Source: Dehalococcoidia bacterium (lineage in GTDB: Bacteria; Chloroflexota; Dehalococcoidia; Lucifugimonadales; UBA3495). Taken from it: a stretch of DNA of 44,205 nt. The stretch's first letter is position 1. The number at the start of each line of letters is the position of its first letter. Made by a program: the position numbers and the translations under genes. This document shows positions 1 to 44,205 of this stretch, in pieces. The notes under the pieces are model-generated. The model saw only the letters and a program-made list of their open reading frames with translations, was not told where the DNA came from and ran no database searches. Location of the stretch: NCBI GenBank assembly GCA_012959605.1, contig DUCU01000014.1, positions 1 through 44,205 of the forward strand, in the 5' to 3' direction.

Positions 1-26
1 CGTGCCTCGAATGAGTGGTATTGAAT

Positions 27-73
27 GTCAGAATCGAGCTGACACGGGGTCACACCCACCGGTTTTGAGTCGG
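27..73. repeat. Degenerate direct repeat, left copy
   Basis: This stretch matches 3741-3787 in the same orientation. Both share a GTCAGA.TCGA.CT start, a central ACGGGGTCA and a GGTTTTGAGT-like end (one T longer in the right copy). By eye roughly three quarters of positions agree. It lies just outside the transposase and helicase scraps, so it may be the worn end of a mobile element or the 3' end of a lost gene. Confidence 0.4.
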
Positions 74-112
74 GTGCGAGCTATATTAGTTAGTTGTTGA
101 TGGTGCTTACTA

Positions 113-211
113 ATGTCTGGGGCCTCCGGCTCTATCACCAGATACCGTCTGGCTAATGCTGAATTCCCATTAATTGAACCGCTCTTCACGGCACCAACTA
201 ATGCGGGCTGA
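113..211 (+). pseudogene. IS5-type transposase N-terminal remnant
   Basis: A 32-codon reading frame from an ATG encodes a segment with RYRLANAEFPLIEPLF. This closely follows the conserved start of IS5-family transposases (Tyr-Arg-Leu, an acidic/aromatic step, then Leu-Ile-Glu-Pro-Leu). A TGA ends it right after this motif, and no catalytic DDE region is seen downstream. It is therefore a remnant rather than a working element. The match is short, so chance similarity is possible, but the other gene scraps nearby make a mobile-element relic plausible. Confidence 0.4.
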
Positions 212-222
212 TCTTATCAAGG

Positions 223-720
223 GTGTTGGCCAAGCGGGCCAAGACGATAGAGAGATCCTTGAGTGCATCAACGACCGTTAGGCCATGTTATGAGTTCAAC
301 TCTCTCCTAAGTAACGCCCGGTGCCTAGGAGAAGGAGTAGACGTTAGAGCGATAGACTGTGTCGGGTTTATAGACCCACGCAAGTCGAACATAGATATCG
401 TTCAAGCAGTGGGTAGAGCTATACGCAAAAGCGATGAGTCCAAGATTGGCACTATCGTGTTGCCAGTATTGATAGATAGTTTTGCTGACAATGAGGTTGA
501 TGAGCGGCTAAACAACTCACGATTTTCCCCCATCGGGGCAGTAATTATCGCACTGAGAGCCCATGACGAGGTTCTGCCTGGGCAGATAGACCAGCTTCGT
601 TTTCAGATGGGCCGTCGCTGGCTCCTTTCTCGATGCCGTAGATCTACAGCTTGCACCAGGAGTCCAAACCCACCACCACCCTCATGTTTTCTGCCCTTAA
701 AAGCGTCCCATTATCTATGA
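223..720 (+). pseudogene. Superfamily II helicase C-terminal fragment
   Basis: The 165-residue frame opens with GTG, but only about residues 25-138 look like real protein. They hold the end of a helicase C-terminal domain: NARCLGEGVDV (motif V region), DPRKSNIDIVQAVGRAIRKS (motif VI, with the Q..GR..R arginine finger) and a following ILP-type strand. The segment around ALRAHDEVLPGQIDQLR resembles the region after the motor in large restriction-associated or 'predicted helicase' proteins. The ATPase half (Walker A and DExx box) is absent and the last ~25 residues look frameshifted. It was probably part of a restriction or defence helicase; the exact family is not resolved. Confidence 0.6.
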
Positions 721-1084
721 ACGCCTACAGTAGAAAGAGTAGCCGCGAAAATCGCCACCGAGACAGAAAGAATGTTGGGAAGCATCACATTCAGGAAGGC
801 TCACCTAAAGTCGATGAGCACTCCAGTAACAACTCCCTAGATGAGACCAGTAAAAATAGATGTTTTAGCCTCGATCTATGGCGTACAGCCATCCGTCAGT
901 GGTCCGAACGTAAAAGGGACCTCTCGCAAATACTGGCGAAACTTCGATGGGAGCGTTCAAAGAAATAGTACTTTCTAGGCAAGTTTTATGTGGCTCAAAG
1001 TGACAATGGTTGAGAGCGCAGCGAGTCAGCTACTTTAAGGGCCATGTCAATAGGTAATATCGCATCCCCAGCTACCACGGATAA
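721..1084. other. Gene-poor stretch after the helicase fragment
   Basis: A 105-codon plus frame (651-968) runs through here. It is polar and low in recognisable structure, and its end (LWRTAIRQWSERKRDLSQIL) could be decayed helicase C-terminus, but no family match can be named. No RNA gene or promoter is evident. Confidence 0.3.
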
Positions 1085-1117
1085 GAAAGACCCGCCGGGA
1101 GCCCGGCGGGTCTTTCT
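1085..1117. terminator. Bidirectional hairpin terminator
   Basis: GACCCGCCGGG pairs with its complement around a short loop, flanked by an A-rich side and TCTTTCT, so it can end transcription both ways. Its likely role is to end the minus-strand dctP that stops at 1228. Confidence 0.75.
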
Positions 1118-1227
1118 GTATGAATCCGATGTTCCTCACCTAAGGTTACAGGATGTTGTTCTCCGGGAACTTTAGGCCAAAATATACCACTAGGGAAACT
1201 TCAATCCCTAAGGATTCGCATCCCAGG

Positions 1228-2601
1228 TTACTGAGTCACCGGTACTGGGCTGGTTGTACCATCGTCGTTTATCTTGAGTCCAACGATCGGTGCGATCTTC
1301 TCGTTGAATACACGCACGATCTCGGTGTCTGGGCCGCCTACCCTATTGATCCAGTTCGGTATCACATTGATCGGCACCGCTACGTTAGCCTGTATCTCCT
1401 TCATTTCATCAGTGAACGGTATGAATTCCAGGCCTGCGTCGATGTTGCGTTGCGTCCAGACCTCGTTCCATGCTGGAGTGACCCTCATGGCTTCAAGCTC
1501 ATGCCTGGCTCCTTCTTCAACCAGGATCTGACGAAGGTCGTCGGGTAGATCTGAGAAGATTTTTGCGTTCATGACCATAGTATTGATCAGCTGGCTGGAA
1601 AGAGGGCCGACCATGTAGTCGGTAACCTCGTACCATCGCTGTCCCATGGCTGCAAAGGCCACCGTGACACCACAGTCCAGGATGCCGCGCTCTAAGGCCG
1701 AATAGACCTCGGCGAAGGCTACGAACTGGGCATTGGCACCGAATGCCTCGATCCAGTCAGACAGGGCGGCGCCATGGCTTCGCACCTTTTTACCCTTGAA
1801 ATCAGCTGCGGTATTGATCTTGTCCCGGCAGAAGAAGAAATTGTCACCACCGGAAACCCACATGCGGCTTATGACCTGTCCGCCGCCAGTGTTCTCTTGA
1901 ATAAGATCTTCAAGGTGTCCTTGAACGGCCGCGTTAGCCTTATATTCAATCTCGTGGTTGGGGTATAAACCGTACAGGAAGGTAATCTCTAGCTGGGGCA
2001 GATCCCCGGCTACGTAACCAGAAGTAATCTCGGTAAAATCTATGGTACCGTCGCGGACCAATGCCAGCGAGTCGGGACCGGCTAATCCCAATTCTGGGAA
2101 GGACGTAATGACTAGATTAAGCTTTCCCTGCGTTCGCTCAATGGTATTTTTGACAAGTACTTCTTCCACTAACTTGCAGGTCGCTAAAGTGCGGTTGATG
2201 CAGGTGACCTGGATATCTATGGGCTTCCCGTCGTAGACGAGTTCAGTCGGGTTGGTGAAGTTCGATTTTTCAACCAAAGCCTCATAGTAGGGGGAGTCAA
2301 ATAGGTACCGCTCCCGCTCTAACCCTGCCAGGTTGATCATGTCATTCGCGTCACCCAGTGTAGGGCCAGGAGCAGGGCCAACCAATTGGCTCAGGTCTCC
2401 TACGTAGAAAGAGCCCGACCCGCCAGCACGCTGGGCTGCCGCTTCTTCCAACGTTAACGAAGCCGCCGCGGGTTTCGCCGCCGCGGGTTTCTCTGCTGCG
2501 GGTTTCGCCGCCGCAGAGTCTTCAGATTCCGAACCGCCACAGGCTGAGAGAATCACACCAAACATTGCTAGCAACAAGAACACTAATACGCCGTTCCGCA
2601 T
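1228..2601 (-). CDS. TRAP transporter solute-binding lipoprotein (DctP-like)
   Basis: A 457-residue extracytoplasmic receptor of the TRAP family, which captures organic acids and delivers them to a DctQ/DctM permease. A lipoprotein signal peptide ends in LSAC with the lipid-bearing Cys at residue 21. It is followed by an Ala/Lys/Pro-rich linker (about 28-50) and then the DctP fold. The stretch from RSHGAALSDWIEAFGA through FAEVYSALERGILD to RWYEVTDYM is the typical DctP core. It shares a special N-terminal block (YVGDLSQLVG) and a CINRTL..C pair with the receptor at 9209, so the two are paralogues. RBS GTGAGGA precedes the ATG. It stands alone, with no permease co-transcribed, and may use the permeases at 4231-8088. 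Confidence 0.9.
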   Translation of the reverse strand: MRNGVLVFLLLAMFGVILSACGGSESEDSAAAKPAAEKPAAAKPAAASLTLEEAAAQRAGGSGSFYVGDLSQLVGPAPGPTLGDANDMINLAGLERERYLFDSPYYEALVEKSNFTNPTELVYDGKPIDIQVTCINRTLATCKLVEEVLVKNTIERTQGKLNLVITSFPELGLAGPDSLALVRDGTIDFTEITSGYVAGDLPQLEITFLYGLYPNHEIEYKANAAVQGHLEDLIQENTGGGQVISRMWVSGGDNFFFCRDKINTAADFKGKKVRSHGAALSDWIEAFGANAQFVAFAEVYSALERGILDCGVTVAFAAMGQRWYEVTDYMVGPLSSQLINTMVMNAKIFSDLPDDLRQILVEEGARHELEAMRVTPAWNEVWTQRNIDAGLEFIPFTDEMKEIQANVAVPINVIPNWINRVGGPDTEIVRVFNEKIAPIVGLKINDDGTTSPVPVTQ

Positions 2602-2637
2602 TTTTTTTCCTCACCGTATAGAAATCTATTTATTATG

Positions 2638-2654
2638 AGAGCTTAGAAAGCTCT
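2638..2654. promoter_or_regulatory. Small palindrome upstream of dctP
   Basis: AGAGCTT-AGA-AAGCTCT is a perfect 7-bp inverted repeat about 37 bases before the dctP start. It could be an operator or a leader hairpin. The AT-rich bases at 2660-2690 could hold the promoter, but no convincing -35/-10 pair is seen. Confidence 0.3.
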
Positions 2655-2721
2655 GGGGACTGTATACATTAAATAGCTAGATATGTAAATAAGCATTGAT
2701 CTGCTCCAGTCTTAATTCTGA

Positions 2722-2880
2722 TCATGGGTGCAAACCGCAGTTGACCATCGGACTCGTGTGGGATCCGGTTGTCCCACGTGTTCCGGTGCAGCACTGTCGG
2801 TTACGAATTCATTGGCCGTTGTAGATGAACTAGTTGCAAGCCAATGGCATCCGACCAATCATCGAAAGAAAGCGGGCCCC
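2722..2880 (+). pseudogene. Zinc-ribbon repeat protein fragment (DUF4379-like)
   Basis: About 50 codons encode one nearly complete unit of the probable zinc-ribbon repeat: HRTRVGSGCPTCSG, then NSLAVV, then SQWHPTNHRKKAGP. In this family units of this form repeat, with CPxC, an NSLA segment and a WHPTxN segment each time. Only one unit remains. The frame is closed by a stop just upstream (2719-2721), and the sequence loses the pattern after about 2880. Such proteins often occur in mobile or defence-rich regions. It lies between two intact receptor genes on the other strand, which fits a decayed insertion. Confidence 0.55.
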
Positions 2881-3021
2881 ATTAGTTGGACAGTATTGGG
2901 GCAGGATCAAATAACGGTTCGCCTTCGTTCACCCTATTCCACAGGCCCTGTTTCTCATAAACGACGATTGTGGCCAATTGGAGAGAATATTCCGAGTCCA
3001 AGTAATGCGTACAGTTTGCTG

Positions 3022-3723
3022 TTAAAATCTTTGAATCTTCCCAAGAAACTCGTTTATGGCGGCTGGAAGCCTTTCATCCGCTGATCGAACTGCAAACCTT
3101 ATTAGCTCTGGGTTTTCCATCGAATGAACGTCTGTTAACGCTAATAATCTTTCCCCATGTTTATCAAGATATTTCCCAGCGAGATATTCATTACTCACAT
3201 CACCTTCCCCAAAGGCGTCTATCTTCCCTGACAGTAGCTGTGACACGATTTCATCCTGCGAAGGTACGAGTGGGATTATCGTAGCCCCGAGTGGTTTGTA
3301 CCTGAGATCGCCATCTATATGGGCACTCGAAGAAGGAGTTACAGCTATTTTTTTACCCTCGAAATCTTCGGGATCTCCAAGAATTTCCAAATCAGACTTA
3401 CGTATCAACAAAGATCTCCTTACAAGCATATAAGGGTCACTCCATACAGCGTTTCTCCCAAGGCGCCGATCCTCGTACTCCATCATTCCCGCAGCAGCCA
3501 CATCGCAATCCCCATTGCTGGGAGTTTCCCATAGGCCAGGAAACTCTCTCTTGATGAACTCGACCCTTAGGTCGGTTTTCGCTGCAAACTCCCTAAGTAG
3601 GCTAATATCGGTACCTACAATGTCTCTTCCATTTTCGTACGAAAACGGTGCGAACTCCGTGTAGGTACAGATTGTAAGGATGCCTTCCGATATCGTTGTA
3701 AACGCAACTTTGTTTTCCGACAT
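3022..3723 (-). CDS. Family 3 solute-binding-like protein without signal peptide
   Basis: This 233-residue protein has the fold of ABC amino-acid receptors (SBP_bac_3). It shows ICTYTEFAPFSYENG near the N-terminus, IVGTDISLLREFA, a DVAAAGM segment with a following R, then the second lobe with GKKIAVTPSSSA and LLSGKIDAFGEGD. These receptors normally work in the periplasm or as lipoproteins. Here the first 15 residues (MSENKVAFTTISEGI) contain no hydrophobic core and no lipobox, and no ABC permease or ATPase is nearby. It may be cytoplasmic, a sensor, an enzyme of the cyclohexadienyl-dehydratase type, or a gene with a lost 5' end. No clear ribosome-binding site precedes the ATG, and the right copy of the degenerate repeat begins 17 bases upstream. 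Confidence 0.75.
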   Translation of the reverse strand: MSENKVAFTTISEGILTICTYTEFAPFSYENGRDIVGTDISLLREFAAKTDLRVEFIKREFPGLWETPSNGDCDVAAAGMMEYEDRRLGRNAVWSDPYMLVRRSLLIRKSDLEILGDPEDFEGKKIAVTPSSSAHIDGDLRYKPLGATIIPLVPSQDEIVSQLLSGKIDAFGEGDVSNEYLAGKYLDKHGERLLALTDVHSMENPELIRFAVRSADERLPAAINEFLGKIQRF

Positions 3724-3740
3724 AATTTTTGCTGCCGAAG

Positions 3741-3787
3741 GTCAGAGTCGAACTGGTACGGGGTCATTCCTATCGGTTTTTGAGTTC
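3741..3787. repeat. Degenerate direct repeat, right copy
   Basis: Partner of the repeat at 27-73, same orientation, sharing the ACGGGGTCA core. The two copies bracket 3.7 kb holding gene scraps and two receptor genes. Confidence 0.4.
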
Positions 3788-3915
3788 GACTTTGGTCGTT
3801 TTACCCTGTCACACTGCATCCCAGTTAGTCTCCTTTCATAGCTAGAATGACCGGTCCATTTCCGCATTAGATGTAACTACTTACATTTCAATGCGCTTGG
3901 ATAGATTTACATAAA

Positions 3916-4125
3916 ATGAACAGGGAAAGCAAGCTGGTCTATTCCATCGTTGAGATAGTGGGTCTTCTGGGGATCGGGTGAAGCAAGGTCTATGAACTGG
4001 TACGGTCAGGTAGTTACCTTACTTCTTTGAGTCCGGCGGTCAGCCGAGAAAGAAGTCCGTCAGTTTCGAAGCGAACCCTATGGTTAATGCGGCCCGCAAG
4101 CGGTTTCGCGAATATCTACCCTCGA
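3916..4125 (+). pseudogene. Excisionase-like helix-turn-helix gene with in-frame stop
   Basis: From an ATG the frame reads through YSIVEIVGLLGIG, then TGA at 3979-3981, then SKVYELVRSGS. Together these are the standard MerR-like/excisionase DNA-binding motif (a V-E-A-A-x-L-L-G-x-G-R-S-K-V-Y-E-L-x-R-S-G type pattern). The TGA sits exactly where an Arg (CGA) is usual, so a single C-to-T change explains it. The frame then degrades, although RKRFREYL near 4105 resembles the usual C-terminal helix. Proteins of this kind direct excision of phages and integrative elements, so this is further evidence for a lost mobile element. Confidence 0.6.
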
Positions 4126-4158
4126 TCTGCTATAAATGTTCTTCGATGTTTTATCCGC

Positions 4159-4200
4159 AAACGACGAAGCCCCAGCCAATTTGCTGGGGCTTCGTCGTTT
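4159..4200. terminator. Strong bidirectional terminator
   Basis: An 18-bp perfect stem (AAACGACGAAGCCCCAGC and its complement) with a 6-base loop. The A/T tails are built into the stem, so it works both ways. It ends the minus-strand TRAP operon whose last gene stops at 4231. Confidence 0.85.
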
Positions 4201-4230
4201 AGCGCTGATTTGACAAATGCGCGCTGGTGT

Positions 4231-5724
4231 TTAGCGGCCGCCTTTGACTAGATCCGGCAGCCAAAGCGCTATCTGCGGGAAGAGCATCACTAGAATTACA
4301 ACGATGCCCATGCAGGCCATGAACGGCAACACCCCGATCCACACGTCAGCAATAGTGCTTTCTTTGGCAATCTCGTTGGCAAGTTCAGCTTGTTCACGGT
4401 CGACGTCCTGACGAACTCCGTGCAAGACGTAAAGGTTGATACCCTCCGGAGGGCTGATAAGCGCCGCTTCTACCAAGATCACCATGATGATGCCGAACCA
4501 GACCAGATCAACCCCGGCCTGCTCCAATGTAGGCAGAAGAATGGGCACTGTTGTGACCATCATCGCGAAGCTTTCCATGAATGTGCCCAGGATCAGGTAG
4601 AACACGATGAGCACCAGAACCAGCACGGTGGGAGAGAGGTCCCAACTGGTTATCATGTCGGCAATATCTTGGGAGATTCCCAATCTGGCGAAGGCAAAGC
4701 TCAGCGTAAATGCGGCAAGAATTATCAGGAAAATCATTCCTGTCGTTCGTATCGTAGAGATTATCGCAGTTTGTACGATCTCGCCATTCAGTTTCAGCGT
4801 CGCTACCCACGCGGCCCTGTCTGCTCCCCCTTGAGACAGCATCTCCGCTTTAAAACTTCCCGGAACCACGTTGATCAGGCCGGTCATTCGTAGGAGCTTG
4901 CTAAGAAGCGGTGCGGTTACCTTCTGTGAGTTCATTAGGACTGCCAGGACGAACGAGCCAGAGACGCCGAACGCCGCTGCTTCGCTGGGAGTCGCGATAC
5001 CCATGTAGATGCTACCCAGTACGATGAATATGAGGATGACCATCGGCAGTAGGCCAACCAGGCTGGTTATCCTATCGACCCAACCTTCAAGAGTTTTAAA
5101 GCTCGCACCCTGTTCCCGGGGCGCCATATCTTTCCAGACAAGGGCTAGTATGGCAATCATCACCATGAAGACGACAGCTAACATGATTCCGGGCACGAAC
5201 CCGGCTAAATATAACCGGCCGATGGATTCTTCCACCAGCACCCCGTAGATGATTAGGCTGATACTGGGCGGAATCAAGATTCCAAGCGTCCCGCCAGCCG
5301 CCAAGGACCCAATCACCATCCGCTCGGAGTAACCCCGCTGCCGGAATGACGGAAGGGATACGCGGCTAATTGTTGCCGATGTTGCAACGCTGGACCCGGA
5401 GCACGCCGCGAAGATGGCGCATGAAACGATATTCGTGTGAATCAGTCCTCCAGGAAGGAAGAAGATCCACTTGGATATCACCTGGTACATCTTTTCGCCC
5501 ATTCCGCTGCGGTTCATGAGCTCGCCCATTAGAACGAACAGCGGGACGGCCACAAGGATGAAGCTGGTGTTAGATTCCCATGCCTTATTCGCCATGATGT
5601 TCCACAAGGGAGCATCGGAGAAGAAGTACATTATTATCAGGGAGAGACATCCTAGAGCGGCAGCGACGTAAAGTCCCGCCATGAAGAATGCCCCCATCAG
5701 ACCAAATGCTACGCCAATTGCCAC
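4231..5724 (-). CDS. TRAP transporter large permease (DctM-like), first copy
   Basis: A 497-residue, highly hydrophobic integral membrane protein: the DctM subunit that moves substrate with a sodium gradient after delivery by DctP. The family signature GGTLGILIPPS is at about residues 144-154, with PLFVLMGELM near 61-70 and CAIFAACSGSS near 102-112. Typical DctM proteins have about 425 residues; this one is longer because of a mostly polar segment at about 265-318 between membrane segments. The second DctM (6589-8088) has a comparable but differently worded insert. The start is GTG with GAGAGG upstream. It is the last gene of the DctM-DctQ-DctM group, 88 bases after dctQ with a hairpin in the gap. 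Confidence 0.93.
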   Translation of the reverse strand: MAIGVAFGLMGAFFMAGLYVAAALGCLSLIIMYFFSDAPLWNIMANKAWESNTSFILVAVPLFVLMGELMNRSGMGEKMYQVISKWIFFLPGGLIHTNIVSCAIFAACSGSSVATSATISRVSLPSFRQRGYSERMVIGSLAAGGTLGILIPPSISLIIYGVLVEESIGRLYLAGFVPGIMLAVVFMVMIAILALVWKDMAPREQGASFKTLEGWVDRITSLVGLLPMVILIFIVLGSIYMGIATPSEAAAFGVSGSFVLAVLMNSQKVTAPLLSKLLRMTGLINVVPGSFKAEMLSQGGADRAAWVATLKLNGEIVQTAIISTIRTTGMIFLIILAAFTLSFAFARLGISQDIADMITSWDLSPTVLVLVLIVFYLILGTFMESFAMMVTTVPILLPTLEQAGVDLVWFGIIMVILVEAALISPPEGINLYVLHGVRQDVDREQAELANEIAKESTIADVWIGVLPFMACMGIVVILVMLFPQIALWLPDLVKGGR

Positions 5725-5754
5725 TTTCGCTAACCTCTCGTTTCCCGGTTATGG

Positions 5755-5792
5755 AAGCACACGGCCTATCCCGTCAGACAGGCCGTGTGCTT
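5755..5792 (-). other. Intercistronic hairpin between dctQ and dctM
   Basis: AAGCACACGGCCT pairs perfectly with its complement (13 bp, 12-base loop). No U-run follows in the minus direction, so it is more likely an RNA-processing or stability element, or a leaky attenuator, than a full terminator. Confidence 0.55.
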
Positions 5793-5812
5793 AATGCTAT
5801 TCGTGGGTAGAG

Positions 5813-6448
5813 TTAAACCGTGCCTGCAGCCTCTTCTTCAGTGAAGACGGCCTGCGAGCCTATTTCGTCACCGCCCATGGCCCGGTGCAACTTGGGGAGC
5901 CAGGCTTCGGTAACCAAAGAAAGCATCATCTGTCCCGCCGTAATCACCAAGAAGGTGAAGCCCAACGCGACCACTATCTTGGGAATGAAGAGCGGGGTTA
6001 GCGGGTAGTCATTCGTCACAACGCCGCGCTCATAGTTGTCTATTACGTTCGCCCACATTTTAATTGTAGTGACGTAGGCGAAGAACGCCACTGCAAAGAG
6101 AGCCAAGAAGTCGGCACACGCCCGGATACGGAAGTTCATATACGGCAGCAACACGTCTATGCGTACATGGGCACCCGACCTTAAAGAATACGAGAAAGCC
6201 CAAGTCGCGGCCATGGCCAGCACGTATCCGCTCATCACATCGGTGGCGGGTGCCATCACCCAATCCAATTTACGGGCCACTACCTGATAGGTGATAAAGA
6301 ACCCAAGCAGCAGTAATTCAATACCGCAGACCCAACCCATGATGTAATATACCCGATCCATGAGACGAGTCACCGCGCGGTAACCAAACAATGTTTTGGA
6401 CGCTATCGTCGATTTTCCGACGTAATCTACCTGGGCATTAGCAGCCAT
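5813..6448 (-). CDS. TRAP transporter small permease (DctQ-like)
   Basis: A 211-residue protein with four predicted membrane segments (about 36-58, 71-92, 108-132 and 152-176), the layout of DctQ, the small subunit that joins DctM to form the permease. The stretch GVVTNDYPLTPLFIPKIVVALGF before the last helix region is typical (quoted here only as landmark; key residues are the TNDYPLTP turn). A TGGAG-type RBS precedes the ATG. It lies between the two DctM genes on the same strand, so a single DctQ may serve both large subunits. Confidence 0.88.
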   Translation of the reverse strand: MAANAQVDYVGKSTIASKTLFGYRAVTRLMDRVYYIMGWVCGIELLLLGFFITYQVVARKLDWVMAPATDVMSGYVLAMAATWAFSYSLRSGAHVRIDVLLPYMNFRIRACADFLALFAVAFFAYVTTIKMWANVIDNYERGVVTNDYPLTPLFIPKIVVALGFTFLVITAGQMMLSLVTEAWLPKLHRAMGGDEIGSQAVFTEEEAAGTV

Positions 6449-6588
6449 GGATATACTCCAAATAGTTGGCGGATTGCTTCTCGGATTTCCTATTCTGTAC
6501 CTATGGCCCGCGATAGTCTAACACGTCAATTCAAATCGCGGTTCAGGTACCTAAAACTTAGTCTGGTCATTCCTCGATCATTGATATT

Positions 6589-8088
6589 TCACAATCTGGC
6601 TCCTTTAACCTGATCGGGTAACCATAGTGCAATCTCGGGGAAGACCATAAGGATCCCAATCACTATGGCCATACATCCCATGAAAGGTAAGACGCCGATG
6701 TAGACGTCGTTAATGGTTTTTGGTTTCTCGGTGCCGTCTTCTAAAAGCTCTTTGGTTTCCATCTGTGCCCCGTGGAGCGCAAATAAACTCAATCCTTGCG
6801 GTGGGCTAATCTGGGCAGCCTCAAGCAATATAATCATGATTATGCCAAACCACAGAAGGTCGATCCCGCTCGCCGTGAGAGTGGGTACGATCAAAGGCAA
6901 GGTGGTCAACATCATCGAGTAACTCTCCATGAATGTGCCAAGCACCAGGTAGAAAACAACTACGATCAATATCAACTGAACCGATGAGAGATCGAGGCTA
7001 ACGACCCACCGGGCCATGTCCTCCGAAATATGGAGGTACGCGAAGGCAAATTGCAAGGTGGCAGCCGCCATGAGAATGAACATGATCATGCCGGTAGTCT
7101 TGATCGTCCCCATGAAGGCTTCGGTGAGCATCCGAAAATTCGATAGAGCAATCTGCTTAATCAGTACTTTGTCATATTCCTGTGCTTGCTCCGCTGCCCT
7201 CTCGGCAGATTCCCGCAACCGGCCAGGCAGCAACACAAACAACCTAGCCTTGCGGCCAGCCAATGCTCCCAAGTTAAGCCAAATCTCATACGTCTGGTTG
7301 ATCACGGCAATGACGAAGGCGCCACTAACGCCGGCCGCCGCAGCTTCAGTGGGCGTAGCCCAGCCTCCATAGATGCTTCCAAGCACGAGAAATATCAGGG
7401 CGGCGACCGGAAGAACCGCTAAGGTCCCAAGTATCCGGTCTCTCCATCCCTTTAGGGTCATGTAACTATCGGAAGAGGATCTCGGAGCGATACCAGGCCA
7501 AATTATCGCGGCAATCGCAATCATCAGCATGAACGTCCCAGCCATTAAAGCTCCAGGGAAGAAACCGGCCAGAAATAAACGGCCTATAGAAGTTCCGGTG
7601 GACAATCCATAAAGGACCAGCAAGACACTGGGTGGAATCAGTATGCCTAGAGTTCCGCCCGCCGCCAGAGAACCCACCACCAATCTCTCGTTGTAGCCTC
7701 TGGCTCGGAATGCGGGCAACGCTACCCTACTGATGGTGGCGGCCGTGGCGATGCTGGACCCGGAGCAAGCAGCAAAGATCGCGCATGAGGCGATGTTCGT
7801 GTGGAGCAGGCCCCCTGGAATCGGCCCGACCCATCTGTCCAACGCCTTATACATCCGGTCTGCGACTCCGCTTCGCAGGATCAATTCGCCCATTAGCACA
7901 AAAAGGGGTATCGCTACCAATAAGAACCGGGTGTAGGTCTCCCAGGCCCGGTTAGCCATGATATTCCACAAGGGCGCATCTGAGAAGAACTTCATCATGA
8001 TCAGCGATAACGATCCTATCGCGCCCGCTACATACAAGCCCGCTAGGAAGAACACCGTCATGAGAGAGAACGCGACTACTATCGCCAA
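6589..8088 (-). CDS. TRAP transporter large permease (DctM-like), second copy
   Basis: A 499-residue paralogue of the DctM at 4231-5724, recognisably alike along most of its length (SDAPLWNIMAN, PLFVLMGEL, AAGGTLGILIPPS). The DctM signature is intact, and the same central region (about 266-325) is expanded with a charged, helix-like segment (RLRESAERAAEQAQEYDK) unlike the first copy. The start is TTG. No ATG or GTG lies between the upstream in-frame stop and this TTG, and AAGGCGG sits just before it. It is the first gene of the minus-strand group, 140 bases before dctQ. The order DctM-DctQ-DctM suggests a duplicated permease sharing one small subunit. Confidence 0.92.
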   Translation of the reverse strand: MAIVVAFSLMTVFFLAGLYVAGAIGSLSLIMMKFFSDAPLWNIMANRAWETYTRFLLVAIPLFVLMGELILRSGVADRMYKALDRWVGPIPGGLLHTNIASCAIFAACSGSSIATAATISRVALPAFRARGYNERLVVGSLAAGGTLGILIPPSVLLVLYGLSTGTSIGRLFLAGFFPGALMAGTFMLMIAIAAIIWPGIAPRSSSDSYMTLKGWRDRILGTLAVLPVAALIFLVLGSIYGGWATPTEAAAAGVSGAFVIAVINQTYEIWLNLGALAGRKARLFVLLPGRLRESAERAAEQAQEYDKVLIKQIALSNFRMLTEAFMGTIKTTGMIMFILMAAATLQFAFAYLHISEDMARWVVSLDLSSVQLILIVVVFYLVLGTFMESYSMMLTTLPLIVPTLTASGIDLLWFGIIMIILLEAAQISPPQGLSLFALHGAQMETKELLEDGTEKPKTINDVYIGVLPFMGCMAIVIGILMVFPEIALWLPDQVKGARL

Positions 8089-8636
8089 CGCGACCGCCTT
8101 ATGGGCAATAGCAGATTCGTATATCCAGGGTGGTATGGAGATATGGTTGGCACATTCCGTGCCAGACTAGAGTTGAGTTTATTTTGCGTATATATGATAA
8201 AACCAGAACTCGTTACGGAAGAGTATGAACCGGGTGGATTCGCATTAGGCTTACAGCGTGTTTGCGATTGGTCCGCCAGAGACCAGGGATCTGCCGAACC
8301 GAAGTAAGAGGCCCGTAAGTTTGCTGTTACAGCAATATCTCGGGACTCGTAGTATTCAGATATTACCCAGTGTTTGCTTCTATTGCAGCGTCCGGCGGAC
8401 TTTATTCCAAACGAAATACCCTGTCAACCCAATCGACTGTTAACCGATGTTTGCATCGCTTCGCTTCCGGTATCGGTCGATTCTATACTCCTCTCTGAAA
8501 TGACACGGGAACAGATGGGAAAGTTCACATAAATATGCAACTGGCATCTGATTGAATTTTTCATGCAAGCCCCGCCGGGTATAAGATCGGATACCTACAA
8601 CAGCCTCGGTTTCGCTGGAGCAGGAGATATTTCTGG
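8089..8636. other. Divergent intergenic region, no gene seen
   Basis: About 550 bases between the minus-strand dctM and the small plus-strand membrane gene. Short frames here have no protein-like features. It should hold the promoter for the TRAP operon. AT-rich bases at 8175-8205 are a candidate site, but no good -35/-10 pair is visible. Confidence 0.3.
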
Positions 8637-8936
8637 GTGGAGAATTTCGAATGGGTCAAATACGCCGTCTTTGTGGGCGGGCCGCTCTTCGCATCAGCAG
8701 GAGCGGTTCTCGGTTACGGGCGTGCGCTATTCAAATTTAATGAGATCCATGGCGTCGTCGTTTTAGATAAGCGAGACATCAGAAGCCTGCGTGAACTGCA
8801 GGCCGAAAAGGGAGCTTCGGCGTTACCGTTGTATGCATTGTTGGCTTTTTATGAACTTGTTTGTATCGGCGGGGCATTGATCATGGGAACCGTGATCCTT
8901 GGCGCGGTAGTGCTATTGCAAGCTAGGACTGGATAA
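8637..8936 (+). CDS. Small two-helix membrane protein, unknown
   Basis: A 99-residue protein I do not recognise. Two hydrophobic segments (about 9-25 and 68-94) flank a charged middle (LDKRDIRSLRELQAEKGAS), which fits a small integral membrane protein with a cytoplasmic loop. The GTG start has AGGAG ten bases upstream. It is transcribed in the same direction as the DctP at 9209 and opposite to the permeases. The plus-strand location could suggest an accessory role to the TRAP system, but nothing in the sequence proves it. Confidence 0.55.
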   Translation: MENFEWVKYAVFVGGPLFASAGAVLGYGRALFKFNEIHGVVVLDKRDIRSLRELQAEKGASALPLYALLAFYELVCIGGALIMGTVILGAVVLLQARTG

Positions 8937-9208
8937 GCAATGGCGCCTTAGAAACGTTTCATGAATCGAATTATCAAATATTTTCAGCAAATGATTGGGG
9001 CACGGGACCGCGATCTACCGAAATTGTGCAACTGAGATACCTGAAATCTACACCTCAATTCGAAAAACAAATAATATGGCACAAACTTTATCGTCAAAAG
9101 CATTATATCTTTGCATGTAACAGGTATATTATCATCCCCTAGGTCTATTAAAGGTGAGCCAACTATAGCTTTGCCGTGACCAGAATTACGATTACGAGGG
9201 AGAGGAAA

Positions 9209-10585
9209 ATGCGAAAAGCTGGATTAATGTCATTGATAGTGGCATTGCTGTCAGTGGTCTTGGTAGCATGTGGGGGTTCAGATCCAACAGCAGTACCGAA
9301 GGCTGCATCCACCACGGCTACAGAGCCTACGGCAATGCCGTCTTCGTCCCAAACTCTGGAGGATTACGCCGCCGCCCATGCCGGTGGACCTGGCGCGATC
9401 TACGTAGGGGATTTGAGCCAATTGGTTGGACTAGCGCCTGCCGATGACTTAGGTGGATTCGATGGAGAGGTACCACTAGATGCTCTCCAAGAGCATTCTT
9501 GGATTTACGAGTCTGAGTACTACCAAAGCCTTCCTGGCACGGCGAGGCTCCTAAATCCGACGGAGCTAGTATCTTCAGGCGAAAGTTTTGAGATACAACA
9601 CGCCTGCATTAACAGGACGCTACTGTGGTGCAAGCTGATGGAGGCCTATCTGATCCCGAACCTCACCGAGAGGACGAATGGTCAGATAAAGTTCTCTGTT
9701 TCTTCCTTCCCAGAACTAGGCCTCGCAGGCACAGACACAATGTCTCTGGTGCGTGATGGAACCTTGGGCGCAGTAGAGATTTACGGTGGATACGTCGGTG
9801 GTGAGTACCCCGCGGTTGAGGTTCAATACCTCTGGGGACTCTGGCCATCCCATGAAGTCCATTACAATGTGCAGACTGCGATTTTCCCGGACATCAAACA
9901 GATAATCGACGATGCAACAGGCGCCACAGTCTGGAGCCATAACTGGATACCTGGCGACGACCAGATGTTCTTCAGCGGCAAGGCGCTCAGGACTCTTGAT
10001 GACTTCAAAGGCCTGAAGACACGTAGCCACAGCGCCGCACTTTCAGACTGGATCGAGGGGATGGGCGCAGACGCTCAGTTCGTCGCCTTCGCTGAGGTTT
10101 ACAGCGCTCTTGAGCGCGGTATCTTGGATGCGGGTGTGACGGGAGCCAGCCCTGGCTTCGCCCAGCGATGGTATGAAGTAACCGACTACATGAACGGTGG
10201 CTTGTACAGCTTCAACTCTACAACGAACGTCATCAATAAAACCGTTTGGGAGAAGTTGCCTGCTGACCTCAAAGCGATCATGATTGAAGAGGGCGCCAAA
10301 CTGGAACTAGAGGCGCTTCGTATAGCAGCCATCCAGAACAAGATGGGAATCGCACGGAACGTTGTGGCGGGTTTGGAGCATGTTCAGTTCTCCGATGAGT
10401 TGAACGAACACAGCTTCAACGTTGCTGCAAAGCAGTTCGTGGTCCCCGCTTGGGTCAAGCGCGTTGGTGGCCCCGACCACCCGACCGTGACCGAGATCTT
10501 CAATAAGAAGGTGGGACCTGTGGTCGGTCTAGAGATCGTACCTGACGACTCTGAGCAAGGGTTCGCCATTCAGAAGACCAACTAA
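9209..10585 (+). CDS. TRAP transporter solute-binding lipoprotein (DctP-like), divergent copy
   Basis: A 458-residue DctP-type receptor. The ATG at 9209 is chosen over the upstream GTG at 9176 because it has a good RBS (GAGGGAGAGG). It also starts the signal peptide directly, with LVAC placing the lipid Cys at residue 21, exactly as in the paralogue at 1228-2601. A Thr/Pro/Ala linker follows, then the shared YVGDLSQLVG block, the CINRTL..C pair, and the DctP core (SHSAALSDWIEGMGADAQF, FAEVYSALERGILD, RWYEVTDYM). It faces the DctM-DctQ-DctM group divergently and is the natural receptor for it. A strong terminator follows. Confidence 0.92.
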   Translation: MRKAGLMSLIVALLSVVLVACGGSDPTAVPKAASTTATEPTAMPSSSQTLEDYAAAHAGGPGAIYVGDLSQLVGLAPADDLGGFDGEVPLDALQEHSWIYESEYYQSLPGTARLLNPTELVSSGESFEIQHACINRTLLWCKLMEAYLIPNLTERTNGQIKFSVSSFPELGLAGTDTMSLVRDGTLGAVEIYGGYVGGEYPAVEVQYLWGLWPSHEVHYNVQTAIFPDIKQIIDDATGATVWSHNWIPGDDQMFFSGKALRTLDDFKGLKTRSHSAALSDWIEGMGADAQFVAFAEVYSALERGILDAGVTGASPGFAQRWYEVTDYMNGGLYSFNSTTNVINKTVWEKLPADLKAIMIEEGAKLELEALRIAAIQNKMGIARNVVAGLEHVQFSDELNEHSFNVAAKQFVVPAWVKRVGGPDHPTVTEIFNKKVGPVVGLEIVPDDSEQGFAIQKTN

Positions 10586-10612
10586 CTAGACAGTCCGACT
10601 AGCAAGCTCATA

Positions 10613-10657
10613 AATGAGGCGCACCGGGGTTTCCCCAGTGCGCCTCATTGTTTTTGT
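10613..10657 (+). terminator. Rho-independent terminator after dctP
   Basis: AATGAGGCGCAC with its complement, an inner GGGG/CCCC extension, then TGTTTTTGTTT. Confidence 0.85.
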
Positions 10658-10773
10658 TTGTGGTGACCAGGGCCGAACGGCGAGAGCCTATCTACTCGGA
10701 TCCGCCTCTTTGTTGGGTCTCCCTTGAAGCAGTTGCACCACCACCGTGGCATAGGCGTGTACCGCCGTCTTTC

Positions 10774-11973
10774 CTAGACCCGATTTTCAGGTTCGCTGCT
10801 GCTTAGCCCGCCCACCCTCAAAACGACTCCCACCGCGATTGAAACTAGGATAATCACCAGAAGTACTCCTTTGATAGAAACTGCTTCATAGACAGGCGTT
10901 AGGACCAACGGAGCGAGGATACCGCCGAAGAAGCGTGACCCGTTAAAGACGCCTGAGATGGCGTGACGCAGGTCTGGTCGAATAGAGAGTGCCATTGCTC
11001 CAACGTTGGTCATCATGCAGGCGACTCCAATCCCAATCAGCAGCAAAAGAATGGGATAGACGCCAATCGTATCCGGTAATGCAAGAAGGCCGATCCCACC
11101 GGCCACAAACACAATGATGCCTCCAATTACCACCCAGAAATCCCCGACCTTATCGCCAAGTAGTCCGGCTGCTGGCGCACAGAAGATTCCAACCAGACCC
11201 GGGATCGAGATTAGTAGTCCCGATTTCGCCGGGCCCGCCAAGTTGCTTTGTTGTAGCCAGACCGCAACGAAGATCAACGCACCAAACATCGCGAAAATTG
11301 TTAGTAATCCAGCCAGGGAAACCACTCGCACAGCTGGGATCGCCACAGCCTGCTTCATAGCCAACAGTGGGTTTGCTGTTCTAGTCCACCGTGCTTGGCC
11401 CCAGTAAGATACGAGCACAATAACGGCAGCGATTAAGGCCGAAATAGCCAGGAGCAAATAAAATCCTCGCCAATCCAGATGTTCCGCAAACAGACCTCCA
11501 ACGATGGCGCCTAGCGCCAACCCTAGCGTGAACGCGGCCTGAATGCCGCCGAGGGCAGTTGACGTTTTTCCCATCGGCGCCTTCTCCGCAGCGATTCCCA
11601 TGGACACTGGCGTGGTGAGTCCCACGCCGAACCCTTGAACTGCCCGTACCACCAGAAAAACTGGGTAGGACGTGGCGACGGCGGCCATTAGACAGGAAAC
11701 CGAAAACACCATGAGCCCGATGACGAGGGTCCGGCTGGGTCCGAGGAATTCGGCTATCACCCCAGAAGAAAATTGGACAAGGACCAAGGCGAGTACGAAG
11801 ACCGTTACAGCCAACCCGGCAAATGAGAGGGATACCTCAAAGTCTTTACTCAGCGTCGGTAGGATGTTGATGGTCCCTGCCAAACTTAGAGGTCCAAGGA
11901 CGACACCCAGATACAACGGTGTTAGCATTCTAAAGACAGTTAAGCTGGAGACCAATTTCTGCTCTTGAGCCAA
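10774..11973 (-). CDS. Major facilitator superfamily transporter
   Basis: A 399-residue protein with about twelve hydrophobic segments, of the MFS_1 (DHA-type) class. Typical marks are the loop after helix 2 (GVIAEFLGPSRTLVIG, a loose motif A) and RAVQGFGVGLTTPVSMGI in helix 4. It probably exports or imports a small organic molecule by proton coupling; the substrate cannot be read from sequence. The start is TTG, supported by GAGGAGG about eleven bases upstream. It is a single minus-strand gene, divergent from the isochorismatase-like gene at 12263. Confidence 0.88.
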   Translation of the reverse strand: MAQEQKLVSSLTVFRMLTPLYLGVVLGPLSLAGTINILPTLSKDFEVSLSFAGLAVTVFVLALVLVQFSSGVIAEFLGPSRTLVIGLMVFSVSCLMAAVATSYPVFLVVRAVQGFGVGLTTPVSMGIAAEKAPMGKTSTALGGIQAAFTLGLALGAIVGGLFAEHLDWRGFYLLLAISALIAAVIVLVSYWGQARWTRTANPLLAMKQAVAIPAVRVVSLAGLLTIFAMFGALIFVAVWLQQSNLAGPAKSGLLISIPGLVGIFCAPAAGLLGDKVGDFWVVIGGIIVFVAGGIGLLALPDTIGVYPILLLLIGIGVACMMTNVGAMALSIRPDLRHAISGVFNGSRFFGGILAPLVLTPVYEAVSIKGVLLVIILVSIAVGVVLRVGGLSSSEPENRV

Positions 11974-12213
11974 ACTCAGGCTATCCTCCTCGAGTTACTT
12001 CCGGCATGGTCGGCGATGCCATATCAAGTACTCCGCGGGATTATAAAGGCAGTTAGAAAAGCACACGGATTCTGGAAACCCACCGTGACGGGTCTGGCAG
12101 GCCTTCCCAGATTCCCCGTAGGCTACATACAGGTTAGCTTCAGGCATAAGGCCTAGTTGCTTGTTGGCCAGTCATCCCGATTGTTGGTTCATGCATCTGG
12201 GTAATCGGGGCTT

Positions 12214-12222
12214 TGATAAAAT
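12214..12222 (+). promoter_or_regulatory. Extended -10 promoter element
   Basis: TGATAAAAT fits TGn plus a -10 hexamer, 41 bases before the ATG at 12263. No clear -35 is seen, which is usual for extended -10 promoters. Confidence 0.4.
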
Positions 12223-12262
12223 ATCAGCCAGCCGGTGATCAGATTAGCTAGCGAGGTGTCGG

Positions 12263-12889
12263 ATGCCCAGCGATAATGAATCACTATCAGGGTCCAAGAT
12301 GGCCATGATCGTCGTTGATATGCAGAACGCCTTCCTCAACGACGAAGGCTCTATGAACAAGGGCGGCATGGACATTACCGAATTGAAAAAAACAGTATTG
12401 CCAGTGAGCAATCTGATAATTGCGTGCCGCAGCGCTGATGTACCCATCATCTTCACTAGATATGTGCTGCGGGCTGACTACAAGGACGCCGGCCTTCGCT
12501 CGATCCGACGGTCCAAATTTAAAGAGATCAACTCATTGGTAATGGGCACTTGGGACTCCGAATTAGACCCTAGGATGGACCAACGGCTGGAAGATTATGT
12601 TTTGGACAAAACCCGATATAGCTCCTTTTACAATACCAGCTTGGAGGTCATTTTAAGAGGTCTGGGCGTCGATACCCTAATCATTTGCGGGGTTACCACC
12701 GAGATATGCGTTGAATCTACCATCCGTGACGCATATTTTCGGGACTTCAAAATCTTAGTGCCGAAGGACGCTGTAGCCGCGATGGACATTGACCGTCACA
12801 AAGGGACTTTGGCTACTATTGAGTATGGATTCGGTTCGGTTACGACGTCCGCCAAGCTCATCAATGACTTGTTAGGCATTGCAGTATAG
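12263..12889 (+). CDS. Isochorismatase-like cysteine hydrolase
   Basis: A 208-residue enzyme of the isochorismatase/amidohydrolase (cysteine hydrolase) family. The catalytic triad can be read: Asp19 in IVVDMQNAF, Lys116 in LDKTRYSSF and Cys149 in GVTTEICVESTIRDA, with the usual cis-peptide GV-T context. The family hydrolyses amides such as nicotinamide, N-carbamoylsarcosine, ureidoacrylate or biuret, or the vinyl ether of isochorismate. The particular substrate is not evident. The RBS GAGGTG lies before the ATG. A 58-codon membrane protein gene follows 15 bases later and is probably co-transcribed. Confidence 0.9.
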   Translation: MPSDNESLSGSKMAMIVVDMQNAFLNDEGSMNKGGMDITELKKTVLPVSNLIIACRSADVPIIFTRYVLRADYKDAGLRSIRRSKFKEINSLVMGTWDSELDPRMDQRLEDYVLDKTRYSSFYNTSLEVILRGLGVDTLIICGVTTEICVESTIRDAYFRDFKILVPKDAVAAMDIDRHKGTLATIEYGFGSVTTSAKLINDLLGIAV

Positions 12890-12904
12890 AAAGGGGCCAG
12901 TGAT

Positions 12905-13081
12905 ATGACTAATTCTGGAAAATATTTGATTGTGGGTTTTCTTGGAATCGTTGGCGGAGGAGTCCTAGGATCGGTAGTCGAAATCATGATCGGAAATTCT
13001 AATTCCGGTATTGTCGGTATATTCGGATTAATAGGGGCCGGTATTGCTGTTTGGCGTTTAAACTGCATTCTTAAACGTTAA
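12905..13081 (+). CDS. Very small membrane protein
   Basis: A 58-residue reading frame with AAAGGGG upstream of its ATG. It holds two glycine-rich hydrophobic segments (YLIVGFLGIVGGGVLGSVV and SGIVGIFGLIGAGIAVW) separated by a short polar turn, and ends in basic residues. The spacing of glycines recalls the second half of transglycosylase-associated (GlsB/YeaQ-type) membrane proteins, but the match is weak. It directly follows the cysteine hydrolase gene and is likely in the same transcript. Function unknown. Confidence 0.6.
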   Translation: MTNSGKYLIVGFLGIVGGGVLGSVVEIMIGNSNSGIVGIFGLIGAGIAVWRLNCILKR

Positions 13082-13144
13082 CCTAACGTGAAAGGGCCCA
13101 CCGCCATCGTGGAACGGTGACCCTTCGGTATGTGGTGAAATAAA

Positions 13145-14200
13145 TTAATCTACAGGTATTAGTTTTGGATTAATATTAAAATCGACCTCTTCGATAGAAT
13201 TACCTCTTCTTACTTCATCGTAAAAGACAATTTGTGTTGGTAATGCATCATCGTTTCCAAACATCTTTTCTTGTTTGTACGCACTAATAAAACTTCTATA
13301 GATTCCATATTTAAAATATGTAGATTCAGGTATGAAACTGATTGGTGATTTTAGTATTTCATGTTTTTTTATTCCATTAATCCACACATCCATTCGTTTA
13401 TCTTTGTAATTCAAACAAAATGAGATATCAGTCCACTTATCCTTCATTTCATCCAAGCTGATTAGGTCATAATCCTTTCCAATGTCAATTACATTAGATG
13501 CTGAACCTGATAGTTCATGCCATTCGAAATGTAATCTACCTTTTTTAGCGCCGATCTGGATTATTGGTGGAAAAGAAGGTAATTTCTCCATTGTTCCTGA
13601 CGGCCCGCCTATTTGATGAACCTGACCTAAAGTTGTATTGGTAGGATGTATATCAATGAAAGCCTTGTCTAACATGATGCTATAAGCAAAGCATTGAATG
13701 TCTTCTGGTTTTTGCCGGGGTCTAGATGAAAGTTCAATTCTCTCACGGTTATTATCGCAATCGTTCCAACCTTCATCCCAAAAACAGTCCCCATCTCTTA
13801 ATTCAAATCTTTGATAAAAACTGCCTCTTCTAGCAAAGTCTTTATCAGAAATATAACTATAATTGTGCTCGTTCTGGTCCATATAATTTACATGTTTTTC
13901 ATATCCAGAATGTGAAGAGAATCTTAAACCAAAATTACCATCATCATCGGTAAATGTTTCTCCAACAGGTGCTTCCATCGCTACAAGCTTCTCAACAACA
14001 ACCATTACTTCAACTGGTACCTCAATCTCTGTAATGGTTTCTTGAATTACTATCTGAGGTGCGGGGGTGGGTATGCTAGCTATCCTCGCTTCAACGGTAG
14101 CATCGATATTGGGAGTAGGCTCGGCAGGGGCGAGGGCAGCGCTAGAACAAGCAAGTACGAGGGTTCCAATGAGTACTGCTAGAACTACTGGTGGATTCAT
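13145..14200 (-). CDS. Heparin-lyase-like polysaccharide lyase lipoprotein
   Basis: A 351-residue surface lipoprotein. LVLAC puts the lipid Cys at residue 18. A Pro/Thr/Ala stalk with NIDATVEARIASIPTPAP follows, then a short coil-like segment. From about residue 85 it resembles the polysaccharide lyase (PF14099, heparin lyase I-like) jelly roll: FELRDGDC, an N.RERIELSS strand, a QVHQ motif, a strand around WTDISFCLNYKD, VWINGIKK and YFKYGIYRS. Such enzymes cleave uronic-acid polysaccharides by beta-elimination. The coding sequence is visibly more AT-rich than its neighbours, suggesting acquisition from another genome. AGGAA lies six bases before the ATG. It is a single gene, convergent with the 12263-13081 pair. 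Confidence 0.7.
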   Translation of the reverse strand: MNPPVVLAVLIGTLVLACSSAALAPAEPTPNIDATVEARIASIPTPAPQIVIQETITEIEVPVEVMVVVEKLVAMEAPVGETFTDDDGNFGLRFSSHSGYEKHVNYMDQNEHNYSYISDKDFARRGSFYQRFELRDGDCFWDEGWNDCDNNRERIELSSRPRQKPEDIQCFAYSIMLDKAFIDIHPTNTTLGQVHQIGGPSGTMEKLPSFPPIIQIGAKKGRLHFEWHELSGSASNVIDIGKDYDLISLDEMKDKWTDISFCLNYKDKRMDVWINGIKKHEILKSPISFIPESTYFKYGIYRSFISAYKQEKMFGNDDALPTQIVFYDEVRRGNSIEEVDFNINPKLIPVD

Positions 14201-14612
14201 ACGGATTCCTGTGGGTCAGCTCCCGATATTCTACGCAACTATCTAACACCCCATATTTAACACACAGGAATAGAAAGGGGCCACCTAGCACCTAACAAAA
14301 AACAAGGATCGTAATATGGGAACGGTACACAATCAGGTCCACGGCGAGTCATACCAGTGCATACCCTGTCATTTCTACGGCGGGCGCATCCCTGGGGCCT
14401 CGCCTGTTACGCATTTCCAACCGGCATCCCGTCAGAGTTATTGACGGGGGAATATGATCACCGCGTAGGCCGCATCAAGCACGGCCATCCAGTAATTTCC
14501 TCTGCTCTGCCAAGGTAGCCGCCGCCCACGGGGCTGGTCTATCGGGCCAATGCTGGCATCATCGGTGAATTTGCATCTGCTCCTCGGTCTCTACGTAATT
14601 GCCACTTTGGAT
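14201..14612. other. Intergenic region before the Fic gene
   Basis: No convincing gene. A 42-codon frame at 14316-14444 (plus strand) has a CIPC pair and AAGG upstream of its ATG, but it is too short and unremarkable to call. The TTTTCA ladder begins at 14613. Confidence 0.3.
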
Positions 14613-14795
14613 TTTCAGAGCCAGACCTTAAACTTAATCATTTTTCATATTAAATGCCATTGTACAATCAAATTTCATACGCTACAATGATTTTTCATAG
14701 TAAATAGCTAACCCAACCAAATTTCAGGGCGCACGGCCATTTTTCATGAAGGTTTCAATGCCAAAACGTTTTTCAGGACCAGTGACCGTTTTTCA
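14613..14795. repeat. Ladder of TTTCA motifs spaced 20 or 29-30 bases
   Basis: TTTCA (mostly within TTTTCA[T/G]) occurs at 14613, 14643, 14673, 14693, 14722, 14742, 14771 and 14791. The steps are 30, 30, 20, 29, 20, 29 and 20. The later part is a 49-50 base tandem unit holding two motifs. The steps are near whole helical turns, so the motifs would lie on roughly one DNA face. The array overlaps the Fic start codon, and the last two copies lie inside the reading frame. Confidence 0.6.
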
Positions 14796-16290
14796 GGAAC
14801 AGCGCCTCCCCGAGTTGGCCACCCCATCAGGATACAGTGCACTCATCGACTGCTATGGCCTGTCCGTACCCCTGCCGAGGACCCTCTTCGCAACAGGGGA
14901 GCGCCACCGGATTGTTGAAACAGAAGCTTGGCGCATCCTAACCCCCCGCCATGCGCCGCAAGCGACGCTCGAAGGGCACCTCACGTTCGCTCTCAAATAT
15001 GAAGGCCTCGACCTCGCCGTCCTCAAGCGGCTCTTCCTCACGACGGATCCGACCGACATCAAAGAACTGGTACTCGCAAAACCGACCGGAAGCTATGCTC
15101 GCCGAATTTGGTTCCTGTACGAATGGCTGACCGAAACCAGACTTGATGTCCCAGACGCTATTGGGGGCCGCTACGTCCTAGCGGTTGACCCTAATCTGCA
15201 GTGTGATGTTCCCCCCACCAGCTCTCGGCGTCACTTGGTCAGAAATAACCTGCCGGGAACGCCAAACTTCTGTCCGTTGGTGTTTCGAACCAAAAACCTT
15301 GAGCGGTTCATCGAGATGGACCTGCAACAACGTGCCCGTGAGATTGTCGCCGGCGTGCCCGGTGACCTAATTGCACGGACGGCCGCGTTCCTGCTGCTGA
15401 AAGACTCCCGGGCAAGCTACTCAATTGAAGGGGAGCAGGCACCTCAGGGCCGAATACAGCGATGGGGCCGTGCCATCGGCGAGGCTGGCCGACAGCCCCT
15501 AGACCTGGAAGAACTGCTTCGGTTGCAACGCATCGTCATTGAGGACTCGCGGTTCGTTAGCCTTGGGCTTAGGAAAGAGGGCGGCTTCGTGGGGGAGCAT
15601 GATCGCGATTCGCGTCTGCCTCTACCAGAGCACATCAGTGCCAGACCAGAGGACCTGACGTCCTTAATCGAAGGAATGGTCGCCTTCGACCGTGATTATG
15701 CCCAGAAGCTCGACCCTGTGGTTGCAGCAGCGGTCTTGGCGTTCGGCTTTATCTACACTCACCCATTCGAGGACGGGAACGGTCGGCTTCACCGCTATCT
15801 AATTCACCACATGCTCGCGAAACGTGGCTTCAACCCGCCCGGCGTCGTCTTTCCCGTCTCGGCGGCGATACTGGACCGGATTGATGATTACCGCCCGGTG
15901 TTGGAAGACTACTCTTCGCGGCTGCTGCCAGTGATTGCCTGGGAGCCGACCGCCGTCTCGAATATCCAGGTGCTGAATGACACGGGCGACTTTTATAGGT
16001 TCTTCGACGCAACGCCACACGTGGAGTTCCTTTATGCCTGCGTTCGTCAGACTGTCGAAGAAGACCTCCCGAATGAAACCGACTTCCTGCAGAGCTACGA
16101 CCGGTTCCAATCGCAGATTGCGGTCATCGTCGATATGCCGAACCGCACATCGGATCTACTCTTCCATTTCTTGCAACAAAACGACGGTCGTCTATCCAAG
16201 CGGGCTCGCGAAGGTGAGTTCAGCGCGTTAACGGAAGCTGAGACAAAGCAGGTAGAAGCCATCTATCGAGAGCTATGGCCTGGTCGATAA
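14746..16290 (+). CDS. Fic-domain AMP-transferase-like protein, class II
   Basis: A 514-residue Fic protein. The catalytic motif HPFEDGNGRLHR is intact (His339 to Arg350), so transfer of AMP or another NMP group to a protein hydroxyl is expected. Upstream, S224-Y-S-I-E228-G229 fits the inhibitory helix pattern (S/T)xxxE(G/N). As this lies N-terminal to the Fic motif, the protein is class II and self-inhibited. The first ~200 residues and the last ~110 are not recognised; the latter may be a winged-helix-like tail. ATG 14746 and ATG 14758 are both possible starts, and neither has a clean RBS because the TTTTCA ladder covers this region. No separate antitoxin gene lies next to it. Confidence 0.88.
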   Translation: MKVSMPKRFSGPVTVFQEQRLPELATPSGYSALIDCYGLSVPLPRTLFATGERHRIVETEAWRILTPRHAPQATLEGHLTFALKYEGLDLAVLKRLFLTTDPTDIKELVLAKPTGSYARRIWFLYEWLTETRLDVPDAIGGRYVLAVDPNLQCDVPPTSSRRHLVRNNLPGTPNFCPLVFRTKNLERFIEMDLQQRAREIVAGVPGDLIARTAAFLLLKDSRASYSIEGEQAPQGRIQRWGRAIGEAGRQPLDLEELLRLQRIVIEDSRFVSLGLRKEGGFVGEHDRDSRLPLPEHISARPEDLTSLIEGMVAFDRDYAQKLDPVVAAAVLAFGFIYTHPFEDGNGRLHRYLIHHMLAKRGFNPPGVVFPVSAAILDRIDDYRPVLEDYSSRLLPVIAWEPTAVSNIQVLNDTGDFYRFFDATPHVEFLYACVRQTVEEDLPNETDFLQSYDRFQSQIAVIVDMPNRTSDLLFHFLQQNDGRLSKRAREGEFSALTEAETKQVEAIYRELWPGR

Positions 16291-16473
16291 TAGACGGACA
16301 ATGGCGAAGCACATGATCCCAACGGGAAAGCCCGGTACAACCCGGTGCCGTTCCATTCCGCCGAGTTTAACTGTCGGTCTTAACGCTGTCAGGCCATCCA
16401 AAATGCAGAGGAACCGTATCTTGGCTGTAGATAGCATTTCTCATATTTTTAACGCGGATGGAGGAAACAGAAT

Positions 16474-16692
16474 ATGTCCACAAGCAGAGTACAGCGTCCA
16501 AATGAGGGCCATGACAAAGACCCGATAGCAGGTCCTTGCCCTTACTGTGGTAAGTACGTGCCGAACAACGTGATTCATGACCTCCAATCAGGGAGATATC
16601 CCCAACCATTTGCTTGGTGCCCGACAGGAGGTTGCAAGGGGAAGCTGCGAATTCATCGCACTAGTCAAACTTTCGACCGAGTGTGGGAATGA
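16474..16692 (+). CDS. Small zinc-ribbon protein
   Basis: A 72-residue protein with a strong RBS (GGAGG, about nine bases before the ATG). Four cysteines, C22, C25, C49 and C54 (PCPYCGKY and CPTGGC), could hold one zinc ion. No known family can be named. It follows the Fic gene by 183 bases on the same strand and may be separately expressed. A hairpin terminator lies about 175 bases downstream. Confidence 0.55.
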   Translation: MSTSRVQRPNEGHDKDPIAGPCPYCGKYVPNNVIHDLQSGRYPQPFAWCPTGGCKGKLRIHRTSQTFDRVWE

Positions 16693-16867
16693 ACCTAGCT
16701 CGTTTCAAGTCGTAACGAACACCACCGGCAAATTGGAACAATCTAAAAAGCGCCGCTGGGGACGATCTCAAGATTGATCACGGTCGCCTAGGCAATTAGA
16801 TTGGATAGCGGTTCTTCGGTTTTTTGTTCAATAGGTAATCCTCGGGCCCACATTGAGGACGTAATTT

Positions 16868-16903
16868 GACGCCCCGTTTTCGATATGAACAGGGCGCCTT
16901 TTT
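16868..16903 (+). terminator. Probable Rho-independent terminator
   Basis: GACGCCCCGTT pairs with AACAGGGCGCC with two imperfect positions, followed by five T. It probably ends the transcript of the small zinc-ribbon gene. Confidence 0.55.
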
Positions 16904-17209
16904 GTGCCTAATTCATACTTGTAAATCCAAACCGGGTCAGAAAACCCCAGTATAAAGGGTGTGGAGAATGCGTTTTTAGTTCATGTGTTCAGTACATCGG
17001 GAGATGCTTGAAATATTTGCCATCAATCAACCAAAAATTATGGCCGTATTGGTCTCGTATAAGACCAACGCGATACTTCATCCGATGCCCGTATAAATGA
17101 ATAATCAGTAGGACGTAAATTCGGTGCGTAAGTTTTGTCGACTTTAGGAATACGTAATTAGGGGAGATTTAGTATTGTCTAGCACCATATCTAACCAGTC
17201 CACCGCATC

Positions 17210-17246
17210 CTGTGACGCAAATTACGGAACGTAAGAGGCGTCACAG
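17210..17246. repeat. Compound palindrome
   Basis: CTGTGACGC, AAA, TTACG, GAA, CGTAA, GAG, GCGTCACAG: a 9-bp outer stem, a symmetric 3/3 internal bulge, a 5-bp inner stem and a 3-base loop. No T-run follows, so it is not a terminator. It could be a regulator binding site, a recombination site or a structured RNA. Confidence 0.5.
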
Positions 17247-17344
17247 TTACCAGTGATTATCTGTTCTTTGAGCCCATTCGTTGATTTTGTGGCTGGCGTT
17301 AATTTAAGCATACTACCCGACTAGGATTCCTGGTCGGCACCAAA

Positions 17345-17379
17345 TAGCCCTGGCGCGCCTTTAAGGACTACCAGGGCTA
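17345..17379 (+). terminator. Hairpin, possible weak terminator
   Basis: TAGCCCTGG pairs perfectly with CCAGGGCTA over a 17-base loop, followed by a moderately T-rich stretch. No gene directly upstream explains it. Confidence 0.3.
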
Positions 17380-17588
17380 CTTTGGCTTTGAACGCTGGGC
17401 TGTTCTTCCCCCTGTCTTCTTCACATCCTACCCGTCCCCTTCGGTTATTTGACGAGCCGGATTCTCTGTTATCCAGCTGTCTAGCTTTTGGGGAAAGTAA
17501 GCGCCACCAAACCAGCAGTCTTAATCTTAGTTATTAAAATTTTCAAGGACTAGATTAACGATTGCAGGCCGTGCTAGAACCCACAACC

Positions 17589-17915
17589 TTACTTCCAAGT
17601 ACCTGAGCCACCAGTGATCGAAATCGAAGCGCCGATCGCCGCGCCCGTGAACGTGCCAGTCAGTCCGTTCCCTCTCCACCAGTCAATGGTGATCACTCCA
17701 CCGACGTCGGCAGCGGAACCTACGGCAAAAGAACAACCCCCTTTGAGACTGCCAGGTAACACAAACACCCCGCCTCCAAGTGATGAACCCGCTCCGAGCC
17801 CAATTCCGTATGACCACCCCTTGAAAGACATTTCGGTTCCACCGCTGATTGTGATGCTACAGTCGGTGTGATTTACCGCAACAATTGTAATGAAGGATGC
17901 CGTGCCCCCAACCAC
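17589..17915 (-). CDS. Hypothetical glycine-rich beta-strand protein, maybe truncated
   Basis: A 108-residue frame rich in glycine, serine and alternating hydrophobic residues. It ends with DVGGVITIDWW, then a TGTFTGAAIGASISITGG segment. The pattern suggests an all-beta barrel. The ending is faintly like Rhodococcus VapA-type barrels (GxFxxGAxG...GGxGxW), which is only a visual resemblance. The GTG start follows an in-frame TGA by three codons and has no clear RBS, so the 5' end may be missing. An alternative start is the internal ATG at residue 29. It has no signal peptide in this frame. Confidence 0.35.
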   Translation of the reverse strand: MVGGTASFITIVAVNHTDCSITISGGTEMSFKGWSYGIGLGAGSSLGGGVFVLPGSLKGGCSFAVGSAADVGGVITIDWWRGNGLTGTFTGAAIGASISITGGSGTWK

Positions 17916-18142
17916 TGTAGGCGTTCAGCGATAATGGGACACTTTTAAATAGTTGTCACAAAGTGGGCAGTGGATCGATCGACATGGTCGACTATATATT
18001 GACGTTATCCACATAGACCACGCACAGGTTGGTCCGGACTTTGAAGGATTATATCTAGTGCCGGTCAATCGTGAGTTGTTCCCAGGATTTTAGGTGTGAA
18101 TAGTGTTCGGCATCACGACCCTATAAATTTGCCACAAAGCTA

Positions 18143-18307
18143 TTGGAAGACAAAAACCCCAAGAACGATGGGGCCGTTTGCGGCAAGCAGGACTCGGTCC
18201 TTGAACACGTTCAAGAACAACTGGCCAAAGGCAATATCAGCGAAGAGCAGGCGGCCCTCATGTCTGCCTTTGCCCAGGTAATCAAGGAAAATCTAAATTG
18301 TACGTAG
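18143..18307 (+). CDS. Short orphan frame with protein-like sequence
   Basis: A 54-codon frame that can only begin at TTG (open back to a TAG at about 18106). It contains EQLAKGNISEEQAALMSAFA and ends in NLNCT. The amphipathic, Glu/Lys/Gln-rich sequence and codon choice look like real protein, possibly the C-terminal helix of a larger gene that has been lost. No RBS is evident. A terminator follows at 18361. Confidence 0.35.
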   Translation: MEDKNPKNDGAVCGKQDSVLEHVQEQLAKGNISEEQAALMSAFAQVIKENLNCT

Positions 18308-18360
18308 AGGAATAAGGACGGCCAATCGAAGGCACCTTTTGCCCAACAACAAAGATAAGA

Positions 18361-18386
18361 AAAGCCCCCTTGTTAGAGGGGGCTTT
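18361..18386. terminator. Bidirectional terminator
   Basis: AAAGCCCCC pairs with GGGGGCTTT over an 8-base loop, with T-rich flanks on both sides. It likely ends the six-gene minus-strand operon (last stop at 18456). Confidence 0.8.
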
Positions 18387-18455
18387 CTTGTTTCAGAGCA
18401 CCCCATTCCAGGAAACCACCTCAGGCTCGGTTGTGAAAGAGATCGCCTGTTGCCC

Positions 18456-19238
18456 CTATTCTTCGGCAACCACGTAATTTCTGAGGGTGCCAATGTCACT
18501 GATCTCAACCTCTATGGTGTCTCCGGGTAACATGTCGCCGTCGGCTCCTTGGGTTCCCATCCACAACACATCGCCAGGATACAAAGTGGCATATTTGCTG
18601 AGCTCGTGAATCCAGGTTGCTGTGTCCCAAATCTGGTCGGAGGAAGAAAAATCCTCCCAGACTATTCCGTTGTGCCGCACGATGATACGGAATCCTTTGG
18701 GGGACAGATCAGTAACGATCCACGGTCCCATCGGCTTCCACGTGTCGCAATTTTTCCCACGAAACATGGTGCGGTCGGCCTGCTGCCAAGGACGTTCGCT
18801 AATGTCATTACCGATGGTGTATCCAAACACATAGTCCAAAGCCTCATCCACAGGTACATTCTTGGCCTTCTTGCCAATGACCACTGCCAACTGCCCCTCA
18901 GGTTGGACAGCGCCAGCGCTCGCATTCGGTACCACGATATTCTCCTCGGTACCGATAATAGCGTGGACCGACCGATAGTTGGGAGAAGGCCGATCCGGAT
19001 AGCTCGGCGGTGAACCCCGCCGGGCGGCCATGCCCTCTACGTGTCCTCGATAATTGGGGCCCGCGGAGTACAACATGCCTGGTTTGATTGGCGCCAATAA
19101 CTTTACATATTCCAGTGAGTGGGTGTTGTTAGTGACGGCATACTCTTTAAGCGGACTTCCAGAAACCTGTATGACGCGGTCTCCCTCAACGATACCGTAG
19201 TTGGTTTCTCCTTCCAGTTCAAAACGACACCAAATCAT
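18456..19238 (-). CDS. Fumarylacetoacetate hydrolase family protein
   Basis: A 260-residue member of the FAH superfamily, which uses a divalent metal to hydrate, decarboxylate or hydrolyse beta-keto acids in aromatic and related breakdown. It shows YSAGPNYRGHVEGM near 57-70, the metal region around 112-122 and FGYTIGNDISERPWQ with ligand Asp145. The usual E-x-E metal pair is here Glu114-Gly-Gln116: the second acidic ligand is a glutamine (codon CAG). That may weaken or change metal binding. AGGAGA lies six bases before the ATG. It is the last gene of the operon that starts with the DUF35 gene at 24171. Confidence 0.87.
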   Translation of the reverse strand: MIWCRFELEGETNYGIVEGDRVIQVSGSPLKEYAVTNNTHSLEYVKLLAPIKPGMLYSAGPNYRGHVEGMAARRGSPPSYPDRPSPNYRSVHAIIGTEENIVVPNASAGAVQPEGQLAVVIGKKAKNVPVDEALDYVFGYTIGNDISERPWQQADRTMFRGKNCDTWKPMGPWIVTDLSPKGFRIIVRHNGIVWEDFSSSDQIWDTATWIHELSKYATLYPGDVLWMGTQGADGDMLPGDTIEVEISDIGTLRNYVVAEE

Positions 19239-19309
19239 GATTGTTCTCCTAAATGAGAAAGTTTGCTCAGATTCGCCTGAGGATACGACATTCCGGTCAC
19301 TTTATCGCT

Positions 19310-19612
19310 CTATGGAACGACCTCCCAAATCTGGCGCTCTCCTTCTACTGTGTTGATATTAAATTGTCTGACAGACTCTATAGTCTCGGGGGATAGCACT
19401 TCGTAATTGGAACGCTGATTATTAAAATACTCGTCGAGGCTTTCCACTTCGATCTCAAATGCGATGGTGTCCATCCGGTCCGTAAAATCCGTATAGATCT
19501 TGCCTGTTGTATTTCCATCCCTGGCCCAGGAAGCCCTAACCGACTTAACAACCTCCATGCACTCAGGCACCTTTCCTCGAGCACATTTCCAGACGTTTCT
19601 CACCATGTACAT
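19310..19612 (-). CDS. NIPSNAP-like dimeric alpha/beta-barrel protein
   Basis: A 100-residue protein. The beta strand MYMVRNVWKCARGK, a long helix and a second strand (DTIAFEIEVESLDEYF) match the ferredoxin-like dimeric barrel seen in NIPSNAP and EthD-type proteins. Members often bind small hydrophobic substrates or assist monooxygenases, and no catalytic residues are definable here. It lies between a CoA-transferase and the FAH gene, 71 bases from the latter, and is clearly part of the operon. A short GGAGA-like RBS precedes the ATG. Confidence 0.65.
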   Translation of the reverse strand: MYMVRNVWKCARGKVPECMEVVKSVRASWARDGNTTGKIYTDFTDRMDTIAFEIEVESLDEYFNNQRSNYEVLSPETIESVRQFNINTVEGERQIWEVVP

Positions 19613-19720
19613 TGTCGGTCTCCTCTGAACAAAAGCTTAAGGGACTATACAATCTAGCGATAATCCCGAACTCAGGTCATTAAAAATACGGGGTTAATTG
19701 TGGCTATTAAAGCAAAAAAT

Positions 19721-20926
19721 CTAGATGATTTGAGAGGCGCGAAGCTGACCCAATTCTTCAGCCGAAAGACCCAACTCGCCGCCGAGTATCTCTGAATTGT
19801 GCTCGCCTAGCGTTGGGGCCGCCTTGCTGCCTTCCATAGGGTTCTCCTCGTCCATCAGAAAACCGGGACTCGGATATTTTAGACTTCCTGCTTCCGGATG
19901 GTCGATCTCCACGAAATAGCCTCGCTCGGCCAGATGGGGTGAGTCCACTACTTGCTGGGGATTCTGGACCAACCCGATGACCAATCCCCGGGCCATGGTC
20001 TCATGCATTAAGTCCAGGTTATTCCAAAGGGCCAGCTTCGGGGCCACCAGGATGTGGAGTTCTTCCCAGTTCTCCAGGCGGCTCGGCCGGGTAGCGAATT
20101 TTGGATCCAGCAACCTCGGTTCCTCTAGAAACTCGGACCAGGCCTCCATCGGTCGCCCTCCGGTCCCGGCGGTGGTCAACGTCACTTCGCCGTCCTTGGT
20201 GGGAAGATGCATCCCGTCCATTACATTCCCGTCGCTTCCCCCTCGTTTGGGGCTCCGGCCTGTGAAGCTGTAGGGCTGGATCAAGCCTGAGGGAGTGCTA
20301 ACGGCGGCTTCCATGGTGGACAGGTCTATTTGCTGCCCCTCTCCGGATTGGCGGCGCTGCAGTAGCGCAGCCATTATGGCGATGGCTCCGTTCCGGGCGG
20401 CGGTGATTTCCATCTGCTCCAGGGTTGTACCCATGGGAGGGCGGTCTGCTGAACCGGTCACTGCGTTGAGGAAGCCTCCCAGCGCTTGGACCACCAGGTC
20501 ACCGCCCTGGTAGTCCCGGTAAGGGCCAGTCTGGCCGAAATATGTAATAGAGGAGACGACTAATTTGGCATTCGTTTCTCTCAAGACCTGGTATCCCAAG
20601 TCCAGGCTCTCCAGATGCCCCGGTGGGTAGCTTTCAATCAGGACGTCCGTATCTGCCACCAGTCGCAGCAGTAACTTACGGCCCTGGGGTTGTTCTATGT
20701 CTAAAGTAATCCCCCGCTTGTTGGTGTTGAAAGCCAAGAAAATAGTGGAGCTATCGGGGTCGGGAATGCCATTGATGAAAGGCGGTTCCCGGCGTGCTGG
20801 ATCGCCCCATCCAGGCGGTTCAACCTTGACGGTATTGGCGCCCTGGTCGGCCAGCAATTTGGCGCAGAAAGCCCCCGACAGGCTGTGGGCCAATTCCAAT
20901 ACCTTTATATCCGATAAGATGTCCAA
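19721..20926 (-). CDS. CaiB/BaiF family III CoA-transferase, Glu-type
   Basis: A 401-residue family III CoA-transferase, which moves CoA between carboxylic acids. The N-terminal Rossmann part has VLELAHSLSGAFCAKLLADQGA and VKVEPP, then NTNKRGITLDI and LIESYPPG. The position of the catalytic Asp (normally in an A-D-x-x-x-G context before a helix with AAL) reads QMEITAARNG, so Glu173 takes the place of Asp. The C-terminus (YFVEIDHPEAGSLKYP) is strikingly like that of the Glu-type enzyme at 41795. It follows the Asp-type enzyme at 21034-22305 by 107 bases, and the two may form a heteromer. Confidence 0.9.
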   Translation of the reverse strand: MDILSDIKVLELAHSLSGAFCAKLLADQGANTVKVEPPGWGDPARREPPFINGIPDPDSSTIFLAFNTNKRGITLDIEQPQGRKLLLRLVADTDVLIESYPPGHLESLDLGYQVLRETNAKLVVSSITYFGQTGPYRDYQGGDLVVQALGGFLNAVTGSADRPPMGTTLEQMEITAARNGAIAIMAALLQRRQSGEGQQIDLSTMEAAVSTPSGLIQPYSFTGRSPKRGGSDGNVMDGMHLPTKDGEVTLTTAGTGGRPMEAWSEFLEEPRLLDPKFATRPSRLENWEELHILVAPKLALWNNLDLMHETMARGLVIGLVQNPQQVVDSPHLAERGYFVEIDHPEAGSLKYPSPGFLMDEENPMEGSKAAPTLGEHNSEILGGELGLSAEELGQLRASQII

Positions 20927-21033
20927 TTTCGTCGAAACCTCAAAAAATGATGGAGCAGTGCCGTACTGCCGTATTCGGCTTCCGGCCCGTCACAATGGCC
21001 TGGCCCAAGCCTTGAAACCGGGGCAGCCACGCC

Positions 21034-22305
21034 TTAGGGTGGGGTTTCGGTTGGTAGTGGCTGAGTGGAGATTATTCCTTCATTGGCCAGGGTAGTAATC
21101 TCATCATCGGACAATCCGGCAACATCCCGCAGCGTTTCCACATTGTGCTCACCCAGTGCCGCCACATGACGGATGGCAAAGGAAACGCCTTCCATGCGGA
21201 AAGGACGACCGGCATATTTCCGCGGGCCGGCCTGGGGTGCGTTGACGTTTTCGAACTCCTCTATGTAACCCCGCTCCCCTAGATGAGGATTCGCCACTAA
21301 GTCCTCAGCGGTCAACACCGCGCCCGCGGCAACGCCGTTACTTTGGAGGTGGTTCATCAACTCTTGATCGTCTTGGGTTTGGGTCCATTCTGACAAAAGG
21401 TCGCCCAGGTGGTGGCGGTGGTTCCAGCGGCCTTGCGCGGTTTCGAAGCGAGAATCGGCGGCCCAGAGTGGCTCATCCATGGCCTTTTGCAGCCTCTGCC
21501 ACTCTTCATCGGTGGACACTGCGATGGCTATCCAACGGTCAGAACCGCGGCAAGGGAAGACATTGTGGGGCGACTTCCACAGATGACCGCAGCCAAGACG
21601 AGAGCGAGTAATTCCGCGCTGGGTTTCGAGAATCGCCGGGCCGATGGCCGACACGCCCGTTTCCTGCATGGTGAGGTCTATGCGCATTCCTTCACCAGTC
21701 TTGTTGCGTTGGTACAGCGCCAGGAGCAGGGCATAGGCCACGTTGTTGCCTACTGAGTGATCCATGTAGTTATTGCTGGCCCGGTAGGACGGACCATCTT
21801 CGTAACCGGTGAGATAAGACATGCCGCAGGTGGCATCCACCGTACGGGCTCGAGAGCCGGCCCTTCGCCACGGTCCGGTATACCCATAGGCCGAAGAGCT
21901 CAAGGTGATGATCCTAGGATTTAGCTTGGCCAGGCTTTCATGATCAAAGCCGAACCGCTCCATAGTGCCAGGCCGAAAGTTATCGGTGACGATGTCGCAA
22001 TTTTTGGCTAGCTTGAGAAAAGCCTCTTTGCCCTGAGGCGTGGCCACATCCATGCAGAGGCTCTGCTTGTTGCGGGTGCCAAAGTAGGCCAGATTGCCGC
22101 CTTCGTTCCACCATTCCTGGCTGGGCCGCCCGTCGGGGAACGGCCCTGCCTTGCGGTCCTGGAGGTGGGCCGAGCTCTCCACACGAATGACCTGAGCACC
22201 CAGGTCAGCCAGGAAAGAGGTTCCCCAAGGCAGCGCGTGAACCTGTTCCAGGGTGAGTACGCGAACACCCTCAAGGATTTGATTTTGTGGCATATCGGCT
22301 CTCAT
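21034..22305 (-). CDS. CaiB/BaiF family III CoA-transferase, Asp-type
   Basis: A 423-residue family III CoA-transferase. It has the usual VRVLTLEQVHALPWGTSF, LGAQVIRVES and DIVTDNFRPG blocks. The expected nucleophile is present as Asp182 in NNYMDHSVGNNVAYALLLAL. FPCRGSDRWIAIAV and a proline/arginine-rich end (RKYAGRPFRMEG) match the Asp-type enzyme at 42990. Two in-frame ATGs (22305 and 22293) are possible starts, and GAGAG before the second makes it a fair alternative. It sits between the thiolase-like gene and the Glu-type CoA-transferase, suggesting that an acid activated by this pair feeds the thiolase-like enzyme, or that CoA is recycled from its product. Confidence 0.92.
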   Translation of the reverse strand: MRADMPQNQILEGVRVLTLEQVHALPWGTSFLADLGAQVIRVESSAHLQDRKAGPFPDGRPSQEWWNEGGNLAYFGTRNKQSLCMDVATPQGKEAFLKLAKNCDIVTDNFRPGTMERFGFDHESLAKLNPRIITLSSSAYGYTGPWRRAGSRARTVDATCGMSYLTGYEDGPSYRASNNYMDHSVGNNVAYALLLALYQRNKTGEGMRIDLTMQETGVSAIGPAILETQRGITRSRLGCGHLWKSPHNVFPCRGSDRWIAIAVSTDEEWQRLQKAMDEPLWAADSRFETAQGRWNHRHHLGDLLSEWTQTQDDQELMNHLQSNGVAAGAVLTAEDLVANPHLGERGYIEEFENVNAPQAGPRKYAGRPFRMEGVSFAIRHVAALGEHNVETLRDVAGLSDDEITTLANEGIISTQPLPTETPP

Positions 22306-22386
22306 AAGCTCGTACCCTGTCCATGTTCAACGGCACGAAACGGAAAATGCCACTTCTGATTGGAAAGGGATAGTTGGTGAAGATAT

Positions 22387-23703
22387 TTAGCTGGGGTGCT
22401 TGCCGAACATCATCCAGCCACCACTACTGGGCGTTGTGAAGGCCGCTAGGGCAGTTTCGGCGCGAACTGTTACCTGCCGTGGGCCGGCCGTTCCGCGAAG
22501 CTGCTCAATGCTGTCGGTGTACATGGCGGTGCGGGTACGTCCGTTCCCCAGGTTGCCGCCGCTGGAGCTGAAAGGATGCGGACCCTCAACTCTAATGTCG
22601 TCCGCGTAAAAGGCGAAAGAGTCTCCTCTCTTTACGCCGTGCCAATGGAAGGCCTCCAGAAAAAACTGGGACATTATGGAGTAACCGTCATAAGGGTTAA
22701 ATATATCCACATCTGCGGGGCCGAGTCCGGCACCCTCATACATTCTCTTGGCGGCGCGATCCGTCCATTCTTCTATTTCGTCCAAATCCGGTTGGGTGGT
22801 TCGCTGTGTGAAATTATGCTGAGAATGGTTGAGGACGTAGACCGGGGGTTGCTTCATGTCCCGGGCACGCTCCGCCGTGGTGACGAGGTAGGCAGCCGAG
22901 GCGTTGACTGGCCTGTCGCAATCAAATATCCGGAGCGGATTCAGGATATACCTGGAATTCACGTAATCTTCCTCTGTAAGTTGAACCATCCCACTGGAAG
23001 CGTTGTAGCCCCACGGTGTCAAAAGTCCGTTTCGGTGTTGGTTAATCACAAAAGGGGCAACGTCGTCGTGGGTCCCACCGTATTTTAGGCAATATTGATT
23101 GTGCGGGAAGATGTTGATGAAATCGTTGCCTCCGTGGTTCCCCCAGGGGAAGGTCCATTGCCGGGCCCCATCAGCATGGTCTTGTGCGTTCTCGCCTCCG
23201 CGGCGATACCGGCCTTCCATGTTTCCGGTTGGGTAAATCACCAAACAGGTGGTGCATTTCCCATCGGCTATGGACTGGGCGGCAAGGCCCAGCATTTCCC
23301 CAATGGTGGGGACATTGGACGGAGCGTATTTGACGTTGGGCAACTCCAATTGTTTGACCAGCCAGTCGCCATTTACCAGCGTGAGACCCCATTCAGAGTC
23401 GTAAGGCGGGTCGAAGTAGGGCCGCGGCGCCCAGTTGGACGCGGTGCCTCCACTGCTGCCAGCGATATGGCTATCGCAGCAGATGACCCCATCGATCTGG
23501 TCCGGGGTAACTCCTGCGTCCTCCATGGCCAACTTACAGGCGAGCATGGAGTATGCGCCAAGGGTTTGATCCATGGATGTCTCGTCCCAGCGCCGGTTAA
23601 CGGGGGAATGACCGAATCCGGCCACCGCTACCTTGCCGCGGTGCTCCCAGACTCCCAGCCCGTCTGTATCTCTTCGCCATTTATATGGTTGCGTCGCCAT
23701 CAT
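22387..23703 (-). CDS. Thiolase-like protein of the SCP-x/lipid-transfer type lacking thiolase catalytic residues
   Basis: A 438-residue thiolase-fold protein. It shows KVAVAGFGHSPVNRR, the helix AMEDAGVTPDQIDGV, a central IADGKC helix and FNPYDGYSIMSQFFLEAF in the second half, and it ends with HPFSSSGGNLGNGRTRT. In true thiolases a Cys begins the C-x-S-G-x-x-A segment before the helix; aligned to LAAQSIADGK here, the position is Val131. The usual G-H-P is replaced by G-R-T. It is thus unlikely to use normal thiolase chemistry. Ltp2-type thiolase-fold aldolases, which need a DUF35 partner, are a good model, and a DUF35 gene lies 57 bases upstream. A C-C bond cleaving retro-aldolase is my best guess. 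Confidence 0.85.
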   Translation of the reverse strand: MMATQPYKWRRDTDGLGVWEHRGKVAVAGFGHSPVNRRWDETSMDQTLGAYSMLACKLAMEDAGVTPDQIDGVICCDSHIAGSSGGTASNWAPRPYFDPPYDSEWGLTLVNGDWLVKQLELPNVKYAPSNVPTIGEMLGLAAQSIADGKCTTCLVIYPTGNMEGRYRRGGENAQDHADGARQWTFPWGNHGGNDFINIFPHNQYCLKYGGTHDDVAPFVINQHRNGLLTPWGYNASSGMVQLTEEDYVNSRYILNPLRIFDCDRPVNASAAYLVTTAERARDMKQPPVYVLNHSQHNFTQRTTQPDLDEIEEWTDRAAKRMYEGAGLGPADVDIFNPYDGYSIMSQFFLEAFHWHGVKRGDSFAFYADDIRVEGPHPFSSSGGNLGNGRTRTAMYTDSIEQLRGTAGPRQVTVRAETALAAFTTPSSGGWMMFGKHPS

Positions 23704-23760
23704 TCACCTATTCGTATAACATTACTCGTTTGAGACGGACTGCGGGGACGGACCGGTGGA

Positions 23761-24171
23761 TTAATCCACTACCTGCCATTCGTGGATTAGTTGGTCCGGA
23801 CCAACCTCTTCAAAAATTACCTGGACAGCAGCCCCCACCGGGACTTCGTAAGGCGGAACACCAGGAAGGTTGGAGTAAAAATTAACGCTCGTATCCTCGT
23901 CCAGGGTTATTAGCGCTAAATTGTAGGGCTGATCAGGCATACGCCGGTTCAGCCTGCCGTCCTCGATCACGATATACGTAGATATGTGACCTTTGCCTTC
24001 CACATCCTTCCATTCCAACTTCTCTGCGGAACCGCAGGCAAAGCAGGTCTGTCGCGGTGGGTATTGGAGCCTGTCGCAAGCGGTGCAATTTTGCACCGAC
24101 AGTCGCTTCTCATTGACGGCGTCCCAAAAAGGTTTGCTCAAGTCATCGGGAGCCGGGATTATCTTTGGCAT
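23761..24171 (-). CDS. DUF35 OB-fold/zinc-ribbon acyl-CoA-associated protein
   Basis: A 136-residue protein: an N-terminal helix (FWDAVNEKRL), a rubredoxin-like zinc knuckle with C29, C32, C43 and C46 (CTAC and CFAC), then an OB fold. This is the ChsH2/DUF35 family. Members bind acyl-CoA and work as obligatory partners of thiolase-fold enzymes (Ltp2 with ChsH2; BbsA in the benzylsuccinate thiolase). It is the first gene of the operon, directly followed by the thiolase-like gene, which strongly supports a complex. GGGA lies just before the ATG. Confidence 0.9.
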   Translation of the reverse strand: MPKIIPAPDDLSKPFWDAVNEKRLSVQNCTACDRLQYPPRQTCFACGSAEKLEWKDVEGKGHISTYIVIEDGRLNRRMPDQPYNLALITLDEDTSVNFYSNLPGVPPYEVPVGAAVQVIFEEVGPDQLIHEWQVVD

Positions 24172-24230
24172 TTTCCCTCCTGATTATTCGTTAGATGTTA
24201 AGACAGAACCCTAGTCTAATTCAATATTAA

Positions 24231-24748
24231 ATGAGTGAGAACTTGGTGTTTCCTTTGGCAACAACGCTTGCGAAAGGCGCTTATCTGGCGGTTTCCGGAG
24301 ACTTCTCAATCATCGAATCAGGCTGCGCTTTGGAAGTGGACATTGGCGGTGAATTGAGAGTCTGGTATTTCACTGGTGAAACGGATGTATTCGGTGGCTA
24401 CCTGAGCGGTTCAGCCTCCGGCGAAGTGGCCTGCATCATGAGCGTGCGTGGCAAACCCAGCGTCGAAGTCGAACGCTTGCCGGAGGGGGAAGGAGCACGG
24501 GTATGCGGGTTTGTCCTGATGATGGCAACGACGATAACATCCGCTCCTGTACCGCCTTCTCTGGGGAGTTTTGGTTCGCTGTTGGGTCTGGATGGTGCGA
24601 GCGCAAGACCTGGAGGAGCTGAGAGTCACGCTGGTGGAGCGACAGTTGGTGCTACACATTTGGTGCCCAAATCGAGTTCCATTACATAGATCTTTCCTCT
24701 GCCGATGAACACAATTGGGTCTATAAAACTGAGGCAGATTGGGAATAA
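24231..24748 (+). pseudogene. Uncharacterised beta-rich protein, probably frameshifted
   Basis: The ATG frame runs to 24689, but only its first ~95 codons look protein-like (LEVDIGGELRVWYFTGE, GGYLSGSASGEV). From about 24500 another plus frame looks better: it has CPDDGNDDNIRSC, SGEFWFAVGSGWCERKTW and, after one in-frame TGA, IEFHYIDLSSADEHNWVYK ending at 24748. This suggests a gene with a frameshift and a nonsense mutation. The first half resembles the gene at 17589 (GG, strand, W/Y-rich strand, then [ST]GxA). No RBS is evident. It lies divergent to the DUF35 operon. Function unknown. Confidence 0.35.
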
Positions 24749-24779
24749 TCGCGGTGGGCTTCCTCTCAGGTAGATTGCC

Positions 24780-24810
24780 AAAGCCCCGACAAATATTGTC
24801 GGGGCTTTTT
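24780..24810 (+). terminator. Rho-independent terminator
   Basis: AAAGCCCCGACAA pairs perfectly with its complement around a 3-base loop, followed by T5. It lies right after the frameshifted gene, suggesting that gene was once a separate transcription unit. Confidence 0.85.
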
Positions 24811-24966
24811 CGTGATTGATAACCAGACCATAGGACACAGAAATATGTGGCTTGTGCCAAACATACTGTCTTTGACGGTAGGTTTCAGGGCGGTGATGGC
24901 GTAGACTACCTGCGTCGTGAATTGGGCGACGACTAGTAAAACATCAACCAAGCATCGGAGAAGAAA

Positions 24967-26370
24967 ATGGTATCTCTCAGCCGACAACTTGCGCAGTGGG
25001 TAGTGGGGCTCAGCTATGACGACCTCCCACCCGCCGTGGTGGATCGTGCCAAGGGCGTAACCCTGCACAGTCTCGCATCCGTACTTTTGGGGTCTCAATC
25101 ACGGAGCGGACAGAGCGCCGTGCAACTCATCACCGCAGACGAATCTGGTGTGAACCGTGGCGCAACCGTCATGGTGGACGGCACCACCGTAACTAAAGGC
25201 GGTGCGGCCTTTGCCAATGCGGAGATGGCCATGTCCGGCGGTAAGCTGGATTCATTCCGCATGCTCACCCACCCGGGCACCAGCATCCTACCCGGAGCGT
25301 TTGTGGCTGCTGAAACCGCCGGCGTATCAGGAAAGGAATTCCTCACCGGTGTGGCTGTTGGCTACGAGGTTATGGAACGGCTGGCGTCAGACTTCATCCC
25401 GACGGTGATGTCTCGCGGCTTTCACGCCGGCCCGGTGTTTGGCATCTTTGGACCGGCCATGGCTGCCGCAAAGATTCTGAACCTCACTGAAGAAGAAGTT
25501 AACAACACCATTGCCCTATGCGTCCATCTGGCAGCAGGTAACCTGGAAGGTCCCCGCGGCGGTGGCCGGGCCCTGCGGGAAGGCGCGGCAGTGCGGAACG
25601 CGATGCTTGCGGTAGCGCTGGCACAGATGGGACAGGTGGGAGGTGAGACTACGCTCGAGGGCGAGGCCGGTTTTTACCACGCCTACACCGGCAACAACCA
25701 GGGAAAGCTCACCTATAGCTTCGTCGGTGACACACAGACCAGCCTGGACAAGATCACCACTGGGCTGGGTAAGGACTGGATGTTCCTGGAGACCCTCTAC
25801 CGAATCTATTCCACCGCCGGTTACAACATCGCCCACGTTGATGTTTCAGCCCAGCTTTGTATCGAAAATGACATCAAATATGAGGACGTCGAGCGCGTCG
25901 AAGCTGTCGTCAACTGGATGGAAACCCAGTATCCCAGCCCGGCTTTCCCTAGTCGACGCGAAGATGGTGAGGCGCAGACCGGAGGCACCAAGTACTACAC
26001 CGCCTACGGCGTGGCAATGCGCGGTTTCCCGGTGTTGCGGAGCCAACAGATGGGCGTTGCCGACGGCGATGGCGATCCGCCTGAGGTGTTGGACCTAATG
26101 CACCGAGTGGAGGTCATACCGTCGCATAATATGACGCTCTTTGGGCCTCGGATAACCGTCTTCACCAAGGATGGAAAGAGTTATACCAAGCAGTCCACCG
26201 GGCGCGAATTCATGTGGGACTTTGAAGAAGAGGCGGGGCGGATTAGAGACGTTATCCCAGGTCTTCCGATTCCGGAAGCTCAGTTTGAAGAGATTATTGC
26301 CACCTGCCGCGACTTGGACCAGCAGGACCGGGCCGACAAGCTGATTCAACTGACCCTTAAGCAAGGGTAG
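24967..26370 (+). CDS. MmgE/PrpD family protein
   Basis: A 467-residue protein of the MmgE/PrpD family, whose known members are 2-methylcitrate dehydratase, cis-aconitate decarboxylase and iminodisuccinate epimerase. It has the N-terminal helical bundle (LARQWV-like start, AKGVTLHSLASVLLGS), ANAEMAMSGGKLDSF in place of the usual HALD-type motif, and HPGTSILPGAFVAAE, GFHAGPVFGIFGPAMAAAK and AVRNAMLAVALAQMG. The length is typical. The Asp in GGKLDSF is kept but the preceding His is not obvious, so the exact reaction is uncertain. A GGAG RBS lies before the ATG. The alpha/beta hydrolase gene follows after 47 bases and is probably co-transcribed. Confidence 0.88.
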   Translation: MVSLSRQLAQWVVGLSYDDLPPAVVDRAKGVTLHSLASVLLGSQSRSGQSAVQLITADESGVNRGATVMVDGTTVTKGGAAFANAEMAMSGGKLDSFRMLTHPGTSILPGAFVAAETAGVSGKEFLTGVAVGYEVMERLASDFIPTVMSRGFHAGPVFGIFGPAMAAAKILNLTEEEVNNTIALCVHLAAGNLEGPRGGGRALREGAAVRNAMLAVALAQMGQVGGETTLEGEAGFYHAYTGNNQGKLTYSFVGDTQTSLDKITTGLGKDWMFLETLYRIYSTAGYNIAHVDVSAQLCIENDIKYEDVERVEAVVNWMETQYPSPAFPSRREDGEAQTGGTKYYTAYGVAMRGFPVLRSQQMGVADGDGDPPEVLDLMHRVEVIPSHNMTLFGPRITVFTKDGKSYTKQSTGREFMWDFEEEAGRIRDVIPGLPIPEAQFEEIIATCRDLDQQDRADKLIQLTLKQG

Positions 26371-26417
26371 GTCGCCAATTCCAACCACGAGATCCAAGCA
26401 ACTGAGGTTTAACCAGA

Positions 26418-27227
26418 ATGCCGTACCTGCAATTAAATGGCAGCAAGTTCCACTATCATTGGGAGGACTTTACCGACCCTTGGCAGGAGAAAAGCGTTGT
26501 CTTGTTGCACCATGCCGCGGGCGGAAACCTCCACCGGTGGCGGGCTTGGGTGCCAACGCTGGCCCGCCAGAACCGGGTGCTCCGATTCGACATGGGCGGT
26601 CACGCTGGTACTGATGCCCCCTCCGGCGGTAAATTCACTCTGCCGGGTTTGGCAGCAGACATCGCGGCGGTCATGGACAGCCTGGATATTGAGAAAATCC
26701 ACCTGGTAGGCGCATCTGCGGGAGGCATCGTCAGCCTGCGATTTGCCATCGATTTTCCAGACCGACTCCACAGCCTGAGTCTAGTGGCATCCACTCCCAG
26801 ACTGGCTGGGATGGGCGCGAGTATGGATGCCAGTGTGTGGCGACGGATACTTGAAGAAGAAGGGACCAAATCATGGCTGGGAGCAGATTCTGAGAAACGG
26901 TTTGGTCCCAATTCGAAACAAGAATTAATAGATTGGTACGCATCCTCAGGTGAGAAAACCACGGCTGAAGTGGTCTTAGCCCTGCAGGATTGTCTCTTGG
27001 GAGAAGACCTCACCCCACTGCTGCCTAAAATCTCTGCACCGACATTGATCTTGGCATCGAATCAGGATGAGATCACTCCCCTGGACGCTCAGCATCTGAT
27101 GGCCGATCAGATACCGAACGCCAGCCTGGAGACCTTTGATGGCGTTGGCCACAACATGAAGGTAGAGATTCCGGACCTGTTGTCCGGAACCGTGAGGGAC
27201 TTCGTCAGAAAAATCGGTTCCGGTTAA
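26418..27227 (+). CDS. Alpha/beta hydrolase
   Basis: A 269-residue alpha/beta-hydrolase-fold enzyme with a full triad visible: Ser100 in GASAGG, Asp217 in ASNQDEITP and His245 in GVGHNMKV. The oxyanion region is HHAAGGNLHRW near 31-41. This type covers enol-lactone hydrolases (PcaD-like), C-C bond hydrolases of meta-cleavage pathways and esterases; the substrate cannot be read. It follows the MmgE/PrpD gene closely. Its TAA overlaps the stop of the convergent flavin monooxygenase gene, the two stops sharing the bases TTAA at 27224-27227. Confidence 0.9.
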   Translation: MPYLQLNGSKFHYHWEDFTDPWQEKSVVLLHHAAGGNLHRWRAWVPTLARQNRVLRFDMGGHAGTDAPSGGKFTLPGLAADIAAVMDSLDIEKIHLVGASAGGIVSLRFAIDFPDRLHSLSLVASTPRLAGMGASMDASVWRRILEEEGTKSWLGADSEKRFGPNSKQELIDWYASSGEKTTAEVVLALQDCLLGEDLTPLLPKISAPTLILASNQDEITPLDAQHLMADQIPNASLETFDGVGHNMKVEIPDLLSGTVRDFVRKIGSG

Positions 27228-28357
27228 GCCAAAGACCTGGGATTGATCGGCGTAGCCATTGCCTGTACTTCGGGTAAGACCTTCTCGGCGAAGAGTCGCA
27301 GGCTTTTTTCAGCCTTTTCCCTTGGCATTCCGCCGTACATCATGTGAATTACGACCTTCTCCATGGAGATGGTCTCCTGCATCGACTTGATCTTCTCGAT
27401 GATTTGCTCCGGTGTGCCGATGGGTTGGGTCGCGCGACGGGCGGCGAGCCTAGCCTCTGCCGGGCTTATGTCCGCAGTCTGTCGCGACAGGTATTCTTCG
27501 TAGCCAGCTATGCCTTCGTAGCCGGGGTTGTTCCAATCAAAGTAGTGATGCTGGGCTGCGATGCCTTGGTTTTTGAAGTATTCCCATCCTTCTTCGGCTT
27601 CCTCGGCAGTCTCGGCGCAGTACATCCACAGCAAGGTGGTGGGCTGGTCTGGCGGTAGGCCTAGGTTCTTGCGGATTCGGTTGAACCGCTGCACCTTGGC
27701 GACCATCTCATCAACATCGTCACCTGCGACAAACATCTGCCCTAGACCGTTTTCTGCGGCCAGTTTTGCTGAGGCCTCAGTGCTGAATGCTACCTTGATG
27801 TCCTTGGTCAGGTCTCCCTTGTGTCGTGCTTGCGGTCGGATAGAAGTTGGTGGGATATCGTAGATATCGCCCTTGAACTCGAAACGCTCTGCGCCGTCGG
27901 AGGCCCTGATGGCATTGATAACATCGTAAAAGTACTTGTGCGACTGTTCCATTGGGTAGCCAAGGGAAGCATATTCGTGTGGGGAAATGCCTCGGCCGAT
28001 GCCCAGGTGTAGGCGGCGGCCCTTCAATAAGATGTCTAGCATGGATATCTCGTGAGCTAGTCGCACCGGGTTCCACCAAGGCGCAACGATCACTGCGGTG
28101 CCCACGTCTATTCGGCTGGTTCGACCCGCCCAGTACGCCAGGTATTGGAGTGGGTTGGGCTGCATCGAGTAGGCAGAGCCATAATGTTCTGTCGCCCAGA
28201 TGGAATCGAAACCTAGTGGCTCTACCAGTTCCCCCATGTAAAGGGTGTTATCCATGTTCTCGGCGTCCGAGATTGTCGGTGGCCGGCTGTAATCTTCTGC
28301 TATCAGACGTTCCCAGTCGCCTTGGTTATATCCAGTTACCATCACTCCGCAATGCAT
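27224..28357 (-). CDS. Luciferase-like flavin-dependent monooxygenase (1 of 4)
   Basis: A 377-residue member of the bacterial luciferase-like (LLM) family, which uses FMNH2 or F420 to oxidise organic substrates. It has FDSIWATEHYG near the N-terminus, RIDVGTAVIVAPWWNPVRLAHE, then LLKGRRLHLGIGRGISPHE and IGTPEQIIEKI. ATG 28357 is chosen over GTG 28372 because AAGGAG lies six bases before it. The TIM barrel appears complete. It is a single gene, convergent with the MmgE/PrpD-hydrolase pair and divergent from the propeller gene at 28590. Confidence 0.9.
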   Translation of the reverse strand: MHCGVMVTGYNQGDWERLIAEDYSRPPTISDAENMDNTLYMGELVEPLGFDSIWATEHYGSAYSMQPNPLQYLAYWAGRTSRIDVGTAVIVAPWWNPVRLAHEISMLDILLKGRRLHLGIGRGISPHEYASLGYPMEQSHKYFYDVINAIRASDGAERFEFKGDIYDIPPTSIRPQARHKGDLTKDIKVAFSTEASAKLAAENGLGQMFVAGDDVDEMVAKVQRFNRIRKNLGLPPDQPTTLLWMYCAETAEEAEEGWEYFKNQGIAAQHHYFDWNNPGYEGIAGYEEYLSRQTADISPAEARLAARRATQPIGTPEQIIEKIKSMQETISMEKVVIHMMYGGMPREKAEKSLRLFAEKVLPEVQAMATPINPRSLA

Positions 28358-28541
28358 ATCGTTCTCCTTCACCTGGGGTAGTAGGCACGGAACAAGCCTA
28401 GCCTATCGTGTTAATTTTCGTAAGCTGACGCGTCAGTATAACTGGTGTTTGGATATGGGCAAACGAGTTTATCGAATCAAGTTCAGTGTTCTAAGTGTTG
28501 CCGCGTAAGGCCAGATTTTGGCACAGAAATCACTGGTTTGA

Positions 28542-28550
28542 TGCTAAGAT
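28542..28550 (+). promoter_or_regulatory. Extended -10 promoter element
   Basis: TGCTAAGAT, identical to the element at 37127, lies 40 bases before the ATG at 28590. A TTGGCA sits at 28518, but 21 bases is long for a spacer. Confidence 0.45.
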
Positions 28551-28589
28551 TCATGCCCGATATAGCAGTAAATTATTGGAGACGATGCA

Positions 28590-29561
28590 ATGCGCGTTAC
28601 CCGTCTCGTAGATGCCCCGATCATCAGCCAAGATTTGCACCCAATCATCGGTGAGAACATCCAAGGACCATCGCTGATCCGAGTCCCGGATTGGATCAAA
28701 GACCCGATGGGTAAGTACTATTTGTACTTTGCCGATCACAAAGGAGACTACATTCGTCTGGCCTACGGTGACGAATTACGAGGACCGTGGCAAGTCCATC
28801 CCACTGGCAGCTTACAACTTGTCGACTCTTTATTCTTGACCGAGCCACCGGATGCCCCGGAAGAAGCGGTTGAGGAACTCAAGAGACTCCGCCAACAACA
28901 GCGGGGTGATGAAGAGTTATCTCACGACCTGGTAACAGAATTGACCACGCCCCATATTGCTTCACCGGATGTGCACGTTGATACCGACAACCAATCAATC
29001 GTGATGTACTTCCATGGTCTTGAGGGTCTGGGAAAACAGGTAACTCGCGTCGCGACTTCTACTGATGGAATAAATTTCTCTGCGCGTCCGGAGATTCTCA
29101 GCCGGAGTTACCTAAGGGCATTTGAACACGGCGGCCAGACCTACGCCCTGGTCATGCCCGGGCAGATTTACCGGTTCACAGACAGCCGGCCTCCCCTTGA
29201 GCTTGGCCCACTGCTATTCAACCGGAATATGCGCCACGCCGCCTTGTTGTTGAGGGGAGATTCGCTGAACGTGTTCTGGTCTCAGGTGGGTGATATACCA
29301 GAGCGCATTTTGATGAGCACCATCGATCTCTCAGAGGATTGGCAGGAATGGCACGAGACCGAGGCCGTGGACGTTTTAAGCCCGGAGCGCGATTGGGAAG
29401 GCGCCGATGCTCCCTTGGTGGCGTCAGTAAGAAGCGTGGCCTACGGGCATGTGAACCAGCTGCGTGACCCGGCGATATACACCGAGGGTGACCAGATTTA
29501 TCTGCTGTACTCGGTGGCCGGTGAAAGCGGCATTGGTATAGCAGAGATCGAATTGGATTAA
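28590..29561 (+). CDS. GH43/arabinanase-like beta-propeller protein
   Basis: A 323-residue protein with features of the five-bladed propeller shared by GH43, GH32 and related glycosidases. It has GPSLIRVPDWIKDPMGKYYLYFADH at the start (landmarks: GPSLI, then YYLYFADHKG), SPDVHVD with a following MYFHG strand, RVATSTDGINF, and a final blade with LRDPAIYTEGDQIYLLYSV. Charged or polar residues in these positions form the active site in GH43, but the catalytic acids cannot be assigned with certainty. There is no signal peptide, so it would be cytoplasmic. GGAG lies nine bases before the ATG. A carbohydrate enzyme is unusual among the surrounding acid-catabolism genes. Confidence 0.75.
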   Translation: MRVTRLVDAPIISQDLHPIIGENIQGPSLIRVPDWIKDPMGKYYLYFADHKGDYIRLAYGDELRGPWQVHPTGSLQLVDSLFLTEPPDAPEEAVEELKRLRQQQRGDEELSHDLVTELTTPHIASPDVHVDTDNQSIVMYFHGLEGLGKQVTRVATSTDGINFSARPEILSRSYLRAFEHGGQTYALVMPGQIYRFTDSRPPLELGPLLFNRNMRHAALLLRGDSLNVFWSQVGDIPERILMSTIDLSEDWQEWHETEAVDVLSPERDWEGADAPLVASVRSVAYGHVNQLRDPAIYTEGDQIYLLYSVAGESGIGIAEIELD

Positions 29562-29639
29562 GACGAATCAGACTGATCAAACGGGGGTAGGGCAAAATTC
29601 CTTCCTACGTGACTCCTGTATTCAGAGGCGTGATAGCAG

Positions 29640-29830
29640 ATGGGTTTACCTGAACCCAAACAATCTTCCCTGGCAGAATTTGTGCAATCTCTGATCGAGA
29701 CTAAGTTGGTGTCATTGCCAATGCGCGTCGGGGTCACGGGCCACCGCGTGTTGGGAGACAAAGCTGGGGATTGGGTTGGGCAGCAGCTGGATGGGCTGTT
29801 CTCCAATCTAGCCGCATCCGAGTTTGATGC
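29640..29830 (+). pseudogene. Truncated protein with GVTGHR motif
   Basis: The first ~63 codons of a gene. They contain PMRVGVTGHRVLGDKAG, a motif typical of Rossmann-like nucleotide or NAD-derivative binding (SLOG-type) proteins, where GVTGHR starts the first strand. A GAGG-type RBS precedes the ATG. The frame then runs into unrelated sequence and closes at 29882, while the homologous continuation (a second strand with a Gly-Ala-Asp motif) is missing. Downstream sequence belongs to a different family, so this is the 5' side of a deletion junction. Confidence 0.5.
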
Positions 29831-30142
29831 CGGGAGCCAATTGGCAGAACCGGTTCATGCTCCAGTACTTGTCACGGACTAAAACCCCGTGGCAGATTGA
29901 CCAAGAAGTTGGCAACTTGGAGTCGGACCTTCTCGCACCCGACCCGGCGCTCAGCTACCTTCGCTATGACGTCCTGCTAAACGATGATTCTTTGGACAAC
30001 CTGGGTCTATGCTCTCCGGCCAAAGTTGACGTCGCTCCGTGAGATGAGCGTGGCTCACAACCGAGAAAACCTGGCCACCATCGGTGATCACACGGCTGGG
30101 CAACAGGTGCAATATGACCATTTCCCAGCAGCCTTTGACCTT
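29824..30142 (+). pseudogene. Patatin-like phospholipase C-terminal fragment
   Basis: Two overlapping plus frames make up the end of a patatin-like protein: LQYLSRTKTPWQIDQEVGNL and LSYLRYDVLLNDDSLDNLGL in one frame. After a frameshift near 30010-30020, SLREMSVAHNRENLATIG and QYDHFPAAFDL follow in the next. These match the C-terminal segments seen in bacterial patatin-related proteins (PWxID.EVGDL, LRY.V, SLREMD, N...L..IG, V..EHFP..FD). The catalytic GxSxG and Asp-Gly parts are absent. It directly abuts the GVTGHR fragment, so a deletion fused two genes. Confidence 0.55.
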
Positions 30143-30168
30143 AATGGGTGGAATCGTGGTGAGCACAT

Positions 30169-30205
30169 AAAAAGCGCCTCGACAATACTGCCGAGGCGCT
30201 CTTGG
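30169..30205 (-). terminator. Hairpin with U-run on the minus strand
   Basis: AGCGCCTCG pairs with CGAGGCGCT over a 10-base loop. The minus direction has five T after the stem, the plus direction does not. No minus-strand gene lies to its right, so it may be left over or act mainly on the plus side after the pseudogenes. Confidence 0.5.
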
Positions 30206-30408
30206 GTACTTGCTGTGGGTTCTGAGATATACCCACTTACTATCCGGTGAGATTGCCGATTATTTTGACTTGAGCTCCTCTAGGCTGTCCACCAAAGCCT
30301 CGTAGGCCATGGCTTTTGGCTGCCTTGTTGACTGGGGTAAATGGCACTCATACACTGCTACCAGACAATCCCCTGGGCAGAATCCAGCAATATTTGAGAG
30401 GTAGCAGT

Positions 30409-31263
30409 ATGGCAGCGCAGACACCTACGATCGATGTACAAGTACACGCCTACGGGAAGAACACACCCAGTCGTCCTTGGGCCGGTTTCTTGCAGGGTCC
30501 AGATGAAGTCACCGGTGACGACATGGTTGCTGCAATGGACGCGGTTGGCGTCGACGGGGCTCTGCTGATCTCGCCGTTCAGCTTGTATCAATATGACGCC
30601 AGCTATGTACTCGATGTATACGCCCAACACCCAAATCACTTCGGCGTGATTAGGCCGATTAATGCGCAGTCAGAAACTGTGGCGGATGATTTTGCTGCCT
30701 GGGCGGCGACAAAGGGAGTGGTGGGAGCAAGGATCATGCTCACAGCTCAGGAATACCAAGCTGACGATGCGGGTCTTAACCAGATTCTTGCTGCCGGAGC
30801 AAAGGCCGGAATACCAGTTAATGTCATGGCCTCGGGAAAGCTCCCTCTTTTGCTTGAACTGGCCCGCCGCAACCCAAACGCTCAGATAGTGATTGACCAT
30901 TTAGGGATAGTTCAGCCATTCTTGCCGCCCGTTCCGGAAAACCCGTTCGCTGACCTGGATAACGTGCTGGCTCTGGCATCATGTGACAACGTGTCAATCA
31001 AGATCTCCGGTGCTGGTACTCTTTCCCATGAGCCGTTCCCCTACGCCGACATCTGGGAGCCTCTGGGCAAGGTCTTCCAAGCGTTTGGCTTTGACCGCTG
31101 CATGTGGGGCACAGACTGGACCCGGGCTGTCGAGTTATTGAACTACGAGCAGGGAGTTGAGGCGTTCCGAGTAACTGACCAACTTTCTGATTCGGAGCGT
31201 TCCACACTGATGGGCGGCTCTCTAATGAAGATTTACAAATGGTCTCCCAACCAGCGTTACTAA
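30409..31263 (+). CDS. Amidohydrolase family protein (amidohydrolase_2 type)
   Basis: A 284-residue metal-dependent TIM-barrel hydrolase. ATG 30409 is favoured over the upstream start at 30316 because GAGAGG lies just before it and the protein then opens with the first strand, PTIDVQVHAYG. The usual D-x-H-x-H is D-V-Q-V-H here (Gln11, His13), as found in some lactonase-like members. Further marks are LISPFSLYQYD, VIDHLGIV with a metal or catalytic His, and CMWGTDWTR near the C-terminus with the conserved Asp. Related enzymes hydrolyse lactones or decarboxylate aromatic acids. It is followed by a flavin monooxygenase gene on the same strand. Confidence 0.85.
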   Translation: MAAQTPTIDVQVHAYGKNTPSRPWAGFLQGPDEVTGDDMVAAMDAVGVDGALLISPFSLYQYDASYVLDVYAQHPNHFGVIRPINAQSETVADDFAAWAATKGVVGARIMLTAQEYQADDAGLNQILAAGAKAGIPVNVMASGKLPLLLELARRNPNAQIVIDHLGIVQPFLPPVPENPFADLDNVLALASCDNVSIKISGAGTLSHEPFPYADIWEPLGKVFQAFGFDRCMWGTDWTRAVELLNYEQGVEAFRVTDQLSDSERSTLMGGSLMKIYKWSPNQRY

Positions 31264-31448
31264 CCCTGGTTGGACCAATCGGTACACGACGTACGCTCTT
31301 AAATGAAACACCGTCAGGCTCTCGCACCGTGACAGTGTTTCATCTATTATCAGTTCTGATTTGCCATCGAACGAATAGGAAACGGGCAGGCCGGGCCGGC
31401 GATTACCCAGCTATGCGCGGCGACCCAAGTGGAACGGAGGAAAGAAAA

Positions 31449-32615
31449 TTGACTGCATTGACCGATAACATGACTTTTGGGACCTTTATGGCCCCCTTTC
31501 ACCGCGTTGGTGAGAACCCCACATTGGCCCTGGAACGAGACCTAGAACTGATCGAGTGGATGGATGATCTAGGGTTCGATGAAGCCTGGGTCGGCGAGCA
31601 CCACAGCGGAGGCTGGGAGACCATCGCATCTCCTGAAGTGTTCATAGCCACTGCTGCTGGCCGCACCCGCCACATTCGGTTTGGCACCGGCGTGGTCAGC
31701 CTGCCCTACCACCATCCCTACATGGTGGCCAACCGCATGGTGTTGCTGGACCACCTGACTAGGGGCCGCGTGATGCTGGGTGTTGGCCCCGGGGCTTTGG
31801 CGTCAGATGCGAACATGTTCTGCATCGACCCGGAGCGACAGCGAGAGATGATGGATGAGTCGCTGGGAGTGATCATGCAGCTGCTAGACGGCAGCGAGCC
31901 CGTAACCTGCGAGACCGATTGGTTCAAGCTAAAAGATGCTACCTTGCAGCTAAGGCCCTACCAAAAGCCATCACTGCCGGTGGCGGTAGCCTCGGTCCAA
32001 TCGCCGTCCGGAGTGCTCTTGGCTGGGAAGCACGGAGCATCGGTGATCTCCCTGAGCGTGCCCAGAGACTCAGTGCGGAGCACCAGCTTGAAGGACCAGT
32101 GGGCTATCGCTGAGGAGACTGCTGAAAAGCACGGCAAAGCTGTTCGCCGTGAAGACTGGCGTCTGTCCGTTGGCTGCCACGTGGCCGAGACCAGGGAACA
32201 GGCATTTGAAGATATCCGAGTTGGCGCCGGCAGGGTGGTCACTGAATACACCGGCGGCACCAACGGCAACCCCATCCCTGACGTTCCGGCCAACGAGATC
32301 GTGGACTACATGGTGGAGCACAACCAGTGGATCGTGGGCACACCGGACGACGTCATTGCCGGTATCGAACGACTACAGGAGGCCAGCGGTGGCTTTGGTG
32401 GGCTGCTACTGCGGGCAGAAGACTGGGCTCCGCGCGCCGAATTACACCGTAGCTACGAGTTGTTTGCCCGCTACGTCATGCCCCGCTACCAAGGGAGCCT
32501 CACCGGGATCATCGACTCCCAGCAGCGGTCTGCCAGCAAGAAGGAAGCGCTCCAGGCCAACCGCAGGGCCGGGTTAAAGCGAGCTACCGACTCGTATCTG
32601 GCTGGCAATCGCTAG
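31449..32615 (+). CDS. Luciferase-like flavin-dependent monooxygenase (2 of 4)
   Basis: A 388-residue LLM-family enzyme. The start is TTG at 31449: GGAGG lies eight bases upstream, and the family's first strand (MTFGTFMAPFHRVGENP) follows within a few codons. The frame is open further left (to 31239), but that part looks non-coding and overlaps the end of the amidohydrolase gene. Conserved blocks are FDEAWVGEHHSGGWE, HIRFGTGVVSLPYHHP, LDHLTRGRVMLGVGPGAL and VGTPDDVIAGIERL. This layout is close to the limonene/alkane monooxygenase-like subgroup. It is probably co-transcribed with the amidohydrolase gene. Confidence 0.9.
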   Translation: MTALTDNMTFGTFMAPFHRVGENPTLALERDLELIEWMDDLGFDEAWVGEHHSGGWETIASPEVFIATAAGRTRHIRFGTGVVSLPYHHPYMVANRMVLLDHLTRGRVMLGVGPGALASDANMFCIDPERQREMMDESLGVIMQLLDGSEPVTCETDWFKLKDATLQLRPYQKPSLPVAVASVQSPSGVLLAGKHGASVISLSVPRDSVRSTSLKDQWAIAEETAEKHGKAVRREDWRLSVGCHVAETREQAFEDIRVGAGRVVTEYTGGTNGNPIPDVPANEIVDYMVEHNQWIVGTPDDVIAGIERLQEASGGFGGLLLRAEDWAPRAELHRSYELFARYVMPRYQGSLTGIIDSQQRSASKKEALQANRRAGLKRATDSYLAGNR

Positions 32616-32680
32616 CCTTTGGGACGCCTCCATGCCGTGTCTGGCTACTCTAATCCAGCGGCCATTTCAGGCTCGGCGTA

Positions 32681-32689
32681 TGTTAAAAT
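32681..32689 (+). promoter_or_regulatory. Extended -10 promoter element
   Basis: TGTTAAAAT, TGn plus a good -10, lies 43 bases before the ATG of the molybdopterin subunit gene. No clear -35. Confidence 0.4.
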
Positions 32690-32731
32690 TCCGTCATTCT
32701 AAGACCTAGGCTAGTTCAATAGGAGAAATCT

Positions 32732-35044
32732 ATGGCTTCCAATGTGGTCATTTCCAACGAAGAATTCGACGTGGTCGGTACCAGACCCATCCGCCACGAT
32801 GGCAACGACAAGGTAACCGGACGGGCGCGGTACAGCGCGGACATCACTCTGCCGAGAATGCTTACGGGCAAGATTCTCCGCAGTCCTCACGCTCACGCCA
32901 AGATCAAATCCATCGACACCAGCAAGGCAATGGACTTACCCGGTGTGTTGGCGGTGGTGACATCTGCTGATTTTGCCCAGCCAAGCGGGAAAATCACCGA
33001 CCTAGGCGAAGGCGCCATGGCCAACCCCAAGTGGATTAGCAATAACATCATGGCTGCGGAGAAGGCCCTGTATAAAGGGCATGCCGTAGCTGCGGTGGCG
33101 GCCATTAACAGCCAAGTGGCAGACGAAGCCGCTGCCCTGATTGAGGTGGACTATGAGGTTCTGCCCGCAGTAACCGACGTGTTGGAAGCCATGAAACCCG
33201 ACGCTCCGATTCTGCACGAAAGGCTTGCCAACTCGACGAACGCCAACATCCGCCCCGGCGGACTCCGAGACGAAGACGACACAGAAAAGGCCACCAACGT
33301 CTCCAACCATTTCGTGTTTGAACTGGGAGATATTGAAGCTGGGTTCAAAAAAGCTGACATCATTGTGGAGCGGGAATACCGCACCGCCACCGTGCATCAG
33401 GGCTATATAGAGCCTCACACCGCAACCGCAATGTGGGGAGAAGACGGCAAGCTGACGGTTTGGGGTAGCAGCCAAGGCCACTTCCAGATACGAGACCTTA
33501 CAAGCTTGGTCTTGGGCATCCCAGTCTCCCAAATCAAGGTTGTCCCCATGGAGATTGGCGGAGGCTTTGGCGGCAAGACGGTTATCTATCTGGAGCCTGT
33601 AGCTGCCGCTCTCTCTATGAAAGCTCGCCGACCGGTCAAGATTTCCATGGGCCGTTCAGAAGTGTTCATGGCCACCGGCCCAACCTCTGGAAGCGCCATG
33701 AGGGTGAAAATCGGAGTAAACAATGACGGCATGATCACTGCTGCGGACGTCACCATGATTTACGAAGCTGGTGGTTTTCCCGGTTCACCCATCGTCCAGG
33801 CCTGCCAATGCGTGTTGACTCCCTACGAGATTGCTGATGGGAGGATTGAAGGGTACGACGTGGTCGTCAATAAGCCCAAGGCCGCCGCTTACCGCGCTCC
33901 GGGCGTACCTGCGGCATCCTTCGCCGTGGAGTCTGTGATTGACGAGATTTGCCAGAAACTGGGGGTAGACCCGCTGGATTTCCGGGTCAAGAACGGAGTC
34001 AAAGAGGGCAGCCGCCGAATCCCTGGACCAGTCTTGCAGAAAGTGGGCTATATGGAGACTTTGGCTGCAGCCATGGGTACAGATCACTATAAATCTAAGT
34101 TGGAAGGTCCCAACCGTGGTCGCGGCGTTGCTGCCGGGTTCTGGTTCAACGGCACCGGCCCAGCATGCGCTACAGGTAGCGTTAATGGTGACGGTACCGT
34201 GAGCTTGGTTGAAGGATCTGCAGACATCGGCGGCGGGCGAGCATCCGTGGCTATGCAGATGGCTGAGGTACTTGGCATACCCGCTGAGGATGTGCATCCC
34301 ACGGTTGGCGATACCGACTCTGTTGGCTATACTTCACTGACCGCCGGTAGCGGAGCGACATTCAAGTCTGGTTGGGCTTCTTACGAAGCAGCCCATGACA
34401 TCAAACAACAGATGATCGAGCGCGCCGCGCGGATCTGGGAGGTGACCACTGATGACGTGGAGTTCACCAAGGGTGTGGCCTCCCACAAATCAGATCCCGA
34501 GCTGAAACTGACTTTCAAGCAAATTGCTGCCAGGTTAAACGGCACCGGCGGACCCATTGTTGGCCGAGGCAACGTTAACCCTGCGGGTGTTGGCAATGCC
34601 TTTGCCGTCCATATAGTTGACGTGGAAGTGGATCCGGACACCGGCAAAGTGGACGTTCTCCGCTACACCGCTCTACAGGATGTGGGTAAGGCCATTCACC
34701 CCAGCTATGTGGAAGGACAATTGCAGGGTGGAGTCGCCCAGGGTATCGGCTGGGCTCTGAATGAAGAGTATGTTTATAACGCTTCCGGCGAGATGGATAA
34801 CTCATCATTTTTGGACTACCGAATGCCCACCAGCTTGGACCTGCCGATGATCGACACGGTCATCGTGGAAGTTGCTAATCCGGGCCATCCCTTTGGTGCC
34901 AGAGGGGTGGGTGAGGTTTGTATCATTCCTCCGCTTGCAGCTATGGCCAACGCCATCCACAACGCTGCTGGCGTCCGGATGGAAGTGCTGCCAATGTCTC
35001 CTGGCAACGTCCTGGAAGCATTGTGGGCCAAAGATGGAAAGTAA
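32732..35044 (+). CDS. Xanthine dehydrogenase/CoxL-family molybdopterin-binding subunit
   Basis: A 770-residue catalytic subunit of a molybdenum hydroxylase. It opens with the small-domain motif D-x-x-x-K-V-T-G-x-A-R-Y-x-x-D (residues 23-37), followed by HAHAKI. GGGFGGK at 276-282 contacts the cofactor, AYRAPG is at 386-391, and the catalytic Glu is Glu728 in GVGE. The active-site loop AYRAPGVPAASF is not the AYRxCSFR of form I CO dehydrogenase, so a hydroxylase for an organic substrate (aldehyde, aromatic or CoA ester) is likelier. Such enzymes need FAD and 2Fe-2S subunits; neither is encoded next to it. AGGAG precedes the ATG, an extended -10 promoter lies upstream and a terminator downstream, so it is transcribed alone. 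Confidence 0.92.
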   Translation: MASNVVISNEEFDVVGTRPIRHDGNDKVTGRARYSADITLPRMLTGKILRSPHAHAKIKSIDTSKAMDLPGVLAVVTSADFAQPSGKITDLGEGAMANPKWISNNIMAAEKALYKGHAVAAVAAINSQVADEAAALIEVDYEVLPAVTDVLEAMKPDAPILHERLANSTNANIRPGGLRDEDDTEKATNVSNHFVFELGDIEAGFKKADIIVEREYRTATVHQGYIEPHTATAMWGEDGKLTVWGSSQGHFQIRDLTSLVLGIPVSQIKVVPMEIGGGFGGKTVIYLEPVAAALSMKARRPVKISMGRSEVFMATGPTSGSAMRVKIGVNNDGMITAADVTMIYEAGGFPGSPIVQACQCVLTPYEIADGRIEGYDVVVNKPKAAAYRAPGVPAASFAVESVIDEICQKLGVDPLDFRVKNGVKEGSRRIPGPVLQKVGYMETLAAAMGTDHYKSKLEGPNRGRGVAAGFWFNGTGPACATGSVNGDGTVSLVEGSADIGGGRASVAMQMAEVLGIPAEDVHPTVGDTDSVGYTSLTAGSGATFKSGWASYEAAHDIKQQMIERAARIWEVTTDDVEFTKGVASHKSDPELKLTFKQIAARLNGTGGPIVGRGNVNPAGVGNAFAVHIVDVEVDPDTGKVDVLRYTALQDVGKAIHPSYVEGQLQGGVAQGIGWALNEEYVYNASGEMDNSSFLDYRMPTSLDLPMIDTVIVEVANPGHPFGARGVGEVCIIPPLAAMANAIHNAAGVRMEVLPMSPGNVLEALWAKDGK

Positions 35045-35078
35045 GGGGCATTATCCCTCACTCTCAATGAGCTAAACG

Positions 35079-35115
35079 AAACGCTCTGGCTGACAAGCCG
35101 GGGCGTTTTATTTTC
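35079..35115 (+). terminator. Rho-independent terminator
   Basis: AAACGCTCTGGCT pairs with AGCCGGGGCGTTT (two G-U type pairs), followed by TATTTT. It ends the molybdopterin subunit gene. Confidence 0.7.
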
Positions 35116-35225
35116 CCTGGGTATTTACCTGCCATTGCTCTGCTTGGCTGTGCGCCAACATGTCATAATACCCGCGACTTTCAGCCGCGAATTATAAGAC
35201 AGAATAATCAACCGGGAGAAATACC

Positions 35226-36086
35226 ATGTCTCTTGCCCGTGAACGGTTCCGCACCGTGCTATCCACGCCAGACTGCACCCTGGCCGCCAACATCTTCGAT
35301 CCACTATCAGCTCGCATAGCCCACATGTTGGACTATGAGGTCTGTTTCTTGTCTGGCTCCGTGCACAAAGTAGCCAACCTGGCAATGCCAGACATTGTTC
35401 TGGTCAACATGTCTGACCTGGTGGACGTCTGTCGGCGCATCACCAGGATTGCCGAGGTAAGTCTGATGCATGACGGAGAAGATGGCTTTGGTAATGCAGT
35501 CAACGTGGTCCGCTCTGTAAAAGAACTGGAGGCTGCGGGCGTGGCGGCGATCGAGATCGAAGATGCCATCCCGCCAACCAAATTTAATCAACAGGATCTG
35601 GGGTTGTTCTCCCAGGCCGAGCAGGTGGGCAAACTGGAGGCTGCGGTGGCAGCCCGTACCGACCCGATGACCGTCATTGTGGCCCGAACCACGGCCCTAG
35701 CCCAATTCCCCTTGGATGAGGCCCTGGAACGCATCAAGTCCTACTCTCAGACCGGGGTTGAGGCTATCAGGCTGGCTGGCTTGAAGACTAGGGAGCAATT
35801 GGAAGCAGTCCACAAAGCAACGCCGTTGCCGCTCACGGTGTTGAGCCCGCCCGACAACATGATGAATGACATGGATTTTCTGGCCGCCAACGGTGTGAGC
35901 ATCGTGATGACCGGCAACCCGGCATTTGGCATGGCGATTCAGGCCATCTACGATTCCTTCAAGCATCTGAAGGACGGTGGTTCGGTGGCAGACCTTGCGC
36001 CCAGAGAAGCTAGTGCAGAACTGGTCCGGCAGGTGAATCGCACCGATGAGTTCATTCAGCTTCAGGAGCAATATTTGCGCACTTGA
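35226..36086 (+). CDS. Isocitrate lyase/PEP mutase superfamily protein
   Basis: A 286-residue TIM-barrel protein of the PEP mutase/isocitrate lyase superfamily, which makes or breaks C-C or P-C bonds next to a carboxylate. The start is typical (AANIFDPLSARIAH). The Mg2+ loop reads H-D83-G-E85-D-G-F-G-N, where D-x-D is usual, so Glu85 replaces Asp. IEIEDAIPP (Glu112, Asp113) is the next metal strand. The KKCG catalytic loop of isocitrate and methylisocitrate lyases is absent. That places it with the oxaloacetate decarboxylase/dimethylmalate lyase-like or uncharacterised branches. A GGGAG RBS is present. It is convergent with the HpaI-type gene, with a terminator between. Confidence 0.87.
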   Translation: MSLARERFRTVLSTPDCTLAANIFDPLSARIAHMLDYEVCFLSGSVHKVANLAMPDIVLVNMSDLVDVCRRITRIAEVSLMHDGEDGFGNAVNVVRSVKELEAAGVAAIEIEDAIPPTKFNQQDLGLFSQAEQVGKLEAAVAARTDPMTVIVARTTALAQFPLDEALERIKSYSQTGVEAIRLAGLKTREQLEAVHKATPLPLTVLSPPDNMMNDMDFLAANGVSIVMTGNPAFGMAIQAIYDSFKHLKDGGSVADLAPREASAELVRQVNRTDEFIQLQEQYLRT

Positions 36087-36120
36087 TCCAGGGATTCCTC
36101 GCTAAGTTTGTGATGCACGT

Positions 36121-36164
36121 AAAAAGGCCCAGCCATCCCAAAGTTGGGAACGGCTGGGCCTTCT
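36121..36164. terminator. Bidirectional terminator between convergent genes
   Basis: AAGGCCCAGCC pairs with GGCTGGGCCTT, with an inner TCCCA/TGGGA extension, and A- and T-rich flanks. It serves both 35226-36086 and 36178-36948. Confidence 0.85.
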
Positions 36165-36177
36165 ACAGATACAAAAC

Positions 36178-36948
36178 CTAAAGTTCGGCTTCTACCCGTT
36201 TGCGGAAATCTTCTCCTGCCAACTTCAACAGGCCCTGAGACGAAACTGTGATGAAGTTTGCTCCAAGCTTGATGAACTCGGCCACACCGGCTGCGTCACC
36301 AGGGGAGTTACCACCAGCGCCAACGTTGATGCTGCCAGTCCTGATTTTAGGAATCACCTGGGCCATCAACTCGCGAACCTTGGCTGACCCGGGATTGCCC
36401 ATGCTCTGACCCAAGTCACCGGCCGCCACGTGTAGTACATCCACGCCGGGGACCTTGAGTATCGCGTCCAGGTTATCCACGGCCTGGGTTTCTTCAATCA
36501 TTGGGACCACCAATACTTGGGAGTTGATCCAGCTTGATGACTCTTCCCTAGTTCCGGCGGTACCGTAATCATGGGCACGCCCGCTGCCGGCCACACCACG
36601 ACGACCCTCTGGGTAATATCTGGCCGCCTGGGTCACTGATTCAGCTTCTTCTTTGTTGTTGACGTGGGGGATGATGAGTCCCTGTACTCCGCGGTCTAAG
36701 AAACGCAGGATAGTGGCGTCGTCGTGGTCTGGGATACGGGCAATGGGCGTGATGCCAAATACTTCGGCAGCACGGACCATATGCTCCACCTGGTCCAGGT
36801 TCATCGGGCCGTGTTCGCAATCGATCATCACAAAGTCGTAATTAATTGCCCCGAAAATCTCGACAATGTCAGGGGCGTATCGACTGACGATAGCGCCATA
36901 GACCACTTTGCCTTCCGCTAGTTTGGCCTTGGTGGTATTTGTTCTCAT
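36178..36948 (-). CDS. HpcH/HpaI family aldolase
   Basis: A 256-residue class II aldolase of the HpcH/HpaI (2,4-dihydroxyheptanedioate aldolase, 2-keto-3-deoxy-L-rhamnonate aldolase) family. It cleaves 2-keto-4-hydroxy acids to pyruvate and an aldehyde. It shows FVMIDCEHGPMN with Asp43, Glu45 and His46, ARIPDHD with Arg71, GLIIPHVN, the metal strand PMIEET (Glu152) and AAGDLGQSMG with Asp178. All expected catalytic and metal positions seem present. GGAGG lies rather far (about 15 bases) before the ATG. It is a single minus-strand gene downstream of a candidate small RNA on the opposite strand. Confidence 0.9.
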   Translation of the reverse strand: MRTNTTKAKLAEGKVVYGAIVSRYAPDIVEIFGAINYDFVMIDCEHGPMNLDQVEHMVRAAEVFGITPIARIPDHDDATILRFLDRGVQGLIIPHVNNKEEAESVTQAARYYPEGRRGVAGSGRAHDYGTAGTREESSSWINSQVLVVPMIEETQAVDNLDAILKVPGVDVLHVAAGDLGQSMGNPGSAKVRELMAQVIPKIRTGSINVGAGGNSPGDAAGVAEFIKLGANFITVSSQGLLKLAGEDFRKRVEAEL

Positions 36949-37105
36949 GGTTAAGTCGGGTTACCTCCGTAGATTGGTGATGGCCCATTATATGAAATAT
37001 ACGCAGCGGTAGGAAAGGAATACATTCTTGGGAACAATCGAACAGGAGCATGTGGAATGAGCGCACTGCTAACCAAGCTTATTTGCCGAATATAGGCATA
37101 AACAG

Positions 37106-37135
37106 TTGACAAAACTGATTCCGGCATGCTAAGAT
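37106..37135 (+). promoter_or_regulatory. Strong sigma70-type promoter
   Basis: TTGACA (37106-37111), an 18-base spacer ending in TGC, and TAAGAT (37130-37135): a perfect -35 with an extended -10. No protein gene lies downstream on this strand before the terminators. Confidence 0.7.
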
Positions 37136-37141
37136 AGCGGA

Positions 37142-37228
37142 GCGCTTTCACAAATTGGTGAAAGCGCTCTCTTTTGCCCAATGAATACGGATAATCAAAG
37201 GCCCCTCATTTGAGGGGCCTTTCTTTTT
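37142..37228 (+). ncRNA. Candidate small RNA with two hairpins
   Basis: The predicted start (about seven bases after the -10) is at 37142. The RNA would open with a hairpin (AGCGCTTTCAC paired to GTGAAAGCGCT, loop AAATTG, followed by TCTCTTTTG). A ~20-base linker with CCCAATGAATACGG follows, then a terminator hairpin at 37197-37222 with T5. No open frame of useful size is present. Length about 87 bases. Function unknown. It could be a trans-acting regulator, or the remnant leader of a lost gene (the first hairpin being an attenuator). Supported only by promoter, structure and terminator. Confidence 0.5.
37197..37228 (+). terminator. Rho-independent terminator
   Basis: AAAGGCCCCTC pairs with GAGGGGCCTTT around ATTT, then CTTTTTAT. 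The best T-run is in the plus direction, but the other side (TTTGATTAT) may also end the minus-strand gene stopping at 37265. Confidence 0.85.
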
Positions 37229-37264
37229 ATCACATGGGAACCGAGATTCGATTAGTAAAGTTGG

Positions 37265-38257
37265 CTATTGGGACGGCTGCGCATTTCCCTGAAATTCCGG
37301 CATCACGTCTTTGGCGAACCTACGTAGGGTTGATATACCCGCTGGACAATTCAGCAGCACGTATTCAACTCCGATAGTCTGCAGGGCTTGAATCTGGTCG
37401 CTCACATACTCGGATGCGCCGTAAATAACGCCGACTTCGGCAGCCTCGCGAGTGTCTTGGAAACCGGATTGCTGGGCTAACTCCTGGGTCCTTCGTCTGG
37501 CTGAGACTCGGTTGTCTATTGCTTGGTCGTATTCTTCTGAGCTATCCACGATGTTCACGGAACGGGCCACCGCCACGCTCATCGGGTCAAAAGTCCGGCC
37601 CAGGGATTCGACTTCCGATTTGAACAGATCTACTTCCTCAGCAATGGTCTCAAATGAGTCGAACTGTCCCAAAAGCATGTTGAATCCAAGTTTTGCTACC
37701 TGCTTGATGGACCTGGGACTGCCGGCGCCCATCCACAGTTGCGGGTGAGGTTTTTGAATGCTTGATGGTTCTACAATCACACTGTCGTATTGCCAGTACT
37801 GGCCTTTGTGTGACCAAAGTGAGTCCAAGGTCCAAGCTTTCAGCATAACCTCTAAGCACTCTTCAAAACGGGAGTCTGCCTCGTCTGTTGGCATCGCGAA
37901 CCCTTCAAATTCATTGAGGCGATATCCCTTGCCAATCCCAGCGTCAACTCGGCCACCGGACAACAGGTCCAGGGTGGCAATCTGTTCCGCCAACAAGACT
38001 GGGTTGTGCCACGGCAGCACGATAACCGCCGTCCCCAGACGCAAAGTAGTCGTCCTCGCGCCAATCCAGGTCAGTAGGTTGAGTGTTGCAGATACCTGCC
38101 CAAATCCAGTGAAGTGGTGCTCCACCAAGAAAGTGCTGTGGTAGCCAAGGGACTCGGCCTCAACGTTGCGGTCCACGAACTCTCTAAACCCAGCGCCGCT
38201 ATCCACATTGGGTCCACCCCGTTGTGCCTGGGCGCTGCCAAACATTCCAAACTGCAT
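37265..38257 (-). CDS. Luciferase-like flavin-dependent monooxygenase (3 of 4)
   Basis: A 330-residue LLM-family enzyme. ATG 38257 (MQFGMFGSAQAQ) is chosen because LLM proteins usually begin with this strand. The frame also allows a TTG at 38281, separated by three TTGGGA-like repeats that give no clean RBS. Blocks are YHSTFLVEHHFTGFGQ, LRLGTAVIVLPWHNPVLLAEQ, LDLLSGGRVDAGIGKGY and LWMGAGSPRSIKQ. The pattern is that of F420/FMN-dependent alkanal or limonene monooxygenase-like enzymes. It is divergent from the fourth LLM gene at 38447. Confidence 0.9.
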   Translation of the reverse strand: MQFGMFGSAQAQRGGPNVDSGAGFREFVDRNVEAESLGYHSTFLVEHHFTGFGQVSATLNLLTWIGARTTTLRLGTAVIVLPWHNPVLLAEQIATLDLLSGGRVDAGIGKGYRLNEFEGFAMPTDEADSRFEECLEVMLKAWTLDSLWSHKGQYWQYDSVIVEPSSIQKPHPQLWMGAGSPRSIKQVAKLGFNMLLGQFDSFETIAEEVDLFKSEVESLGRTFDPMSVAVARSVNIVDSSEEYDQAIDNRVSARRRTQELAQQSGFQDTREAAEVGVIYGASEYVSDQIQALQTIGVEYVLLNCPAGISTLRRFAKDVMPEFQGNAQPSQ

Positions 38258-38446
38258 GATCAATCCCAATCCCAATTCCAATATTCAAATCTGCAGAGAC
38301 TTTACCACGAGCTTTGGTGAAGTAAACCGAGACGGGGTAATTAGAGCTAAAATGGCCTGGCATAGATTGCGATTTTGATGGATGCCCCTTCTCTTGATGT
38401 TTAGCGGGAGTCCGGCATATGGGTGTTTTTCTGATGGGTATATTTA

Positions 38447-39562
38447 ATGAATGAGAATGCGACGCACGCCAGAGACCAACTGGAACGCAACAAACTAAAT
38501 CTGGGGTTGTTTGGCTCCAACTGCTCCGGCGGTCTGGCAGTTACCACCGTTCCAGAACGCTGGGATGCCACTTGGGAGAACAATCAAGAGCTGGCGCGCA
38601 TGGCTGACGACGCTGGAATGGAGTTCATGCTGCCGCTTGGCCGCTGGAAGGGCTACGGTGGCGTAACCGACCATAACGGTTCCAACTTTGAGACTCTGAC
38701 CTGGGCAACGGGCATCTTGGCCAGTACCCAGAACATCATGGCCTTTGGCACCGTTCACGTCTCGCTGTTCAATCCGGTGGTCGCAGCCAAACAGATGGTG
38801 ACGGCTGATCTTATTGGCGAAGGCCGCTTTGGTATTAACATAATCTGCGGCTGGAACAACGACGAATTTGACATGCTGGGCGTGGACTTGGCCCTGCATG
38901 ACGATCGCTATGACCAAGGACAAGAATGGATCGATATTGTCACCCAGGCGTGGAGCTGCCCCGAGCCCTTTGACTACGACGGCAAATTCTACAAAGTAAA
39001 AAAGACCAACATCTATCCCAAACCCTATGGAGGCGGCCGGCCATTAATCGTCTGCGCTGGAAATTCAGACCGCGGGCGTGAATATGCAGCTCGGAACGCC
39101 GATATGATGTTCACCAACCTACGGGACGGCTTCGATGGTGTGCCGGAAAATACGTCCGCGCTCAGAAAAATGGCCGCCGGTTACGGTCGAAAAATCGGTG
39201 TGTTCTCCAACGTATCAGTGGTCTGCCGCCCGACCAAGCAGGAGGCGGAAGATTATTTTCATTACTATGCCGTGGAGCACGCCGATCTCGATGCCGTGGA
39301 AAACATGATTGTAGGCCGGGGGGTAGTAAAACCTGATACCACCGAGGAGCGACTTCAAGAGTTGCGCATTCGGGCCGCCGGGGGGAACGGCGCTCTGCCT
39401 ATAATCGGTGACCCAGATTATGTGGTGGCCACCATGAAGCGCCTGTCTGAATCTGGAGTCTCTGCCCTGGCCATAGGGTTACAGAACTATCTGGAGCAGT
39501 TCCCGTACTTTCGGGATGAGGTTCTGCCGCGTTTGGAACATGAGGGTCTTCGCACAAAATGA
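38447..39562 (+). CDS. RutA/dimethylsulfone-type flavin monooxygenase (4 of 4)
   Basis: A 371-residue LLM protein of a different branch from the other three: the SsuD/RutA/SfnG-like FMNH2-dependent oxygenases. Evidence is GLFGSNCSGGLAVT with an early ERWDATWENNQELAR, FMLPLGRWKGYGG, HVSLFNPVVAAKQM, GRFGINIICGWNNDEFDMLG and RPLIVCAGNSDRGREYAA. Such enzymes cleave C-S, C-N or amide bonds in sulfonates, sulfones or pyrimidines with O2. The exact substrate is unknown. It is supplied with reduced flavin by a separate reductase, which is not encoded nearby. The ATG at 38447 has only a weak RBS. Confidence 0.9.
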   Translation: MNENATHARDQLERNKLNLGLFGSNCSGGLAVTTVPERWDATWENNQELARMADDAGMEFMLPLGRWKGYGGVTDHNGSNFETLTWATGILASTQNIMAFGTVHVSLFNPVVAAKQMVTADLIGEGRFGINIICGWNNDEFDMLGVDLALHDDRYDQGQEWIDIVTQAWSCPEPFDYDGKFYKVKKTNIYPKPYGGGRPLIVCAGNSDRGREYAARNADMMFTNLRDGFDGVPENTSALRKMAAGYGRKIGVFSNVSVVCRPTKQEAEDYFHYYAVEHADLDAVENMIVGRGVVKPDTTEERLQELRIRAAGGNGALPIIGDPDYVVATMKRLSESGVSALAIGLQNYLEQFPYFRDEVLPRLEHEGLRTK

Positions 39563-39837
39563 CTATTTGTCCAACTTGACGACTGAATTGGGCGTAAACC
39601 CGGATATTGTCTTGGTTATCGTCAAGGTTCGTTGGGCGTTTAACTTGCTCACTGCGTGGCATACCAGTAAGATTCCTATATAGGACGCGCAATAAATGAA
39701 AATTAGTTGCGGTTAGTTAGTATAGATTTCTGAAAATTGGAAATCTTCAGCAGAGAATCATCTCCAGATGACCACAATAACCGCAGGTATTTGAGAGTGG
39801 TTGCGAGGCAACCAAATTAGGCCGGTTTCGGGATTGA

Positions 39838-41619
39838 GAGCCGGCAGCGCAGTGGAAAAGCATAATTTTTAAAAAACGAAGCCCCGCCCCTCCGACATCG
39901 CAGGAAACCCCAGATTCTGACCGCCAGCAACGGTGGTGGCAACGCCTTCCTTGGTGTAAAGGCCAAAACTCCGGCTCATCTTCCCCTAGAGCGACTACCA
40001 CTACTCTTGTTCCTTTCAAGGAAAGCACTCAGATTGATGAAAGCGCTGAGACCGTTTCCCGCTCCAACGAGCCATCAAGAAACGCTGATGCCCGCCCAAG
40101 TAGGCCCGACCGCAGAGAGTCTGGTGCACCCAATAACGGTGGTCGCAACGGAAACGGCCGCACAGACAACAGTCGCTCCGGTAATTCAGGTCGCCGTGGC
40201 AATGGCGCCAATGGCAATTCCAACCGCAAGCCTGATGGGCGATTTGAAAACCAGAGTCCTGATGCTAGCAGCCGAACTGAGAACGCAGGGAACACGGGCC
40301 GCAGCACCAACGACCGCAATGGCCGTGCAGACAATGCAGGCCGTAATAAGGTCGTTCCGGCCGAAAAGGCTGACCGCAACGCGGACAAAATCACCGAGGT
40401 TATCGAACGGAACAAAAAACCTCGTTCAGAGAATGCAGGCCGCAGCCGGTCGGCTCATAAAGATACCGAAAGCGTCGCAAAGGTAACCATTGAGAAGGCC
40501 GACGTATACTGGTTCGGTTCCCAGGAAGTTAGCCACGATGTTGCTCTGGCCCTAAAGACCATTGGCTATGAAGAGCCCACACCCATCCAGGTGGACTGCA
40601 TTGGCCCTCTCCTAGGTGGTGCAGATATCGTTGGACAAGCCCATACCGGCACTGGAAAAACCGCCGCCTTCGGCATCCCGTTGGTGGAACGTGTAGACAC
40701 AACCCAGAACATCATTCAGGGGCTGGTTTTGGTTCCCACCCGTGAGCTTGCGATGCAGGTTCGTGATGAAGTAGCCCGCCTGGGTCAGTTCCGTAAAGTG
40801 GGAGTGGTCGCTTGCTACGGTGGTCAACCAATCGCGCGGCAGATCACTGCGCTGGATCGCAATGCCCAGATAGTTGTCGGCACTCCTGGCCGGATTCTAG
40901 ATCATATCGGCAGAGGTACCCTGCGGCTGGGAGAGGTCCGAACTCTGGTGTTGGACGAGGCCGACGAGATGCTGGACATAGGGTTCTTGCCCGACATTGA
41001 AAGGATCCTTGGTAACACGCCCAGGGACCGGCAGACCGCCCTATTTTCCGCCACGTTACCTCCGGCCATCCGCGGGATAGTTGGTCGGCACATGAAATCG
41101 CCCACTTGGATCCGCATCGGCAACGAAATTGAGACCGCCCCGGACGTGCGCCAGGTGTACTACGAAGTCTTAGAACAAGACCGGGTTCGCGCTTGTGTAG
41201 CGTTGCTGAAAAACCACGCCAACGAAGGGAAAGTCCTCCTGTTCAGAAAGACCAAAGCAGGGGTTGATAACCTGACCCAAGCCCTGCAACGCCAGGGGAT
41301 TTCGGTGATGGGAATCCACGGCGGCCTGGTTCAAGGCGAACGTAACGCTGCGATGAAGTCTTTTCATGCTGGTGATGTCAAAGTCCTGGTGGCGACAAAC
41401 GTGGCCGCCCGTGGTCTGGATATTCCAGAGATATCCCACGTGGTGAACTACGATATCCCCCAAAACCTGGAAGAGTATGTCCACCGCATCGGCCGGACCG
41501 CCCGTATGGGTCGTCACGGTGTTGCCATAACCTTCGTCTCAGAATGGGATATTGAGATACTGGACCTGTTACAGGAGAGTCTAGGCAACAATCTGACACT
41601 TGAGAAATTGTCCTTCTAA
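39838..41619 (+). CDS. DEAD-box RNA helicase with low-complexity N-terminus, start unresolved
   Basis: The helicase core is complete: Q motif GYEEPTPIQ (about 40570-40590), motif I AHTGTGKT, PTRELA, TPGR, motif II DEAD, motif III SAT, ARGLDIP and HRIGRTARMG. The frame is open from 39838, but the first ATG/GTG/TTG in it is the GTG at 40591, inside the Q motif and too late to be right. Upstream, about 245 in-frame codons encode a Ser/Thr then Asn/Arg/Gly-rich region (for example NGNGRTDNSRSGNSGRRGNG and repeated N-A-G-R), likely an RNA-binding disordered tail. The true start may be a rare codon (ATT, ATA, CTG), a frameshift from another frame, or hidden by a sequence error. DEAD-box proteins remodel RNA, often in the cold. 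Confidence 0.82.
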   Translation, partial: EPAAQWKSIIFKKRSPAPPTSQETPDSDRQQRWWQRLPWCKGQNSGSSSPRATTTTLVPFKESTQIDESAETVSRSNEPSRNADARPSRPDRRESGAPNNGGRNGNGRTDNSRSGNSGRRGNGANGNSNRKPDGRFENQSPDASSRTENAGNTGRSTNDRNGRADNAGRNKVVPAEKADRNADKITEVIERNKKPRSENAGRSRSAHKDTESVAKVTIEKADVYWFGSQEVSHDVALALKTIGYEEPTPIQVDCIGPLLGGADIVGQAHTGTGKTAAFGIPLVERVDTTQNIIQGLVLVPTRELAMQVRDEVARLGQFRKVGVVACYGGQPIARQITALDRNAQIVVGTPGRILDHIGRGTLRLGEVRTLVLDEADEMLDIGFLPDIERILGNTPRDRQTALFSATLPPAIRGIVGRHMKSPTWIRIGNEIETAPDVRQVYYEVLEQDRVRACVALLKNHANEGKVLLFRKTKAGVDNLTQALQRQGISVMGIHGGLVQGERNAAMKSFHAGDVKVLVATNVAARGLDIPEISHVVNYDIPQNLEEYVHRIGRTARMGRHGVAITFVSEWDIEILDLLQESLGNNLTLEKLSF

Positions 41620-41665
41620 TACCTAACGACACAGCCATGGCTGCTCCACAAGAAACGTGATTTAT

Positions 41666-41700
41666 ACGCCTCAAACTCACATCGAGTTTGAGGCGTTTTT
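41666..41700 (+). terminator. Rho-independent terminator
   Basis: ACGCCTCAAACTC pairs perfectly with its complement (13 bp, 5-base loop), followed by TTTT. It ends the DEAD-box gene. Confidence 0.9.
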
Positions 41701-41794
41701 GCGTCTGGCCTCAAGTCTCAGTGGACAATTTTATGGGCCATCGCTAATATCCCCTAGTGATGACCAACCTCCAACCTACTAGCCAGACCAGTCC

Positions 41795-42985
41795 ATGACA
41801 CCAAAAGGCTTATTACCCGGCGTTAGAGTCCTAGATGTGGGTCAGGGTATCTCCGGTCCGTATTGCGCCAAGATACTGGCTCAGATGGGCGCAGAGGTTA
41901 TCAAGGTAGAACCACCGGCAGGCGATTCAGCCCGGCGCATGGGCCCATTCCCTAGCGACCTACCCCATACGGAGAAAAGCGGCCTGTTCCTAGCTCTGAA
42001 CGCCAACAAATACGGCGTCACCCTCGACCTCAGCTCTCCGGAAGGCGCAGAATCGTTCCGCAAACTAGCCGCGACCGCCGATATAGTCATTGAGAACCCA
42101 CCGCCAATATCGTTGGAAGAGCTTGGACTCGGCTACGAGTCTTTGCAACAGATAAATCCTGGGCTCATTTTGACCTCAATCACGCCTTTTGGCAGACGGG
42201 GTCCGTACAAAGACTTCAAAGCCACCGACCTGATTCTTTACCACATGAGCGGTCACGCCCACGGCTTGCTGGGGGCGGTCAAAGACCCGGACAAAGACCC
42301 GCCCATCAGAGCGGGCGGGCATCAAGCGGAGTTTGTCGGCGGGCTGGCCGCCGCCACTGCCACGATGATGGCGCTCTACGGCAAGCAAATGAAAGGCCAA
42401 GGGAGCCAGATTAATGTTTCATCATTTGAGGCAATGGTTACCCAGCTAATCAGCGGGCTGGCGAATTCGGCCTGGGGCAGACCTGCTCCGCCGCGAGACC
42501 TGGCCATGGTAGAAGAAGCAGCCATTGGCGGCATGGTGGGCGCCATTGGGGGCATCCTACCCTGCAATGACGGCTACGTGGCCATATCGCCCAGAGAAGA
42601 CGCGCAATGGGAGCGGTGGCTGGTCGTAATGGGAAACCCAACCTGGTCTACGGATGACCGCTATTCGACACGTGATGCCAGACAGAAAAACTCACCGTCG
42701 CTTTGGAAGTTGCTGAGTGACTGGAGCATCAATTACTCCAAACATGAGATTGCACGGCTGGGCCAGGAACAACGTGTTCCGTGCTTCCCCGTCAATACGG
42801 TCTTGGACCTGATGAGTGATGAACACCTGGCCCACCGTGAGTTCTTCGTCGAGATGGACCATCCGGAAGCCGGAACCTTGAAATACCCTGGAGCTGCCTA
42901 CAAGCTCTCCAACTCGGATCTGCCGCTGACGGCCAGACCCGCACCACTTTTGGGTCAACACAACCAAGAGATACTGGAGGTCTGA
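41795..42985 (+). CDS. CaiB/BaiF family III CoA-transferase, Glu-type
   Basis: A 396-residue family III CoA-transferase: GVRVLDVGQGISGPYCAKIL, MGAEVIKVEPP, LALNANKYGVTLDL, DIVIENPPP. The segment that should hold the catalytic Asp reads GGHQAEFVGGLAAATATMMAL, giving Glu179 where Asp is normal. The C-terminus (FFVEMDHPEAGTLKYPG) resembles the Glu-type enzyme at 19721. It is followed four bases later by the Asp-type enzyme at 42990, whose RBS (GGAGG) lies within the last codons of this gene, so the two are translationally coupled. A heteromeric enzyme is likely. Only a weak RBS precedes this ATG. Confidence 0.9.
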   Translation: MTPKGLLPGVRVLDVGQGISGPYCAKILAQMGAEVIKVEPPAGDSARRMGPFPSDLPHTEKSGLFLALNANKYGVTLDLSSPEGAESFRKLAATADIVIENPPPISLEELGLGYESLQQINPGLILTSITPFGRRGPYKDFKATDLILYHMSGHAHGLLGAVKDPDKDPPIRAGGHQAEFVGGLAAATATMMALYGKQMKGQGSQINVSSFEAMVTQLISGLANSAWGRPAPPRDLAMVEEAAIGGMVGAIGGILPCNDGYVAISPREDAQWERWLVVMGNPTWSTDDRYSTRDARQKNSPSLWKLLSDWSINYSKHEIARLGQEQRVPCFPVNTVLDLMSDEHLAHREFFVEMDHPEAGTLKYPGAAYKLSNSDLPLTARPAPLLGQHNQEILEV

Positions 42986-42989
42986 ACCG

Positions 42990-44162
42990 ATGAACCAACT
43001 CCCCCTACAAGGAATCAGGGTCTTAGACCTCAGCTGGATCATCGCCGGCCCTACCGCTACCCGTTTCTTGGCGTCCATGGGCGCTGAGGTCATCAAAGTG
43101 GGTAGCGCCCGAAGACCCGACCCATCAACACGAGGACCGGCATTCCAGGCGTATAACCAGTCCAAGCTCTACGCATCGTTGAACTTATCAAAACCAGAAG
43201 GGCTGGAGTTGGTCAAACTACTGCTTGCCATTTCAGACGTGGTTATCGAGAATTTTGCCGCCGGTGTCATTGAGCGACTGGGTCTTGGCTATGACGTTGT
43301 CCGGGCGGCGAGGCCAGACATCATCATGGTCGCGTCCTCGGGAACCGGGCATTTTGGCCCGCATACCGACTACGTAGCTTATGGCAGCCTCTTACAGCAT
43401 TACACCGGGTGGAACTCGATATCTGGCCACCCAAACCGAGAGCCCGTCACCGGCGGGCTGTGGGCCGATCCGTGGGTAGGCATGGAGCTGGCCATGGTTA
43501 CCGTAGCTTCGCTGAACAATCGCGTGCTGACCGGAGAGGGTCAATATGTGGACTTCTCCATGGCTGAGGCCCTCAGCGCCTGCCTGCCCGAAGCAGTCCT
43601 GGACTACCAGATGAATGACCGAGTGAAAGATCCAATGGGTAACCGGGACGATTGGTACGCACCCCACGGCGTGTATCACTGCTTCGGTTCCGACCGCTGG
43701 GTGGCCATAGCTGTCACCAACGGTTCAGAATGGGCCGCGCTCTGTGGACTGATTGGGCGGTCGGACCTGACGTCCAACTCAAAGTACGCCACTGCGGAAG
43801 GACGCAGGCAATTCCAAGATGAACTAGGCACCGCCATCACCGAATGGACGATGCAGCACGAAGATATTGAAGCCATGCGGTTGCTGCAGCAAGCCGGTGT
43901 GCCCGCCGGGCCGTCTCAGGACATACTGCGAGTTTTTCAAGAGCCGCAATTGAGCGAGGCCGGTTATTTCAACCGGGTCAAAACTAGAGACGGCGAAGAA
44001 AGAGACCTGCCCGGACTGCCCTGGCGTTTTGAGGGCACACAGGCTCCAATACTGACCGAGGCGCCAGTTCTAGGTGAACATAACGACTACATCTACGGCG
44101 GATTGCTGGGGTTATCGCAGGGCGTGGTAGCCCAGATGGTGGAAGAGCAAATAATCTACTGA
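42990..44162 (+). CDS. CaiB/BaiF family III CoA-transferase, Asp-type
   Basis: A 390-residue family III CoA-transferase: GIRVLDLSWIIAGPTATRFL, MGAEVIKVGS, DVVIENFAAGVIERLGLGY. The expected nucleophile is present as Asp160 in GGLWADPWVGMELAM. HCFGSDRWVAIAV and LPWRFEGTQ match the Asp-type enzyme at 21034. The VKVG in place of the commoner VKVE(P) is a small departure in the CoA-binding loop. It starts four bases after the Glu-type partner's stop and is the last complete gene of the window. Confidence 0.92.
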   Translation: MNQLPLQGIRVLDLSWIIAGPTATRFLASMGAEVIKVGSARRPDPSTRGPAFQAYNQSKLYASLNLSKPEGLELVKLLLAISDVVIENFAAGVIERLGLGYDVVRAARPDIIMVASSGTGHFGPHTDYVAYGSLLQHYTGWNSISGHPNREPVTGGLWADPWVGMELAMVTVASLNNRVLTGEGQYVDFSMAEALSACLPEAVLDYQMNDRVKDPMGNRDDWYAPHGVYHCFGSDRWVAIAVTNGSEWAALCGLIGRSDLTSNSKYATAEGRRQFQDELGTAITEWTMQHEDIEAMRLLQQAGVPAGPSQDILRVFQEPQLSEAGYFNRVKTRDGEERDLPGLPWRFEGTQAPILTEAPVLGEHNDYIYGGLLGLSQGVVAQMVEEQIIY

Positions 44163-44205
44163 ACGGTATTCTAAAACGTCTTAAATAGAACTTCACCCGC
44201 ACTGG

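Follow-up and report, generated by a model that had tools for sequence, protein, structure and literature searches.

Between two minus-strand genes of a SAR202 bacterium, one for an HpcH/HpaI aldolase (36178-36948) and the other for a luciferase-like monooxygenase (37265-38281), lies an intergenic stretch that was proposed in an earlier note to carry a small RNA, and the locus raises the question of whether this RNA gene is real and, if so, what its product would do. The SAR202 group is abundant in the dark ocean, and most of its members are uncultured. The comparison of the window, by which we mean the whole stretch of 44,205 nucleotides that was analysed, with its relatives indicates that the unit is very probably a real small-RNA gene belonging to an undescribed multi-copy family. 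As to its role, we give a probability of roughly 0.5 to the reading that 37080-37228 is one copy of a small-RNA gene of the SAR202 lineage, the product of which would act in trans by base pairing without Hfq as one of a set of sibling RNAs. The parts of this unit, and of a second copy in the window, are as follows.

37080-37228, + strand: whole unit, including the upstream box.
37080-37103, + strand: conserved box of 24 nt upstream of the promoter, consensus TATTTnnnnAATCTAGGCACAAAC, here TATTTGCCGAATATAGGCATAAAC.
37106-37135, + strand: promoter, TTGACA, 18 nt and TAAGAT, with TG before the -10 (from the window scan and the family alignment).
37141-37228, + strand: predicted small RNA of about 88 nt (from promoter spacing and the terminator).
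37140-37169, + strand: 5' hairpin of 12 perfect base pairs with the loop AAATTG, at the predicted transcript start (from folding and covariation).
37170-37179, + strand: U-rich stretch followed by GCCC, here TCTTTTGCCC, family consensus TTTTTTTGCCC.
37180-37196, + strand: copy-specific linker GAATACGGATAATC, kept among orthologues of the window locus.
37197-37228, + strand: intrinsic terminator, an 11-bp stem followed by CTTTTT, with a predicted 3' end at about 37228 (from folding, the window scan and covariation).
18329-18420, + strand: decayed second copy, in which GCCC, linker and terminator are kept and the promoter and 5' hairpin are lost.

Most of what had been described for the locus stands. 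Coding regions flank the predicted RNA, which is antisense to neither neighbour, and the perfect 12-bp hairpin noted at the 5' end (arms GAGCGCTTTCAC, 37140-37151, and GTGAAAGCGCTC, 37158-37169) begins no more than about 2 nt from the predicted transcript start. The RNA had been put at about 87 bases ending in an 11-bp stem and T5, and these parts are found between 37141 and about 37228, with the terminator stem arms at 37197-37207 and 37212-37222 ahead of the CTTTTT. It had also been said to lack a reading frame, and indeed no start codon or frame is shared among seven orthologous copies of the window unit. The promoter (TTGACA-18-TGCTAAGAT, with the -35 at 37106-37111 and the -10 TAAGAT at 37130-37135) had been called the best in the window, a claim that holds in part: its hexamer score of 10 out of 12 is the highest found across the window, but is equalled by sites at 34590 (+) and 8427 (-), and it is through the TG of an extended -10 that it stands alone among these three. 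Across 47 copies of the family, TTGACA-18-TGnTAnnAT is kept in both position and sequence, as far as sequence evidence can tell.

Absent from the earlier description is the box upstream of the promoter. Information per column over the 47 copies is near zero before this box and rises from about 0.1 to 0.6-1.7 bits on entering it, and, taken together with the -35, the box occurs almost exclusively at elements of the family. It is a possible activator site, and its presence suggests common control of all copies. The core of the box is also found elsewhere, as the motif AT(C/T)TAGGCA(C/T)(A/G)AA directly after the CCA end of tRNA genes for Lys, Arg, Glu and Sec (L209, L214, L217, L224, L231, L237, L238, L239 and L243). 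U7GCC might pair with the TAGGCACAAA box or with these tRNA trailers, but one mismatch is constant, and the idea was dropped.

Relatives carry the unit widely, and often more than once. A DNA search found it at about 72-88% identity, often in several copies per genome, in nine of the 11 other genomes of the genus and in two genomes, G013 and G029, that belong to the family but to other genera, the match in a further genome (G041) being limited to the terminator. A covariance model built from 22 copies gave one to eight matches in each of the 12 genomes of the genus and also matched six genomes in the rest of the family, spread over four genera; some weak matches of this model are to the terminator alone and are not to be counted as copies. 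Beyond the family all matches were weak or terminator-only apart from one: a single strong copy, in a different family, was found among 250 genomes of the order, and 400 genomes across the phylum gave weak matches only. This one copy (L125, in G089) resembles the dispersed copies of the genus and may reflect mis-binning or transfer. Among named records, the core occurs in metagenome assemblies of SAR202 and of Dehalococcoidia/Chloroflexi. The dispersed subfamily (L065, L073 and L125) has an extra common 3' segment past the terminator, GCGACACCCC...GGGGTACTGG, and some members of this subfamily are found on short contigs broken at repeats.

At the window locus both neighbouring genes are retained around the unit in four species, in one of which there are two tandem copies, and in two further species the aldolase gene alone adjoins the unit. 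Pairwise identity among these orthologues is 68% in the transcript region, 72% in the promoter and 62% in the upstream box, against 32-36% in the intergenic flanks, in which no likeness is recognisable; the proteins encoded on either side are 77-86% identical. Conservation drops abruptly at the edges of the unit. Two other loci keep a copy across species, one beside CinA-YjgF and a methyltransferase and the other in a neighbourhood of carboxymuconolactone decarboxylase, short-chain dehydrogenase and FMN oxidoreductase genes. Linkers are kept within a locus and differ between loci.

Folding and covariation point to an RNA read from the plus strand. A stretch of 106 nt folds at -49.5 kcal/mol, compared with -24.9 +/- 3.2 for its shuffles (z -7.8; none of 200 shuffles as good). 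Both stems covary: in an alignment made from sequence alone, in which 92% of cells pair, 11 of the 22 pairs are changed on both sides, a figure that none of 500 shuffles reached, and the signal is destroyed when the pairing partners are slid. Most of it comes from the terminator stem, where eight of ten pairs have changes on both sides, with three such pairs in the 5' hairpin (90.8% of cells paired). The arms of this hairpin vary widely across 48 copies, with 33 distinct 3' arms, and still fold (mean z -3.5). Many stem pairs that are U-G on the plus strand would become A-C on the opposite one, which fixes the plus strand as the one from which the RNA is read. An alternative stem, pairing GGC of the 5' or 3' arm with the GCC behind the U-run, can form in many copies but not in all and for that reason was rejected. 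The conservation of the unit, its limits, strand, two stems and multiple copies, together with the lack of a reading frame, are thus established from the sequence, and the candidate small RNA of the earlier note, for which stems that failed to recur in relatives had been named as part of the refuting outcome, gains support from a unit present in every genome of the genus, with both stems covarying, the promoter conserved and no shared frame.

No described family accounts for it. At the gathering thresholds of Rfam the window RNA had no match, and at relaxed thresholds the matches were chance-like. RsaE/RoxS (RF01820) has a similar build: it is about 100 nt long, begins with a 5' hairpin, exposes a pyrimidine-rich stretch containing a C-rich motif and ends in a terminator. 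It is known from Firmicutes, however, and its match scored 36.5 bits where the gathering score is 79; this match came up only with 211 bases searched on their own and is gone in a larger search. STnc100 (RF02076) resembles the unit in its terminator stem, which is the well-matching part of an alignment scoring 26.9 bits against a gathering score of 47. Among the papers searched, none joined SAR202 with small RNAs. To judge by these comparisons, the window unit belongs to a new family of intergenic, terminator-ended small RNAs, unusual in its copy number, its upstream box and its terminator-like 5' stem. Being conserved and equipped with a dedicated regulatory box, the family offers a concrete handle on regulation in a lineage that lacks Hfq, and the covariance model is directly usable on existing deep-sea metatranscriptomes.

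The likeliest role, we infer, is that of a trans-acting regulator that base-pairs independently of Hfq. Each copy would be a transcription unit by itself, driven by a strong extended -10 promoter that has an upstream box of its own, and would give an RNA of about 85-100 nt made up of the 5' hairpin, an exposed UUUUUUUGCCC stretch, a locus-specific linker and the terminator; the exposed U7GCCC and the linker would then pair with mRNAs, so that the copies would act as sibling RNAs with one common and one copy-specific segment. Sibling small-RNA families with a common seed and copy-specific parts are a general kind, and the present family is like them in having several similar RNAs per genome, each with its own promoter, and a common exposed segment beside a variable one. 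It differs from them in that its promoter carries a lineage-specific box and its genus is without Hfq, which was found in none of the 12 genomes although the controls were positive. A crude test showed no clear enrichment of the complement of the common segment before ATG, with 50 sites compared with 31 in a control and several of the sites explained otherwise. This counts against the pairing role, as do the occurrence of U7GCCC in riboswitch terminators and the broken U-run of the window copy (TCTTTTGCCC). The idea of a leader for the downstream gene was rejected, because the surroundings of the unit vary and the neighbouring genes frequently read in the opposite direction; in the window, as at many further loci, the gene that follows is encoded on the minus strand, though some loci have a same-strand gene there.

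The riboswitch terminators lead to the strongest alternative, which we consider somewhat unlikely, namely that the 5' hairpin and the U7GCCC behind it work as an intrinsic terminator of the attenuator type, at which most transcripts stop at about 40 nt, and that the 90-nt form is read-through to a second terminator; what matters would then be the short hairpin RNA, or the choice between stopping and reading through. Exactly T7GCCC (TTTTTTTGCCC) follows the 5' hairpin directly in 35 of the 48 copies, and the terminator scan calls this hairpin a terminator in copies other than that of the window. As an 11-mer, TTTTTTTGCCC has 65 matches in the 12 genomes, compared with 14 for the reversed pattern. 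The same hairpin-U7GCC tail stands after 11 of 23 TPP riboswitches, all of one orthologous group, and after four of 21 cobalamin riboswitches, and was found at none of ten ordinary hairpin-plus-T6 terminators in flanking DNA, a small sample. In riboswitches, a GCCC placed behind the terminator cannot serve as a seed in trans, and in the small-RNA family, too, the motif may therefore have to do with transcription; a tail common to riboswitches and small RNAs points to a lineage-specific feature of transcription termination. The 5' hairpin may accordingly stop or pause the polymerase, as a leaky early terminator instead of the stem protecting against decay that the earlier note proposed, with two possible products of about 40 and about 88 nt. 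Against early termination as the whole account, the second terminator is kept and covaries strongly and the linkers past the first hairpin are conserved, so that polymerase must often pass; moreover, the window copy has a broken U-run and its first hairpin is not called by the scan, and read-through should therefore be high there. The likeness to the attenuators of the TPP (RF00059) and cobalamin (RF00174) riboswitches extends to a hairpin running directly into U7GCCC in the same genomes, but the small RNA has no aptamer and often no same-strand gene after it; neither an aptamer nor a leader was found upstream of the 5' hairpin, and the window RNA contains no Rfam riboswitch.

A more tentative reading, rather unlikely in our estimation, places the attenuator-type terminator within the sibling family itself: in a family specific to one Hfq-less SAR202 lineage, each promoter would lead straight into hairpin-U7GCCC, so that a single start would yield both a short RNA consisting of the hairpin and a longer one made by read-through, under an upstream box the core of which recurs after tRNA genes.

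It is improbable, though some features would suit it, that the RNA works by binding a protein through the hairpin and U-rich stretch, as a sponge or a polymerase-binding RNA, and not by pairing with mRNAs. Stem sequences differ widely between subfamilies with the shape and U7GCCC staying constant, and many copies per genome would suit titration; yet the RNA lacks repeated GGA loops of the kind seen in CsrA sponges, no protein candidate presents itself, and the conservation of linkers within loci suggests copy-specific roles.

Still less probable is the view that the unit is a small non-autonomous mobile element, a repeat that spreads and makes no use of its hairpins as RNA. Several copies per genome, tandem pairs, copies on repeat-broken contigs and the decayed copy at 18329-18420 (37.3 bits over model positions 81-131 in the covariance search) are what such an element might leave, but orthologous copies have kept their locus across several species, both stems show compensatory changes, the promoter is conserved, and the exact core pattern had no match in viral contigs. 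That a promoter-like site merely happens to lie beside a bidirectional terminator of the minus-strand luciferase-like gene, as the nearly symmetric stem 43 nt past its stop codon might suggest, is refuted by the homologous copies, the whole unit recurring away from any such gene, and can practically be dismissed.

The riboswitch terminators of these genomes deserve some further description. Those ending in hairpin-U7-9-GCC(C) follow TPP riboswitches at L163, L166, L169, L170, L173, L174, L176, L177, L178, L182 and L184 and cobalamin riboswitches at L188, L191, L192 and L196; the other TPP riboswitch group of the genus is without this end. At four loci (L132, L145, L154 and L161) a conserved leader, GTCGGGCCCAGGCCAATGTCTACCATCGCCCC..., also ends in hairpin-U7GCCC; an Rfam scan of L132, L145 and L161 gave no match, and the leader is a candidate cis-regulatory RNA. 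Just past the cobalamin aptamer at L185, L190, L193, L198, L199 and L201, a second hairpin is possible between the 3' arm of the terminator and the bases that follow the U-run, for example GGGCAU-U4-AUGCCC, and could reopen the terminator after read-through.
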